Below, piece after piece: positions 1 to 33,770 of a stretch of 33,770 bases of DNA. Location of the stretch: positions 1-33,770 of the IMG/VR virus record IMGVR_UViG_3300044695_000106, one strand, 5' to 3'. The position numbers and the translations under genes are program-made. The number at the start of each line of letters is the position of its first letter. The stretch's first letter is position 1. The notes under the pieces were generated by a model. The model was given only the letters and a program-made list of their open reading frames with translations, had not been told where the DNA came from and ran no database searches. This DNA is from a virus.

Positions 1-127
1 TTTTGATTAACGGGTGAAAGCGGATGCTGTGCCAGTTGCGATCAAAAGCCTCTGATTACGCACAGACGCAGCGAGTAGCCCAACTATTTAGGAAATATCA
101 TGGACTATAAAGACGCATTTAAGAGAA
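1..127. repeat. Terminal direct repeat, left copy (circular contig overlap)
   Basis: Bases 1-127 are identical to 33644-33770. The repeat runs through the end of the SSB-like gene, a short spacer and the first codons of the next gene, so reading frames continue across the junction. An exact 127-base overlap is the size of a common maximum assembly k-mer. It is best read as a circular assembly and not as a physical terminal repeat. The true genome length is 33,643 bp. This fits a headful-packaged, circularly permuted phage, but the packaging mode is inferred. Confidence 0.95.
24..110 (+). CDS. Possible 28-residue peptide between SSB-like gene and winged-helix gene
   Basis: An ATG at 24 opens a 28-codon frame ending at 108-110, overlapping the start of the next gene by 11 bases. 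A purine-rich stretch (GTGAAAGCGG) precedes the ATG. The peptide is basic (starts MLCQLRSK, ends FRKYHGL) and matches no family I recognise. It fills the only gap between the SSB-like gene and the gene at 100, so translational coupling is plausible. It could equally be chance. A second copy lies at 33667-33753 in the repeated end. Confidence 0.22.
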   Translation: MLCQLRSKASDYAQTQRVAQLFRKYHGL

Positions 128-426
128 TTTTCGCCATGCCCGAATTCCCAAGAGTCAGGGCAAATGATCCCCTAACATCGTTTCAGGCTGCAGATTCCAT
201 CAAAGAAGCCGCCACCCAACACCATCAGACAATCTTGGAGTGCCTCCAAACACACGGGCCACTAGGCAAGGATGGCATCTCAGCTTGTACCAACTTGGAC
301 AGCAATCAGGTTGCCAGGCGGCTCAACGAAATGAAAATAATGGGCTTGATTGAATTGACAGGCAAGACAGTCAAATCAAATTCAGGCAGAAGTGAAAGAG
401 AGTGGCAATGTACCCAATCGAATTAG
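100..426 (+). CDS. Small winged-helix-like DNA-binding protein
   Basis: This 108-residue protein has an N-terminal segment with DPLTSFQAAD, a motif common in small phage proteins. A predicted helical winged-helix-like core follows at about residues 38-90 (TILECLQTHGPLGKDGIS, then LDSNQVARRLNEMKIMGLIEL). That pattern of 'N-term helix, recognition helix, then L-I-E-L wing' is typical of MarR/ArsR-like or replication-type winged helices. The start is supported by AGGA seven bases upstream. It is the penultimate gene of the rightward early operon, after the SSB-like gene. A regulatory or replication-accessory role is inferred. No specific family is assigned. Confidence 0.75.
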   Translation: MDYKDAFKRIFAMPEFPRVRANDPLTSFQAADSIKEAATQHHQTILECLQTHGPLGKDGISACTNLDSNQVARRLNEMKIMGLIELTGKTVKSNSGRSEREWQCTQSN

Positions 427-587
427 GCGGCAATCAGCCTGTTCATAGATTACGAACTTGTAATAAATGTGATGAGACCAAGCCGCCAGAGGGAGGGGTT
501 GATATGGGACACAAATGGATTTGCCAAACTTGTTGGATCATGCGTTTGACAGGCAAACATTTGCGCCAAAACTTAACTCAGAAATAA
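408..587 (+). CDS. Small zinc-ribbon protein
   Basis: This protein of about 59 residues carries two Cys pairs, CNKC near residue 18 and CQTC near residue 39, the layout of a treble-clef or zinc-ribbon fold. ATG 408 is preferred because GAGAG lies upstream at usable spacing; GTG 402 in the same frame would add two residues. It overlaps the end of the preceding gene in another frame. Its last 15 bases overlap the 3' end of the convergent lysozyme gene. It is the last gene of the rightward operon. Function is unknown; nucleic-acid binding is a reasonable guess. Confidence 0.7.
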   Translation: MYPIELGGNQPVHRLRTCNKCDETKPPEGGVDMGHKWICQTCWIMRLTGKHLRQNLTQK

Positions 588-1049
588 CGCTCTTTCGTCA
601 ATTCTTCGTTTTTGTAAGCCTTTGAGAACTTTGCCGCCAGCCATGCAGTACTTGAGAAGTTCCTCGGCAGCGCCCTCCATGTCACCCCTAAGTACCTTTT
701 GGCGCAGGGTTGACCTCTGGAGAGTGCCAAGCCCTACATTGAAAGAAAAAGATACCAGTGCGTCAAACTGTCCTTGAGTAAGAGGCACAGGACAATAAGT
801 AGCCACGCCTTTCTCAAACCTAGTAAGGTCTGCCCTAAGTATTGCATCAACTTCCTCCATTGAATGTTTACGCATGGCCTCTGGCGGTGGCACAAAGGCA
901 TCCCGCTGATCTATCTTGAGTTTGCCTTGCTCTGGAAACATCACATGACCAACCCCTACAGTCCACAGTTTTGCAGGGCATTTATATGGATTCTGCCTCA
1001 CGCCCTCGTGATGGCGAATCATGTGCAAGCACTTGTCTGAGATGTTCAT
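573..1049 (-). CDS. Endolysin, GH24 lysozyme with Glu-Cys-Thr triad
   Basis: This is a 158-residue muramidase of the T4/lambdoid GH24 family that hydrolyses the glycan strands of peptidoglycan at lysis. The catalytic Glu is E15 in HHEG. The family spacing E-x8-D/C-x5-T gives C24 (YKCP) and T30 (WTVGVGH), so the usual Asp is a Cys. Downstream NVGLGTLQRSTL and the Arg-rich C-terminal helix are typical of the family. There is no N-terminal hydrophobic segment, so it is not a SAR endolysin and should depend on the holin for release. The start overlaps the end of the holin gene by four bases, and the gene converges on the rightward operon. Confidence 0.93.
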   Translation of the reverse strand: MNISDKCLHMIRHHEGVRQNPYKCPAKLWTVGVGHVMFPEQGKLKIDQRDAFVPPPEAMRKHSMEEVDAILRADLTRFEKGVATYCPVPLTQGQFDALVSFSFNVGLGTLQRSTLRQKVLRGDMEGAAEELLKYCMAGGKVLKGLQKRRIDERALFLS

Positions 1050-1561
1050 TTGCCAAAAGCCCGACCACCAAAGTGGAAAGCAATAATTGAGGCAAACAAG
1101 GCTTGGGTGTCAGAGTCCCACAACATTTCAGACAACTCAATGAACGGCACACCACGATTCCAGCCATAAGCAAATAGGCCAATATCAATAAACAACAACA
1201 GGAAAAAGAACCCGTAAGTAATGACAGGGCGCACACTTGCTCTAAGGTTTTTCATCCATGTGGATGTTCCCTCATTCAAACTTGTGTCATGGGCATAGAG
1301 GGCTTGCATTTCAGCCTGTTGCGCCCCAATCAAAACTTGAGTGGTGTTGGCTGCGCTTTCAGTAGCCAGTTGCTCAGACTTGATGTGTTCAATTCTTTCC
1401 TGTGCTTCAAACCCCGCTTTTCGTAGTTCTAACTCACGGGTGATCTGCATCTGGGCAAGGTTTAACTCATGCTTTTTATCTGATCGATCTTGGAAGAATT
1501 CCAAAATCTTAGGCAAGCCGCCCATCAGGAATGAGATTAGGGTTGAAAGTAGTGTCAGCAT
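1046..1561 (-). CDS. Holin, 3-TM (GTA-type) family
   Basis: This 171-residue protein begins with a hydrophobic segment (residues about 1-22). A long charged helix with repeated Glu/Lys/Gln follows (about 25-85). Two more hydrophobic segments come next, one of them VITYGFFFLLLFIDIGLFAY, with a C-terminal FGGRAFGK. This architecture matches the GTA_holin_3TM / holin superfamily III proteins. It lies directly upstream of, and overlaps, the lysozyme gene, the expected holin-endolysin order. It should form the inner-membrane lesions that let the endolysin out. The family call rests on architecture and context. Confidence 0.82.
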   Translation of the reverse strand: MLTLLSTLISFLMGGLPKILEFFQDRSDKKHELNLAQMQITRELELRKAGFEAQERIEHIKSEQLATESAANTTQVLIGAQQAEMQALYAHDTSLNEGTSTWMKNLRASVRPVITYGFFFLLLFIDIGLFAYGWNRGVPFIELSEMLWDSDTQALFASIIAFHFGGRAFGK

Positions 1562-1570
1562 AGTGATCCT

Positions 1571-2182
1571 TTACTGTTTGCTTTTACTCAATATATTACT
1601 TGCAATTTGCAACATACTAATTGCCTTGTCTAAGTCCTTGGGTTCTTTGTCCCACCCAACAGTGATTTGCCCAACAAACCGACCTTGCTCTGGTGGCACA
1701 CTCACACGGCATCCAAAAGTAACGCCCTTTTCAATGTACCAAAGGCCGATCTCACTTTGAGCCACCGCATATTCACTGCAAGGAATCTCATTAGCCATCA
1801 GTGCAATCACATCACGATTATTGGCTGAACTCTGCGTGAATAAACCAACATCTAAACCATCATGCGTTTTGTCTCTGCCCTCACGGGTATAGGCACGAAA
1901 CAGAACTCTTGTTCCAAATAAAGGGTTTACTTTAAATATGGAAATGACTGTTGCATCAGTGTTTTTAAACAAATGCGCTGCAACATCTTCTGCTCTTTCT
2001 TCTGCAATCGTTGGGAGTTTCTTGTTCTCTTTGTAAGCATCAAATAAAAAAGACTGGTTCTGCCAAACAAAGTACCCAGCGAACGCAAACACCGCCATCA
2101 GTATCAGCGCAAACAGCTTGAATGGGCTATCCACATAGGACAGCACCTTGCTCAATACGTCTGATGGCTTCTCGTCACTCAT
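1571..2182 (-). CDS. Membrane-anchored protein with GAF-like domain, lysis region
   Basis: This 203-residue protein has one N-terminal transmembrane helix at about residues 20-41 (LFALILMAVFAFAGYFVW) and no cleavable signal. An alpha/beta soluble domain follows, with DATVISIFKVN, GLDVGLF and IGLWYIEKGVTFGCRVSVP. The alternation of strands and helices suggests a GAF/PAS-like sensor fold, though I see no diagnostic residues. It is translationally coupled to the small membrane gene before it (ATGA overlap) and lies just upstream of the holin. It could be a lysis-timing or envelope protein, with the domain in the periplasm. This is inference. Confidence 0.75.
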   Translation of the reverse strand: MSDEKPSDVLSKVLSYVDSPFKLFALILMAVFAFAGYFVWQNQSFLFDAYKENKKLPTIAEERAEDVAAHLFKNTDATVISIFKVNPLFGTRVLFRAYTREGRDKTHDGLDVGLFTQSSANNRDVIALMANEIPCSEYAVAQSEIGLWYIEKGVTFGCRVSVPPEQGRFVGQITVGWDKEPKDLDKAISMLQIASNILSKSKQ

Positions 2183-2328
2183 AAACCAATCATTCCAAGT
2201 AATTTGTTCACGATCTTGTCTGACAAGTCGTCAGGCAAAAACTTGAGAAATCCAAGCACCCACCAAGCCACGCACAGCCTGACAAAGACTTTAAGGAATA
2301 GATCAAATTGCTTTTGGTACTCATTCAC
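2179..2328 (-). CDS. 49-residue small membrane protein, coupled at both ends
   Basis: A GTG at 2328 opens a 49-codon frame ending at 2179-2181. The GTG overlaps the stop of the preceding gene (GTGA), and the stop overlaps the start of the next (ATGA), so it exactly fills the gap between them. AAGGTG precedes the start. The peptide begins MNEYQKQFDLFLK, has a hydrophobic, aromatic-rich segment (VFVRLCVAWWVLGFLKFL, about residues 14-31), then an amphipathic tail ending GMIGL. It is too short for usual gene-length cutoffs. Its position suggests a lysis-cassette membrane peptide. Confidence 0.72.
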   Translation of the reverse strand: MNEYQKQFDLFLKVFVRLCVAWWVLGFLKFLPDDLSDKIVNKLLGMIGL

Positions 2329-2819
2329 CGACCACACCTTGTTTTGGCACACAAGTCTTGTATCTCAGCAATGCCCCAACCAACTGCGCCTAAGAGCATC
2401 ACAATGATTACGACACCAAACGCCCATGCCAATTGCTCTTGTTCTTCTTCTTTGCGCTTCTTTTCTTCTGCCTTGGCTTGTCTGGCTAAGTGGGCATCTT
2501 CAATGTCCATCTGCTGTTGGCGTTTTTTAATCTTGTCCCAGACATCGGCACGACCAGTTGCCTGAAACAACATCATTAACTCTTGCTCAAACCGCTTGGC
2601 CTCATCAAGTGCCATTTCGATTTGTAACGCAGCACCTAAGTTTGATTTGTTGCCAGATCGTTTGGCTTCTACCATCGCCCTAGTTGCAACGCTCTTAGCG
2701 TCAAACATCTTGGCGATAGAGGGCGCTAAACCAGCCAGATCATTTGCAACCTTACTGGCCTTTTTGACTACGCTGATTGCAGTCTGTAGTCCTTGTAAAG
2801 CGGTGATCGGATCGATCAT
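2325..2819 (-). CDS. Coiled-coil protein with C-terminal transmembrane helix
   Basis: This is a 164-residue protein. ATG 2819 is chosen because it overlaps the previous stop as ATGA; a TTG three codons upstream has no such support. The body is helical and charged, with Ala/Lys/Glu-rich segments up to about residue 130 (KRFEQELMM, KKRQQQMDIEDA, AEEKKRKEEEQEQ). A membrane helix follows near 132-152 (WAFGVVIIVMLLGAVGWGI), then a short tail with two Cys. It sits between the ejection-protein genes and the holin. A spanin-like or holin-accessory role is possible, but no family is recognised. Confidence 0.72.
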   Translation of the reverse strand: MIDPITALQGLQTAISVVKKASKVANDLAGLAPSIAKMFDAKSVATRAMVEAKRSGNKSNLGAALQIEMALDEAKRFEQELMMLFQATGRADVWDKIKKRQQQMDIEDAHLARQAKAEEKKRKEEEQEQLAWAFGVVIIVMLLGAVGWGIAEIQDLCAKTRCGR

Positions 2820-3019
2820 TTTGTCCAATGACTACTGAAGTACCCCATAACAGTAGAAACGCCTGAAACAAGTGCCATGCCCATCCAAAAGCCACCACGA
2901 CCTTTGTTAGCCAAAGCAATCAAGGTTTCCATGTTGGCTTCTAGCTTGTCGATCTTGGCCTCCATAGATTCGACCTTTTGCCAAAGAACGCCATATTTGA
3001 CCAAATCAATATCAGACAT
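2816..3019 (-). CDS. Small coiled-coil membrane protein, holin-like
   Basis: This 67-residue protein has an N-terminal coiled coil with heptad-like spacing (residues about 8-37, VESMEAKIDKLEANMETLIAL) and a basic turn, NKGRGG. One membrane helix follows (about 43-61, FWMGMALVSGVSTVMGYF), with a short C-terminus. Small proteins of this plan are common in phage lysis cassettes and resemble XhlA-type or holin-like proteins. The gene starts at the stop of the large ejection-type gene and overlaps the next by four bases. A second holin or antiholin is plausible. Confidence 0.75.
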   Translation of the reverse strand: MSDIDLVKYGVLWQKVESMEAKIDKLEANMETLIALANKGRGGFWMGMALVSGVSTVMGYFSSHWTK

Positions 3020-5580
3020 TATTTCCCCAAATCTTTTAATTTGTTCTGACCAGTTTGTTTGCCAAGTTCAGCGGCTTTCTTTTGTTCTTTTTCCATCTTC
3101 TTGACAGCCTTGGTTTCTGCTCTAGCGGCTTTTGCAGCTTGATATTTTGCACCAACTTCACGACCAACATACGCACCAGCAGCCGCACCCATTGGGCCTT
3201 CTCCTAAATAGCTACCAATTGCACCGCCAGTGGTAGCGCCAAGGCCAGGCGCAGCCTTCTCTAGCAATCCAACCCTACGTTGCTGAAGTGCCGCACCCTC
3301 ATATTTCAATGATGGCGTATATTGACCAACAGCATTTAATTTATAAAAATTCTGAACTTCTGCGGGTGGGAATGTTTCAACAATCTTTTGACCAACAACT
3401 GAGTTCATCACATTGTTGGCTTTCTTTGAACTCCACTCGCCTACATTACTAGCGCCAGCTTTGTAAACCTCACGGGCTAAAGCGCCATCAATCTCTGCTA
3501 CTGCGGCTTTCGCAGACTGCATCAATTCAGGTGGCACTGGTGGCATACCTTCAGGGGCATTACGCACACGACCATTTGCCAATTCATTCAAAGTGTCACG
3601 AATATGCCGCCACTGATCTTTTGGCATATTGTTCAATTTTGTTGGTATTTTCTCCAATGGAGTAGCAGAAGTAACCACGCCATTTTTGTCAACTTCACCA
3701 AAGATTTTGTCTATGCCTTTTGACTTAAACAAGTCTTTTTCCAACTTGTGGATGCTGTCACCAAGTTTATAAAGTGCAGGGTCAGCAACAGCGGCAATGT
3801 CTCTGTCAAGCGCAGAGTTGATGTCGCTAATTGTTCCCGCTTTTTCTCTGCTCCAAACTTGAGGGCTGTTCATTCGTTTGCGAACATAGTCGTATGCGGC
3901 AACAGAGCCAGGTGGCGCAACTGTGCCATCCTTCAATTTAAATCCAACTGTTTTGGCAAGTTCTACTAATTCTTTTGCCGCCTCAACCACATTACTTGTG
4001 CCAGCGGCTTTGGCTGTTGAAAGTTCTACAGGGTCTTTAAAAAAGTTATCAATGTTTGTTGTATTGATCCTGTTATCGCCAAATTTTTCACGGGCAGAGT
4101 TGTAGATTGTTTGTTTGGCTTGGTTTAAATAACCCATCAAACTTGCGTTTGACATATCTTCGGGTGATTTGCCATGAAACACATCATTGATGCGCTCGCC
4201 ACGTTGTTCATCATTGATCAAACTCTTTGATGCGCCTGTAGCGTTTACTCGATCTTCAGCATATTTTGACAAGCCAATTTGCTCATTAGCAATTTGCTCT
4301 TTCATCTTTAAGCCAAGTGGAGTTGGCTCTGCCATGTTTGCTAATGCGTGTTCATTACGCAATAGATTGTCGTTGCCCGTCACCACGCCTGGCCTTGGAT
4401 TAACGCCTGGCAAGACCTCTTGGAACAACTGAGACCTTAACTGCTGTTCTGCAACAGGCACATCTTTTGTAATTTTGGTTAATTTAATTTGGGGGAAAGT
4501 CTCGCTTCCACCAAGTTCTTCGCCTGTAAATTTACCCGCATAAGGGTTGTTGGAGGCGGCAGCCGCACCGACACTGCCAGGCTTGGCTTGCATCGCCTGA
4601 AACTGTGCTTGCGCTTCTGCGGCAGTGCCACCTGGTCGCTGAACTTGCAACTCCGCAGCCGCTTCCCGAATAGGCTTAGTTACCGCTTTCGCTGTTTGCG
4701 TAACAGCGGGGGCGGCTTCTCTTACGGCTTGTGGCAATGCAACAGAACCGATCACCACCATGTTTCTAATGTCTTGTGCGGGAATTCCTGTTTTCTCAGA
4801 AATCTGCTCTGGAGTCATGCCCAACACATTGAACATTCTGTTTATTTCTTTGGCAACAGGCTCTGTAATACCACCTAAAGGTTGTTGGTATGTTGGTTTA
4901 GCAGTTATGCCAAAGGCTTTGCCCAAAGGCTTGTCAATGGTGGCTGCGGCTTGTTGACCAATACGCTCTGCTTGTTCAGGTGTGTTGACTGTTCTTGCCA
5001 AAGCCTGAACACCCGCACCATAGATGGCGGGAACGGGAGAATATAAAACATCAACTGCGCCAGCAACTCGCTCACCTAAAGCCCGTTTGCCTTCTTGAAT
5101 TTGACCAAACACTTCACCAGCACTAGGCACTTGACCAAACAATCTGCTAACAACACCACGAACACCACCTTGTTTTTGTTGATCAGGAGGCGGTGCTTGA
5201 ACGCTTGGGGCGCTTGGCTGTGCAGTAGGGGCGGCAGGGGCGTTAGCAGCAACAGGGGCGGCTTGAGGCGCTTGAGGCTGTTTACCAGAAAAGAACGCCT
5301 CTAATGGGTCTGAACTAACGGGTGCAGCGGCTTGTGCTTCACTTGATACAGATTTTTTTATTGTTTTGTTTTTTGCAGCAATTTCTTTTAGCAAAGATTC
5401 AACATCTCTAGCGGCACGTTGATCACCTGAATTTGCTTTTTTTTGCGCTTTAGCTAATTCATCTTGCAAAATAGCCATTGAATCAAGTTCACGTTTAGAT
5501 TGTGATGGTGATGCAGATGGTTTAGCGGGTGGCGCTTCTGTTTTACCACCAGCAAAAAATTGTTCTAATACATCAGCCAT
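3019..5580 (-). CDS. Large ejection/internal virion protein (P22 gp16 position)
   Basis: This 853-residue protein is the last of three consecutive genes in the positions of P22 gp7-gp20-gp16. The N-terminal ~150 residues are Ala/Pro/Gln-rich and disordered, and hold two copies of a short motif (VLEQFFAGGK near residue 4, PLEAFFSGKQ near 93). A Gly/Ala-rich stretch near 760-810 (GLGATTGGAIGSYLGEG, GAAAGAYVG) looks membrane-active. The C-terminus is Lys-rich helix. No transglycosylase motif was recognised. It is longer than P22 gp16 (609 residues). It should be carried in the capsid and injected with DNA; this rests on synteny and composition. Confidence 0.75.
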   Translation of the reverse strand: MADVLEQFFAGGKTEAPPAKPSASPSQSKRELDSMAILQDELAKAQKKANSGDQRAARDVESLLKEIAAKNKTIKKSVSSEAQAAAPVSSDPLEAFFSGKQPQAPQAAPVAANAPAAPTAQPSAPSVQAPPPDQQKQGGVRGVVSRLFGQVPSAGEVFGQIQEGKRALGERVAGAVDVLYSPVPAIYGAGVQALARTVNTPEQAERIGQQAAATIDKPLGKAFGITAKPTYQQPLGGITEPVAKEINRMFNVLGMTPEQISEKTGIPAQDIRNMVVIGSVALPQAVREAAPAVTQTAKAVTKPIREAAAELQVQRPGGTAAEAQAQFQAMQAKPGSVGAAAASNNPYAGKFTGEELGGSETFPQIKLTKITKDVPVAEQQLRSQLFQEVLPGVNPRPGVVTGNDNLLRNEHALANMAEPTPLGLKMKEQIANEQIGLSKYAEDRVNATGASKSLINDEQRGERINDVFHGKSPEDMSNASLMGYLNQAKQTIYNSAREKFGDNRINTTNIDNFFKDPVELSTAKAAGTSNVVEAAKELVELAKTVGFKLKDGTVAPPGSVAAYDYVRKRMNSPQVWSREKAGTISDINSALDRDIAAVADPALYKLGDSIHKLEKDLFKSKGIDKIFGEVDKNGVVTSATPLEKIPTKLNNMPKDQWRHIRDTLNELANGRVRNAPEGMPPVPPELMQSAKAAVAEIDGALAREVYKAGASNVGEWSSKKANNVMNSVVGQKIVETFPPAEVQNFYKLNAVGQYTPSLKYEGAALQQRRVGLLEKAAPGLGATTGGAIGSYLGEGPMGAAAGAYVGREVGAKYQAAKAARAETKAVKKMEKEQKKAAELGKQTGQNKLKDLGK

Positions 5581-7082
5581 TACAAACTCCCAGTTTCAGA
5601 CAGTTTCTTAATGTTCTGATATTTAGTCAGAAAATCCTTGTATTGGCTAGAGTCAGGGAATAAACGATTTAATTCGGCTTTTTGTTTTGCAGGGTCTTTT
5701 ACAAAACGAACAATGTTCATTGCTTCAAAAACCTTGGTATCAGCGTTAGCGTTCCATGCTTGCTGATAAGCCTTCATGTTGTTGTCGCCAAATCGCAAGG
5801 CAAACTTTTGTGCGCCATTCGCTTGCATATCAAGGTTAGTTTGATCAGCTTGAACCCTACGGGCAATTTCCACCAACTTTTCAGGTGGCATTTTAATTGT
5901 GCCGTTAGCAACGGCTTGCATATCTAAGCCCGCCACGCTGTTTCCAGAACCACCCATAGCGGAGGCATTAGACAAAGCCAATCGTGCAAGGTCTTTAGCC
6001 AAAACATCATATTCTGCGCTATTGATTGCCATGCGGATTTTTCTTCCAACTTGACCCGCCAAGCCACCACCTTTTTCAAACTCATAAAGATTTTCATTTA
6101 AAAGGTTGGCTTGTTTAATTACTTCTTCAACGTTTCTTCGACCAGTTGGCAAATCACCTTGTGCGTTTACCATTCTTGTTCTGTATGCTTGCCCCGCTGT
6201 TTGATCAACAATTTCGGTTGGCTCTGGAATATAGGATTGTGAGGCGCTTCGCACAGGATAAGGCACACGCATACCAGGCGCTACTTCAGTACCCGCACCA
6301 ACAGGGACAACAGCACCACCAGAGGGTTGTGCTGGCGCTTGCAAACCACCCGCAACACCAATCGTAGCAGTCGGTGCGGCTGCGCCAATAGCGGGTTGGG
6401 TAGTGACAGTTTTGCCAGTTTCTGTCGTTTGAATGGTGGGGGCAAGTGTGGTTTGTTGCTCTTTAGGCGACCACAAACTTTGACCTGATTTAATCAATGC
6501 GTCAGGCAAACCCTCTGATGGAATCTTTGAGAAGATTGGAAGATAAGCCTCATTAACCAATCTTTTAACTTCAGGATCGTTATTGCTTTCAACAATTAAG
6601 TTGTTCAGTTCACTAGCAACAAGCGCAGGGTCTTTTACACCCGCACGACCAAGCAATCCAAGTTTGGAAGCAATAATTTGTCGTGTGTTTTGATCCATGT
6701 TGCGTTTGGCAGAAAACGCTTCAGTTTGAGATTTAGCCAAATTAGTCAAATCATTGATGGCGGGAACGCCCGTCAAAGGCATGATCTTGGGAATCAGAGA
6801 AGTAAATTTGGCAGGGTCAAACCGACCATCAGTCATAATTTCTTGAGGATTCGACATTAAAGTCTGAAAGTTCGTGCGCTCTTTATCTCTTTGTTCTTCA
6901 ACACCCAAAGCAATTTCACCAGTTCGAACAGCTTGTTGCTTTTGCTGAAGTTCTAGCGGGTTGATCTGAGCCGCTTGTTGGTACTGTTGTGCGCCACGGG
7001 CGACATTTATCATGTCCCCAAGGCTCATGCTTGGCACAGGCTTGATCTGTGTTGCAACTGGAGAAACGCTTAAATCTGCCAT
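5580..7082 (-). CDS. Ejection/internal virion protein (P22 gp20 position)
   Basis: This 500-residue protein lacks recognisable catalytic motifs. It has a Gln/Ala-rich helical N-terminus (residues about 20-70, GAQQYQQAAQINPLELQQKQQ). A low-complexity Ala/Gly/Pro/Thr linker follows near 225-275 (TTQPAIGAAAPTATIGVAGG), then a helical C-terminal half. The length is close to P22 gp20 (471 residues), and the gene lies between the gp7-like and gp16-position genes. A role as a pilot or ejection protein entering the host envelope is inferred from synteny. Its start overlaps nothing and follows a short spacer after the gp7-like gene. Confidence 0.72.
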   Translation of the reverse strand: MADLSVSPVATQIKPVPSMSLGDMINVARGAQQYQQAAQINPLELQQKQQAVRTGEIALGVEEQRDKERTNFQTLMSNPQEIMTDGRFDPAKFTSLIPKIMPLTGVPAINDLTNLAKSQTEAFSAKRNMDQNTRQIIASKLGLLGRAGVKDPALVASELNNLIVESNNDPEVKRLVNEAYLPIFSKIPSEGLPDALIKSGQSLWSPKEQQTTLAPTIQTTETGKTVTTQPAIGAAAPTATIGVAGGLQAPAQPSGGAVVPVGAGTEVAPGMRVPYPVRSASQSYIPEPTEIVDQTAGQAYRTRMVNAQGDLPTGRRNVEEVIKQANLLNENLYEFEKGGGLAGQVGRKIRMAINSAEYDVLAKDLARLALSNASAMGGSGNSVAGLDMQAVANGTIKMPPEKLVEIARRVQADQTNLDMQANGAQKFALRFGDNNMKAYQQAWNANADTKVFEAMNIVRFVKDPAKQKAELNRLFPDSSQYKDFLTKYQNIKKLSETGSL

Positions 7083-7093
7083 TTTTTATCCAA

Positions 7094-7834
7094 TCAACCT
7101 ATTGGTGGGGGTGTAGGTGTGAAATAAGGGCTGAGTGCAGGGTTCATGGTTGTTGCACCGCCAGCCGTGATGCCACCACCGCCTTGTGGTGTAAGTAATT
7201 GAGCCAATGTCAAAGCATTTCCGATGCCGCCATAAGCGCCAGCCATTGCGTTTGCCGCACCCACTTGACCCGCACCCAAAGCAGAAGCGCCACCAATACC
7301 CAACTGGCTCAATGCGTTTGCAGTGTTTGTGCCTAAAGTGTTGGTTTGAGACTGAGCCGTTTGACCGATACCCGCAAGGCTTGCCAATCTGTTATAAATG
7401 TTTGACTGTTGGTTTTGATAATTGGTAAAAGCCTGTTGTGCGCCTGACTTGGCATATTCTTGAGCAAATTTCATTTTTGCCAAATCTACGTTAGAGCCAC
7501 CGCCACCAACATTCATGGTTTGGCCCGTAGCGCCAAGACCCTGCTCAAGCATGAACTTATAACTTGGGTCTAAGTTTTTAATCAGATCAGCAGATGTAAA
7601 TTCCTTAGTAAAGGATGGCAACATCGTATTGATCTGATTTAACGCCCCATAACCAGCTTCACGATAAGGCTTCTGCTGTGCATTAAGGATGTCAAACATC
7701 TCACGCTGTTGTTTGGCAGCGTCTTGAGTCGATTGGTATTGAAGTTCAGAAGCACTTTCTGCGGCTTTGGCTTGTTTTCTAGAACCTAAAAATCCTAAAA
7801 CTGCGCTGCCTCCAATTGCCCATGCTAATGGCAT
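7094..7834 (-). CDS. DNA transfer protein, P22 gp7-like ejection protein
   Basis: This 246-residue protein has a hydrophobic N-terminus (AWAIGGSAVLGFLGS). A long Gln/Ala-rich helix follows (KQAKAAESASELQYQS, AAKQQREMFDILNAQQKPYR), then Gly/Asn/Gln-rich repeats and a Pro-rich tail. The 'GxxxxLGFLGSRKQAKA ... QQKPYREAGYGAL' pattern is typical of phage DNA-transfer proteins related to P22 gp7 (229 residues). It is the first of three ejection-type genes, directly after the cupin gene. These proteins leave the capsid before the DNA and help it cross the periplasm. Confidence 0.82.
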   Translation of the reverse strand: MPLAWAIGGSAVLGFLGSRKQAKAAESASELQYQSTQDAAKQQREMFDILNAQQKPYREAGYGALNQINTMLPSFTKEFTSADLIKNLDPSYKFMLEQGLGATGQTMNVGGGGSNVDLAKMKFAQEYAKSGAQQAFTNYQNQQSNIYNRLASLAGIGQTAQSQTNTLGTNTANALSQLGIGGASALGAGQVGAANAMAGAYGGIGNALTLAQLLTPQGGGGITAGGATTMNPALSPYFTPTPPPIG

Positions 7835-7835
7835 A

Positions 7836-8186
7836 TTATTTCCTTTCGATCAAAACTTTATCAACTTTTTCGGGGTCTGTTTCATCTGTTGCATGGATAC
7901 AAAACCACACAGCATCTTCAAGAGCCTCGATCATGTGATGAATACCCGCTTTGATCTCTATGCAAGCGGGGGCTATATATTCACGATTGTAATCATCTGT
8001 AGTCACTTTGACACGCCCTTTTGCCAACATACTTAGGTGGCTAAATGAATGGGCATGAGTGCCAGCAGCAAACCCCTTGGGAATGTGCATTTCCTTGGCA
8101 TAAAGGCCATCAGAAAAATGATGGACAGTGCCTAAATCACATTGAAATTCGCCTTCTAATTGATTGTGCAAATCGGCTAAGTTCAA
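7836..8186 (-). CDS. Cupin-domain protein within the virion gene block
   Basis: This 116-residue single-domain cupin has a first metal-binding motif GTHAHSFSHLSMLAKG (residues 42-57). It gives H44 and H46, with H50 where the usual Glu would be. The second motif is KAGIHHMIEAL (H83/H84). A beta-barrel is predicted throughout. The gene overlaps its upstream neighbour by four bases and ends two bases before the gp7-like gene, so it is expressed with virion genes in the slot P22 uses for gp14. The substrate is unknown. It could be a small capsid or tail cargo enzyme or a structural barrel. Confidence 0.78.
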   Translation of the reverse strand: MNLADLHNQLEGEFQCDLGTVHHFSDGLYAKEMHIPKGFAAGTHAHSFSHLSMLAKGRVKVTTDDYNREYIAPACIEIKAGIHHMIEALEDAVWFCIHATDETDPEKVDKVLIERK

Positions 8187-8446
8187 AATGTGCCTCCCTT
8201 AACCCCATTCAGGGCGGTGAAATCGGTGAATTTACCCGCTGCGGGGGTAGTCAATCCAATGGTGGAATTGTTGATCACGACATTATTGATCGTGCCGCCA
8301 GTAATGCTTGTGTTGGCTGCGTTAAAAGTGATCACATTTGGATTCATCAACCACTGCAACCATGCTTGAGATGGGCGACCTGTGCTTTCATCCAAAAACG
8401 CTGCATAGGGGATGTTAATGTTGGCATTTGGGATTGCCGTAGCCAT
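8183..8446 (-). CDS. Small virion protein with fibre-like C-terminus
   Basis: This 87-residue protein begins with a conserved-looking phage motif, IPYAAFLDESTGRPSQAWLQWL. It continues with Asn/Thr-rich beta segments (TSITGGTINNVVINNSTIG, then TTPAAGKFTDF) and ends GGTF. The C-terminal half resembles the repeat TIDNTTIGATTASTGKFT in the 695-residue fibre gene of this genome, which also ends in GGTF. It lies just after the gp10-like gene, the position of the P22 gp26 needle, but is far shorter than gp26 (233 residues). A short plug or fibre-like tail-tip protein is inferred. Confidence 0.75.
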   Translation of the reverse strand: MATAIPNANINIPYAAFLDESTGRPSQAWLQWLMNPNVITFNAANTSITGGTINNVVINNSTIGLTTPAAGKFTDFTALNGVKGGTF

Positions 8447-9924
8447 TAGTTATCCCCTGCGCTTGCTTTAAGGTTTGCAGACACAATGACCGCCTTGATG
8501 GGGTCAGTCAGCACCACCTCAAAGATTCTGTCCCTAGACCATCCCAAACGCCTCCAAATGGCTCGGTTCAGGTATTGACCAATCTTACCGATAGTCACCC
8601 AATGTTCGTTTGACCATGTAGAGCCACCATCGTTTGACCATCTCAGCATCGCTTGAGGGTCTTGGCCTTGACCTAAGTTGAGACCAACGCCTGGCTGAAA
8701 TTGAATTTGGAATTCTTCAAAATACTGTCTTTGTAAGTCAGTAGTCAGGTGCTTTGCTCTACGCAAACGCCTGATGGTCGCACCATCATCGGTGTAAACC
8801 TCGTTCTCTAAGCTGTAGAGTTTGCCGTTCTCGTAGTCGCCTACGATGTACATATTATTGAAGTAAGCACCGCAGTTGGAACGATGGCGCTTATAGATAG
8901 CGTTGGCAGAGTCCCAATAAAGCCATTTGTGCCATGACTTTGTGGATAAGTCATAAACCCATGTGAGACCATATTCGCCCACAGATGGGAAAGTCACCAC
9001 ATACATTTCGTGACCTTCGATCTGATAGGTGTAAGCCACGGCATCCGACACCACTTGATTGAGCAAAGACTGCTCGACAGCATGGGTGGAAATCTTCTGC
9101 CAAGCATAACCCTGCATCATTTCGATGGTTGAGTTACCCCTTGTGTCTTTTGCCACGATCACAAAAGAGTCGGCAAACCTAGCGACAGAGTATTTAGCAC
9201 CACATCCTGTTTGGCTAAACGTGCCAGGCACTCGTTGGAATGGGAAAGTCGTGATGCCAGCGATCACGTTGCCCACATCTGTCCAAACCTCGGTGGTGGT
9301 CTCACCCATCAAATAGACTTGTCTGCGGTCTGCAATCAACGTCACCAATAGGTCTGATGAGCCATCAGAAGTGCCATAAAGCGCCTGAGTGGATAGTCTT
9401 GAACCTAGATCAGTACAAGCCCAATTCTGTGAGTTTGGCTCGTTATAGATGTTGTAGTTGTCGATCACATCCACCACAGTAGCGCCTTGCCACGGGCCAT
9501 CGGTGCTTGGCAGCGTTGAAAAGGTATTGGTCGCCACAACCCATGTGTAGCGGTTTGGGCCATCCACAATGTAGGCAATCAAACCATTGGCATTGGTGAT
9601 GTTGTCAGAAATAGAGACTTGACCCGTTGAAGTGGTCAAAGTGCCGATCTGGGTTGCCACCATTGAAAGGTTGACTTGGTAAACAATGTTACCCGCCACC
9701 GCAATCAGAATTTGCCCACCCGACATGGTGTAAAGCCCACGCACTTGGGCGGCAAGTAATTGGGTTCTCAGAGTAAGACCTGGCGTTGGATACAGCGCCA
9801 CAATCCCTCGTTCACCAGGCTGCTTGGTTACATCAATCTCAGCAAAAAAATTGATGCACTCCTGATCGTCTTGGTAGATCGATGGGGCGGTGTAGGATGT
9901 GCCGACAAAGCCAAAGTCTGCCAT
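8446..9924 (-). CDS. Packaged-DNA stabilisation protein, P22 gp10-like tail hub
   Basis: This 492-residue protein is close to P22 gp10 (472 residues). The N-terminus (GFVGTSYTAPSIYQDDQECI, NFFAE, LYPTPGLTL) is the recognisable start of this family. The rest is beta-propeller-like, with repeated aromatic-rich strands such as IYNEPNSQNWACTDLGS and HKWLYWDS. gp10 forms the tail hub between the gp4 ring and the needle, and closes the capsid after packaging. The start overlaps the stop of the gp4-like gene by one base, matching the P22 order gp4-gp10. Confidence 0.92.
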   Translation of the reverse strand: MADFGFVGTSYTAPSIYQDDQECINFFAEIDVTKQPGERGIVALYPTPGLTLRTQLLAAQVRGLYTMSGGQILIAVAGNIVYQVNLSMVATQIGTLTTSTGQVSISDNITNANGLIAYIVDGPNRYTWVVATNTFSTLPSTDGPWQGATVVDVIDNYNIYNEPNSQNWACTDLGSRLSTQALYGTSDGSSDLLVTLIADRRQVYLMGETTTEVWTDVGNVIAGITTFPFQRVPGTFSQTGCGAKYSVARFADSFVIVAKDTRGNSTIEMMQGYAWQKISTHAVEQSLLNQVVSDAVAYTYQIEGHEMYVVTFPSVGEYGLTWVYDLSTKSWHKWLYWDSANAIYKRHRSNCGAYFNNMYIVGDYENGKLYSLENEVYTDDGATIRRLRRAKHLTTDLQRQYFEEFQIQFQPGVGLNLGQGQDPQAMLRWSNDGGSTWSNEHWVTIGKIGQYLNRAIWRRLGWSRDRIFEVVLTDPIKAVIVSANLKASAGDN

Positions 9925-10898
9925 TATCTAAAGCCTCCATCCATGATGAAGCCAGCGTCTTTGGCACGACCCACCATGAGACTGTCAGGGTATCGTGCAA
10001 TCTGTACAGGGCGCATATTGGTGCGCTTGATCGTAGCCTTGCCTTGTGCAGCATAGGCGTTGATGATGCCAATAGATACTTGGTTCACCTTGCCAAACAT
10101 GGGCAACAGTCTTTCAGCCAAGCACCACCGCAAAGCCATGTTGTAACCCTGTGGCAGTTGAATGGTGTCGTTCAGGCTGTTAAATTCCCTGAAGATTGTC
10201 TGAGTAAACAAGTGCAACTCGCCCTGAGATGGGTTGGGGTAAACATAAATTGTTCCCAACAACTCTGAGGGTTGGTAGTAAATGCCTTTAGCCCAAGGGC
10301 CGTTCAATTGCTTGATGCCGATGGATTCATATTCTTCAAGGCTGAACACTGTCAAGGGATAGTCTAAATAACCACCCGCAATGTTTGAGCCGCCTTGCAT
10401 GGTCGCCACACGAACAAAGCCTGATTCAATCGTCAGGGGGCGCTCATAGTAGGCTGTAATCGTTGTGCTTGCCGTTGTTTGACTTGGGCTGACAGTGTAT
10501 GTGCCACCTTCATTCACATTGCCACCAGCGCCCGTTTGGAACGCCACAATGCGAGTGCCTGGCGTTATGCCTGTGCCACTCAGAGTCATGCCAATGTTGA
10601 TGCCACCCGCAGTCACGCCATTAGCGGGAACTGTCAAAACATTACCCGCAATTGAGCCTGTAAAGGTAGCACCCATCTGACCGCTTGGGCCAATGGTGTA
10701 CTGAACTTGGTTTTGGGTGGTTTGGAAAATGATCTCTGATCGGTAGAAAACCATCATGTTTTCATTCGACCATTGAGCGATCATGTCGTTGAGCATATCC
10801 AGACCATCTTGCGCCTCATCAGCCGTTGGCACTTCACCAGCGGCAATTGCGCCAATGTCTTTCATGGCTCTGGTGATAATGTCAATTGGCTGAGTCAT
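9924..10898 (-). CDS. Head-to-tail adaptor, P22 gp4-like, with inserted beta domain
   Basis: This is a 324-residue protein. Residues about 1-55 ([36 protein letters not shown]) form the helical N-terminus characteristic of the P22 gp4-like adaptor that joins portal to tail. Residues about 72-150 form a separate Gly/Thr-rich beta domain ([38 protein letters not shown]), a module seen in other phage tail proteins. The remaining C-terminal part returns to adaptor-like helices. P22 gp4 has only 166 residues, so the extra length comes largely from this insertion. It lies just before the gp10-like gene. Confidence 0.85.
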
Positions 10899-10899
10899 G

Positions 10900-11247
10900 T
10901 TATGTCCTTATCCAAGGCAAAGCGGGTTCTGTGGATTTTGTAGCCAACTGGCGTTGAATTTGATCAGTTACTTGCGCTTCGCCTTCATCTTTTAAATGCT
11001 TGGTAGTAGATTGTTCCACATTGTCAATGTCTGTCCAAGTAATAACTTCAGGCTCAAAACACCAATCTAAAACTTGTTGTTCAGTCAATTGTTCATACGC
11101 AACAAAACTACTTCCACGAATCAAATTACGGGAATAAGCAGCAGAAGCTGACAAATCACCATCAGTTCCTGTAACTGTCAAGTCAACCTTTACAACTAAG
11201 TTTTCCTCGGCTACTTGTACTTTGTTAACTGTCCATTCAAATTTCAT
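10900..11247 (-). CDS. Small virion-module protein, paralogue of the 15834-16109 gene
   Basis: This 115-residue protein has an N-terminal beta-rich part ([12 protein letters not shown]) and a helical C-terminal part ([12 protein letters not shown], then [22 protein letters not shown]). The same succession (FADVTEEMVIGW, then AQVEARLDEQAAS, then APWLP) appears in the protein at 15834-16109, so I treat the two as one family. I associate it with the DUF7936-type phage proteins, without certainty. It lies immediately after the S74 fibre gene. A fibre-assembly or adaptor role is inferred only from position. Confidence 0.75.
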
Positions 11248-11255
11248 AATATTCC

Positions 11256-12662
11256 TTATGGGTGAGATGCTTTGTAGGCATCAAATTCAGCTTTTAATTC
11301 TTGAATGGCTTTAACCAAAGCGGGAATGATGCTTGTTTCAATGATTTTTAAATTGTCAGGGCTTTCATTGTCAGCAATTAACAAAGTGCTATCTGTAGCG
11401 CCACATTCTTTTTCTGCTTGAATAATGTTTTGAGCAGTAAAGCCATAAGTAAATTTGGCATCTTTTTTACTGCCATCAGAAACATGATCTTCATAGCGGC
11501 TACGATTGTCACGCTTGAATTTAACGGGTCGCAGTTTGCTAATAAAATCAACGCCATAAGCAACATCTTCAATGTCGGTCTTGTCTCTTTCGTCAGAAAC
11601 AACAGTCCATGCCACTTGAACATAAGCATTTGTGGTTGAAGTCGATCCAACAACAACACGATTATCTTCAGTTGTTACATTAAAAACAGGGGCATTAGAA
11701 CCAGAGGCGGTTAAAACTCCAAGAATTAAATTGCCAGAACCAGTGGTAACAGCAAAGCCAGCACTGCGACCAAAAGCCGAATTGTTACTGCCTGTTGCGT
11801 TATACAAAGACAATGCACCAAAAGCCGCATTGTCATGCCCGTTTGCGTTTGTGTATAACGATTGATAGCCTGACGATGTGTTTGTGTAGCCACTACCAAT
11901 ATAAAATTGTGAATACGCACCCACGGCTGTATTGTTATCAGCGTCAGTAGCGCTATAAAGTGCGTTCATTCCAAAAGCGGAATTGTTATCGCCAGTTGTG
12001 TTGGCGTACAAAGTATTCTTGCCACATCCCGTATTTTGAAAGCCCCCAAGAGTTCCTTGCAATGAGTCACTTCCAACGGCTGTGTTGAAATAACCATCTT
12101 GGGATGCGTAAAGCGCCCTTGCGCCAATTGCTGTATTGCCAGCAGCGGCAACATTTGATAAAGAATAACCAGCCGTAAACCCGATTCCCGTGTTTGAATA
12201 ATTGGCTACTGTGCTTCTTAAAGCGCCATATCCCACGCCCGTATTCCGATAGCCTGTTGTGTTAGAAATAAGTGCTTCTGTGCCAAAAGCGGCATTGTAG
12301 AGGCCAGCATCCCCGCCTGTAGGCGTAGCGCCAGGCATAGCGCCTGGGCCGTAAATCGTGTTTGATTGACTTGAGCCAACGCCATTAGAAACAATGTATT
12401 GAACCGCACCGCCAGTTATTCCGACAATACCTTCGGTAAAAAAGTTTCCAATTACAGTGCCATCAATTGCATAAGTGCCTGGCGGTATATAAACAGGCTT
12501 GAAAACAGTTTGTCCCGCAACAGTGTAAGAGCCAGAAGCCGCTTTAGCCGCATTAAATGCCGCACTATTTGCAACACCAGTTGCAGATGTACTTGCACCA
12601 TAATCAACCACATTGGCTGGTGCGGTTTGCACCATAAAATAAGTTGCTTTAGTCAATGCCAT
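11256..12662 (-). CDS. Tail fibre with C-terminal S74 intramolecular chaperone
   Basis: This is a 468-residue protein. Residues about 130-325 carry some eight imperfect repeats of roughly 20-24 residues built around 'NTAIG..AL' / 'NSAFG..AL' (for example NTAVGSDSLQGT, NNSAFGMNALY), a beta-roll or prism-like fibre shaft. Residues from about 355 form a Peptidase_S74 domain (SDERDKTDIEDV, LRPVKFK, YGFTAQ). This domain trimerises the fibre and cleaves itself off at the Ser of the SDERDK motif. AAGGAAC precedes the start. It is one of four fibre or spike genes in tandem and probably binds a surface glycan. Confidence 0.9.
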   Translation of the reverse strand: MALTKATYFMVQTAPANVVDYGASTSATGVANSAAFNAAKAASGSYTVAGQTVFKPVYIPPGTYAIDGTVIGNFFTEGIVGITGGAVQYIVSNGVGSSQSNTIYGPGAMPGATPTGGDAGLYNAAFGTEALISNTTGYRNTGVGYGALRSTVANYSNTGIGFTAGYSLSNVAAAGNTAIGARALYASQDGYFNTAVGSDSLQGTLGGFQNTGCGKNTLYANTTGDNNSAFGMNALYSATDADNNTAVGAYSQFYIGSGYTNTSSGYQSLYTNANGHDNAAFGALSLYNATGSNNSAFGRSAGFAVTTGSGNLILGVLTASGSNAPVFNVTTEDNRVVVGSTSTTNAYVQVAWTVVSDERDKTDIEDVAYGVDFISKLRPVKFKRDNRSRYEDHVSDGSKKDAKFTYGFTAQNIIQAEKECGATDSTLLIADNESPDNLKIIETSIIPALVKAIQELKAEFDAYKASHP

Positions 12663-12671
12663 TTTTGTTCC

Positions 12672-13781
12672 TTAGACAGAATAAGTCACTGTAAAGTAAA
12701 GACTACCAGAAACACCAGAAGCCATTGAAGAATACATTGTTGCAGTGCCTGGGTTTACATACACATTTGTGTTATTTGTTGCCGTGTTTGTCATAACGCC
12801 AACAGAATTTGAATTAGTGCCAACAGTAAAAGGTAAGTTTGTGCAAACAATTCCTGATCCTGAAGTGTTGATAGATGTTGCACCCGTGACCCTACCAGTA
12901 ACAGTTACTTGTCTGCCAATGCGAGTGTAAAGACCAGTAGAACTAAATGCGCCAACAACAGTAAGGCCAGCGCCTTGATTTGGTGTCCAAGTACCTTCTT
13001 CATACCAATTGAGCAATTGGCTTGTCATACCCGCTGCGGGAGTGTTGGCGGTGAAGTTGATGCCTTTGGCGGCTGTGCTTGGTGTATAGTTTCCTAACGC
13101 AGATATTTCACCATTGGTTAAAACAGAAAACGCTGTTGTAGCATTATTTTCAATTCTTAGGCCAAAAAGAGAAGCAGCACCTTTGTTTGGTGTATCAATC
13201 AAAAGACCATTTGGATTGCCTGAACTAGTATTGCTAATTCGTGCGGCAAAATCACCTGACGAACTTTTAGATACTTGAAAACCATAAGAGGGTGTAGTTC
13301 CAACACCCAAGTTAGTGCCATCAAAAACCAAGTTGGCAGATTGCGCCATAACACTTGATGATGACGCATAAAAAACTTGATTGGCTGTAAAGGTGGATAA
13401 ATTTGTTCCACCATTTGCAGTTGGCAGTGTGCCTGAAACATGGGTTGTAAGGCCGATCTTGCCCCATGATGGCGCTGTGCTTACGCCACCAGAGATTAAG
13501 GCGTTGCCTGTCGCCACATCAGCCAACTTAGCCAAAGAAGTGGTGGTGTCTGCATAAAGCAGATCACCAACAGCGTAAGAAGTCTGACCCGTACCACCCG
13601 CAGTCGCAGGGACAACCTTCCAACCAATTACTTGAATGGCGTTTGCATTGTCTTTGTAAAACAGCTTGCCATCAGTGATGTTAATTGCCAATTCACCATA
13701 AGCAAGATTTGCCGCCAATGGCGCATTGGTAGTCGTACTGCTGTAATACAGTTGAATCGGGGTGTAGCCTGTTTGTGCCAT
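12672..13781 (-). CDS. Tail fibre protein
   Basis: This 369-residue beta-rich protein begins with a module common to phage fibres (TPIQLYYSSTTTNAPLAANL, AYGELAINITDGKLFYKD). It continues with ATAGGTGQTSYAVGDLLYAD-type repeats and a Gly/Thr/Ser-rich distal domain ending YFTVTYSV. These shaft motifs (GGTGQTSY, NGGTNLSTF) are characteristic of trimeric receptor-binding fibres. There is no S74 chaperone or enzymatic domain. It lies between the S74 fibre and the tailspike with short spacers, and so belongs to one fibre operon. Confidence 0.85.
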   Translation of the reverse strand: MAQTGYTPIQLYYSSTTTNAPLAANLAYGELAINITDGKLFYKDNANAIQVIGWKVVPATAGGTGQTSYAVGDLLYADTTTSLAKLADVATGNALISGGVSTAPSWGKIGLTTHVSGTLPTANGGTNLSTFTANQVFYASSSSVMAQSANLVFDGTNLGVGTTPSYGFQVSKSSSGDFAARISNTSSGNPNGLLIDTPNKGAASLFGLRIENNATTAFSVLTNGEISALGNYTPSTAAKGINFTANTPAAGMTSQLLNWYEEGTWTPNQGAGLTVVGAFSSTGLYTRIGRQVTVTGRVTGATSINTSGSGIVCTNLPFTVGTNSNSVGVMTNTATNNTNVYVNPGTATMYSSMASGVSGSLYFTVTYSV

Positions 13782-13784
13782 TTT

Positions 13785-15824
13785 TTACCCAATAATCCAA
13801 TTACTGCCGTTATAAAACACAGGTACAACATTAGTACCACCACCCGCAACAACACTTCCAAAAGTGGTTGAGTTTGCATTTGTTACATACCAGCGCATAC
13901 CTCTTGTGCCAGCAGGCAGAGTAGCAACTGTGTAATTGTTTACGCCAATAAAGTTGCCTTCAATTGTTGAGTTTGTAATTGCCCCAACAAAAGTTGTTTG
14001 ACCATAAGACTGATTGCCCACAATGGTGTAAAAGTCATCGTGATTTGTCGTGTCAATTACAGTTGTGTAATCTTTAAATGTATTTCCACAAATGACAACA
14101 GAATAAGGAGTGTCATCAGTACATTTAATTGCATAAGTTATAGAATTTTTATTGAATGAATTGTCGTTGATGCTTACATTGATACCACTGTATGTAACTG
14201 TTGTTAAGTTATTACCCAATAACAACAAATTTTTGGAATAGTAGCAATACAAAGCACTTTCCATAGTGCCTTGCACATTTGTCCAAATGTTGTTTGAAAT
14301 AATTGTGTTAACAATTGGTGCTGATGCACCCTCAGTTGCAATAATTGTCCTATCCATGTTTTCAATTAAATTGTCTGAAAACTGTAGGCTTTGATAATTA
14401 TCAACTTTTACAAAAGGCTCAACCCTACCCAAAATTGGATTTGAAAATTCATTACTACGAATTACATTATTTATGATTGCAAGTTTTTCAACAATACCCG
14501 TATTTGGAGATGCTGGCGCATGAACTGCAAATGGGCCACCGCCATCCCAAACAAAATTAGTTGCACTTCTAGGGCCACAATTTACAAAATTATTTTCAGC
14601 AAGAATGATGGTTTTATACATCAAACTTGATGGCGCATCAGGTTCAACATCAACACCAAACAAATAACAATTTGTAAATTGATTGCCTGAAATATTTACA
14701 TAAGTTGCCGCAGTAGTAACTGAAATGCCGTTTCTTGATGCCAATAAGAAAGTGCAATTTGTAACTGTTAAAGAATTAAATTGATATGCGTTGATGTGAT
14801 CGGAATCAATCCCTGCGGTAGCAGTTGTGCCTGTATAACCAGCGACATTGTTTTTGAATGTCATGTTGTTGATGTAAGCCACCATTGCTGAATTTTCTAA
14901 ATTCAACAAATGCCCAAAATCAACAGTGCTGTTGTTTCCGTCAATCGTGCCGTTCTGAATACTGAACGATGTGCCACCTGGCTCAAGCCTTGGGCCTGTT
15001 CCTGATGAACCTCTTTTTAAAGTTGAACCACCCATGTCAATATAAACATTTGTAGTCCATGAAATATCGTTATTGAATATGTATGTTCCCAATGGGAAAT
15101 AAATATTTCCACCAAAATTCATTGCCGCTTGAATGGCAGCGGTGTCATCGGTTGTGCCATCGCCTACAGCGCCAAAGTCTTTAACGCTAACATATTGGCG
15201 CAATTTAGCTTGGACATTTGTAATGACTGCGCCAGTGCCAGCGGGGGTGTAGGAAATTTGAGAGGAGTTTCCATAACTAGAAGCATTGATTGCACTAGTT
15301 GTAAATTTTACAGATGCGCCAACATGGAGGCCATTTACAAAAGTGACAACAGTTGAACTTGTCTCGGTGTAAGCGTACTGTGCGCCTGGGCCATATTGGT
15401 TCACGCCATCCACAAAAACTGACAAGCTGCCAGTGCCAGGCTGATACTGCATTGTTGTTAGCGTAAAAACAGTTTGATTCGCTGTAGCAGTTTGAATCTC
15501 TTGTTCATTTGTAAAGTTTACAAAATTGGAATTGATGCCAACAATGTTGTCATAAGTGCCAATCAATGTGCCAACTGAATTGTTCAATACAAACTTGTAT
15601 GTAATGCCATCAGTTAACCAAATCTCACCGCTTGGCACACGACCCGCTGAATCTAAAATAATCGGGTTTGAGTGAGCAAAAGTTCCAGCGGAAGTTGTAT
15701 AAGTTGTAGCGTTGGTAGAAGTGCCAGCCGCATAGGTGTAAATCTTGCCACCCGACAGCACATTGCCATCGTTGTCAAAAAATTGGGCTGCTACGCCTCC
15801 AACTGGTGATAAATTAACAGCCAT
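13785..15824 (-). CDS. Tailspike with P22-like head-binding domain and beta-helix
   Basis: This 679-residue protein is close to the P22 tailspike (667). Residues about 1-100 (SPVGGVAAQFFDNDGNVLSG, GKIYTYAAGTS, GEIWLTDGITYKFVL) are the P22-type head-binding domain that docks on the tail machine. At about residue 213, YVSVKDFGAVGDGTTDDTAA marks the start of a right-handed parallel beta-helix of the pectate-lyase type. Its coils carry many Asn and Asp (ISNNIW, ENNFVN, INNVI). The C-terminus (VVPVFYNGSNWIIG) is a common fibre cap. It probably binds and may cleave host surface polysaccharide; catalytic residues cannot be fixed by eye. Confidence 0.9.
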   Translation of the reverse strand: MAVNLSPVGGVAAQFFDNDGNVLSGGKIYTYAAGTSTNATTYTTSAGTFAHSNPIILDSAGRVPSGEIWLTDGITYKFVLNNSVGTLIGTYDNIVGINSNFVNFTNEQEIQTATANQTVFTLTTMQYQPGTGSLSVFVDGVNQYGPGAQYAYTETSSTVVTFVNGLHVGASVKFTTSAINASSYGNSSQISYTPAGTGAVITNVQAKLRQYVSVKDFGAVGDGTTDDTAAIQAAMNFGGNIYFPLGTYIFNNDISWTTNVYIDMGGSTLKRGSSGTGPRLEPGGTSFSIQNGTIDGNNSTVDFGHLLNLENSAMVAYINNMTFKNNVAGYTGTTATAGIDSDHINAYQFNSLTVTNCTFLLASRNGISVTTAATYVNISGNQFTNCYLFGVDVEPDAPSSLMYKTIILAENNFVNCGPRSATNFVWDGGGPFAVHAPASPNTGIVEKLAIINNVIRSNEFSNPILGRVEPFVKVDNYQSLQFSDNLIENMDRTIIATEGASAPIVNTIISNNIWTNVQGTMESALYCYYSKNLLLLGNNLTTVTYSGINVSINDNSFNKNSITYAIKCTDDTPYSVVICGNTFKDYTTVIDTTNHDDFYTIVGNQSYGQTTFVGAITNSTIEGNFIGVNNYTVATLPAGTRGMRWYVTNANSTTFGSVVAGGGTNVVPVFYNGSNWIIG

Positions 15825-15833
15825 ATTCTTTCC

Positions 15834-16109
15834 TTAAATGCTCGGTGTAAAGACTTGGGGCAACCAAGGGGCAACCACAGTCTTTGTAACTGAAGCCGCT
15901 TGCTCATCAAGCCTTGCCTCAACTTGTGCGCCAATGTCTCTTGTAACCCAACCAATAACCATTTCCTCGGTCACATCAGCAAATGGAGTAGTCAGAACAG
16001 GCTCGGCAAACTTCCACGATCCCTCTGTTTCAACCCCGTTTTTAGCGCAGAAATACCTAGCGCCTGTAATCAGATCGCCATCGGCTTGAATTTCTAGTAT
16101 TTTCCACAT
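15834..16109 (-). CDS. Small virion-module protein, paralogue of the 10900-11247 gene
   Basis: This 91-residue protein has an N-terminal beta part (MWKILEIQADGD, ITGARYFCAKNG) and a C-terminal helical part (FADVTEEMVIGW, IGAQVEARLDEQAASV, APWLPQVF) that parallels the protein at 10900-11247. It overlaps the end of the 695-residue fibre gene by one base and precedes the tailspike gene. Two copies interleaved with fibre genes suggest each serves a neighbouring fibre, as an assembly factor or small adaptor. That role is inferred. Confidence 0.75.
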   Translation of the reverse strand: MWKILEIQADGDLITGARYFCAKNGVETEGSWKFAEPVLTTPFADVTEEMVIGWVTRDIGAQVEARLDEQAASVTKTVVAPWLPQVFTPSI

Positions 16110-18196
16110 CAGAATGTGCCTCCAAGAACGCCACCAGTTGCAGTTAAAACGCCTGTGGATGGATTAAATTTCAGTTTAGTGGATGATACCTTGATTGGCA
16201 AATTTCCTGTAGTGGAAGTTACCCAAGAAAGATACATATCTGATGCCGTTGTGGTGTCATCAGTAATTGCCACATTATTGGCATTTGTTGCCGTTCCCGC
16301 AGTCGTTGCAGAACCCGCAGAACCATCGATGTTCACGCCTGTCAGAGACTGTGCGCTACTTGACCGATTCAGAGCAATGGAAGTTGTGCCAATGTAAAGG
16401 CTTGAATTGCCCAATACGCCATTTGGAATCGTTCCCGATAGTTGCCCCGCAGGGAGGCTAGTTAAATTCGCCCCAGAGCCGCTAAAGCCCGTTGCTGTGA
16501 GCAATCCTGAACTTGGGTTGTAGTTGTACTTTGTAGAACTGACTAAAGTGGTCGCAAGATTGCCTGTGGTTTGATCAGCAAATAGAGGATAACGCACCGC
16601 ATTTGTGGTGGTGTCATCGGTCACAGTCGCATAAGCCACAGGAGTTGTCCAAGTGGGTGCGCTTGCGCCATTGGAAGTCAGAACTTGACCCGCTGAACCC
16701 GTTGCACCCGACACAGCCAAAGTGCTGCTGAAATCTATTGTGGTAAATTTACCCGTTGATGCTGTGGTTGCACCGATGGTTGTGTTGTCAATAGTTCCAG
16801 CGTTGATGTCAGCCGTATCAGCAATCAAGCTGTCAATGTTGGCTGTTCCATCAATGTACAAATTTCGCCATTCATGTCCAACACGGCCCAAATCGTAAGT
16901 GTTATCAGTTGCGGGATCAAAGTCGGAATTTATGCGCCCGACAAAATTGATTGTGTCGGTGTTGCTACTGCCAAGAGTAGTGTTGTCATTCACAGTTAAG
17001 GTTGTGAATACGCCCGTGTTTGGGGTTGTATTACCAATTGTCGGTGGACTAGACAAATCCAATGTGCCACCCAATGTCAGATTGCCTGTGGTGGTTACTG
17101 TGCCACTTAGGGAAATCCCTGAGACTGTGCCTGTGCCGCTAACCGATGTGACAGTTCCCGATGAGGCATTTATCCATGCGGGGATGCCGCCTGTTAAGGA
17201 TAAGACTTGACCATTTGTCCCCGCAGCCAAGAAAGCTGTTGTGTCAGCCGCACTTTGGTATGGCAAAGAGCCAAGCGCACCGCCCGCCAAATTGGTTGCT
17301 TTGGTTGCTGTGGTTGCCGTTCCCGCATTGCCTGAAATTGATCCTGTGATCGTGTTGGTCACAGTCAGATCGCCAAGAGTCCCAAGCCCTGTGATGCCTG
17401 AGTAACTTCCTGAGAGCCTTGCGCTGTCAATCGTGCCACTTGAGACTTGCGACCCCGCAATTGAAATGCTTGCGTTTGCCGCCAAAGTCAATTGACCTTG
17501 AGCATTTACAGTGAAAGTGGCAACTTGAGATGATGAACCATAAGCAGCCGCTGTGACCGCTGTGTTAGTGATGCTGAAAGTGTTGCCTGTCAGCGTCAGT
17601 CCTGTTCCCGCAAGGTAAGAACCCGCACCCGAAAACTGCGACCAAGGCATTGGGGTCACATTGATTGTGCCGCCTTGATTGGCAGTTGAAACCCATCCTG
17701 TGTCAGCTAGGGTTGTCCCTGATTCAATAAAAGTGAACGCAGATGGCACTTCAGCCCATGTGTTCATGTCGGCTGATCTTGCCCAAGCGGTGCTAGACGC
17801 AACATAAATGCCGTTGAATTGGCTGCTTGCTTGATTCTTGACAAGAATCCGATCACCCGCTGTCAGTGTTGATGTCCAATCACCACCCGCCTGAACCGCC
17901 AAGCCCGACAAAGTAATGTCAGCAGTTGTGGAATAGACGCATGAAGCCTTTACATCAAGACCTTGTGCGACCGAATCCACATAGCCCTTGTTGGCAATGT
18001 CTGTGTCGCCAACAGGAGTGGTTGCAATCGTGCCTGTGATAGTCGCAATGTTTGTAAAGGTTGCGTTCTCAGGGCCATAGAAAGGCGTTCCCGCTGGCCC
18101 AACAAAGTATTGCAGGGCAAACGATGGTTCAGGGGCAAAAACGCCCTGAACAGGGACAATGTTGGTTGTCTGAGTGACAGCCGTATTGTTTGACAT
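16109..18196 (-). CDS. Large tail fibre protein
   Basis: This is a 695-residue protein. The N-terminal part includes a module widespread in phage fibres (DTDIANKGYVDSVAQGLD, GDRILVKNQASSQFNGIYV, followed by 'W.R..D' and 'TGW.ST'). The shaft that follows is rich in Gly/Thr/Ser with recurrent TATGFSGSGANLTSLP-type and 'TIDNTTIG..TAS.GKFT' repeats. The C-terminus ends LGGTF, like the protein at 8183-8446. No enzymatic domain was seen. It is the first fibre gene downstream of the glycosyltransferase and the likely long fibre. Confidence 0.87.
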   Translation of the reverse strand: MSNNTAVTQTTNIVPVQGVFAPEPSFALQYFVGPAGTPFYGPENATFTNIATITGTIATTPVGDTDIANKGYVDSVAQGLDVKASCVYSTTADITLSGLAVQAGGDWTSTLTAGDRILVKNQASSQFNGIYVASSTAWARSADMNTWAEVPSAFTFIESGTTLADTGWVSTANQGGTINVTPMPWSQFSGAGSYLAGTGLTLTGNTFSITNTAVTAAAYGSSSQVATFTVNAQGQLTLAANASISIAGSQVSSGTIDSARLSGSYSGITGLGTLGDLTVTNTITGSISGNAGTATTATKATNLAGGALGSLPYQSAADTTAFLAAGTNGQVLSLTGGIPAWINASSGTVTSVSGTGTVSGISLSGTVTTTGNLTLGGTLDLSSPPTIGNTTPNTGVFTTLTVNDNTTLGSSNTDTINFVGRINSDFDPATDNTYDLGRVGHEWRNLYIDGTANIDSLIADTADINAGTIDNTTIGATTASTGKFTTIDFSSTLAVSGATGSAGQVLTSNGASAPTWTTPVAYATVTDDTTTNAVRYPLFADQTTGNLATTLVSSTKYNYNPSSGLLTATGFSGSGANLTSLPAGQLSGTIPNGVLGNSSLYIGTTSIALNRSSSAQSLTGVNIDGSAGSATTAGTATNANNVAITDDTTTASDMYLSWVTSTTGNLPIKVSSTKLKFNPSTGVLTATGGVLGGTF

Positions 18197-18459
18197 TATT
18201 CGAAATAAACAGTGACGCTTGCTGTGCCGCTAATGACAACATACAGACCATTTTCACAGTTGATGCCATCATAGAAGTTCATGTTCGTTGCCGCTGTCAG
18301 GGTGTAGGTGTCAATGATCTTGACATCTGTGCCTGGCACTTGTGCATCGTACACAGTGATTGTGGGTGTACTGGTCACGCTACTGCAAAAAATGCCTTTT
18401 AATTTGCCAGGCTGATTCTTCACCAAAGTGGTAGCGGAAATCTGTGAATAGTTGGACAT
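18196..18459 (-). CDS. Small beta-rich virion protein
   Basis: This 87-residue protein starts at ATG 18459, chosen because AAGGA lies seven bases upstream; an upstream TTG lacks such a site. It is beta-rich (TTLVKNQPGKLKGIFCSS, PTITVYDA, LYVVISGTASVTVYFE), consistent with a compact jelly-roll or Ig-like decoration domain. Its stop overlaps the start of the large fibre gene by one base, so the two are co-translated. It may be a small tail or head accessory protein. No named family is assigned. Confidence 0.75.
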   Translation of the reverse strand: MSNYSQISATTLVKNQPGKLKGIFCSSVTSTPTITVYDAQVPGTDVKIIDTYTLTAATNMNFYDGINCENGLYVVISGTASVTVYFE

Positions 18460-18486
18460 GATGATCCTTTGCAAAGGTGATTAAGT

Positions 18487-19149
18487 TTAACGATTTTTGA
18501 GCCAATTTCCAAGATGTCCTTGGAACATTTTGTGTCCAGTGTGTCCCATGTGCATTTCAGGGTCAATCCACACTTTCCCGCCTATTTTGCGCCAGCGGAT
18601 GCAAAAACTGTAGTCCTCGCCCCACTTGTAATCATCCTCAAAAATATGGTCAAAAAGAGGATAAAAACGCTTCTCACTGTCTGCCTCATATCTGTGGCTT
18701 TCAGGAAAAGCCTCAATCAGTTTGGCAATGCAGTTTCTTGAAATCTTTAAAAAACCCGTTGGAACGGCTTTGACCTCCAACAATCCTGTCTCAGGATTTG
18801 CCCACAATTCTTCTTTTTCTAGGTAGTGAACAGCATATTCGATGGGGTCTTTGCGTCTTGGGTAGATACCCGCCACCACATCTTCAGGGGCATCAATCAA
18901 CTTGAGCAATGCGCCAGCTTCCCATGAAACGTCATTGTCAACAAATATCAGTTGATCACAGTCAGATTCTTCAAAGAACTTGGTCGCTGTGATACTGCGG
19001 GAGTCTGCAATTAAGGCATTGCCAATGTCATCCACAAAGGTGTAGGTGTCGCCCCTTTTTAGGAGTGAAGTTATATCTGTAAACAGACACCGCATTGTTC
19101 CCATGTGAACCACGCCTGTGTAGGCGGGCATTGCAATCATTATGTGCAT
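18487..19149 (-). CDS. Glycosyltransferase-like protein (GT-A fold)
   Basis: This 220-residue protein has N-terminal MHIMIAMPAYTG, a helix, and then LIFVDNDVSW at residues 68-76. D71 and D73 form the DxD motif that holds the nucleotide-sugar metal in GT-A enzymes. VVAGIYPRR and the later EDYSFCIRWRKIGGKVW are the acceptor-side ED and W features common in GT2-type proteins. Neighbours are virion genes: coat and decoration upstream, fibres downstream. It probably transfers a sugar to a virion protein, a host surface glycan or DNA; the target cannot be told from sequence. A terminator lies just upstream of its start. Confidence 0.82.
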   Translation of the reverse strand: MHIMIAMPAYTGVVHMGTMRCLFTDITSLLKRGDTYTFVDDIGNALIADSRSITATKFFEESDCDQLIFVDNDVSWEAGALLKLIDAPEDVVAGIYPRRKDPIEYAVHYLEKEELWANPETGLLEVKAVPTGFLKISRNCIAKLIEAFPESHRYEADSEKRFYPLFDHIFEDDYKWGEDYSFCIRWRKIGGKVWIDPEMHMGHTGHKMFQGHLGNWLKNR

Positions 19150-19162
19150 TTGTTATCCAAAT

Positions 19163-19196
19163 AAAAAAGCCACCCCCCGATGTGGAGAGTGGCCTT
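19163..19196 (-). terminator. Rho-independent terminator after the coat/decoration genes
   Basis: Reading leftward, a stem made of AGGCCAC pairs with GTGGCTT around an AT/GC-rich loop (seven pairs, one G-T). It is followed directly by a run of six T. It sits between the stop of the decoration-like gene (19212) and the glycosyltransferase start (19149). It would cap the abundant coat transcript and let only read-through reach the tail genes. Confidence 0.75.
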
Positions 19197-19211
19197 ACCC
19201 ATCAATTCACA

Positions 19212-19445
19212 TTAAGACGTAATGCCAATGTTCTTGATAGCGGTGATGATGGCGTTCACTGCCGCAACTGTTTCAGCAGTTGAGGGAGTGGCTGTCAATG
19301 CGGTGATAGCACCAGCACGAACAACGGGGGTAATGCCATAAAAACCAACTTTGCCGCTGACAGCGCCCAATTGGACACCATCGGAAGCACTACCATTCAT
19401 TAGGTAGTTGACTGTTTGCGTACTTGCTGCGCCTGGATTAGCCAT
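19212..19445 (-). CDS. Head decoration/fibre-like protein
   Basis: This 77-residue protein has beta strands first (STQTVNYLMNGSASDGVQLG), then GKVGFYGITPVVRAGAITAL and a C-terminal helix (VAAVNAIITAIKNIGI). The 'GFYG.TPV.....I..L' followed by a short hydrophobic helix is a recurrent C-terminal trimerisation unit in phage head-fibre and decoration proteins. It lies directly after the coat gene, where decoration proteins usually are, with AAGGAAA before its ATG. It may stabilise the capsid or bind surfaces. The family assignment is from motif memory and context. Confidence 0.75.
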   Translation of the reverse strand: MANPGAASTQTVNYLMNGSASDGVQLGAVSGKVGFYGITPVVRAGAITALTATPSTAETVAAVNAIITAIKNIGITS

Positions 19446-19468
19446 GATGCGTTTCCTTTCCTAGTTAA

Positions 19469-20716
19469 TTAAGCTGCAACTCGGCAAGCGAGTTCAGGAT
19501 ACAGAGGGGCCCAGCCATACAACACATCCACACGGGTGGGGATGGAGTCGTTATTGATGGTGTATTGACGAACGACACGCATTGACAAGCCAAGTTCCTT
19601 ATCGGAAGCACGACCAGCGAACACAACGCCATCAGGCAATTCCAAGTCAGCAGTAGCCAAGGTGAAAGCATTTTTGTGCATCACCAAGTTCTGTGGGGAC
19701 ACAGTACCAGCTTTGTTGAATGGAGTCACAACAGCAGTGGTGCTTGTTGAACCGATGATAGTCACGTTTTGGAACTGACCGCCTGTGATGATCGCAGGGG
19801 AAACAGTAACAGAAGAACCAGCAGAAGCGGCAACAGTCACATCAGCAGTCACAACGAAATTACGCAGTTTGCCAGAGCCGTAAGCAGAACGATTCTGGGG
19901 GTTAACAGCGTACACGCCAGCGATCTGAATCACATCGCCTTGTTTCAAACCCGCTGTGCCAGCAGAAGAAACCAAAGTGATGGTAGATGTTTGCGCCCAA
20001 CCAGAAGTCAGTGAACCAGTGAAAGTGGTGGTGTTGGTGGAGAGGGTGTCGGAGTATGAACCAAATGTTTGGTTCACAACGTTCTGATCCATCTTCCAGT
20101 TCATACCAGCAGAGTCACGGCCCATCATGCCCTTTTGGTATTGCTTGCCAATCACATCGGATGGAACAAACAAACCCTTCAAGCTGTCCACAATGGTTGC
20201 GCCTGTGAAAGGCTCAACGATGCATGAACGACGACCATCACGGGGTGCGCCCTCTGAGTCCAAGTAAGCACCAGCGGTCAAGTAGGTGAGCAAGGATGTG
20301 GGAGGAGTGCCAGCAGTACCAACGATGTTGGCGGTGCTGTTCTTAGCCATTGTCAGACCATCAAAGTCAATCTTGTTGGCTACGGCTGCGACAGCGGGTT
20401 TCAACACACGATCAGAGAACTGATCAAGGCTCAAAGCCAAGTCTTGTGTGGTGAACTGTGTGTCAACGTGGAACTGAGTGCTCAAGGTCACTGGAACGCT
20501 AGTCTCGTTGAAATCTTCAACGTTCAAAGCAGGGCCAGAAGTACCGATGAAACGGCCTGGTCTACGAACGTTCAGTGTGTTACCGATCTTTGCGCCTGAA
20601 ACAGCGAATTGATCATCATAGTTGCGGTCAACTTCGCTAGAGAAAGTCAACTCGTTTTCCAAGACCATCAACGCTTCGTTGGTGATCATGGAGATAGTAA
20701 GCAGATTATTGCTCAT
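19469..20716 (-). CDS. Major capsid protein, P22 coat type
   Basis: This 415-residue protein is close to P22 gp5 (430). The N-terminus (NNLLTISMITNEALMVLENE, VDRNYDDQFAVSGAKIGNTL) and FIGTSGPALNVEDFNETSVPV are hallmark stretches of the P22 coat family. The VTLSTQFHVDTQFTTQDLALS segment follows, as does a mid-protein insertion region expected for the I-domain. It has the HK97 fold and forms the icosahedral shell with the scaffold. P22 coat is a known GroEL/GroES substrate, which bears on the GroES gene at 26435. AAGGAA precedes the start. Confidence 0.95.
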   Translation of the reverse strand: MSNNLLTISMITNEALMVLENELTFSSEVDRNYDDQFAVSGAKIGNTLNVRRPGRFIGTSGPALNVEDFNETSVPVTLSTQFHVDTQFTTQDLALSLDQFSDRVLKPAVAAVANKIDFDGLTMAKNSTANIVGTAGTPPTSLLTYLTAGAYLDSEGAPRDGRRSCIVEPFTGATIVDSLKGLFVPSDVIGKQYQKGMMGRDSAGMNWKMDQNVVNQTFGSYSDTLSTNTTTFTGSLTSGWAQTSTITLVSSAGTAGLKQGDVIQIAGVYAVNPQNRSAYGSGKLRNFVVTADVTVAASAGSSVTVSPAIITGGQFQNVTIIGSTSTTAVVTPFNKAGTVSPQNLVMHKNAFTLATADLELPDGVVFAGRASDKELGLSMRVVRQYTINNDSIPTRVDVLYGWAPLYPELACRVAA

Positions 20717-20744
20717 TTTATTTCCTTAAAAGAATGGGTTTATG

Positions 20745-21665
20745 TCAGCGGATTCGCCCTGCAAGTCTAGCCGCTTTCCAAGCCTGATACGAACCATGAA
20801 AATTCCCATCGGAAGTCAGATTCACATCACGCCCATTAGCCGCAGACCTGATCGGGTTGATCGGTGCTGGCGCTTTACTTTTCCCAACAACAGTCTTTGT
20901 CTGAGGCTCTGCCTTTTCAAACTGAGCCTCCAATCTCCCAATAGTTCTCAATGCGGATGTGACTGTCATGCCTTGCAGTTTTTCAGCCAATTCGGGATTC
21001 TCAGCCAAGTGATACAGCACTTGAGGGCCAACATCTGATTCAAAGATTGCATCACGCACTTCGTTGCTCACAACAACATCGGCAGAACCAACCATTGCCT
21101 CAAAATCAGGCATCTCAGCTTTGGCAGATTCAACTCGCTTTGCCCAAGTGTTGATCACTTGTTGCCTTTGAGCCTCTACTTTAGCCTGTGCTTCCTTTTG
21201 CTTTTCTTCCGCTAACCGCTGATCCACTTTATAGTCTGTCAATGCTTTCGCATATTCATACATATCTGTGAACTGCTCTGGTCGGGGTTCTTCAGAGGCT
21301 TCAACCTTCTCAGGCTTTGACCTACCTTCCAATTCCCTGACCTTGGCTTCCAAAGATTCCCTTGCTTCACGTTCCCGCTGGGCTTCTGCCCTTGCTTCCT
21401 CACGTTGCTTGGTTATCTTCTCAAACCGAATTTCCAACTTAGGATTTCGTTTTCGATCCTCTGTTGCTGTCGCTTCCTCTGACGCTTCAACTGGTTCACT
21501 CTGCCCATTATCGACCTCTGGCGGCTCTGCAACTGGTGCAGCCTCGCTAGGCGTTGAATCAGCTAAACCCATTCTCTTAGCGTTAAATTCAGCTAAATTT
21601 TCACTTGTCACCACAGTAGTGGAGACCTTTGGTTGTGCAACTTGCACTTCCTGAACTTCTGACAT
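20745..21665 (-). CDS. Scaffolding protein
   Basis: This 306-residue protein has the length of the P22 scaffold (303). It is highly charged and helical, with a disordered acidic N-terminus (SEAAPVAEPPEVDNGQSEPV) and a long coiled-coil region (about residues 75-175, KQREEARAEAQREREARES). A basic C-terminus follows (KSKAPAPINPIRSAANGRDV, ending RLAGRIR). In P22 the basic C-terminal helix-loop-helix binds coat protein. The gene lies between portal and coat as expected. GAGGAAA precedes the ATG, and a strong promoter and 5' hairpin lie upstream. Confidence 0.88.
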   Translation of the reverse strand: MSEVQEVQVAQPKVSTTVVTSENLAEFNAKRMGLADSTPSEAAPVAEPPEVDNGQSEPVEASEEATATEDRKRNPKLEIRFEKITKQREEARAEAQREREARESLEAKVRELEGRSKPEKVEASEEPRPEQFTDMYEYAKALTDYKVDQRLAEEKQKEAQAKVEAQRQQVINTWAKRVESAKAEMPDFEAMVGSADVVVSNEVRDAIFESDVGPQVLYHLAENPELAEKLQGMTVTSALRTIGRLEAQFEKAEPQTKTVVGKSKAPAPINPIRSAANGRDVNLTSDGNFHGSYQAWKAARLAGRIR

Positions 21666-21687
21666 TGAGTTTCCTCAAAGAATTTTC

Positions 21688-21704
21688 CCAGTGAGCCTCA
21701 CTGG
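21688..21704 (-). other. Hairpin in the 5' leader of the scaffold-coat transcript
   Basis: CCAGTGA, three bases, then TCACTGG form a perfect seven-pair hairpin on the leftward RNA. It starts about seven bases after the predicted start site of the promoter at 21718-21746 and ends before the scaffold ribosome binding site. No U-tract follows, so it is not a terminator. A 5'-end hairpin of this kind typically protects an mRNA from 5'-dependent decay; that role is inferred. Confidence 0.6.
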
Positions 21705-21717
21705 TAAGGTTTGAGTA

Positions 21718-21746
21718 ATTATTTACCCTAATTCATTATCTGTCAA
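21718..21746 (-). promoter_or_regulatory. Sigma70-type promoter for scaffold-coat genes
   Basis: On the minus strand, TTGACA (21746-21741) is a perfect -35 box. It is followed after exactly 17 bases by AATAAT (21723-21718), which matches five of six -10 bases. It begins one base after the portal stop codon. Transcription would start near 21711, just before the 21688-21704 hairpin and the scaffold gene. This gives the capsid genes an extra boost over the upstream terminase-portal genes. Confidence 0.72.
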
Positions 21747-23864
21747 TTATTGTTGCATAAATGGATTTTGTTCGTGATCGATATCCATTGCCGCACCCAT
21801 CGCAAACTGCTGTTGTTCAGCGTTCAAGCGGTCAATCTCAGCCAACAATTGATTGGGTGACATTCTTGCAATAAGCATTTTGACCAACGCATCAATCTCT
21901 GTTTTATTCTGCTCAGTAACTGCTTTGACATTGGTTTGATTAACTTTTGCTTCGTTAATGGTCTCAGTGTTGTGCGCTCTTGCGGTGACATCCATGAGTT
22001 TGCGCTTAGTAGCGCCTTCCTCTTTGATCTGTGCCACTTGCATCCGATTGTTGATCTCAAGACCAGCGGCTTGCAACTGTTGCTGCAACTGCTCAATCAT
22101 CTGCTGAGACTGAGCCAAACGCATCTGAACTTCAGGTGGAATGTCGGATTTCTCATCAATCTGAGCCAATGGGTTCATAGCGGCAAGGCGGTCTGCGATC
22201 ACATCAGCGCCTGGGAAGTCCATGTTCCTAAACACCAAATCACCCGCAATGTTGAACAGTTCTGCATTGCCTGTGAGCAAGGGCATCATGCTTTCAACGG
22301 CTTGTTGGCGCTTGGTTTGGAAGCCAGGCCCTGTGTCCATCACCACATCGTATTCACCCACAGTCACATCGTTCAGCACTTCACCGATGGCGTTGGCTTG
22401 GTTGATGGTGGTCATATCTGGTTGACCATCTGAGCCAATGATTCGCATCACTCGCTCGGTGTCGTAAATCTTGGGGATCAAGTCCAAGATGATCTTGCCC
22501 GTCTGACGAATAGAACGGGTCATGTTGTCATAAAAGTGGAAGTTTGACAGATCAACTTGGTTCTGCTGACCCGCCAAAGCCTTGCCTGAGATGTTTCCGC
22601 TTGGCAATTGGTTGGGGTCAAGAACGCCCAAAACCATCTGCAAATCTGCGGAAATAGCGCCAGCCGCCTCCATGATGCCTGTTGGTGGTGGTTCAGGCTG
22701 AAGTCGGGTTGGTGCGGGTGCGGGTTGACCTTCAATGTCCTTCTGTTTGTAGCGCAGAACAGGAGTTGACTTGATGTTAGCCATTGCCCATTCGTTCTCA
22801 TGTCCCTCGTCTTGACCCTCGGCAAGCAGCCACTTAGCTTTGGGTGCAAGGGCAACGCTTTCGGTCATGGATGTGCGCCAGAAGTTGTACATCCGCTGTG
22901 GGTCTTTAGCAAACCTCACCAAGCCGTACTTTTTACGCTTGTCATCAATGATCACTTGTGCGCCATAGCAGGGGACAACAGGGATGTATTTACCCGCCCA
23001 TGTCTTTTCCTCAAGGATTTCCATTGCGGTGCATTTCATCCACTTCACGGCTTTGCGGAAGCTGTCACGCTCATCAACCACAGTCAGCCCTGATGCCTCT
23101 ACACGGGCAAAGAAGTTGTCTGAGTCGGCAAAACTTGATGTGCCATCACTGAGCAAATACAGTTTGGCTCTCTCACGCTCAATGTAGAAGTATTCGGCAA
23201 CCCGAATGTCCTCTTTAGTGAGCCAAGCGGCTGTGTCATCGCCTGTGGAACGCTGCTGAAAGTTTGCCCCGTCATCAGCGCCTGGGTAATTCTCCCTAAA
23301 TATCTTCTTATCCATCACTGTGGTAATCAGGCAACGCTCTGCGTCTGAGCCATCAGGGAGGATTGAGTTAGGGTCGAAATAGACTGTGAACGGGTTATCA
23401 ATCGTGTCAATGTAGATTTCCTGATCAAAGGAAGTCTCACTCACATACTTTGTATTGATGCGCCAATAACCCCATCCCATGCGAACTGCGTAATCAAACG
23501 CTGTGTCATAGGCTGTGTCTGCGTTGGAGTTCACCTCAATATGGCGGGTGATGCCCTCAATCACTTGGGCGATCTTGTAGTCTGCCAAGTTGTTCACAGG
23601 ATGCACCTTGATGCGGGGGCGCTGCATCCTTTGCTGATTGGTCACTTGACGAATGTATGCGTCAATCTTGTTGATCGTCAGACATGGGCGGGATTCAAGG
23701 TTGCGTGAGTTTTGAATCTCAACAGGCCATTGGTCGCCAGCGGCAAACTTCACATCCATCAACGCTTCTGCTCGGTTGGTGGAGTCGGCATCGTTGACCA
23801 AGCGCCAGAACTTGATCACCTCGTTAATCTTGTTGTTGTTTCCTGATTCGTCTTGGTAAGCCAT
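21747..23864 (-). CDS. Portal protein, P22 type
   Basis: This 705-residue protein is close to P22 gp1 (725). Recognisable features include an N-terminal helical clip region (KFAAGDQWPVEIQNSR, RPCLTINKIDAYIRQVTNQQ), FDYAVRMGWGYWRI and DNPFTVYFDPNS. The C-terminal ~120 residues are Gln/Glu-rich barrel helices (QQMIEQLQQQLQAAGLEI). It forms the dodecameric vertex through which DNA is packaged and ejected, and docks TerL and the gp4-like ring. It lies between terminase and scaffold as in P22. The start is ATG with AAAGGG upstream. Confidence 0.94.
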   Translation of the reverse strand: MAYQDESGNNNKINEVIKFWRLVNDADSTNRAEALMDVKFAAGDQWPVEIQNSRNLESRPCLTINKIDAYIRQVTNQQRMQRPRIKVHPVNNLADYKIAQVIEGITRHIEVNSNADTAYDTAFDYAVRMGWGYWRINTKYVSETSFDQEIYIDTIDNPFTVYFDPNSILPDGSDAERCLITTVMDKKIFRENYPGADDGANFQQRSTGDDTAAWLTKEDIRVAEYFYIERERAKLYLLSDGTSSFADSDNFFARVEASGLTVVDERDSFRKAVKWMKCTAMEILEEKTWAGKYIPVVPCYGAQVIIDDKRKKYGLVRFAKDPQRMYNFWRTSMTESVALAPKAKWLLAEGQDEGHENEWAMANIKSTPVLRYKQKDIEGQPAPAPTRLQPEPPPTGIMEAAGAISADLQMVLGVLDPNQLPSGNISGKALAGQQNQVDLSNFHFYDNMTRSIRQTGKIILDLIPKIYDTERVMRIIGSDGQPDMTTINQANAIGEVLNDVTVGEYDVVMDTGPGFQTKRQQAVESMMPLLTGNAELFNIAGDLVFRNMDFPGADVIADRLAAMNPLAQIDEKSDIPPEVQMRLAQSQQMIEQLQQQLQAAGLEINNRMQVAQIKEEGATKRKLMDVTARAHNTETINEAKVNQTNVKAVTEQNKTEIDALVKMLIARMSPNQLLAEIDRLNAEQQQFAMGAAMDIDHEQNPFMQQ

Positions 23865-23888
23865 ATTCAGCCCTTTATTGATGCCTAA

Positions 23889-25163
23889 TTATCCCATCCA
23901 TCCGCTTGCCATTGCAATCTGCGCTGACTTTTTGCGTTTAGGCGGCTCTTTAATCATAAGGGCAATATAACGAAATGCGTCTGCCCCGTGTGAGTAGTGA
24001 TCGTGTAACGGGTTGCGGCTGAACTGCCCTGTCTCAGGGTCAACCTCATACCGATAGTGTCTGAGGCAAGCCAAGCCATCCGCTGTGTGTTCCCTGTCAA
24101 AGTAGCAATTAGGGAAGATTGTCCTTGCGGCATTGATTGAGTCCAAGATTGGCACTCTTGGCATGATTTCGGTCTTGTACCCTGCGGCTCTCACAATGTC
24201 ATCAATTGACCGACCCGCTGCTGCCAAGGTCTTGTTCTCTGCGTCATGGGGAAGCCAAATCTTGTCGTACACATAACCATAAGTCTGCATGGTCGCCAAG
24301 TAATAACTGATGGTCTTTTGGCTGTCCTCAATGTAACGAATGAGGCGGGTCTCCATGCCCACAAACTGCAAGAACCAAATGGCTGTGCTGTCTGACCATC
24401 CCAAGTCAAAGATTGCGTGAACTGGCTTTGTAGCGTCATATGGCACACGGCAGATGCGCCCTTCCTTCTCGGCTTGTTGCATCTCTTTGGCAAAGATCGC
24501 CCCATCCACAGTCTGTCGGCATAAGCCTTCCCAAACTTGGTTATAGGCTTCCTCATCCCTTGCTTTGAGGGCATCTTTCTCAAGTCTGAGGGTGTCGGGA
24601 AACCAAGGGTTGTCGTACCAATTCACCTTCATGGTGATACTGTCTGCGGGTGGGTTTGCCACAAACCTTTGGTAAGTCTCGTCTGTCTCCAACTCAGGGT
24701 TAAAGCTGATCCATATCTCTGAGCCTTCCTTTCGGATGGTTGGGATCAAAATGTTCCACGACAAGCGGCTGGTGGTCTGAGCTTCCTCAACCCAACAAAT
24801 GTCAACGCCCTCATAAGATTTGATGTTTGAGACATTGTTCTTTAGGCCAACAAAGCTGAACTCAGTGCCGTTTCTGCCTCTGATGCTTGTCTGGGTGATC
24901 TCGTAGAAGCTGAGAAGCCCAAGGCTTTCGATCTGGTCGCACAGTAACTTGTGAACCGAATCCTTGATGGATGTCTGAAACTCACGGGCGCACAGTATGC
25001 GGATTGGGTCTTTTGCACCTTTGATCAGTAAGGCTCTGGCTATTCCCCAACTCTTAGCGCCACCCCTTCCACCATAAAGAACCTTGTAACGGCTCTTTTT
25101 AAACAGACCTTCCAACTTAACGGGAAACTCTGCCTTGGCAATGGCATCGGTTACATCGCTCAT
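23889..25163 (-). CDS. terL: Terminase large subunit (PBSX-type, Terminase_3 family)
   Basis: This 424-residue packaging motor has two domains. The N-terminal ATPase has a Walker A-like GGRGGAKS at residues 31-38 and Walker B ICWVEE at 122-127. The C-terminal RNase H-like nuclease has FDLGWSDST (D253, D258), HDAENK, and HYSHGADAFRYIA near the end. It cuts concatemeric DNA and pumps it through the portal. It is shorter than P22 gp2 (499) and looks like the PBSX branch, so the packaging module is not simply P22-derived. Its start overlaps the upstream small gene by four bases. Confidence 0.95.
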   Translation of the reverse strand: MSDVTDAIAKAEFPVKLEGLFKKSRYKVLYGGRGGAKSWGIARALLIKGAKDPIRILCAREFQTSIKDSVHKLLCDQIESLGLLSFYEITQTSIRGRNGTEFSFVGLKNNVSNIKSYEGVDICWVEEAQTTSRLSWNILIPTIRKEGSEIWISFNPELETDETYQRFVANPPADSITMKVNWYDNPWFPDTLRLEKDALKARDEEAYNQVWEGLCRQTVDGAIFAKEMQQAEKEGRICRVPYDATKPVHAIFDLGWSDSTAIWFLQFVGMETRLIRYIEDSQKTISYYLATMQTYGYVYDKIWLPHDAENKTLAAAGRSIDDIVRAAGYKTEIMPRVPILDSINAARTIFPNCYFDREHTADGLACLRHYRYEVDPETGQFSRNPLHDHYSHGADAFRYIALMIKEPPKRKKSAQIAMASGWMG

Positions 25164-25432
25164 TCGGGCTTAATGAATGTGACTTGAATCCCACCCAAGA
25201 GGGGTGTTCCATCTGCGTTCTCAATCGTTGTCGCCTGAACCGCTTTACCATCCACTCGGTCGATGATCTCTTTGATCGCCCAAGGCTCTCCCGCCTCGGC
25301 TTGTGTCACCAGTTGCTCGGCAATGCTTCTGAGGCGGTGAGGCTCTTGAACCAAAACAAGGCGCAACTTGTCATAGAACAGTCTGCTCTTTGCAGCGTTC
25401 TGATTGCCTAGTTGTGCGCCTCTCTCAGCCAT
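25160..25432 (-). CDS. Candidate terminase small subunit
   Basis: This 90-residue protein begins MAERGAQLGNQNAAKSRLF, a basic 'GNQNAAK' start found in many small phage proteins next to terminases. A helical region follows (LRLVLVQEPHRLRSIAEQLV, EPWAIKEIIDRVDGKAVQ) ending in a beta tail (GGIQVTFIKPE). It overlaps terL by four bases, the normal place for TerS. It is short for a TerS and shows no obvious full helix-turn-helix, so the call rests on context. It would recognise the packaging site. Confidence 0.7.
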   Translation of the reverse strand: MAERGAQLGNQNAAKSRLFYDKLRLVLVQEPHRLRSIAEQLVTQAEAGEPWAIKEIIDRVDGKAVQATTIENADGTPLLGGIQVTFIKPE

Positions 25433-25463
25433 TTGTAATAAATCCTAAGTACTTGAGCCTAAA

Positions 25464-25628
25464 TTACTTTTTTGTCTTAGGCGTTGGTTTCTTATTAGCC
25501 TTTTTCTCGGCTTCACGTTTAACAGAATAGGCAATTGCCACCGCTTGTTTGGGTGGCTTGCCAGCTTCTATCTCTTTTTTGATATTGGCTTTAAGTGCCT
25601 TGGGGGTCATCGATGCTATTAGAGGCAT
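25464..25628 (-). CDS. Small basic protein
   Basis: This 54-residue protein starts at ATG 25628, chosen because AAGGAA lies five bases upstream. It is Lys/Ala-rich (ALKANIKKEIEAGKPPKQAV, AIAYSVKREAEKK) and ends in a highly basic tail (KKPTPKTKK). The 'GKPPKQAVAIAYS' element recurs in small basic phage proteins of unknown function. Its start region overlaps the 3' end of the preceding small gene in another frame. DNA binding is likely on charge alone; the role is unknown. Confidence 0.65.
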   Translation of the reverse strand: MPLIASMTPKALKANIKKEIEAGKPPKQAVAIAYSVKREAEKKANKKPTPKTKK

Positions 25629-25764
25629 TTTGTTCCTTTGACAGTTCAGCCAATATGTTGGTGAGTTCTTGCACCGCACCGCTGATCTGCATTAACACTG
25701 CCTCATGTTGTTTGGCAGTGCTTCTGAGTTCCTCGATGCGGTTTGCGATCTTCTCAGCGTTCAT
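25591..25764 (-). CDS. Small coiled-coil protein
   Basis: This 57-residue protein begins MNAEKIANRIEELRSTAKQH and is predicted helical with heptad-like hydrophobics (VLMQISGAVQELTNILAEL), ending SNSIDDPQGT. ATG 25764 overlaps the stop of the upstream gene (TAATG), which fixes the start and couples the two. The 3' end overlaps the next small basic gene by 38 bases. No function can be assigned; it may form a dimer or trimer in the packaging region. Confidence 0.62.
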   Translation of the reverse strand: MNAEKIANRIEELRSTAKQHEAVLMQISGAVQELTNILAELSKEQNASNSIDDPQGT

Positions 25765-25979
25765 TAGGCAGCGGCAATGCTTGCCAATGTGTCGCAACGC
25801 AACCAGTTAGTGCCGTTGCTGAAAGCCAACACGGGGCTTCCTGCTGCGCCATTGGAGAAGTAAGCCACTTGACCAGCGGGGCTGACAGCGGGGGCTGTTG
25901 CTACTGTGTAAGCAGTAAATGCGACCAAGTTCAGTTGTGGGTCTTGATATGCCACGCCTGTTGCAATTGAATTTGCCAT
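25764..25979 (-). CDS. Small fibre-cap-like protein
   Basis: This 71-residue protein contains VSPAGQVAYFSNGAAGSP, then VLAFSNGTNWLRCDT. The 'V..F.NG.NW' pattern is the same cap motif that closes the tailspike of this genome (VVPVFYNGSNW). A virion surface role is therefore likely, although the gene sits upstream of terminase and away from the fibre genes. GGAAAC precedes the ATG. It is followed with overlap by the coiled-coil gene. Confidence 0.65.
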   Translation of the reverse strand: MANSIATGVAYQDPQLNLVAFTAYTVATAPAVSPAGQVAYFSNGAAGSPVLAFSNGTNWLRCDTLASIAAA

Positions 25980-25989
25980 GATGTTTCCT

Positions 25990-26262
25990 TTAACAGTTCC
26001 AGTTTTTGAGGGATGCCTTGGCCCGTTCAGCAGGGCCTTTGGCGTTTTTTACTACCCCCTCCATCCTAGCGCAAAATGATGCTTTGCGACCAGCATCGGC
26101 TTTTGTCTTTGGATTTGAGGCGGGTGGTTTCAAATTTGAATTGTTCTTGGCGTTGTATTCAGCACGACCTTTAGCGGTCATTCCCGCACCTTTTTCAGTC
26201 GGGTTGTATGTTTTCCCCTTGCCTGTGGTCTTGTGGGGAATCGGCTTGTCGTGCTTTGCCAT
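25990..26262 (-). CDS. Lys-rich basic protein (DUF6321-like)
   Basis: This 90-residue protein is strongly basic, with KPIPHKTTGKGKTYNPTEKG, then MTAKGRAEYNAKNN. A conserved-looking C-terminal block (RKASFCARMEGVV, KGPAERAKASLKNWNC) recurs in phage proteins I associate with DUF6321. The two Cys near the end could form a pair. It lies in a run of small basic genes upstream of terminase. Nucleic-acid binding or packaging with DNA is inferred from charge. Confidence 0.7.
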   Translation of the reverse strand: MAKHDKPIPHKTTGKGKTYNPTEKGAGMTAKGRAEYNAKNNSNLKPPASNPKTKADAGRKASFCARMEGVVKNAKGPAERAKASLKNWNC

Positions 26263-26264
26263 GA

Positions 26265-26432
26265 TTATTTCTTCTTTGCGGTTTTGGCAGATTCTTTGAA
26301 CGCTTGGGCGGTCGGTGCGCCCTTTGCGCCTGGCGCTCTCATGCGCTCGGGAGTCTTACCCGCAGCCTTTTGGCGCTCGATGCGCTCTTGCTTGGCATGG
26401 ATGTTGGCATATAGCCCTTGTTTGGTCGCCAT
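26265..26432 (-). CDS. Small Lys/Ala-rich basic protein
   Basis: This 55-residue protein starts at ATG 26432, chosen for GAGGAA upstream; longer in-frame starts would overlap the GroES gene. It is very basic and helical (GLYANIHAKQERIERQKAAG, PERMRAPGAKGAP) and ends KTAKKK. It resembles other short basic proteins in phage packaging regions, but I recognise no named family. It stands between the co-chaperonin gene and the DUF6321-like gene. Confidence 0.65.
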   Translation of the reverse strand: MATKQGLYANIHAKQERIERQKAAGKTPERMRAPGAKGAPTAQAFKESAKTAKKK

Positions 26433-26434
26433 GT

Positions 26435-26692
26435 TTATTCCTCTACCACCGCACAAATGTCGGCTTCTTGAATGATTTGGTAGTCCTGACCATCAATCTT
26501 TTGGGTGGGCCAATTAAGGTAATCCCCGTTCCCATACTTGATGAAGTCTCCCACCTTGACATCGTAAACCTTTGGGCCGATGGCGACAATAGTCCCCTCG
26601 TTAAAGGCTTCTTTGTTGTTCACATAGATGATGTCGGATAAATTTCGCACCTGTGGTTTTACCACAACACGATCACGCAATGGTGTCAGCAT
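26435..26692 (-). CDS. GroES-like co-chaperonin (cpn10)
   Basis: This 85-residue protein is a little shorter than bacterial GroES (97). It opens with LTPLRDRVVVK, the canonical cpn10 start, and has a mobile-loop region at about residues 15-30. There SDIIYVNNKEA replaces the GGIVL-type GroEL-binding tripeptide (IIY for IVL). EGTIVAIGP, VKVGDFIKYG and the C-terminal strand with ICAVVEE complete the beta-barrel. It should cap the host GroEL, as T4 gp31 does. It is upstream of the coat gene, whose P22 relative needs GroEL/ES. Start ATG overlaps the preceding stop. Confidence 0.9.
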   Translation of the reverse strand: MLTPLRDRVVVKPQVRNLSDIIYVNNKEAFNEGTIVAIGPKVYDVKVGDFIKYGNGDYLNWPTQKIDGQDYQIIQEADICAVVEE

Positions 26693-26922
26693 TTCTTGGG
26701 TCTCCCAGGCTTTTTCTTGACAGGAACAGAGACCTCAGTGGTCTCGTCAGTCATGATGTCGTACACGGGAAGTTTCACGACCTCAACTTGCATGGGTTCG
26801 TGTTGACCGCACCAATCGTTTTGGTGCTTGTTCTGCTGTTGGGGGCTTTGGCGACAAATGCCCATGATTTGCTGATTCTTGAAGAATCGGCAGTTTCCAC
26901 AATTAGAATGTGATTCAGCCAT
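26686..26922 (-). CDS. Cys-rich zinc-binding-like protein with AT-hook-like tail
   Basis: This 78-residue protein has a Cys cluster at the N-terminus (CGNCRFF, then GICRQSP, then WCGQHEP), a four-Cys layout compatible with zinc or iron-sulfur binding. The C-terminus is KKKPGRPKKC, containing the GRP core flanked by Lys that defines an AT-hook for the minor groove of AT-rich DNA. It overlaps the GroES gene by a few bases and lies downstream of a strong hairpin. A DNA-binding regulatory role is inferred. Confidence 0.75.
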   Translation of the reverse strand: MAESHSNCGNCRFFKNQQIMGICRQSPQQQNKHQNDWCGQHEPMQVEVVKLPVYDIMTDETTEVSVPVKKKPGRPKKC

Positions 26923-26951
26923 TCAATACCTCTTTTATTGCTTGGTTAGAA

Positions 26952-26981
26952 GCGCCCCCAGATTCTCCGTCTGCGGGGCGT
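26952..26981. other. Strong GC-rich hairpin between two small genes
   Basis: CGCCCC with CAGA pairs with TCTG and GGGGCG around a seven-base loop, with one bulged base. It lies between the stop at 26988 and the start at 26922. On the leftward RNA no U-run follows, while on the rightward RNA TTTCGCTTT follows. It may be a weak terminator, an mRNA-processing or stabilising element, or a block to antisense transcription. Confidence 0.5.
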
Positions 26982-26987
26982 TTCGCT

Positions 26988-27194
26988 TTACTGATAAGAC
27001 TTGCGGTCGTGAGTGTAGCAAGTTCCAGATGACTTGCCACCATCAAACTTGGCATCTTTACCAACTTTGTTGGTCATAGCGTCAGGGATGCGGTTCTTCA
27101 CGCTGCCGTTGGACTTCATTTCGGGGGCGGGGTTGCCAGCCAGTTTTGCGCTGTTGCCGTAGCCGTAGCCTTTAGGTTCGTTCTTGTTCATCAT
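26988..27194 (-). CDS. Small basic Gly/Lys/Asn-rich protein
   Basis: This 68-residue protein has low-complexity, Gly/Asn/Lys-rich composition (EPKGYGYGNSAKLAGNPAPE, KVGKDAKFDGGKSSGTCY) and little predicted hydrophobic core, so it is probably disordered or DNA-associated. It follows the first gene of the block by ten bases and precedes the GC-rich hairpin. I recognise no family. It groups with the other small basic genes ahead of terminase. Confidence 0.62.
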   Translation of the reverse strand: MMNKNEPKGYGYGNSAKLAGNPAPEMKSNGSVKNRIPDAMTNKVGKDAKFDGGKSSGTCYTHDRKSYQ

Positions 27195-27203
27195 GATGAT
27201 TCC

Positions 27204-27572
27204 TTATTTCAGGGTTAGTAAATACAAAGTTGAATTGATCAGATCGGCAATTTCATCAACGATGTTTTGCAGTTCTGAATCTTGCGGGATTTCTTCACGG
27301 GCTTCATCAACAAACTGTTTCAGTTGTGTCAAGTACTCGATTGGGGTTTCCTGTGGCTGATGCAACTCATCAGGGAATTTAGTCATGCGGGTGTTGTAGC
27401 GACCTTGATAACTCTCAGCTAACTGGTCTGCCAAGTCAACAATCTTGGGGTAAAACTTGCCCAAAGCCTTGTGAACAGCGTATTCCCGTGTCTGCAAATG
27501 CTGAAAATGGGTAATCGTGCCACTGTGAAACAGAGTAGCCACGAACTCAGCAACTTCGGCATTTTTTTCCAT
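27204..27572 (-). CDS. Helical DUF5856-like protein, first gene of late block, leaderless
   Basis: This 122-residue protein is all helical, with EVAEFVATLFHSGTITHFQH, then YAVHKALGKFYPKIVDLADQ, YQGRYNTRM, and a C-terminal helix (DEIADLINSTLYLLTL). The spaced His/Glu and four-helix pattern resembles the ferritin-like DUF5856 phage family. No certain metal site can be assigned. Its -10 box ends six bases before the ATG and there is no Shine-Dalgarno, so the mRNA is probably leaderless. It opens the leftward structural block. Confidence 0.72.
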   Translation of the reverse strand: MEKNAEVAEFVATLFHSGTITHFQHLQTREYAVHKALGKFYPKIVDLADQLAESYQGRYNTRMTKFPDELHQPQETPIEYLTQLKQFVDEAREEIPQDSELQNIVDEIADLINSTLYLLTLK

Positions 27573-27578
27573 ATTTGC

Positions 27579-27606
27579 ACTATACCAAAAAAAGCGGGGG
27601 AATCAA
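27579..27606 (-). promoter_or_regulatory. Promoter for the leftward late block, leaderless
   Basis: On the minus strand, TTGATT (27606-27601) is spaced 16 bases from TATAGT (27584-27579). The predicted start coincides with the A of the ATG at 27572, giving a leaderless transcript. The same TTGATT/16 arrangement appears in the rightward early promoter at 30623-30650. The -35 box lies in the loop of the terminator at 27587-27611, and the terminator T-run forms part of the spacer. Confidence 0.6.
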
Positions 27607-27611
27607 CCCCC
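27587..27611 (-). terminator. Rho-independent terminator of the early leftward operon
   Basis: On the leftward RNA, GGGGG, a six-base loop TTGATT, then CCCCC form a perfect hairpin. It is followed by GC and a run of seven T. It lies shortly after the stop of the YbcO-type gene. The opposite strand has no T-run, so it acts only leftward. It shares its loop and T-run with the promoter that follows. Confidence 0.78.
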
Positions 27612-27630
27612 AAAAAGGCAACTGCAATGC

Positions 27631-27963
27631 CTATTCAAATTCTGCCACAAAAGGCAATGGAACTTCTACAGGCCATCTACCTTGTTTGCAAAGCAATAAA
27701 ACTGTGCCAATGTGAGCCTCTGCCCACTTCTTTTGGCGTTCTTCCTTGGTTAGGTCTTTGCCCTGATCAATTTCATAGTGGCAAGCCAGGCACAAAGCAG
27801 CGACCAGATTGTCATCTGCCTTGATGCCCCGACCCTTGCCACCGCCCCAATTACTGTGAGCCGCCTGAACGCCATTGTCCATGCCACAACTTTGACAGGA
27901 GAGACCCGCCACTAACTTTAGGAGTTTCTGGCTTCTCACATATTGGTGCTTGGGGTATTGCAT
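27631..27963 (-). CDS. YbcO-type (DUF1364) HNH-like nuclease
   Basis: This 110-residue protein contains YVRSQKLLKLVAGLSCQSCG, then VQAAHSNWGGGKGRGIKADD, then ALCLACHYEIDQGK. Zinc/catalytic candidates are C23, C26, H36, C58, C61 and H62, the HNH-like layout of the YbcO/DUF1364 family. Such nucleases lie with NinB and RusA in lambdoid phages, as here, and are thought to act in recombination. It is the last gene before the terminator. Its 5' 113 bases overlap the zinc-ribbon gene in another frame. Confidence 0.87.
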   Translation of the reverse strand: MQYPKHQYVRSQKLLKLVAGLSCQSCGMDNGVQAAHSNWGGGKGRGIKADDNLVAALCLACHYEIDQGKDLTKEERQKKWAEAHIGTVLLLCKQGRWPVEVPLPFVAEFE

Positions 27964-28081
27964 ATTCTTTGGTGTAAAACTTGTGGTTGTTCTCGCACTG
28001 GCGCTTGCGGCTGACGAATTCTGGGTTTGATCGGGTGTCTAAGACTTTGAGGGTTTCAGAACCACAGCGGGGACACATCAT
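27851..28081 (-). CDS. NrdR-like zinc-ribbon protein
   Basis: This 76-residue protein has an N-terminus, MCPRCGSETLKVLDTR, then RKRQCENNHKFYTKEY, which matches the zinc ribbon of NrdR ('CP.C.....V.D.R......R.R.C..C...F.T.E'). Here the fourth ligand is His (CENNH) in place of Cys. NrdR's ATP-cone is absent; after residue 40 the frame lies over the YbcO-type gene and looks unconstrained. It may be a nucleic-acid-binding ribbon. It is part of the NinB-RusA cluster. Confidence 0.72.
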   Translation of the reverse strand: MMCPRCGSETLKVLDTRSNPEFVSRKRQCENNHKFYTKEYAIPQAPICEKPETPKVSGGSLLSKLWHGQWRSGGSQ

Positions 28082-28083
28082 GC

Positions 28084-28287
28084 TTATCCCTTTGCTCGGA
28101 TGGCATCAGCACAGGCTTCTGCATCCCAATATTTTCTTTGTGACCAACACAACTTTGCACACGCCTCACGCTCATGCTGTGCTACTAGCTTGGCAAAGCG
28201 TTCAAGCCAAAGCAAATCTTTTTCTTGAGCCAATTCAATAAATGAACCAGCTTGTCGCCCCATCTGCATAATTTCTTCTCGTGTCAT
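28084..28287 (-). CDS. Small helical phage protein
   Basis: This 67-residue protein is helical: MTREEIMQMGRQAGSFIE, a FAKLVAQHEREACAKLCW helix, and DAEACADAIRAKG at the end. The 'LVA.HEREACAKLC......A.ACA.AIRA' pattern is extremely common in small phage proteins of unknown function. It overlaps the NinB gene by four bases and the next gene follows directly, so it is co-translated with the recombination cluster. No function is known. Confidence 0.75.
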   Translation of the reverse strand: MTREEIMQMGRQAGSFIELAQEKDLLWLERFAKLVAQHEREACAKLCWSQRKYWDAEACADAIRAKG

Positions 28288-28685
28288 GTCTCAATCCCCT
28301 TGTCTGCCATCCATGCCAAGAGCCATTCAATGAACTCTGAGCCTTCTTCTTTAGTGAATTTGTGGCTTTGGAGGCCAAGCTGGACAACTCGTTCCCCGTC
28401 TAGGCTTGGGGCGACCTTGCCCACCTTGCGCCCTGTTTCATGCGCCCATTGGTCGATTAAGAGTCTTTTCCAATCGTCTGATGACCAAGCACTGCCAGCG
28501 CCCTTCATTTGTTTGGCAACCATGTCAATCAGGGCGTGAAACATATCGTTCTGATCTGTGCTGCGGGTGGCTTTCTTGACCTCTAAGCGCAGTTGTTTCC
28601 CCGCCTGTAAGGTTTCTTTAATCTTAGGCCATAGGTCTTTAAGGACTGCATATCCTTGTTGTGGGTTGTGTAAATTAACAATCAT
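28284..28685 (-). CDS. ninB: NinB recombination protein
   Basis: This 133-residue protein has RLEVKKATRSTDQNDMFHAL, WSSDDWKRLLIDQWAHETG and LGLQSHKFTKEEGSEFIEWL. These are characteristic of lambda NinB (Orf), a recombination mediator that binds single-stranded DNA and helps load annealing proteins past SSB. It overlaps rusA by four bases, so mediator and resolvase are made together. In this phage it would assist the annealing protein encoded at 32037. Confidence 0.9.
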   Translation of the reverse strand: MIVNLHNPQQGYAVLKDLWPKIKETLQAGKQLRLEVKKATRSTDQNDMFHALIDMVAKQMKGAGSAWSSDDWKRLLIDQWAHETGRKVGKVAPSLDGERVVQLGLQSHKFTKEEGSEFIEWLLAWMADKGIET

Positions 28686-29101
28686 GCTTGCCTCACTACA
28701 ACTTCAACCTTTGCCACTTCGCCATAAACCTTGGTGCTGTAGATTGATGTGATTTGGGAGTCGTTCTCAAACACGATTTTGTCCATGCCATCAATCACGC
28801 TCTTAATCACATTGTCCAAATCGGGCTTTTTCGTGTGTTTCTCAGAATTGCTTAAACAAGCCTCAGTGCGTTTTTTTGAATAGGAGGCGGGAACAGGAAA
28901 GGTGACATAAATAAACGCCTCTAAAGCCCCTTCTAGCGGTTCTGATGCACCCATTGCCGCCTTTGCCATCATCCCAACATCGGATTCATAGTTTTTGGTC
29001 TTTTCAGGTGTGTAGGCAACAGGAAACTTGCCCCTTGTGGAAAACCTTGGTCTGCCCTTTGGTACAGGCTCGCCATAAATCGTGAACATGATCTGCATCA
29101 T
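28682..29101 (-). CDS. rusA: RusA-family Holliday junction resolvase
   Basis: This 139-residue protein starts with a strand, FTIYGEPVPKGRPRF. The core KKPDLDNVIKSVIDGMDKIV and ENDSQITSI carries the metal-binding Asp residues (D94, D96, D114) in the RusA pattern 'KPDLDN ... DDSQ'. It resolves four-way junctions into linear DNA, useful before headful packaging. It overlaps ninB and the small helical gene upstream by four bases each. Confidence 0.93.
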   Translation of the reverse strand: MMQIMFTIYGEPVPKGRPRFSTRGKFPVAYTPEKTKNYESDVGMMAKAAMGASEPLEGALEAFIYVTFPVPASYSKKRTEACLSNSEKHTKKPDLDNVIKSVIDGMDKIVFENDSQITSIYSTKVYGEVAKVEVVVRQA

Positions 29102-29277
29102 TTTTTGTCTTTCTGTTCATTCATGCGTTTTTTTAGATCGTCAGCAGCCGCTTGGCCTCGCCTCTTGGTAATGTCCAACAGGGTTTGTTGCCACCAGTAT
29201 TGGGCTTCTCCCCTGCCCTCCTCCAAGGCTTTCTTGCGATAGCGCCTGATCCATTCTTGGGCTTCTGTGTTCCTCAT
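29098..29277 (-). CDS. Small helical phage protein (WIRRYRKKA type)
   Basis: This 59-residue protein starts at ATG 29277 with AGGAG just upstream. It is helical and basic: EAQEWIRRYRKKALEEG, then YWWQQTLLDITKRRGQAAAD, then LKKRMNEQKDKK. The 'W.RR.R..A...G...A..WW.....I...RG..AA..L...MN' plan is common among small phage proteins between replication and recombination genes. An in-frame upstream extension to 29367 looks uncharacteristic. It overlaps the next gene (rusA) by four bases and lies over the 3' part of the gene at 29141 in another frame. Confidence 0.7.
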   Translation of the reverse strand: MRNTEAQEWIRRYRKKALEEGRGEAQYWWQQTLLDITKRRGQAAADDLKKRMNEQKDKK

Positions 29278-29377
29278 AGTCTCCTGTAAGTTCAAGCGCC
29301 CTTGTGATGACAAATTCGCTAAATTGTTGTCCTTCTTTGGCTCGATCAAGGATTCTGTTTGCTTCATGGTGTGTCAT
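29141..29377 (-). CDS. Small phage protein (EANRILDRAKEG type)
   Basis: This 78-residue frame begins MTHHEANRILDRAKEGQQ and continues EFVITRALELTGDYEEH. This matches a frequent small phage protein whose conserved part ends near 'TGD'. After about residue 38 the frame runs over the gene at 29098-29277 and is low in pattern (SLGGGQGRSP), so only the N-terminal half is likely constrained. The ATG overlaps the end of the preceding gene by 14 bases. No function is known. Confidence 0.55.
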   Translation of the reverse strand: MTHHEANRILDRAKEGQQFSEFVITRALELTGDYEEHRSPRMDQALSQESLGGGQGRSPILVATNPVGHYQEARPSGC

Positions 29378-29555
29378 CAGGAGTTACAGCCTCTCTGATA
29401 AGTGTTTTTTCATGGTTGAAAATTGTAGAAAACTGATGCACAGATAATGAAACTCTGTGTTCATGTCCATCAATGTCTTTTTGTTTAATGCAAATAAAAC
29501 CATAACCAGTTCCACAAACTTCGGTTTCCATTTCTTTTGGCAAATAAATTGGCAT
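29364..29555 (-). CDS. Small protein of unknown function
   Basis: This 63-residue protein begins MPIYLPKEMETEVCGTGYGF and continues with strands (ICIKQKDIDGHEHRVSLS) and a helix (VHQFSTIFNHEKTLIREAV). It follows the replication-type gene by two bases, with AAGGAG upstream of the start. It looks like a compact beta/alpha domain. I recognise no family. Confidence 0.65.
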   Translation of the reverse strand: MPIYLPKEMETEVCGTGYGFICIKQKDIDGHEHRVSLSVHQFSTIFNHEKTLIREAVTPDDTP

Positions 29556-29557
29556 TT

Positions 29558-30022
29558 TTATCTCCTTAATTCTGCTAGTTTGGCTCGGATGTGATCTGGC
29601 ATCGGTGCAGCCTTTTTGCGGTCAGCTTCAATCTTTGCCAAGGCAGGGTCTATTGTGGGTTTGGGCTTCATTTCAGGCACTTCAGCGCCATCCCATCGTT
29701 GTTGGTTGAGATAGACCTTGGGGGCGGGAATAAATGCCCCGTTGTCTTTCAACCAGGCGGCTGTGGTTGCCATCCATTGAACGTGTTTAAGGATGATGTG
29801 CTTTTGACTGAAGTAATAGGATTCAACCCATTTTTTCTTGCAAGCAGCTTTTTCGCCTTTGCGTTCACATTTGGGATAAGCCACCCAAAATTCTTCAAAA
29901 CCTTCATCAGTTAAAAAATGCTTTTGGGGTTGTTCAAACCCAAATAAATCCATTGTTTTTTCTTTAGGCATAGGTTCTCCAAGGGTGGATATACCACCTT
30001 TCTCCATCGATCTGTTTTCCAT
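29558..30022 (-). CDS. Replication-type protein (phage O/DnaT-like C-terminal domain)
   Basis: This protein of up to 154 residues has the core EGFEEFWVAYPKCERKGEKA, then WVESYYF, then GAFIPAPKVYLNQQRWDGAE. That is the domain found at the C-terminus of many phage O-type and DnaT-like replication proteins ('FW..YP.K..K..A...W ... FIP.P..YLN...W'). It probably recruits host helicase or primase. The annotated start is ATG 30022 (154 aa). ATG 29971 has a better site (GGAG five bases upstream) and would give 137 residues. No helicase gene is present, so host replication machinery is needed. Confidence 0.77.
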   Translation of the reverse strand: MENRSMEKGGISTLGEPMPKEKTMDLFGFEQPQKHFLTDEGFEEFWVAYPKCERKGEKAACKKKWVESYYFSQKHIILKHVQWMATTAAWLKDNGAFIPAPKVYLNQQRWDGAEVPEMKPKPTIDPALAKIEADRKKAAPMPDHIRAKLAELRR

Positions 30023-30039
30023 AATTCATCTTAATTTAG

Positions 30040-30333
30040 CTAACTAAAAACAAAAGCGACCAAGTGCGCTTGACGGGTCAATTCACTTATAGATTGGGCC
30101 TTGTTCCACCTTTGTACCCAATCCTTTACCAGTCGCTTAACCAACGCTGGTCGGCAAGTCAGGGGGTGTGTCCTGTTGTCGGTGTTTTCTTCCAAGCCAT
30201 CCATGCAAATGCGCTGCTGTCGTGTGGAGTACGGCTGCACGAAAAAAGGACATAAAAAAAGCCGTTTACTACTGCCCTCGGTAGGAACCCTAAAGTAAAA
30301 ACCAAGGGCGAGAGCATGAGTAAACGGCTTCAA
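30040..30333 (-). CDS. TTG-start ORF overlapping the c4-like RNA (Ash/Icd-like candidate)
   Basis: This 97-residue frame opens with a TTG at 30333 and AGGAA eight bases upstream. Its first ~25 codons lie over the structured RNA. It reads as basic/hydrophobic (ALALGFYFRVPTEGSSKRLF), then a hydrophilic half with VKRLVKDWVQRWNKAQSISE. In P1 and P4, and many prophages, ORFs of the Icd or Ash type overlap c4/CI RNAs in this way. That resemblance is by arrangement; I cannot confirm homology. An inner ATG at 30204 has no ribosome site. The frame may be non-coding. Confidence 0.38.
   Translation of the reverse strand: MKPFTHALALGFYFRVPTEGSSKRLFLCPFFVQPYSTRQQRICMDGLEENTDNRTHPLTCRPALVKRLVKDWVQRWNKAQSISELTRQAHLVAFVFS
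30254..30330 (-). ncRNA. c4/CI-like structured antisense RNA candidate
   Basis: On the leftward RNA a perfect 12-pair outer stem (30330-30319 with 30270-30259) encloses an inner stem, GCCCTTGG with CCGAGGGC. The inner stem has eight pairs, one U-G. Its 20-base loop carries TTAGGGTTCCTA. A T-run of seven follows. Read in the opposite direction the inner U-G becomes a C-A mismatch and the T-run is lost, so the leftward strand is the functional one. Loop bases TTCCTAC (30287-30281) complement GTAGGAA at 30348-30342. The plan fits P1 c4 and P4 CI antisense immunity RNAs. It also acts as a plausible terminator for the Cro-like transcript. Confidence 0.55.
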
Positions 30334-30341
30334 TTTATTGC

Positions 30342-30348
30342 TTCCTAC
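30342..30348 (-). promoter_or_regulatory. Shine-Dalgarno / antisense target complementary to the RNA loop
   Basis: GTAGGAA on the leftward RNA contains AGGAA, eight bases before the TTG at 30333. It is exactly complementary over seven bases to the loop of the structured RNA at 30254-30330. This is the relation expected of a c4 or P4 seqA target. The pairing could be in cis (pseudoknot) or in trans. Confidence 0.5.
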
Positions 30349-30376
30349 GGCAACGATTTAATTATAAGCACATTTT

Positions 30377-30535
30377 TTATTTGTTGTCAAACCATTCTGG
30401 CTTGAGGATCATCAATTGATAAAGCCGCCCCGTTGGGATCATCTTCCAATTGTGTACTGCCGCCCTGGTGATGCCCAAGATGCGAGCAAGCTCACTCTGT
30501 GAGCCAGCAAGGGTGATAGCCTTTTGTTTATCCAT
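30377..30535 (-). CDS. Cro-like repressor, 52 residues, leaderless
   Basis: This 52-residue helix-turn-helix protein begins MDKQKAITLAG. SQSELARILGITRAAVHNWK then forms the two DNA-binding helices, followed by MIPTGRLYQLMIL and a short tail. The plan and length match P22-type Cro proteins. It has no ribosome binding site. An extended -10 box ends six bases before the ATG, so translation is probably leaderless. It should bind the AATAGCGTT operators between the divergent promoters and repress one or both. It is below usual size cutoffs and easily missed. Confidence 0.88.
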   Translation of the reverse strand: MDKQKAITLAGSQSELARILGITRAAVHNWKMIPTGRLYQLMILKPEWFDNK

Positions 30536-30541
30536 TTCGCA

Positions 30542-30550
30542 AGTATATCA
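30542..30550 (-). promoter_or_regulatory. Extended -10 promoter for the Cro-like gene
   Basis: On the minus strand, TGATATACT gives an extended -10 (TGn) joined to TATACT, five of six consensus bases. The predicted start is the A of the ATG at 30535. No clear -35 is present, which extended -10 promoters tolerate. The palindromic operator 30551-30570 lies immediately upstream. Confidence 0.6.
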
Positions 30551-30570
30551 AAATAGACAAAACGCTATTT
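30551..30570. promoter_or_regulatory. Palindromic operator upstream of the Cro-like gene
   Basis: AAATAG, eight bases, CTATTT form a 20-base inverted repeat abutting the extended -10 of the Cro-like gene. Its right arm contains AACGCTATT, the reverse complement of AATAGCGTT at 30648-30656 in the opposing promoter. It is the natural binding site of the Cro-like protein; this is inferred from symmetry, position and repetition. Confidence 0.62.
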
Positions 30571-30622
30571 GTAAAAAAGCAACAACTAAGGGAAATCCCT
30601 AGCAATTATTTTTAAAAAGGGC

Positions 30623-30650
30623 TTGATTGCCGTACACCAATCTATACAAT
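30623..30650 (+). promoter_or_regulatory. Rightward early promoter
   Basis: TTGATT (30623-30628) and TACAAT (30645-30650) are spaced 16 bases. The -10 matches five of six consensus bases. Transcription would begin near 30657, upstream of the first early gene (ATG 30699). The operator copy AATAGCGTT overlaps the -10 and start region. The -35 and spacing match the late promoter at 27579-27606. Confidence 0.6.
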
Positions 30651-30656
30651 AGCGTT
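30648..30656 (+). promoter_or_regulatory. Operator half-site in the rightward promoter
   Basis: AATAGCGTT here is the inverted copy of the arm at 30561-30569. It overlaps the -10 box, so a bound protein would block RNA polymerase. The partner arm is poor, so binding may be weaker than at the palindrome. Confidence 0.5.
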
Positions 30657-30698
30657 CATGCCCTAGCACTTCGCATGGGGTCTTTTTAGGAGTCAGAA

Positions 30699-30833
30699 AT
30701 GACCGATTCTCAAGTTATCGCTTCCGTGATTCGTTACCTTAAAGCTGAAACTGGCGCAGTTTCTTGCAATGTGCATTTGCCAAGCGGCAAAAACGCAGTT
30801 GTGTATGTTGATGGCAGAGTTCAATACTCTTAA
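30699..30833 (+). CDS. 44-residue early protein
   Basis: This is the first gene of the rightward operon, 44 residues, with AGGAG six bases before the ATG. It begins MTDSQVIASVIRYLKAETG, then a beta hairpin (VSCNVHLPSG, NAVVYVDGRV), ending QYS. It is well formed but matches no family I know. As the first early product it may act on the host or the switch. A stable GGGC-TTCG-GCCC hairpin follows its stop. Confidence 0.75.
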   Translation: MTDSQVIASVIRYLKAETGAVSCNVHLPSGKNAVVYVDGRVQYS

Positions 30834-30838
30834 TTAAC

Positions 30839-30854
30839 AGGGCTTCGGCCCTTT
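30839..30854 (+). terminator. TTCG-tetraloop hairpin, possible attenuator
   Basis: AGGGC, loop TTCG, GCCCT is a five-pair stem with the very stable UUCG loop. It is followed only by TT then AAGG, the ribosome site of the next gene. It is a weak or partial terminator, or an mRNA boundary that protects the first small gene's transcript. Confidence 0.45.
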
Positions 30855-30865
30855 AAGGAAACATC

Positions 30866-31138
30866 ATGATTGACTACAAACTCCACTACCACTTTGATGA
30901 ATTCGTCACTTATGACGATGGCACAACCCTTGAGAAAGTCAAGGTCGGTTATGACTACTACCCCGCAGAATTCAATCTGCCCCATGACCACAACACAGCA
31001 GAAATCTTTGATGTGTTTATCTATAACCAAATAGGTGATGACATTACCTATGACCTCGACAAAGAGAACTTCGACCACATCATGTCAGAAGTCAAGATTC
31101 ACCACGCTCGTATGCTGAAAGAACAAAATGAAATCTAA
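30866..31138 (+). CDS. Acidic early protein of unknown function
   Basis: This 90-residue protein is acidic and rich in Asp, Tyr and His: MIDYKLHYHFDEFVTYDDG, then VKVGYDYYPAEFNLPHDHN, and a C-terminal helix (DHIMSEVKIHHARMLK). Such acidity is seen in phage DNA mimics and inhibitors, but no motif supports that specifically. AAGGAA precedes the start. It follows the hairpin after the first early gene, and its end overlaps a 30-residue membrane peptide gene. Confidence 0.75.
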   Translation: MIDYKLHYHFDEFVTYDDGTTLEKVKVGYDYYPAEFNLPHDHNTAEIFDVFIYNQIGDDITYDLDKENFDHIMSEVKIHHARMLKEQNEI

Positions 31139-31220
31139 GATTATTCAAACCATTGTTGAGTGTTTTTTGGCAATCGTCATCTTTGGCGGTTGGGGTGTGT
31201 TACTGGCTTGGAGGGGATAA
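31128..31220 (+). CDS. 30-residue membrane peptide
   Basis: ATG 31128 lies inside the end of the preceding gene, and the frame runs 30 codons to TAA at 31218. The peptide starts MKSKIIQTIVECF. A hydrophobic stretch follows (LAIVIFGGWGVLLAW) and it ends RG, a single membrane helix with a basic N-terminus. The overlap suggests coupled translation. It ends two bases before the next gene's start, as expected for a real operon member. Confidence 0.6.
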   Translation: MKSKIIQTIVECFLAIVIFGGWGVLLAWRG

Positions 31221-31222
31221 AT

Positions 31223-31576
31223 ATGTACATACACACGCAAGGCCCTTGGAGGCTACAAGACACGCGCCATTGTTCAACAAATGCTTGGGTGGTTCATGTT
31301 CGCAAGCCTGGAGTTAATAAAGTAACAGTTGCTAACATACCCCATAAAGCCACCATTGACCAAGACGAGGCTAAACATAACGCTAGGCTAATTGCCGCAT
31401 CTCCAGAAATGTTTGATTTGTTGGTGCGTTTTGTTGGTTGGTATTCCAATAAAGACCTTAAAGACTTTAATTTGGTTATGCCTATACAAAATCAGCCGCC
31501 AGAGATTCAAGATGCCATGCGCCTACTGGACAAAATTACTGGTGAACAATCCATCATTCTTGGAGGTCAACCATGA
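31223..31576 (+). CDS. Conserved phage protein ('ARLIAASPEM' type)
   Basis: This 117-residue protein starts at ATG 31223, two bases after the previous stop and with GGAGG upstream. It begins MYIHTQGPWRLQD. DEAKHNARLIAASPEMFDLL in the middle is the signature of a very common phage protein family of unknown function ('A.ANARLIAAAPELL'). The C-terminus is helical (IQDAMRLLDKIT). It overlaps the next gene by four bases. Confidence 0.78.
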   Translation: MYIHTQGPWRLQDTRHCSTNAWVVHVRKPGVNKVTVANIPHKATIDQDEAKHNARLIAASPEMFDLLVRFVGWYSNKDLKDFNLVMPIQNQPPEIQDAMRLLDKITGEQSIILGGQP

Positions 31577-31758
31577 TTGAACACATCAAAGATTATTTCC
31601 GTGTGCCATCACCAAAAGAGTTGGCTGCCAAAGAACTTGAAATGGCTCAACGCAAGCTGTTAGAGGCTCTTAGCGCCCAAGAATATGCCAAACGCATGGC
31701 TGACTATCACTCCGACCGAATCAAACGCCTCACAACTTATTTGAAAGACGAATCATGA
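31573..31758 (+). CDS. Small helical protein
   Basis: This 61-residue protein begins MIEHIKDYFRVPSPKELA. One long helix follows (KELEMAQRKLLEALSAQEY, AKRMADYHSDRIKRL), a coiled-coil plan frequent in phage early operons. Its start overlaps the previous gene by four bases and its stop overlaps the next start (ATGA). A role is not known. Confidence 0.75.
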   Translation: MIEHIKDYFRVPSPKELAAKELEMAQRKLLEALSAQEYAKRMADYHSDRIKRLTTYLKDES

Positions 31759-32027
31759 AAATGTTTACATTCACCCTTTTATGCACTTTCGGCATCATCA
31801 CAACTGGATGCTCAATGATGCCTGGTCATGTGCCAACACCTCCCAACCAAGACCTGATCGTTGACAAGCAAGTTCAGCCAATGGGTCGCAATGAAGTGAT
31901 TGATGCTGTGCGCCAGTGCGAGTCATCAGGACTTCGTGCAATCCCCCTGTACGCAAAACGCAAGGTAGGTGGTTACACAGTTGAGACAGTTATTGAAGTG
32001 TCTTGTGGCCCTAAATATCAATTCTAA
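31755..32027 (+). CDS. Early-expressed lipoprotein
   Basis: This 90-residue protein has an N-terminal signal (MKMFTFTLLCTFGII) and lipobox ITTGC with acylated Cys at residue 19. A Pro/Thr linker follows (SMMPGHVPTPPNQD), then a small soluble domain with two Cys (VRQCESSGLRAIPLY; VIEVSCGPKYQF). It should sit in the periplasm or outer membrane after lipid attachment. Lipoproteins in phage early operons often block superinfection by related phages; that role is inferred. ATGA overlap couples it to the gene before. Confidence 0.82.
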   Translation: MKMFTFTLLCTFGIITTGCSMMPGHVPTPPNQDLIVDKQVQPMGRNEVIDAVRQCESSGLRAIPLYAKRKVGGYTVETVIEVSCGPKYQF

Positions 32028-32036
32028 GGATTCATC

Positions 32037-32591
32037 ATGTCAATCGCTAATTTACTTAAAACCAATGTTAACGACCACACTGAGAAGAAAGCCAATCTAA
32101 CTTATCTGTCTTGGGCATGGGCATGGGCTGAAGCAATCAAAGCAGACGCTAAAGCCACCTTCAAGGTTGAGATGTTTGGTGACAAGTGCTTCATGGACAT
32201 TAACGGCACAGCAATGGTGTGGGTCACAGTTACCATGTTTGACAAGCCAATGACTTGCCAACTTCCCGTGATGGATCACCGCAACAAAGCCATCGTGAAC
32301 CCTGATGCTTTCCAAGTAAACACAGCCATCATGCGTTGCATGACCAAAGCACTCAGCTTGCATGGTCTCGGTCTGTACATCTACGCAGGGGAAGATTTGC
32401 CCGATGGTGAAGAACCACAGTCCAACATTGACCCTGATAGCATGGCAGACCTATTCAAAGCCATTGAGCAAGCCACCACTCAAGACGAATTGAAGTTGGC
32501 TTACAAGATCGCATATTCTGCTTGTGATGGCGACAAAGCATGGCAGATCAAAGTCATTGCAGCTAAAGACAAAGCAAAGGCCAAACTATGA
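32037..32591 (+). CDS. Single-strand annealing protein, Sak3/DUF1071 type
   Basis: This 184-residue protein begins MSIANLLKTNVNDHTEKK. LTYLSWAWAWAEAIKADAKA, VWVTVTMFD and VNTAIMRCMTKALSLHGLGL are the hallmarks of the DUF1071 / Sak3 annealing-protein family. It anneals single strands during recombination and replication. It forms a module with the exonuclease gene 200 bases downstream and the SSB-like gene. The C-terminal ~50 residues are a helical extension. AAGGA precedes the ATG. Confidence 0.88.
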   Translation: MSIANLLKTNVNDHTEKKANLTYLSWAWAWAEAIKADAKATFKVEMFGDKCFMDINGTAMVWVTVTMFDKPMTCQLPVMDHRNKAIVNPDAFQVNTAIMRCMTKALSLHGLGLYIYAGEDLPDGEEPQSNIDPDSMADLFKAIEQATTQDELKLAYKIAYSACDGDKAWQIKVIAAKDKAKAKL

Positions 32592-32797
32592 AAACTGATG
32601 AAGATGACGAATTCGACCGCATTGAGCATGAAGCAAAAATGAGATGTGGTCAGCCATACCATTGGGATGTGTTTGTGTCTCCCTCACAGCGCAATCAAGT
32701 CCTAGAGGAAGTGGCTAAAGAAATTCAAAAGATGACCGCCTTTGGTCAAGACACATTGGACAGTTTTAGCGTTTACATAAAAGGAATGAAAAAATGA
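32588..32797 (+). CDS. Small protein between annealing protein and exonuclease
   Basis: This 69-residue protein has an acidic start (MKTDEDDEFDRIEHEAKMR) and a compact domain with HWDVFVSPSQRNQVLEEVAKE. Overlaps of four bases at both ends place it firmly between the annealing protein and exonuclease genes. It may belong to the recombination module. I recognise no family. Confidence 0.72.
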   Translation: MKTDEDDEFDRIEHEAKMRCGQPYHWDVFVSPSQRNQVLEEVAKEIQKMTAFGQDTLDSFSVYIKGMKK

Positions 32798-33420
32798 TTG
32801 AAATGATGGATCAAGGCACAGAGGAATGGTTCACCATTCGGATTGGCAAAGTCACCGCTTCCCGTGTGGCAGATGTGATTGCCAAGACAAAGACGGGTTA
32901 CAGCGCCAGCCGTGACAACTACATGGCTCAATTGGTGTGCGAACGCCTGACGGGTCAAAAGGGTGAGAGTTTCACCAATGCTGCCATGCAACACGGCACA
33001 GAGACAGAACCCCTTGCTAGAGCCGCTTATGAGGCTTTACAGGATGTTTTGGTTGATGAAGTGGGGTTTGTACCCCATCCCACAATTGAGATGGCTGGCG
33101 CTTCTCCTGATGGCATGGTGGGCGATGATGGTCTGATTGAGATCAAATGCCCCAACACCGCCACACACATTGACACGCTGTTGTCTCAAACAGTGCCTGG
33201 CAAGTACAACACCCAGATGCAATTCCAAATGGCTTGCACAGGGCGTAAATGGTGTGACTTTGTGTCTTTTGACAATCGTCTGCCAGAGGAACTTCAATTG
33301 TTTGTGATGCGAGTCCCACGGGATGAAGTGTTTATCAGACTAATAGAAGCTGAAATTGTCCAATTCCTTGCTGAACTGGATGACAAGATCAATAAACTAA
33401 TGAAAGTCAAAAATGTCTAA
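32794..33420 (+). CDS. YqaJ/lambda-type exonuclease
   Basis: This 208-residue protein begins with QGTEEWFTIRIGKVTAS, the YqaJ-family N-terminus. HGTETEPLARAAYE, GASPDGMV (D106) and IEIKCPN (E116, K118) give the D/E-x-K nuclease site of the lambda exonuclease group. QMQFQMACTGRKWCDFVSFD completes the pattern. It degrades one strand of double-stranded ends to feed the annealing protein at 32037. The neighbouring small genes and SSB-like protein complete the module. Its end overlaps the SSB-like gene start by eight bases. Confidence 0.93.
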   Translation: MIEMMDQGTEEWFTIRIGKVTASRVADVIAKTKTGYSASRDNYMAQLVCERLTGQKGESFTNAAMQHGTETEPLARAAYEALQDVLVDEVGFVPHPTIEMAGASPDGMVGDDGLIEIKCPNTATHIDTLLSQTVPGKYNTQMQFQMACTGRKWCDFVSFDNRLPEELQLFVMRVPRDEVFIRLIEAEIVQFLAELDDKINKLMKVKNV

Positions 33421-33649
33421 ACTCTACGAAATTACCATTGTTTCAGGTAAATACAAAAACAAAGATGGTGTGGAGAAATCCCGCTATCAAAACATCGGCT
33501 CAGTCATTGAGACTAAAAACGGGCCGATGTTAAAACTTGACATGATTCCACTTATAGATGGTGGATGGAATGGCTGGGCATACATGAATGAACCAAAGCC
33601 TAAAGACGATTACAAAGGCTTGCCAAAGGATGATGACATCGATTTTTGA
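33413..33649 (+). CDS. Small SSB-like protein with acidic C-terminal tail
   Basis: This 78-residue beta-rich protein (KLYEITIVSGKYKNKDG, SRYQNIGSVIETKNGPMLKL, GGWNGWAYMN) ends KDDYKGLPKDDDIDF. The acidic hydrophobic-ended tail (DDDIDF) mimics the bacterial SSB tail (DDDIPF) that docks partner proteins. The body could form a small OB-fold. It follows the exonuclease and would protect single strands and recruit recombination proteins. Its stop falls inside the repeated contig end, so the gene is intact across the circular junction. Confidence 0.8.
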   Translation: MSKLYEITIVSGKYKNKDGVEKSRYQNIGSVIETKNGPMLKLDMIPLIDGGWNGWAYMNEPKPKDDYKGLPKDDDIDF

Positions 33650-33770
33650 TTAACGGGTGAAAGCGGATGCTGTGCCAGTTGCGATCAAAAGCCTCTGATT
33701 ACGCACAGACGCAGCGAGTAGCCCAACTATTTAGGAAATATCATGGACTATAAAGACGCATTTAAGAGAA
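33644..33770. repeat. Terminal direct repeat, right copy (circular contig overlap)
   Basis: This is an exact copy of 1-127. It holds the last codons of the SSB-like gene, the 90-base spacer and, from 33743, the first nine codons of the winged-helix gene, complete at 100-426. That partial copy is not a broken gene. Confidence 0.95.

Follow-up and report, generated by a model that had tools for sequence, protein, structure and literature searches.

Gene content and control region

The DNA analysed here, called the window in the following, is the whole IMG/VR record IMGVR_UViG_3300044695_000106 with a length of 33,770 bases. Both of its ends carry an identical direct repeat of 127 bp. The genome is therefore complete and either circular or circularly permuted, in line with the complete circular genome of a preliminary description made from the letters alone, and its unique length is about 33.64 kb.

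The locus is centred on a Cro-like gene that sits between divergent early operons, with replication genes in the leftward and recombination genes in the rightward direction (Table 1). The encoded protein matched the Pfam families P22_Cro (6.8e-9, 35.8 bits, cut-off 30.2) and YdaS (1.3e-9, 38.2 bits, cut-off 30) and fell into PHROG 409, transcriptional regulator (1.2e-9). The gene had been called Cro-like before, and these matches bear this out; a Cro function in the phage is predicted from them. Beyond cro, Pfam and PHROG profiles identified an O-like replication protein, RusA, NinB and others in the leftward operon, where the replication initiation gene aligned to the C-terminal part of the lambda-O-like family. 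The virion and recombination genes, among them those for the Sak annealing protein, the YqaJ exonuclease, RusA and NinB, had full open frames, in keeping with their intact look in the preliminary description. At the end of the PL operon a winged-helix protein (100-426, +) fell into PHROG 1123 and matched no repressor family; it is a possible second early regulator. The phage also encodes a GroES-like co-chaperonin (26435-26692, -; PHROG 3188, 4e-10), while GroEL was not evident.

Table 1. Positions of the genes, promoters and RNA elements at the cro locus and in the adjoining operons.
Feature	Position	Strand	Basis or remark
Lambda-O-like replication initiation gene	29558-30022	-	PHROG 9474, 6.6e-13; PHROG 270, 1.2e-11
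Second structured RNA (E2), about 190 nt	30046-30230	-	Covariation
Class A small RNA, about 100 nt	30252-30355	-	Pseudoknot GUAGGAA:UUCCUAC; long hairpin ending in U-run terminator
Sigma-70 promoter of class A RNA, TTGACA-18-TATAAT	30361-30390	-	Overlaps 3' end of cro; score 12/12
Cro-like (P22_Cro / YdaS family) regulator, 52 aa	30377-30535	-	Pfam, PHROG
Divergent control region, intergenic	30536-30698	.	Layout kept in 72 distinct intergenic regions
PR, looks like extended -10 (TGATATACT)	near 30542-30547	leftward	
Inverted copies AACGCTATT / AATAGCGTT	30561-30569 / 30648-30656		Within control region
Operator-like palindrome TAGGGATTTCCCTTA (cro strand)	30587-30601	.	Conserved in relatives
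PL, -35/-10	30623-30650	+ (rightward)	Score 9/12
Conserved 5' hairpin of PL leader	30660-30682	+	Just upstream of first ribosome-binding site
Sak single-strand annealing protein	32037-32591	+	PL operon; PF06378, 4.1e-43
YqaJ exonuclease	32794-33420	+	PL operon; PF09588, 3e-28

The distance between cro and the first rightward open reading frame is about 160 bp, which leaves no room for cI. By itself the score of PL was not above that of shuffled sequences; PL and PR are better backed by their conservation among relatives. A palindrome of the form TAGG-N5-8-CC(C/T)TA was found in 50 of 72 distinct intergenic regions, compared with 0.2 expected from shuffles. The divergent promoters that had been proposed for this region are upheld and the proposed operators are matched by operator-like DNA, while the label of an immunity region is an interpretation and not an observation. 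At its extreme 5' end the PL transcript carries a hairpin, followed by TCTTTTT or TCTATTT and then by the first ribosome-binding site. This hairpin pattern recurred in 75 of 81 loci with arms that varied between loci, and it may serve to attenuate transcription or to stabilise the mRNA.

Absence of lysogeny genes in the window and its relatives

In the genes scanned with Pfam and PHROGs, all except a few small structural ORFs and a single tail-fibre gene, no CI, integrase or recombinase was revealed. A six-frame profile search of the window genome with PF00589, PF00239, PF00717, PF01656 and PF00665 gave no match, and profile searches of the same genome found neither S24 nor an above-cut-off CI/HTH_3 domain. 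Neither a transposase nor a ParA or other partition gene was found in the complete window genome, nor was any remnant of cI or int. This agrees with the preliminary description, which had noted the lack of a CI-type repressor and of an integrase and had advised profile searches of the early proteins for repressor, integrase and partition families; most predicted proteins were scanned and none matched a family of these kinds. Of the components of a lambdoid immunity region, neither the CI-type maintenance repressor nor a lysogeny enzyme was detected in the window, and we found nothing in the genome that is able to maintain lysogeny.

Relatives of the window Cro are encoded by 379 stretches of the IMG/VR viral contigs. 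We compared 80 of these with the window and with one contig from a metagenome-assembled genome (MAG); 81 loci could be assessed behind cro and one more was cut off there. In the loci compared, cro and the early operon opposite it start from either side of a short stretch of about 150 bp, and a CI-free layout was common to all 81 assessable loci. A tyrosine integrase was absent from 50 longer Cro relatives as well as from 41 records with the class A RNA described below, and serine recombinase, S24 repressor and ParA were absent from the same 50 Cro relatives. In one of these 50 records (L081) an 86-aa ORF (G049:5846-5998, -), located about 3 kb from cro, gave the only HTH_3 match above the cut-off.

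A search of about 85,000 prokaryote genomes returned a single close Cro match, on an 8.8-kb contig of a Comamonadaceae MAG on which the neighbours of cro are phage genes. Searching 401 Comamonadaceae genomes added three Cro matches of lower strength; the portal protein, searched for without a positive control, was not matched in them. Thus, looking for a circular replicon or prophage in host data, as had been suggested, produced one phage-only contig and no prophage form of any relative, including in the 401 genomes of this candidate host family. No annotated plasmid or cultured phage with the full RNA slot of the window was found either. These negative results are strong for the clade and not absolute, since most records are fragments and Comamonadaceae are only a candidate host family. 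As judged from the loci compared, the CI-less state is normal for the clade.

Structured RNAs between cro and the replication gene

The slot behind cro was occupied by one of four structured RNA classes in 81 of 81 assessable loci (class B in 39, C in 21, D in 11 and A in 10). In most loci no more than about 30 nt lie between the stop codon of cro and the start of the RNA, and in a few an ORF intervenes. Classes A and D were accompanied by a replication gene of the PHROG-9474 type in 20 of 20 tested loci and class C by one other type in 18 of 18, while class B occurred with several types. At the same time, 151 pairs of loci in which Cro differs at no more than 2 residues carry different RNA classes. 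Since the RNA class tracks the replication gene and not cro, the RNA is part of a replication module that is swapped behind a constant cro. A diverged class-C-like RNA was seen between a YdaS-type gene and a replication gene in L230 (5740-6005, MW202520), with apparent compensatory changes, read by eye, that include the leader before the start codon; the same record holds a separate int-alpA match (1762-1828, -).

The window carries class A. Its structure including the pseudoknot was paired in 98.2% of cells across 36 distinct sequences with double changes at 9 pairs, values that none of 500 shuffles reached. Of 45 distinct sequences upstream of class A, 37 held a sigma-70 promoter that scored at least 10/12, compared with 0.8% of shuffles. 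The preliminary description had spoken of a c4-like RNA. A structured RNA next to cro is real, while its membership in C4 (RF01695) was rejected: the window gave no C4 match at E<=10, and the P4 RNA used as positive control was recognised with 74.9 bits. The window's own RNA likewise gave no covariance-model match to int-alpA (RF02996), and at a permissive threshold no Rfam match to class A or to E2 was obtained in the window. We found no description of class A in the literature, of which the part on the int-alpA motif was covered only thinly; the family is apparently undescribed.

The class A loops are nearly invariant. By pattern search the RNA was found in 58 contigs and many contexts, and in L173, L217, L224 and L208 it lies directly upstream of capsid-region genes. 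Because class A occurs also away from cro, its role need not be replication control. A pairing with the O leader that is plausible by eye was discarded, as its duplex energy ranked only 723 of 13,492 windows and as its target motif in the leader (GGAGAACC) was missing downstream of class A in the majority of other phages. Neither duplex-energy ranking nor leader-motif conservation thus indicated a cis target for class A, which we infer to be expressed and to act in this phage.

Between the class A RNA and the replication gene lies E2. Across 33 distinct sequences 97.5% of its cells were paired and 20 of 38 pairs showed compensatory double changes, values again reached by 0 of 500 shuffles. The frequent G-U pairs on the cro strand would fit an RNA transcribed in the direction of cro. 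An ORF at 30040-30333 was rejected as a protein gene; it is spurious because the two covarying RNAs overlap it and because relatives carry indels relative to each other that would shift the reading frame. In L011, L024, L052, L053 and L060 another element, E2b (GTGCAATGCGGTACG...), replaces E2 behind a class D RNA and looks structured. Rfam searches of E2 and of the class D/E2b loci L011, L024 and L060 returned no relevant match.

Class B, the most frequent class, is int-alpA-like. Two loci (L076, L077) passed the gathering score of RF02996 and a third (L020) matched below it; in other members the int-alpA motifs and the built-in terminator were present. The loop of the second hairpin complements the replication-gene leader, the stretch from the terminator of the RNA to the start codon; some loci have two copies of the complement. 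We compared the longest complement of each loop to its own leader with that after permuting the partners, as raw duplex energies are GC-biased. For 15 distinct seeds the mean was 6.0 nt, compared with 4.57 nt (sd 0.30) in the permuted sets. This value was reached by 2 of 50,000 permutations, a figure that serves as a guide rather than an exact probability because related seeds were treated as independent. Class B thus resembles the arrangement of P4 with another RNA in its place. The complementarity could also act in cis as an alternative hairpin within one transcript. Antisense control of replication is supported by this complementarity for class B and is only inferred for the window.

Interpretation of the locus

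Taken as a whole, the locus is on balance best explained by a Cro-only control region joined to an RNA-replication module, with no evident means of maintaining lysogeny. The phage would accordingly be CI-less, Cro-only and lambda-organised with a P22-like virion, and the locus its early bidirectional control region. Most likely the Cro-like protein occupies operators in the intergenic region and represses its own PR as well as the opposite PL as infection proceeds. In the replication module a self-terminating, promoter-driven class A RNA would be followed by E2 and then by the O-like gene. By analogy with class B the RNA probably tunes the expression of the replication gene, as timing or copy control, and may act by base-pairing or by control of termination, somewhat like the CI RNA of satellite phage P4. 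Given the P4-style look of class B and the missing target for class A, we take control of the replication gene to be what the slot most likely does, with moderate confidence, and treat immunity as a rival.

That rival takes the small RNA as a maintenance repressor which blocks replication-operon expression in resident and superinfecting phages alike. The CI RNA of P4 indeed blocks its own replication operon via seqA and seqC (PMC4825925), the class B seeds vary among phages along with their targets as immunity specificities would, and the slot is exchangeable behind a nearly identical Cro. Yet neither an integrase nor a partition gene was found, nor a phage in prophage or plasmid form, and the RNA of the window is not C4 and has nearly invariant loops with no identified target, so that we judge this decidedly unlikely. 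RNA-based immunity, as raised in the preliminary description, is an unproven hypothesis, and the comparative evidence favours control of the replication gene. Somewhat less doubtful is an obligately lytic phage whose Cro serves solely to time early transcription and whose RNAs have their target in the host or in a phage process other than replication. Class A as a free-standing unit of promoter, RNA and terminator in varied contexts, including beside capsid genes, would suit such a role. We still consider it unlikely, as in phages of the Cro clade the class of RNA is tied to the replication gene and class B complements its leader.

Two further accounts appear very improbable. The lambda-like gene order, the Cro and the divergent early operons could be left from a phage that was once temperate and lost its cI and int genes not long ago. 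However, the whole clade lacks cI and shares the identical layout with its compact, conserved intergenic region, and no remnants were seen, such that a turn from temperate to lytic as an event in this genome, which had been proposed, is hard to uphold. Alternatively, the circular genome could persist as an episome, with the RNA setting its copy number. Antisense RNAs often do so in plasmids, and the terminal repeat is compatible with a circular form, but a circularly permuted virion genome predicts this repeat equally well; neither a ParA match nor a plasmid record with the RNA was obtained. The plasmid-like lysogen suggested earlier thus has no partition gene behind it, as far as the ParA profile search goes. 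Read most simply, the phage is lytic and has Cro only; the lytic lifestyle is deduced, and for a clade of such phages a CI-less region is by itself ordinary.

What deserves attention is instead the set of exchangeable, replication-linked structured RNAs, of which at least two have no Rfam entry. Under the Cro-only explanation a suspected defective immunity region becomes the general layout of a large clade, a Cro-only switch with a swappable RNA-replication module. Two structured RNA elements without Rfam entry, class A and E2, are added, and int-alpA-like RNAs gain a testable role, namely base-pairing with the leader of the adjoining replication gene. It is conceivable, though in our view rather unlikely, that in these widespread CI-less aquatic phages the exchangeable RNAs, each matched to its replication gene, are the main specificity-bearing repressor of replication. 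If true, they would confer immunity to superinfection or control of copy number, and no protein repressor of lysogeny would be involved.

Comparison with known systems

As in immC of lambda and P22, a Cro-type regulator heads the replication operon, a recombination operon diverges from it and operators lie in between. The window differs in that it has neither cI nor integrase, in its short intergenic region and in the RNA genes that separate cro from the O-like gene. Related Cro-type proteins head the early operons of EBPR podovirus 1, Pantoea phage PdC23 and the Manatee Spring phages, in which a motif check found no class A RNA behind cro; the Manatee Spring record MW202484 has part of E2 in common with the window, about 2 kb downstream of cro.

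With C4, the CI RNA of P4, the RNA of the window shares the position of a structured RNA that heads a replication operon and is proposed to act on it. In P4 the RNA pairs with seqA and seqC, which leads to premature termination of its own replication operon (PMC4825925). The window RNA differs in sequence and fold and has its own promoter and an intrinsic terminator. The int-alpA RNA resembles class B of the relatives rather than class A of the window, and within this clade such int-alpA-like RNAs are placed behind cro and ahead of the replication gene.
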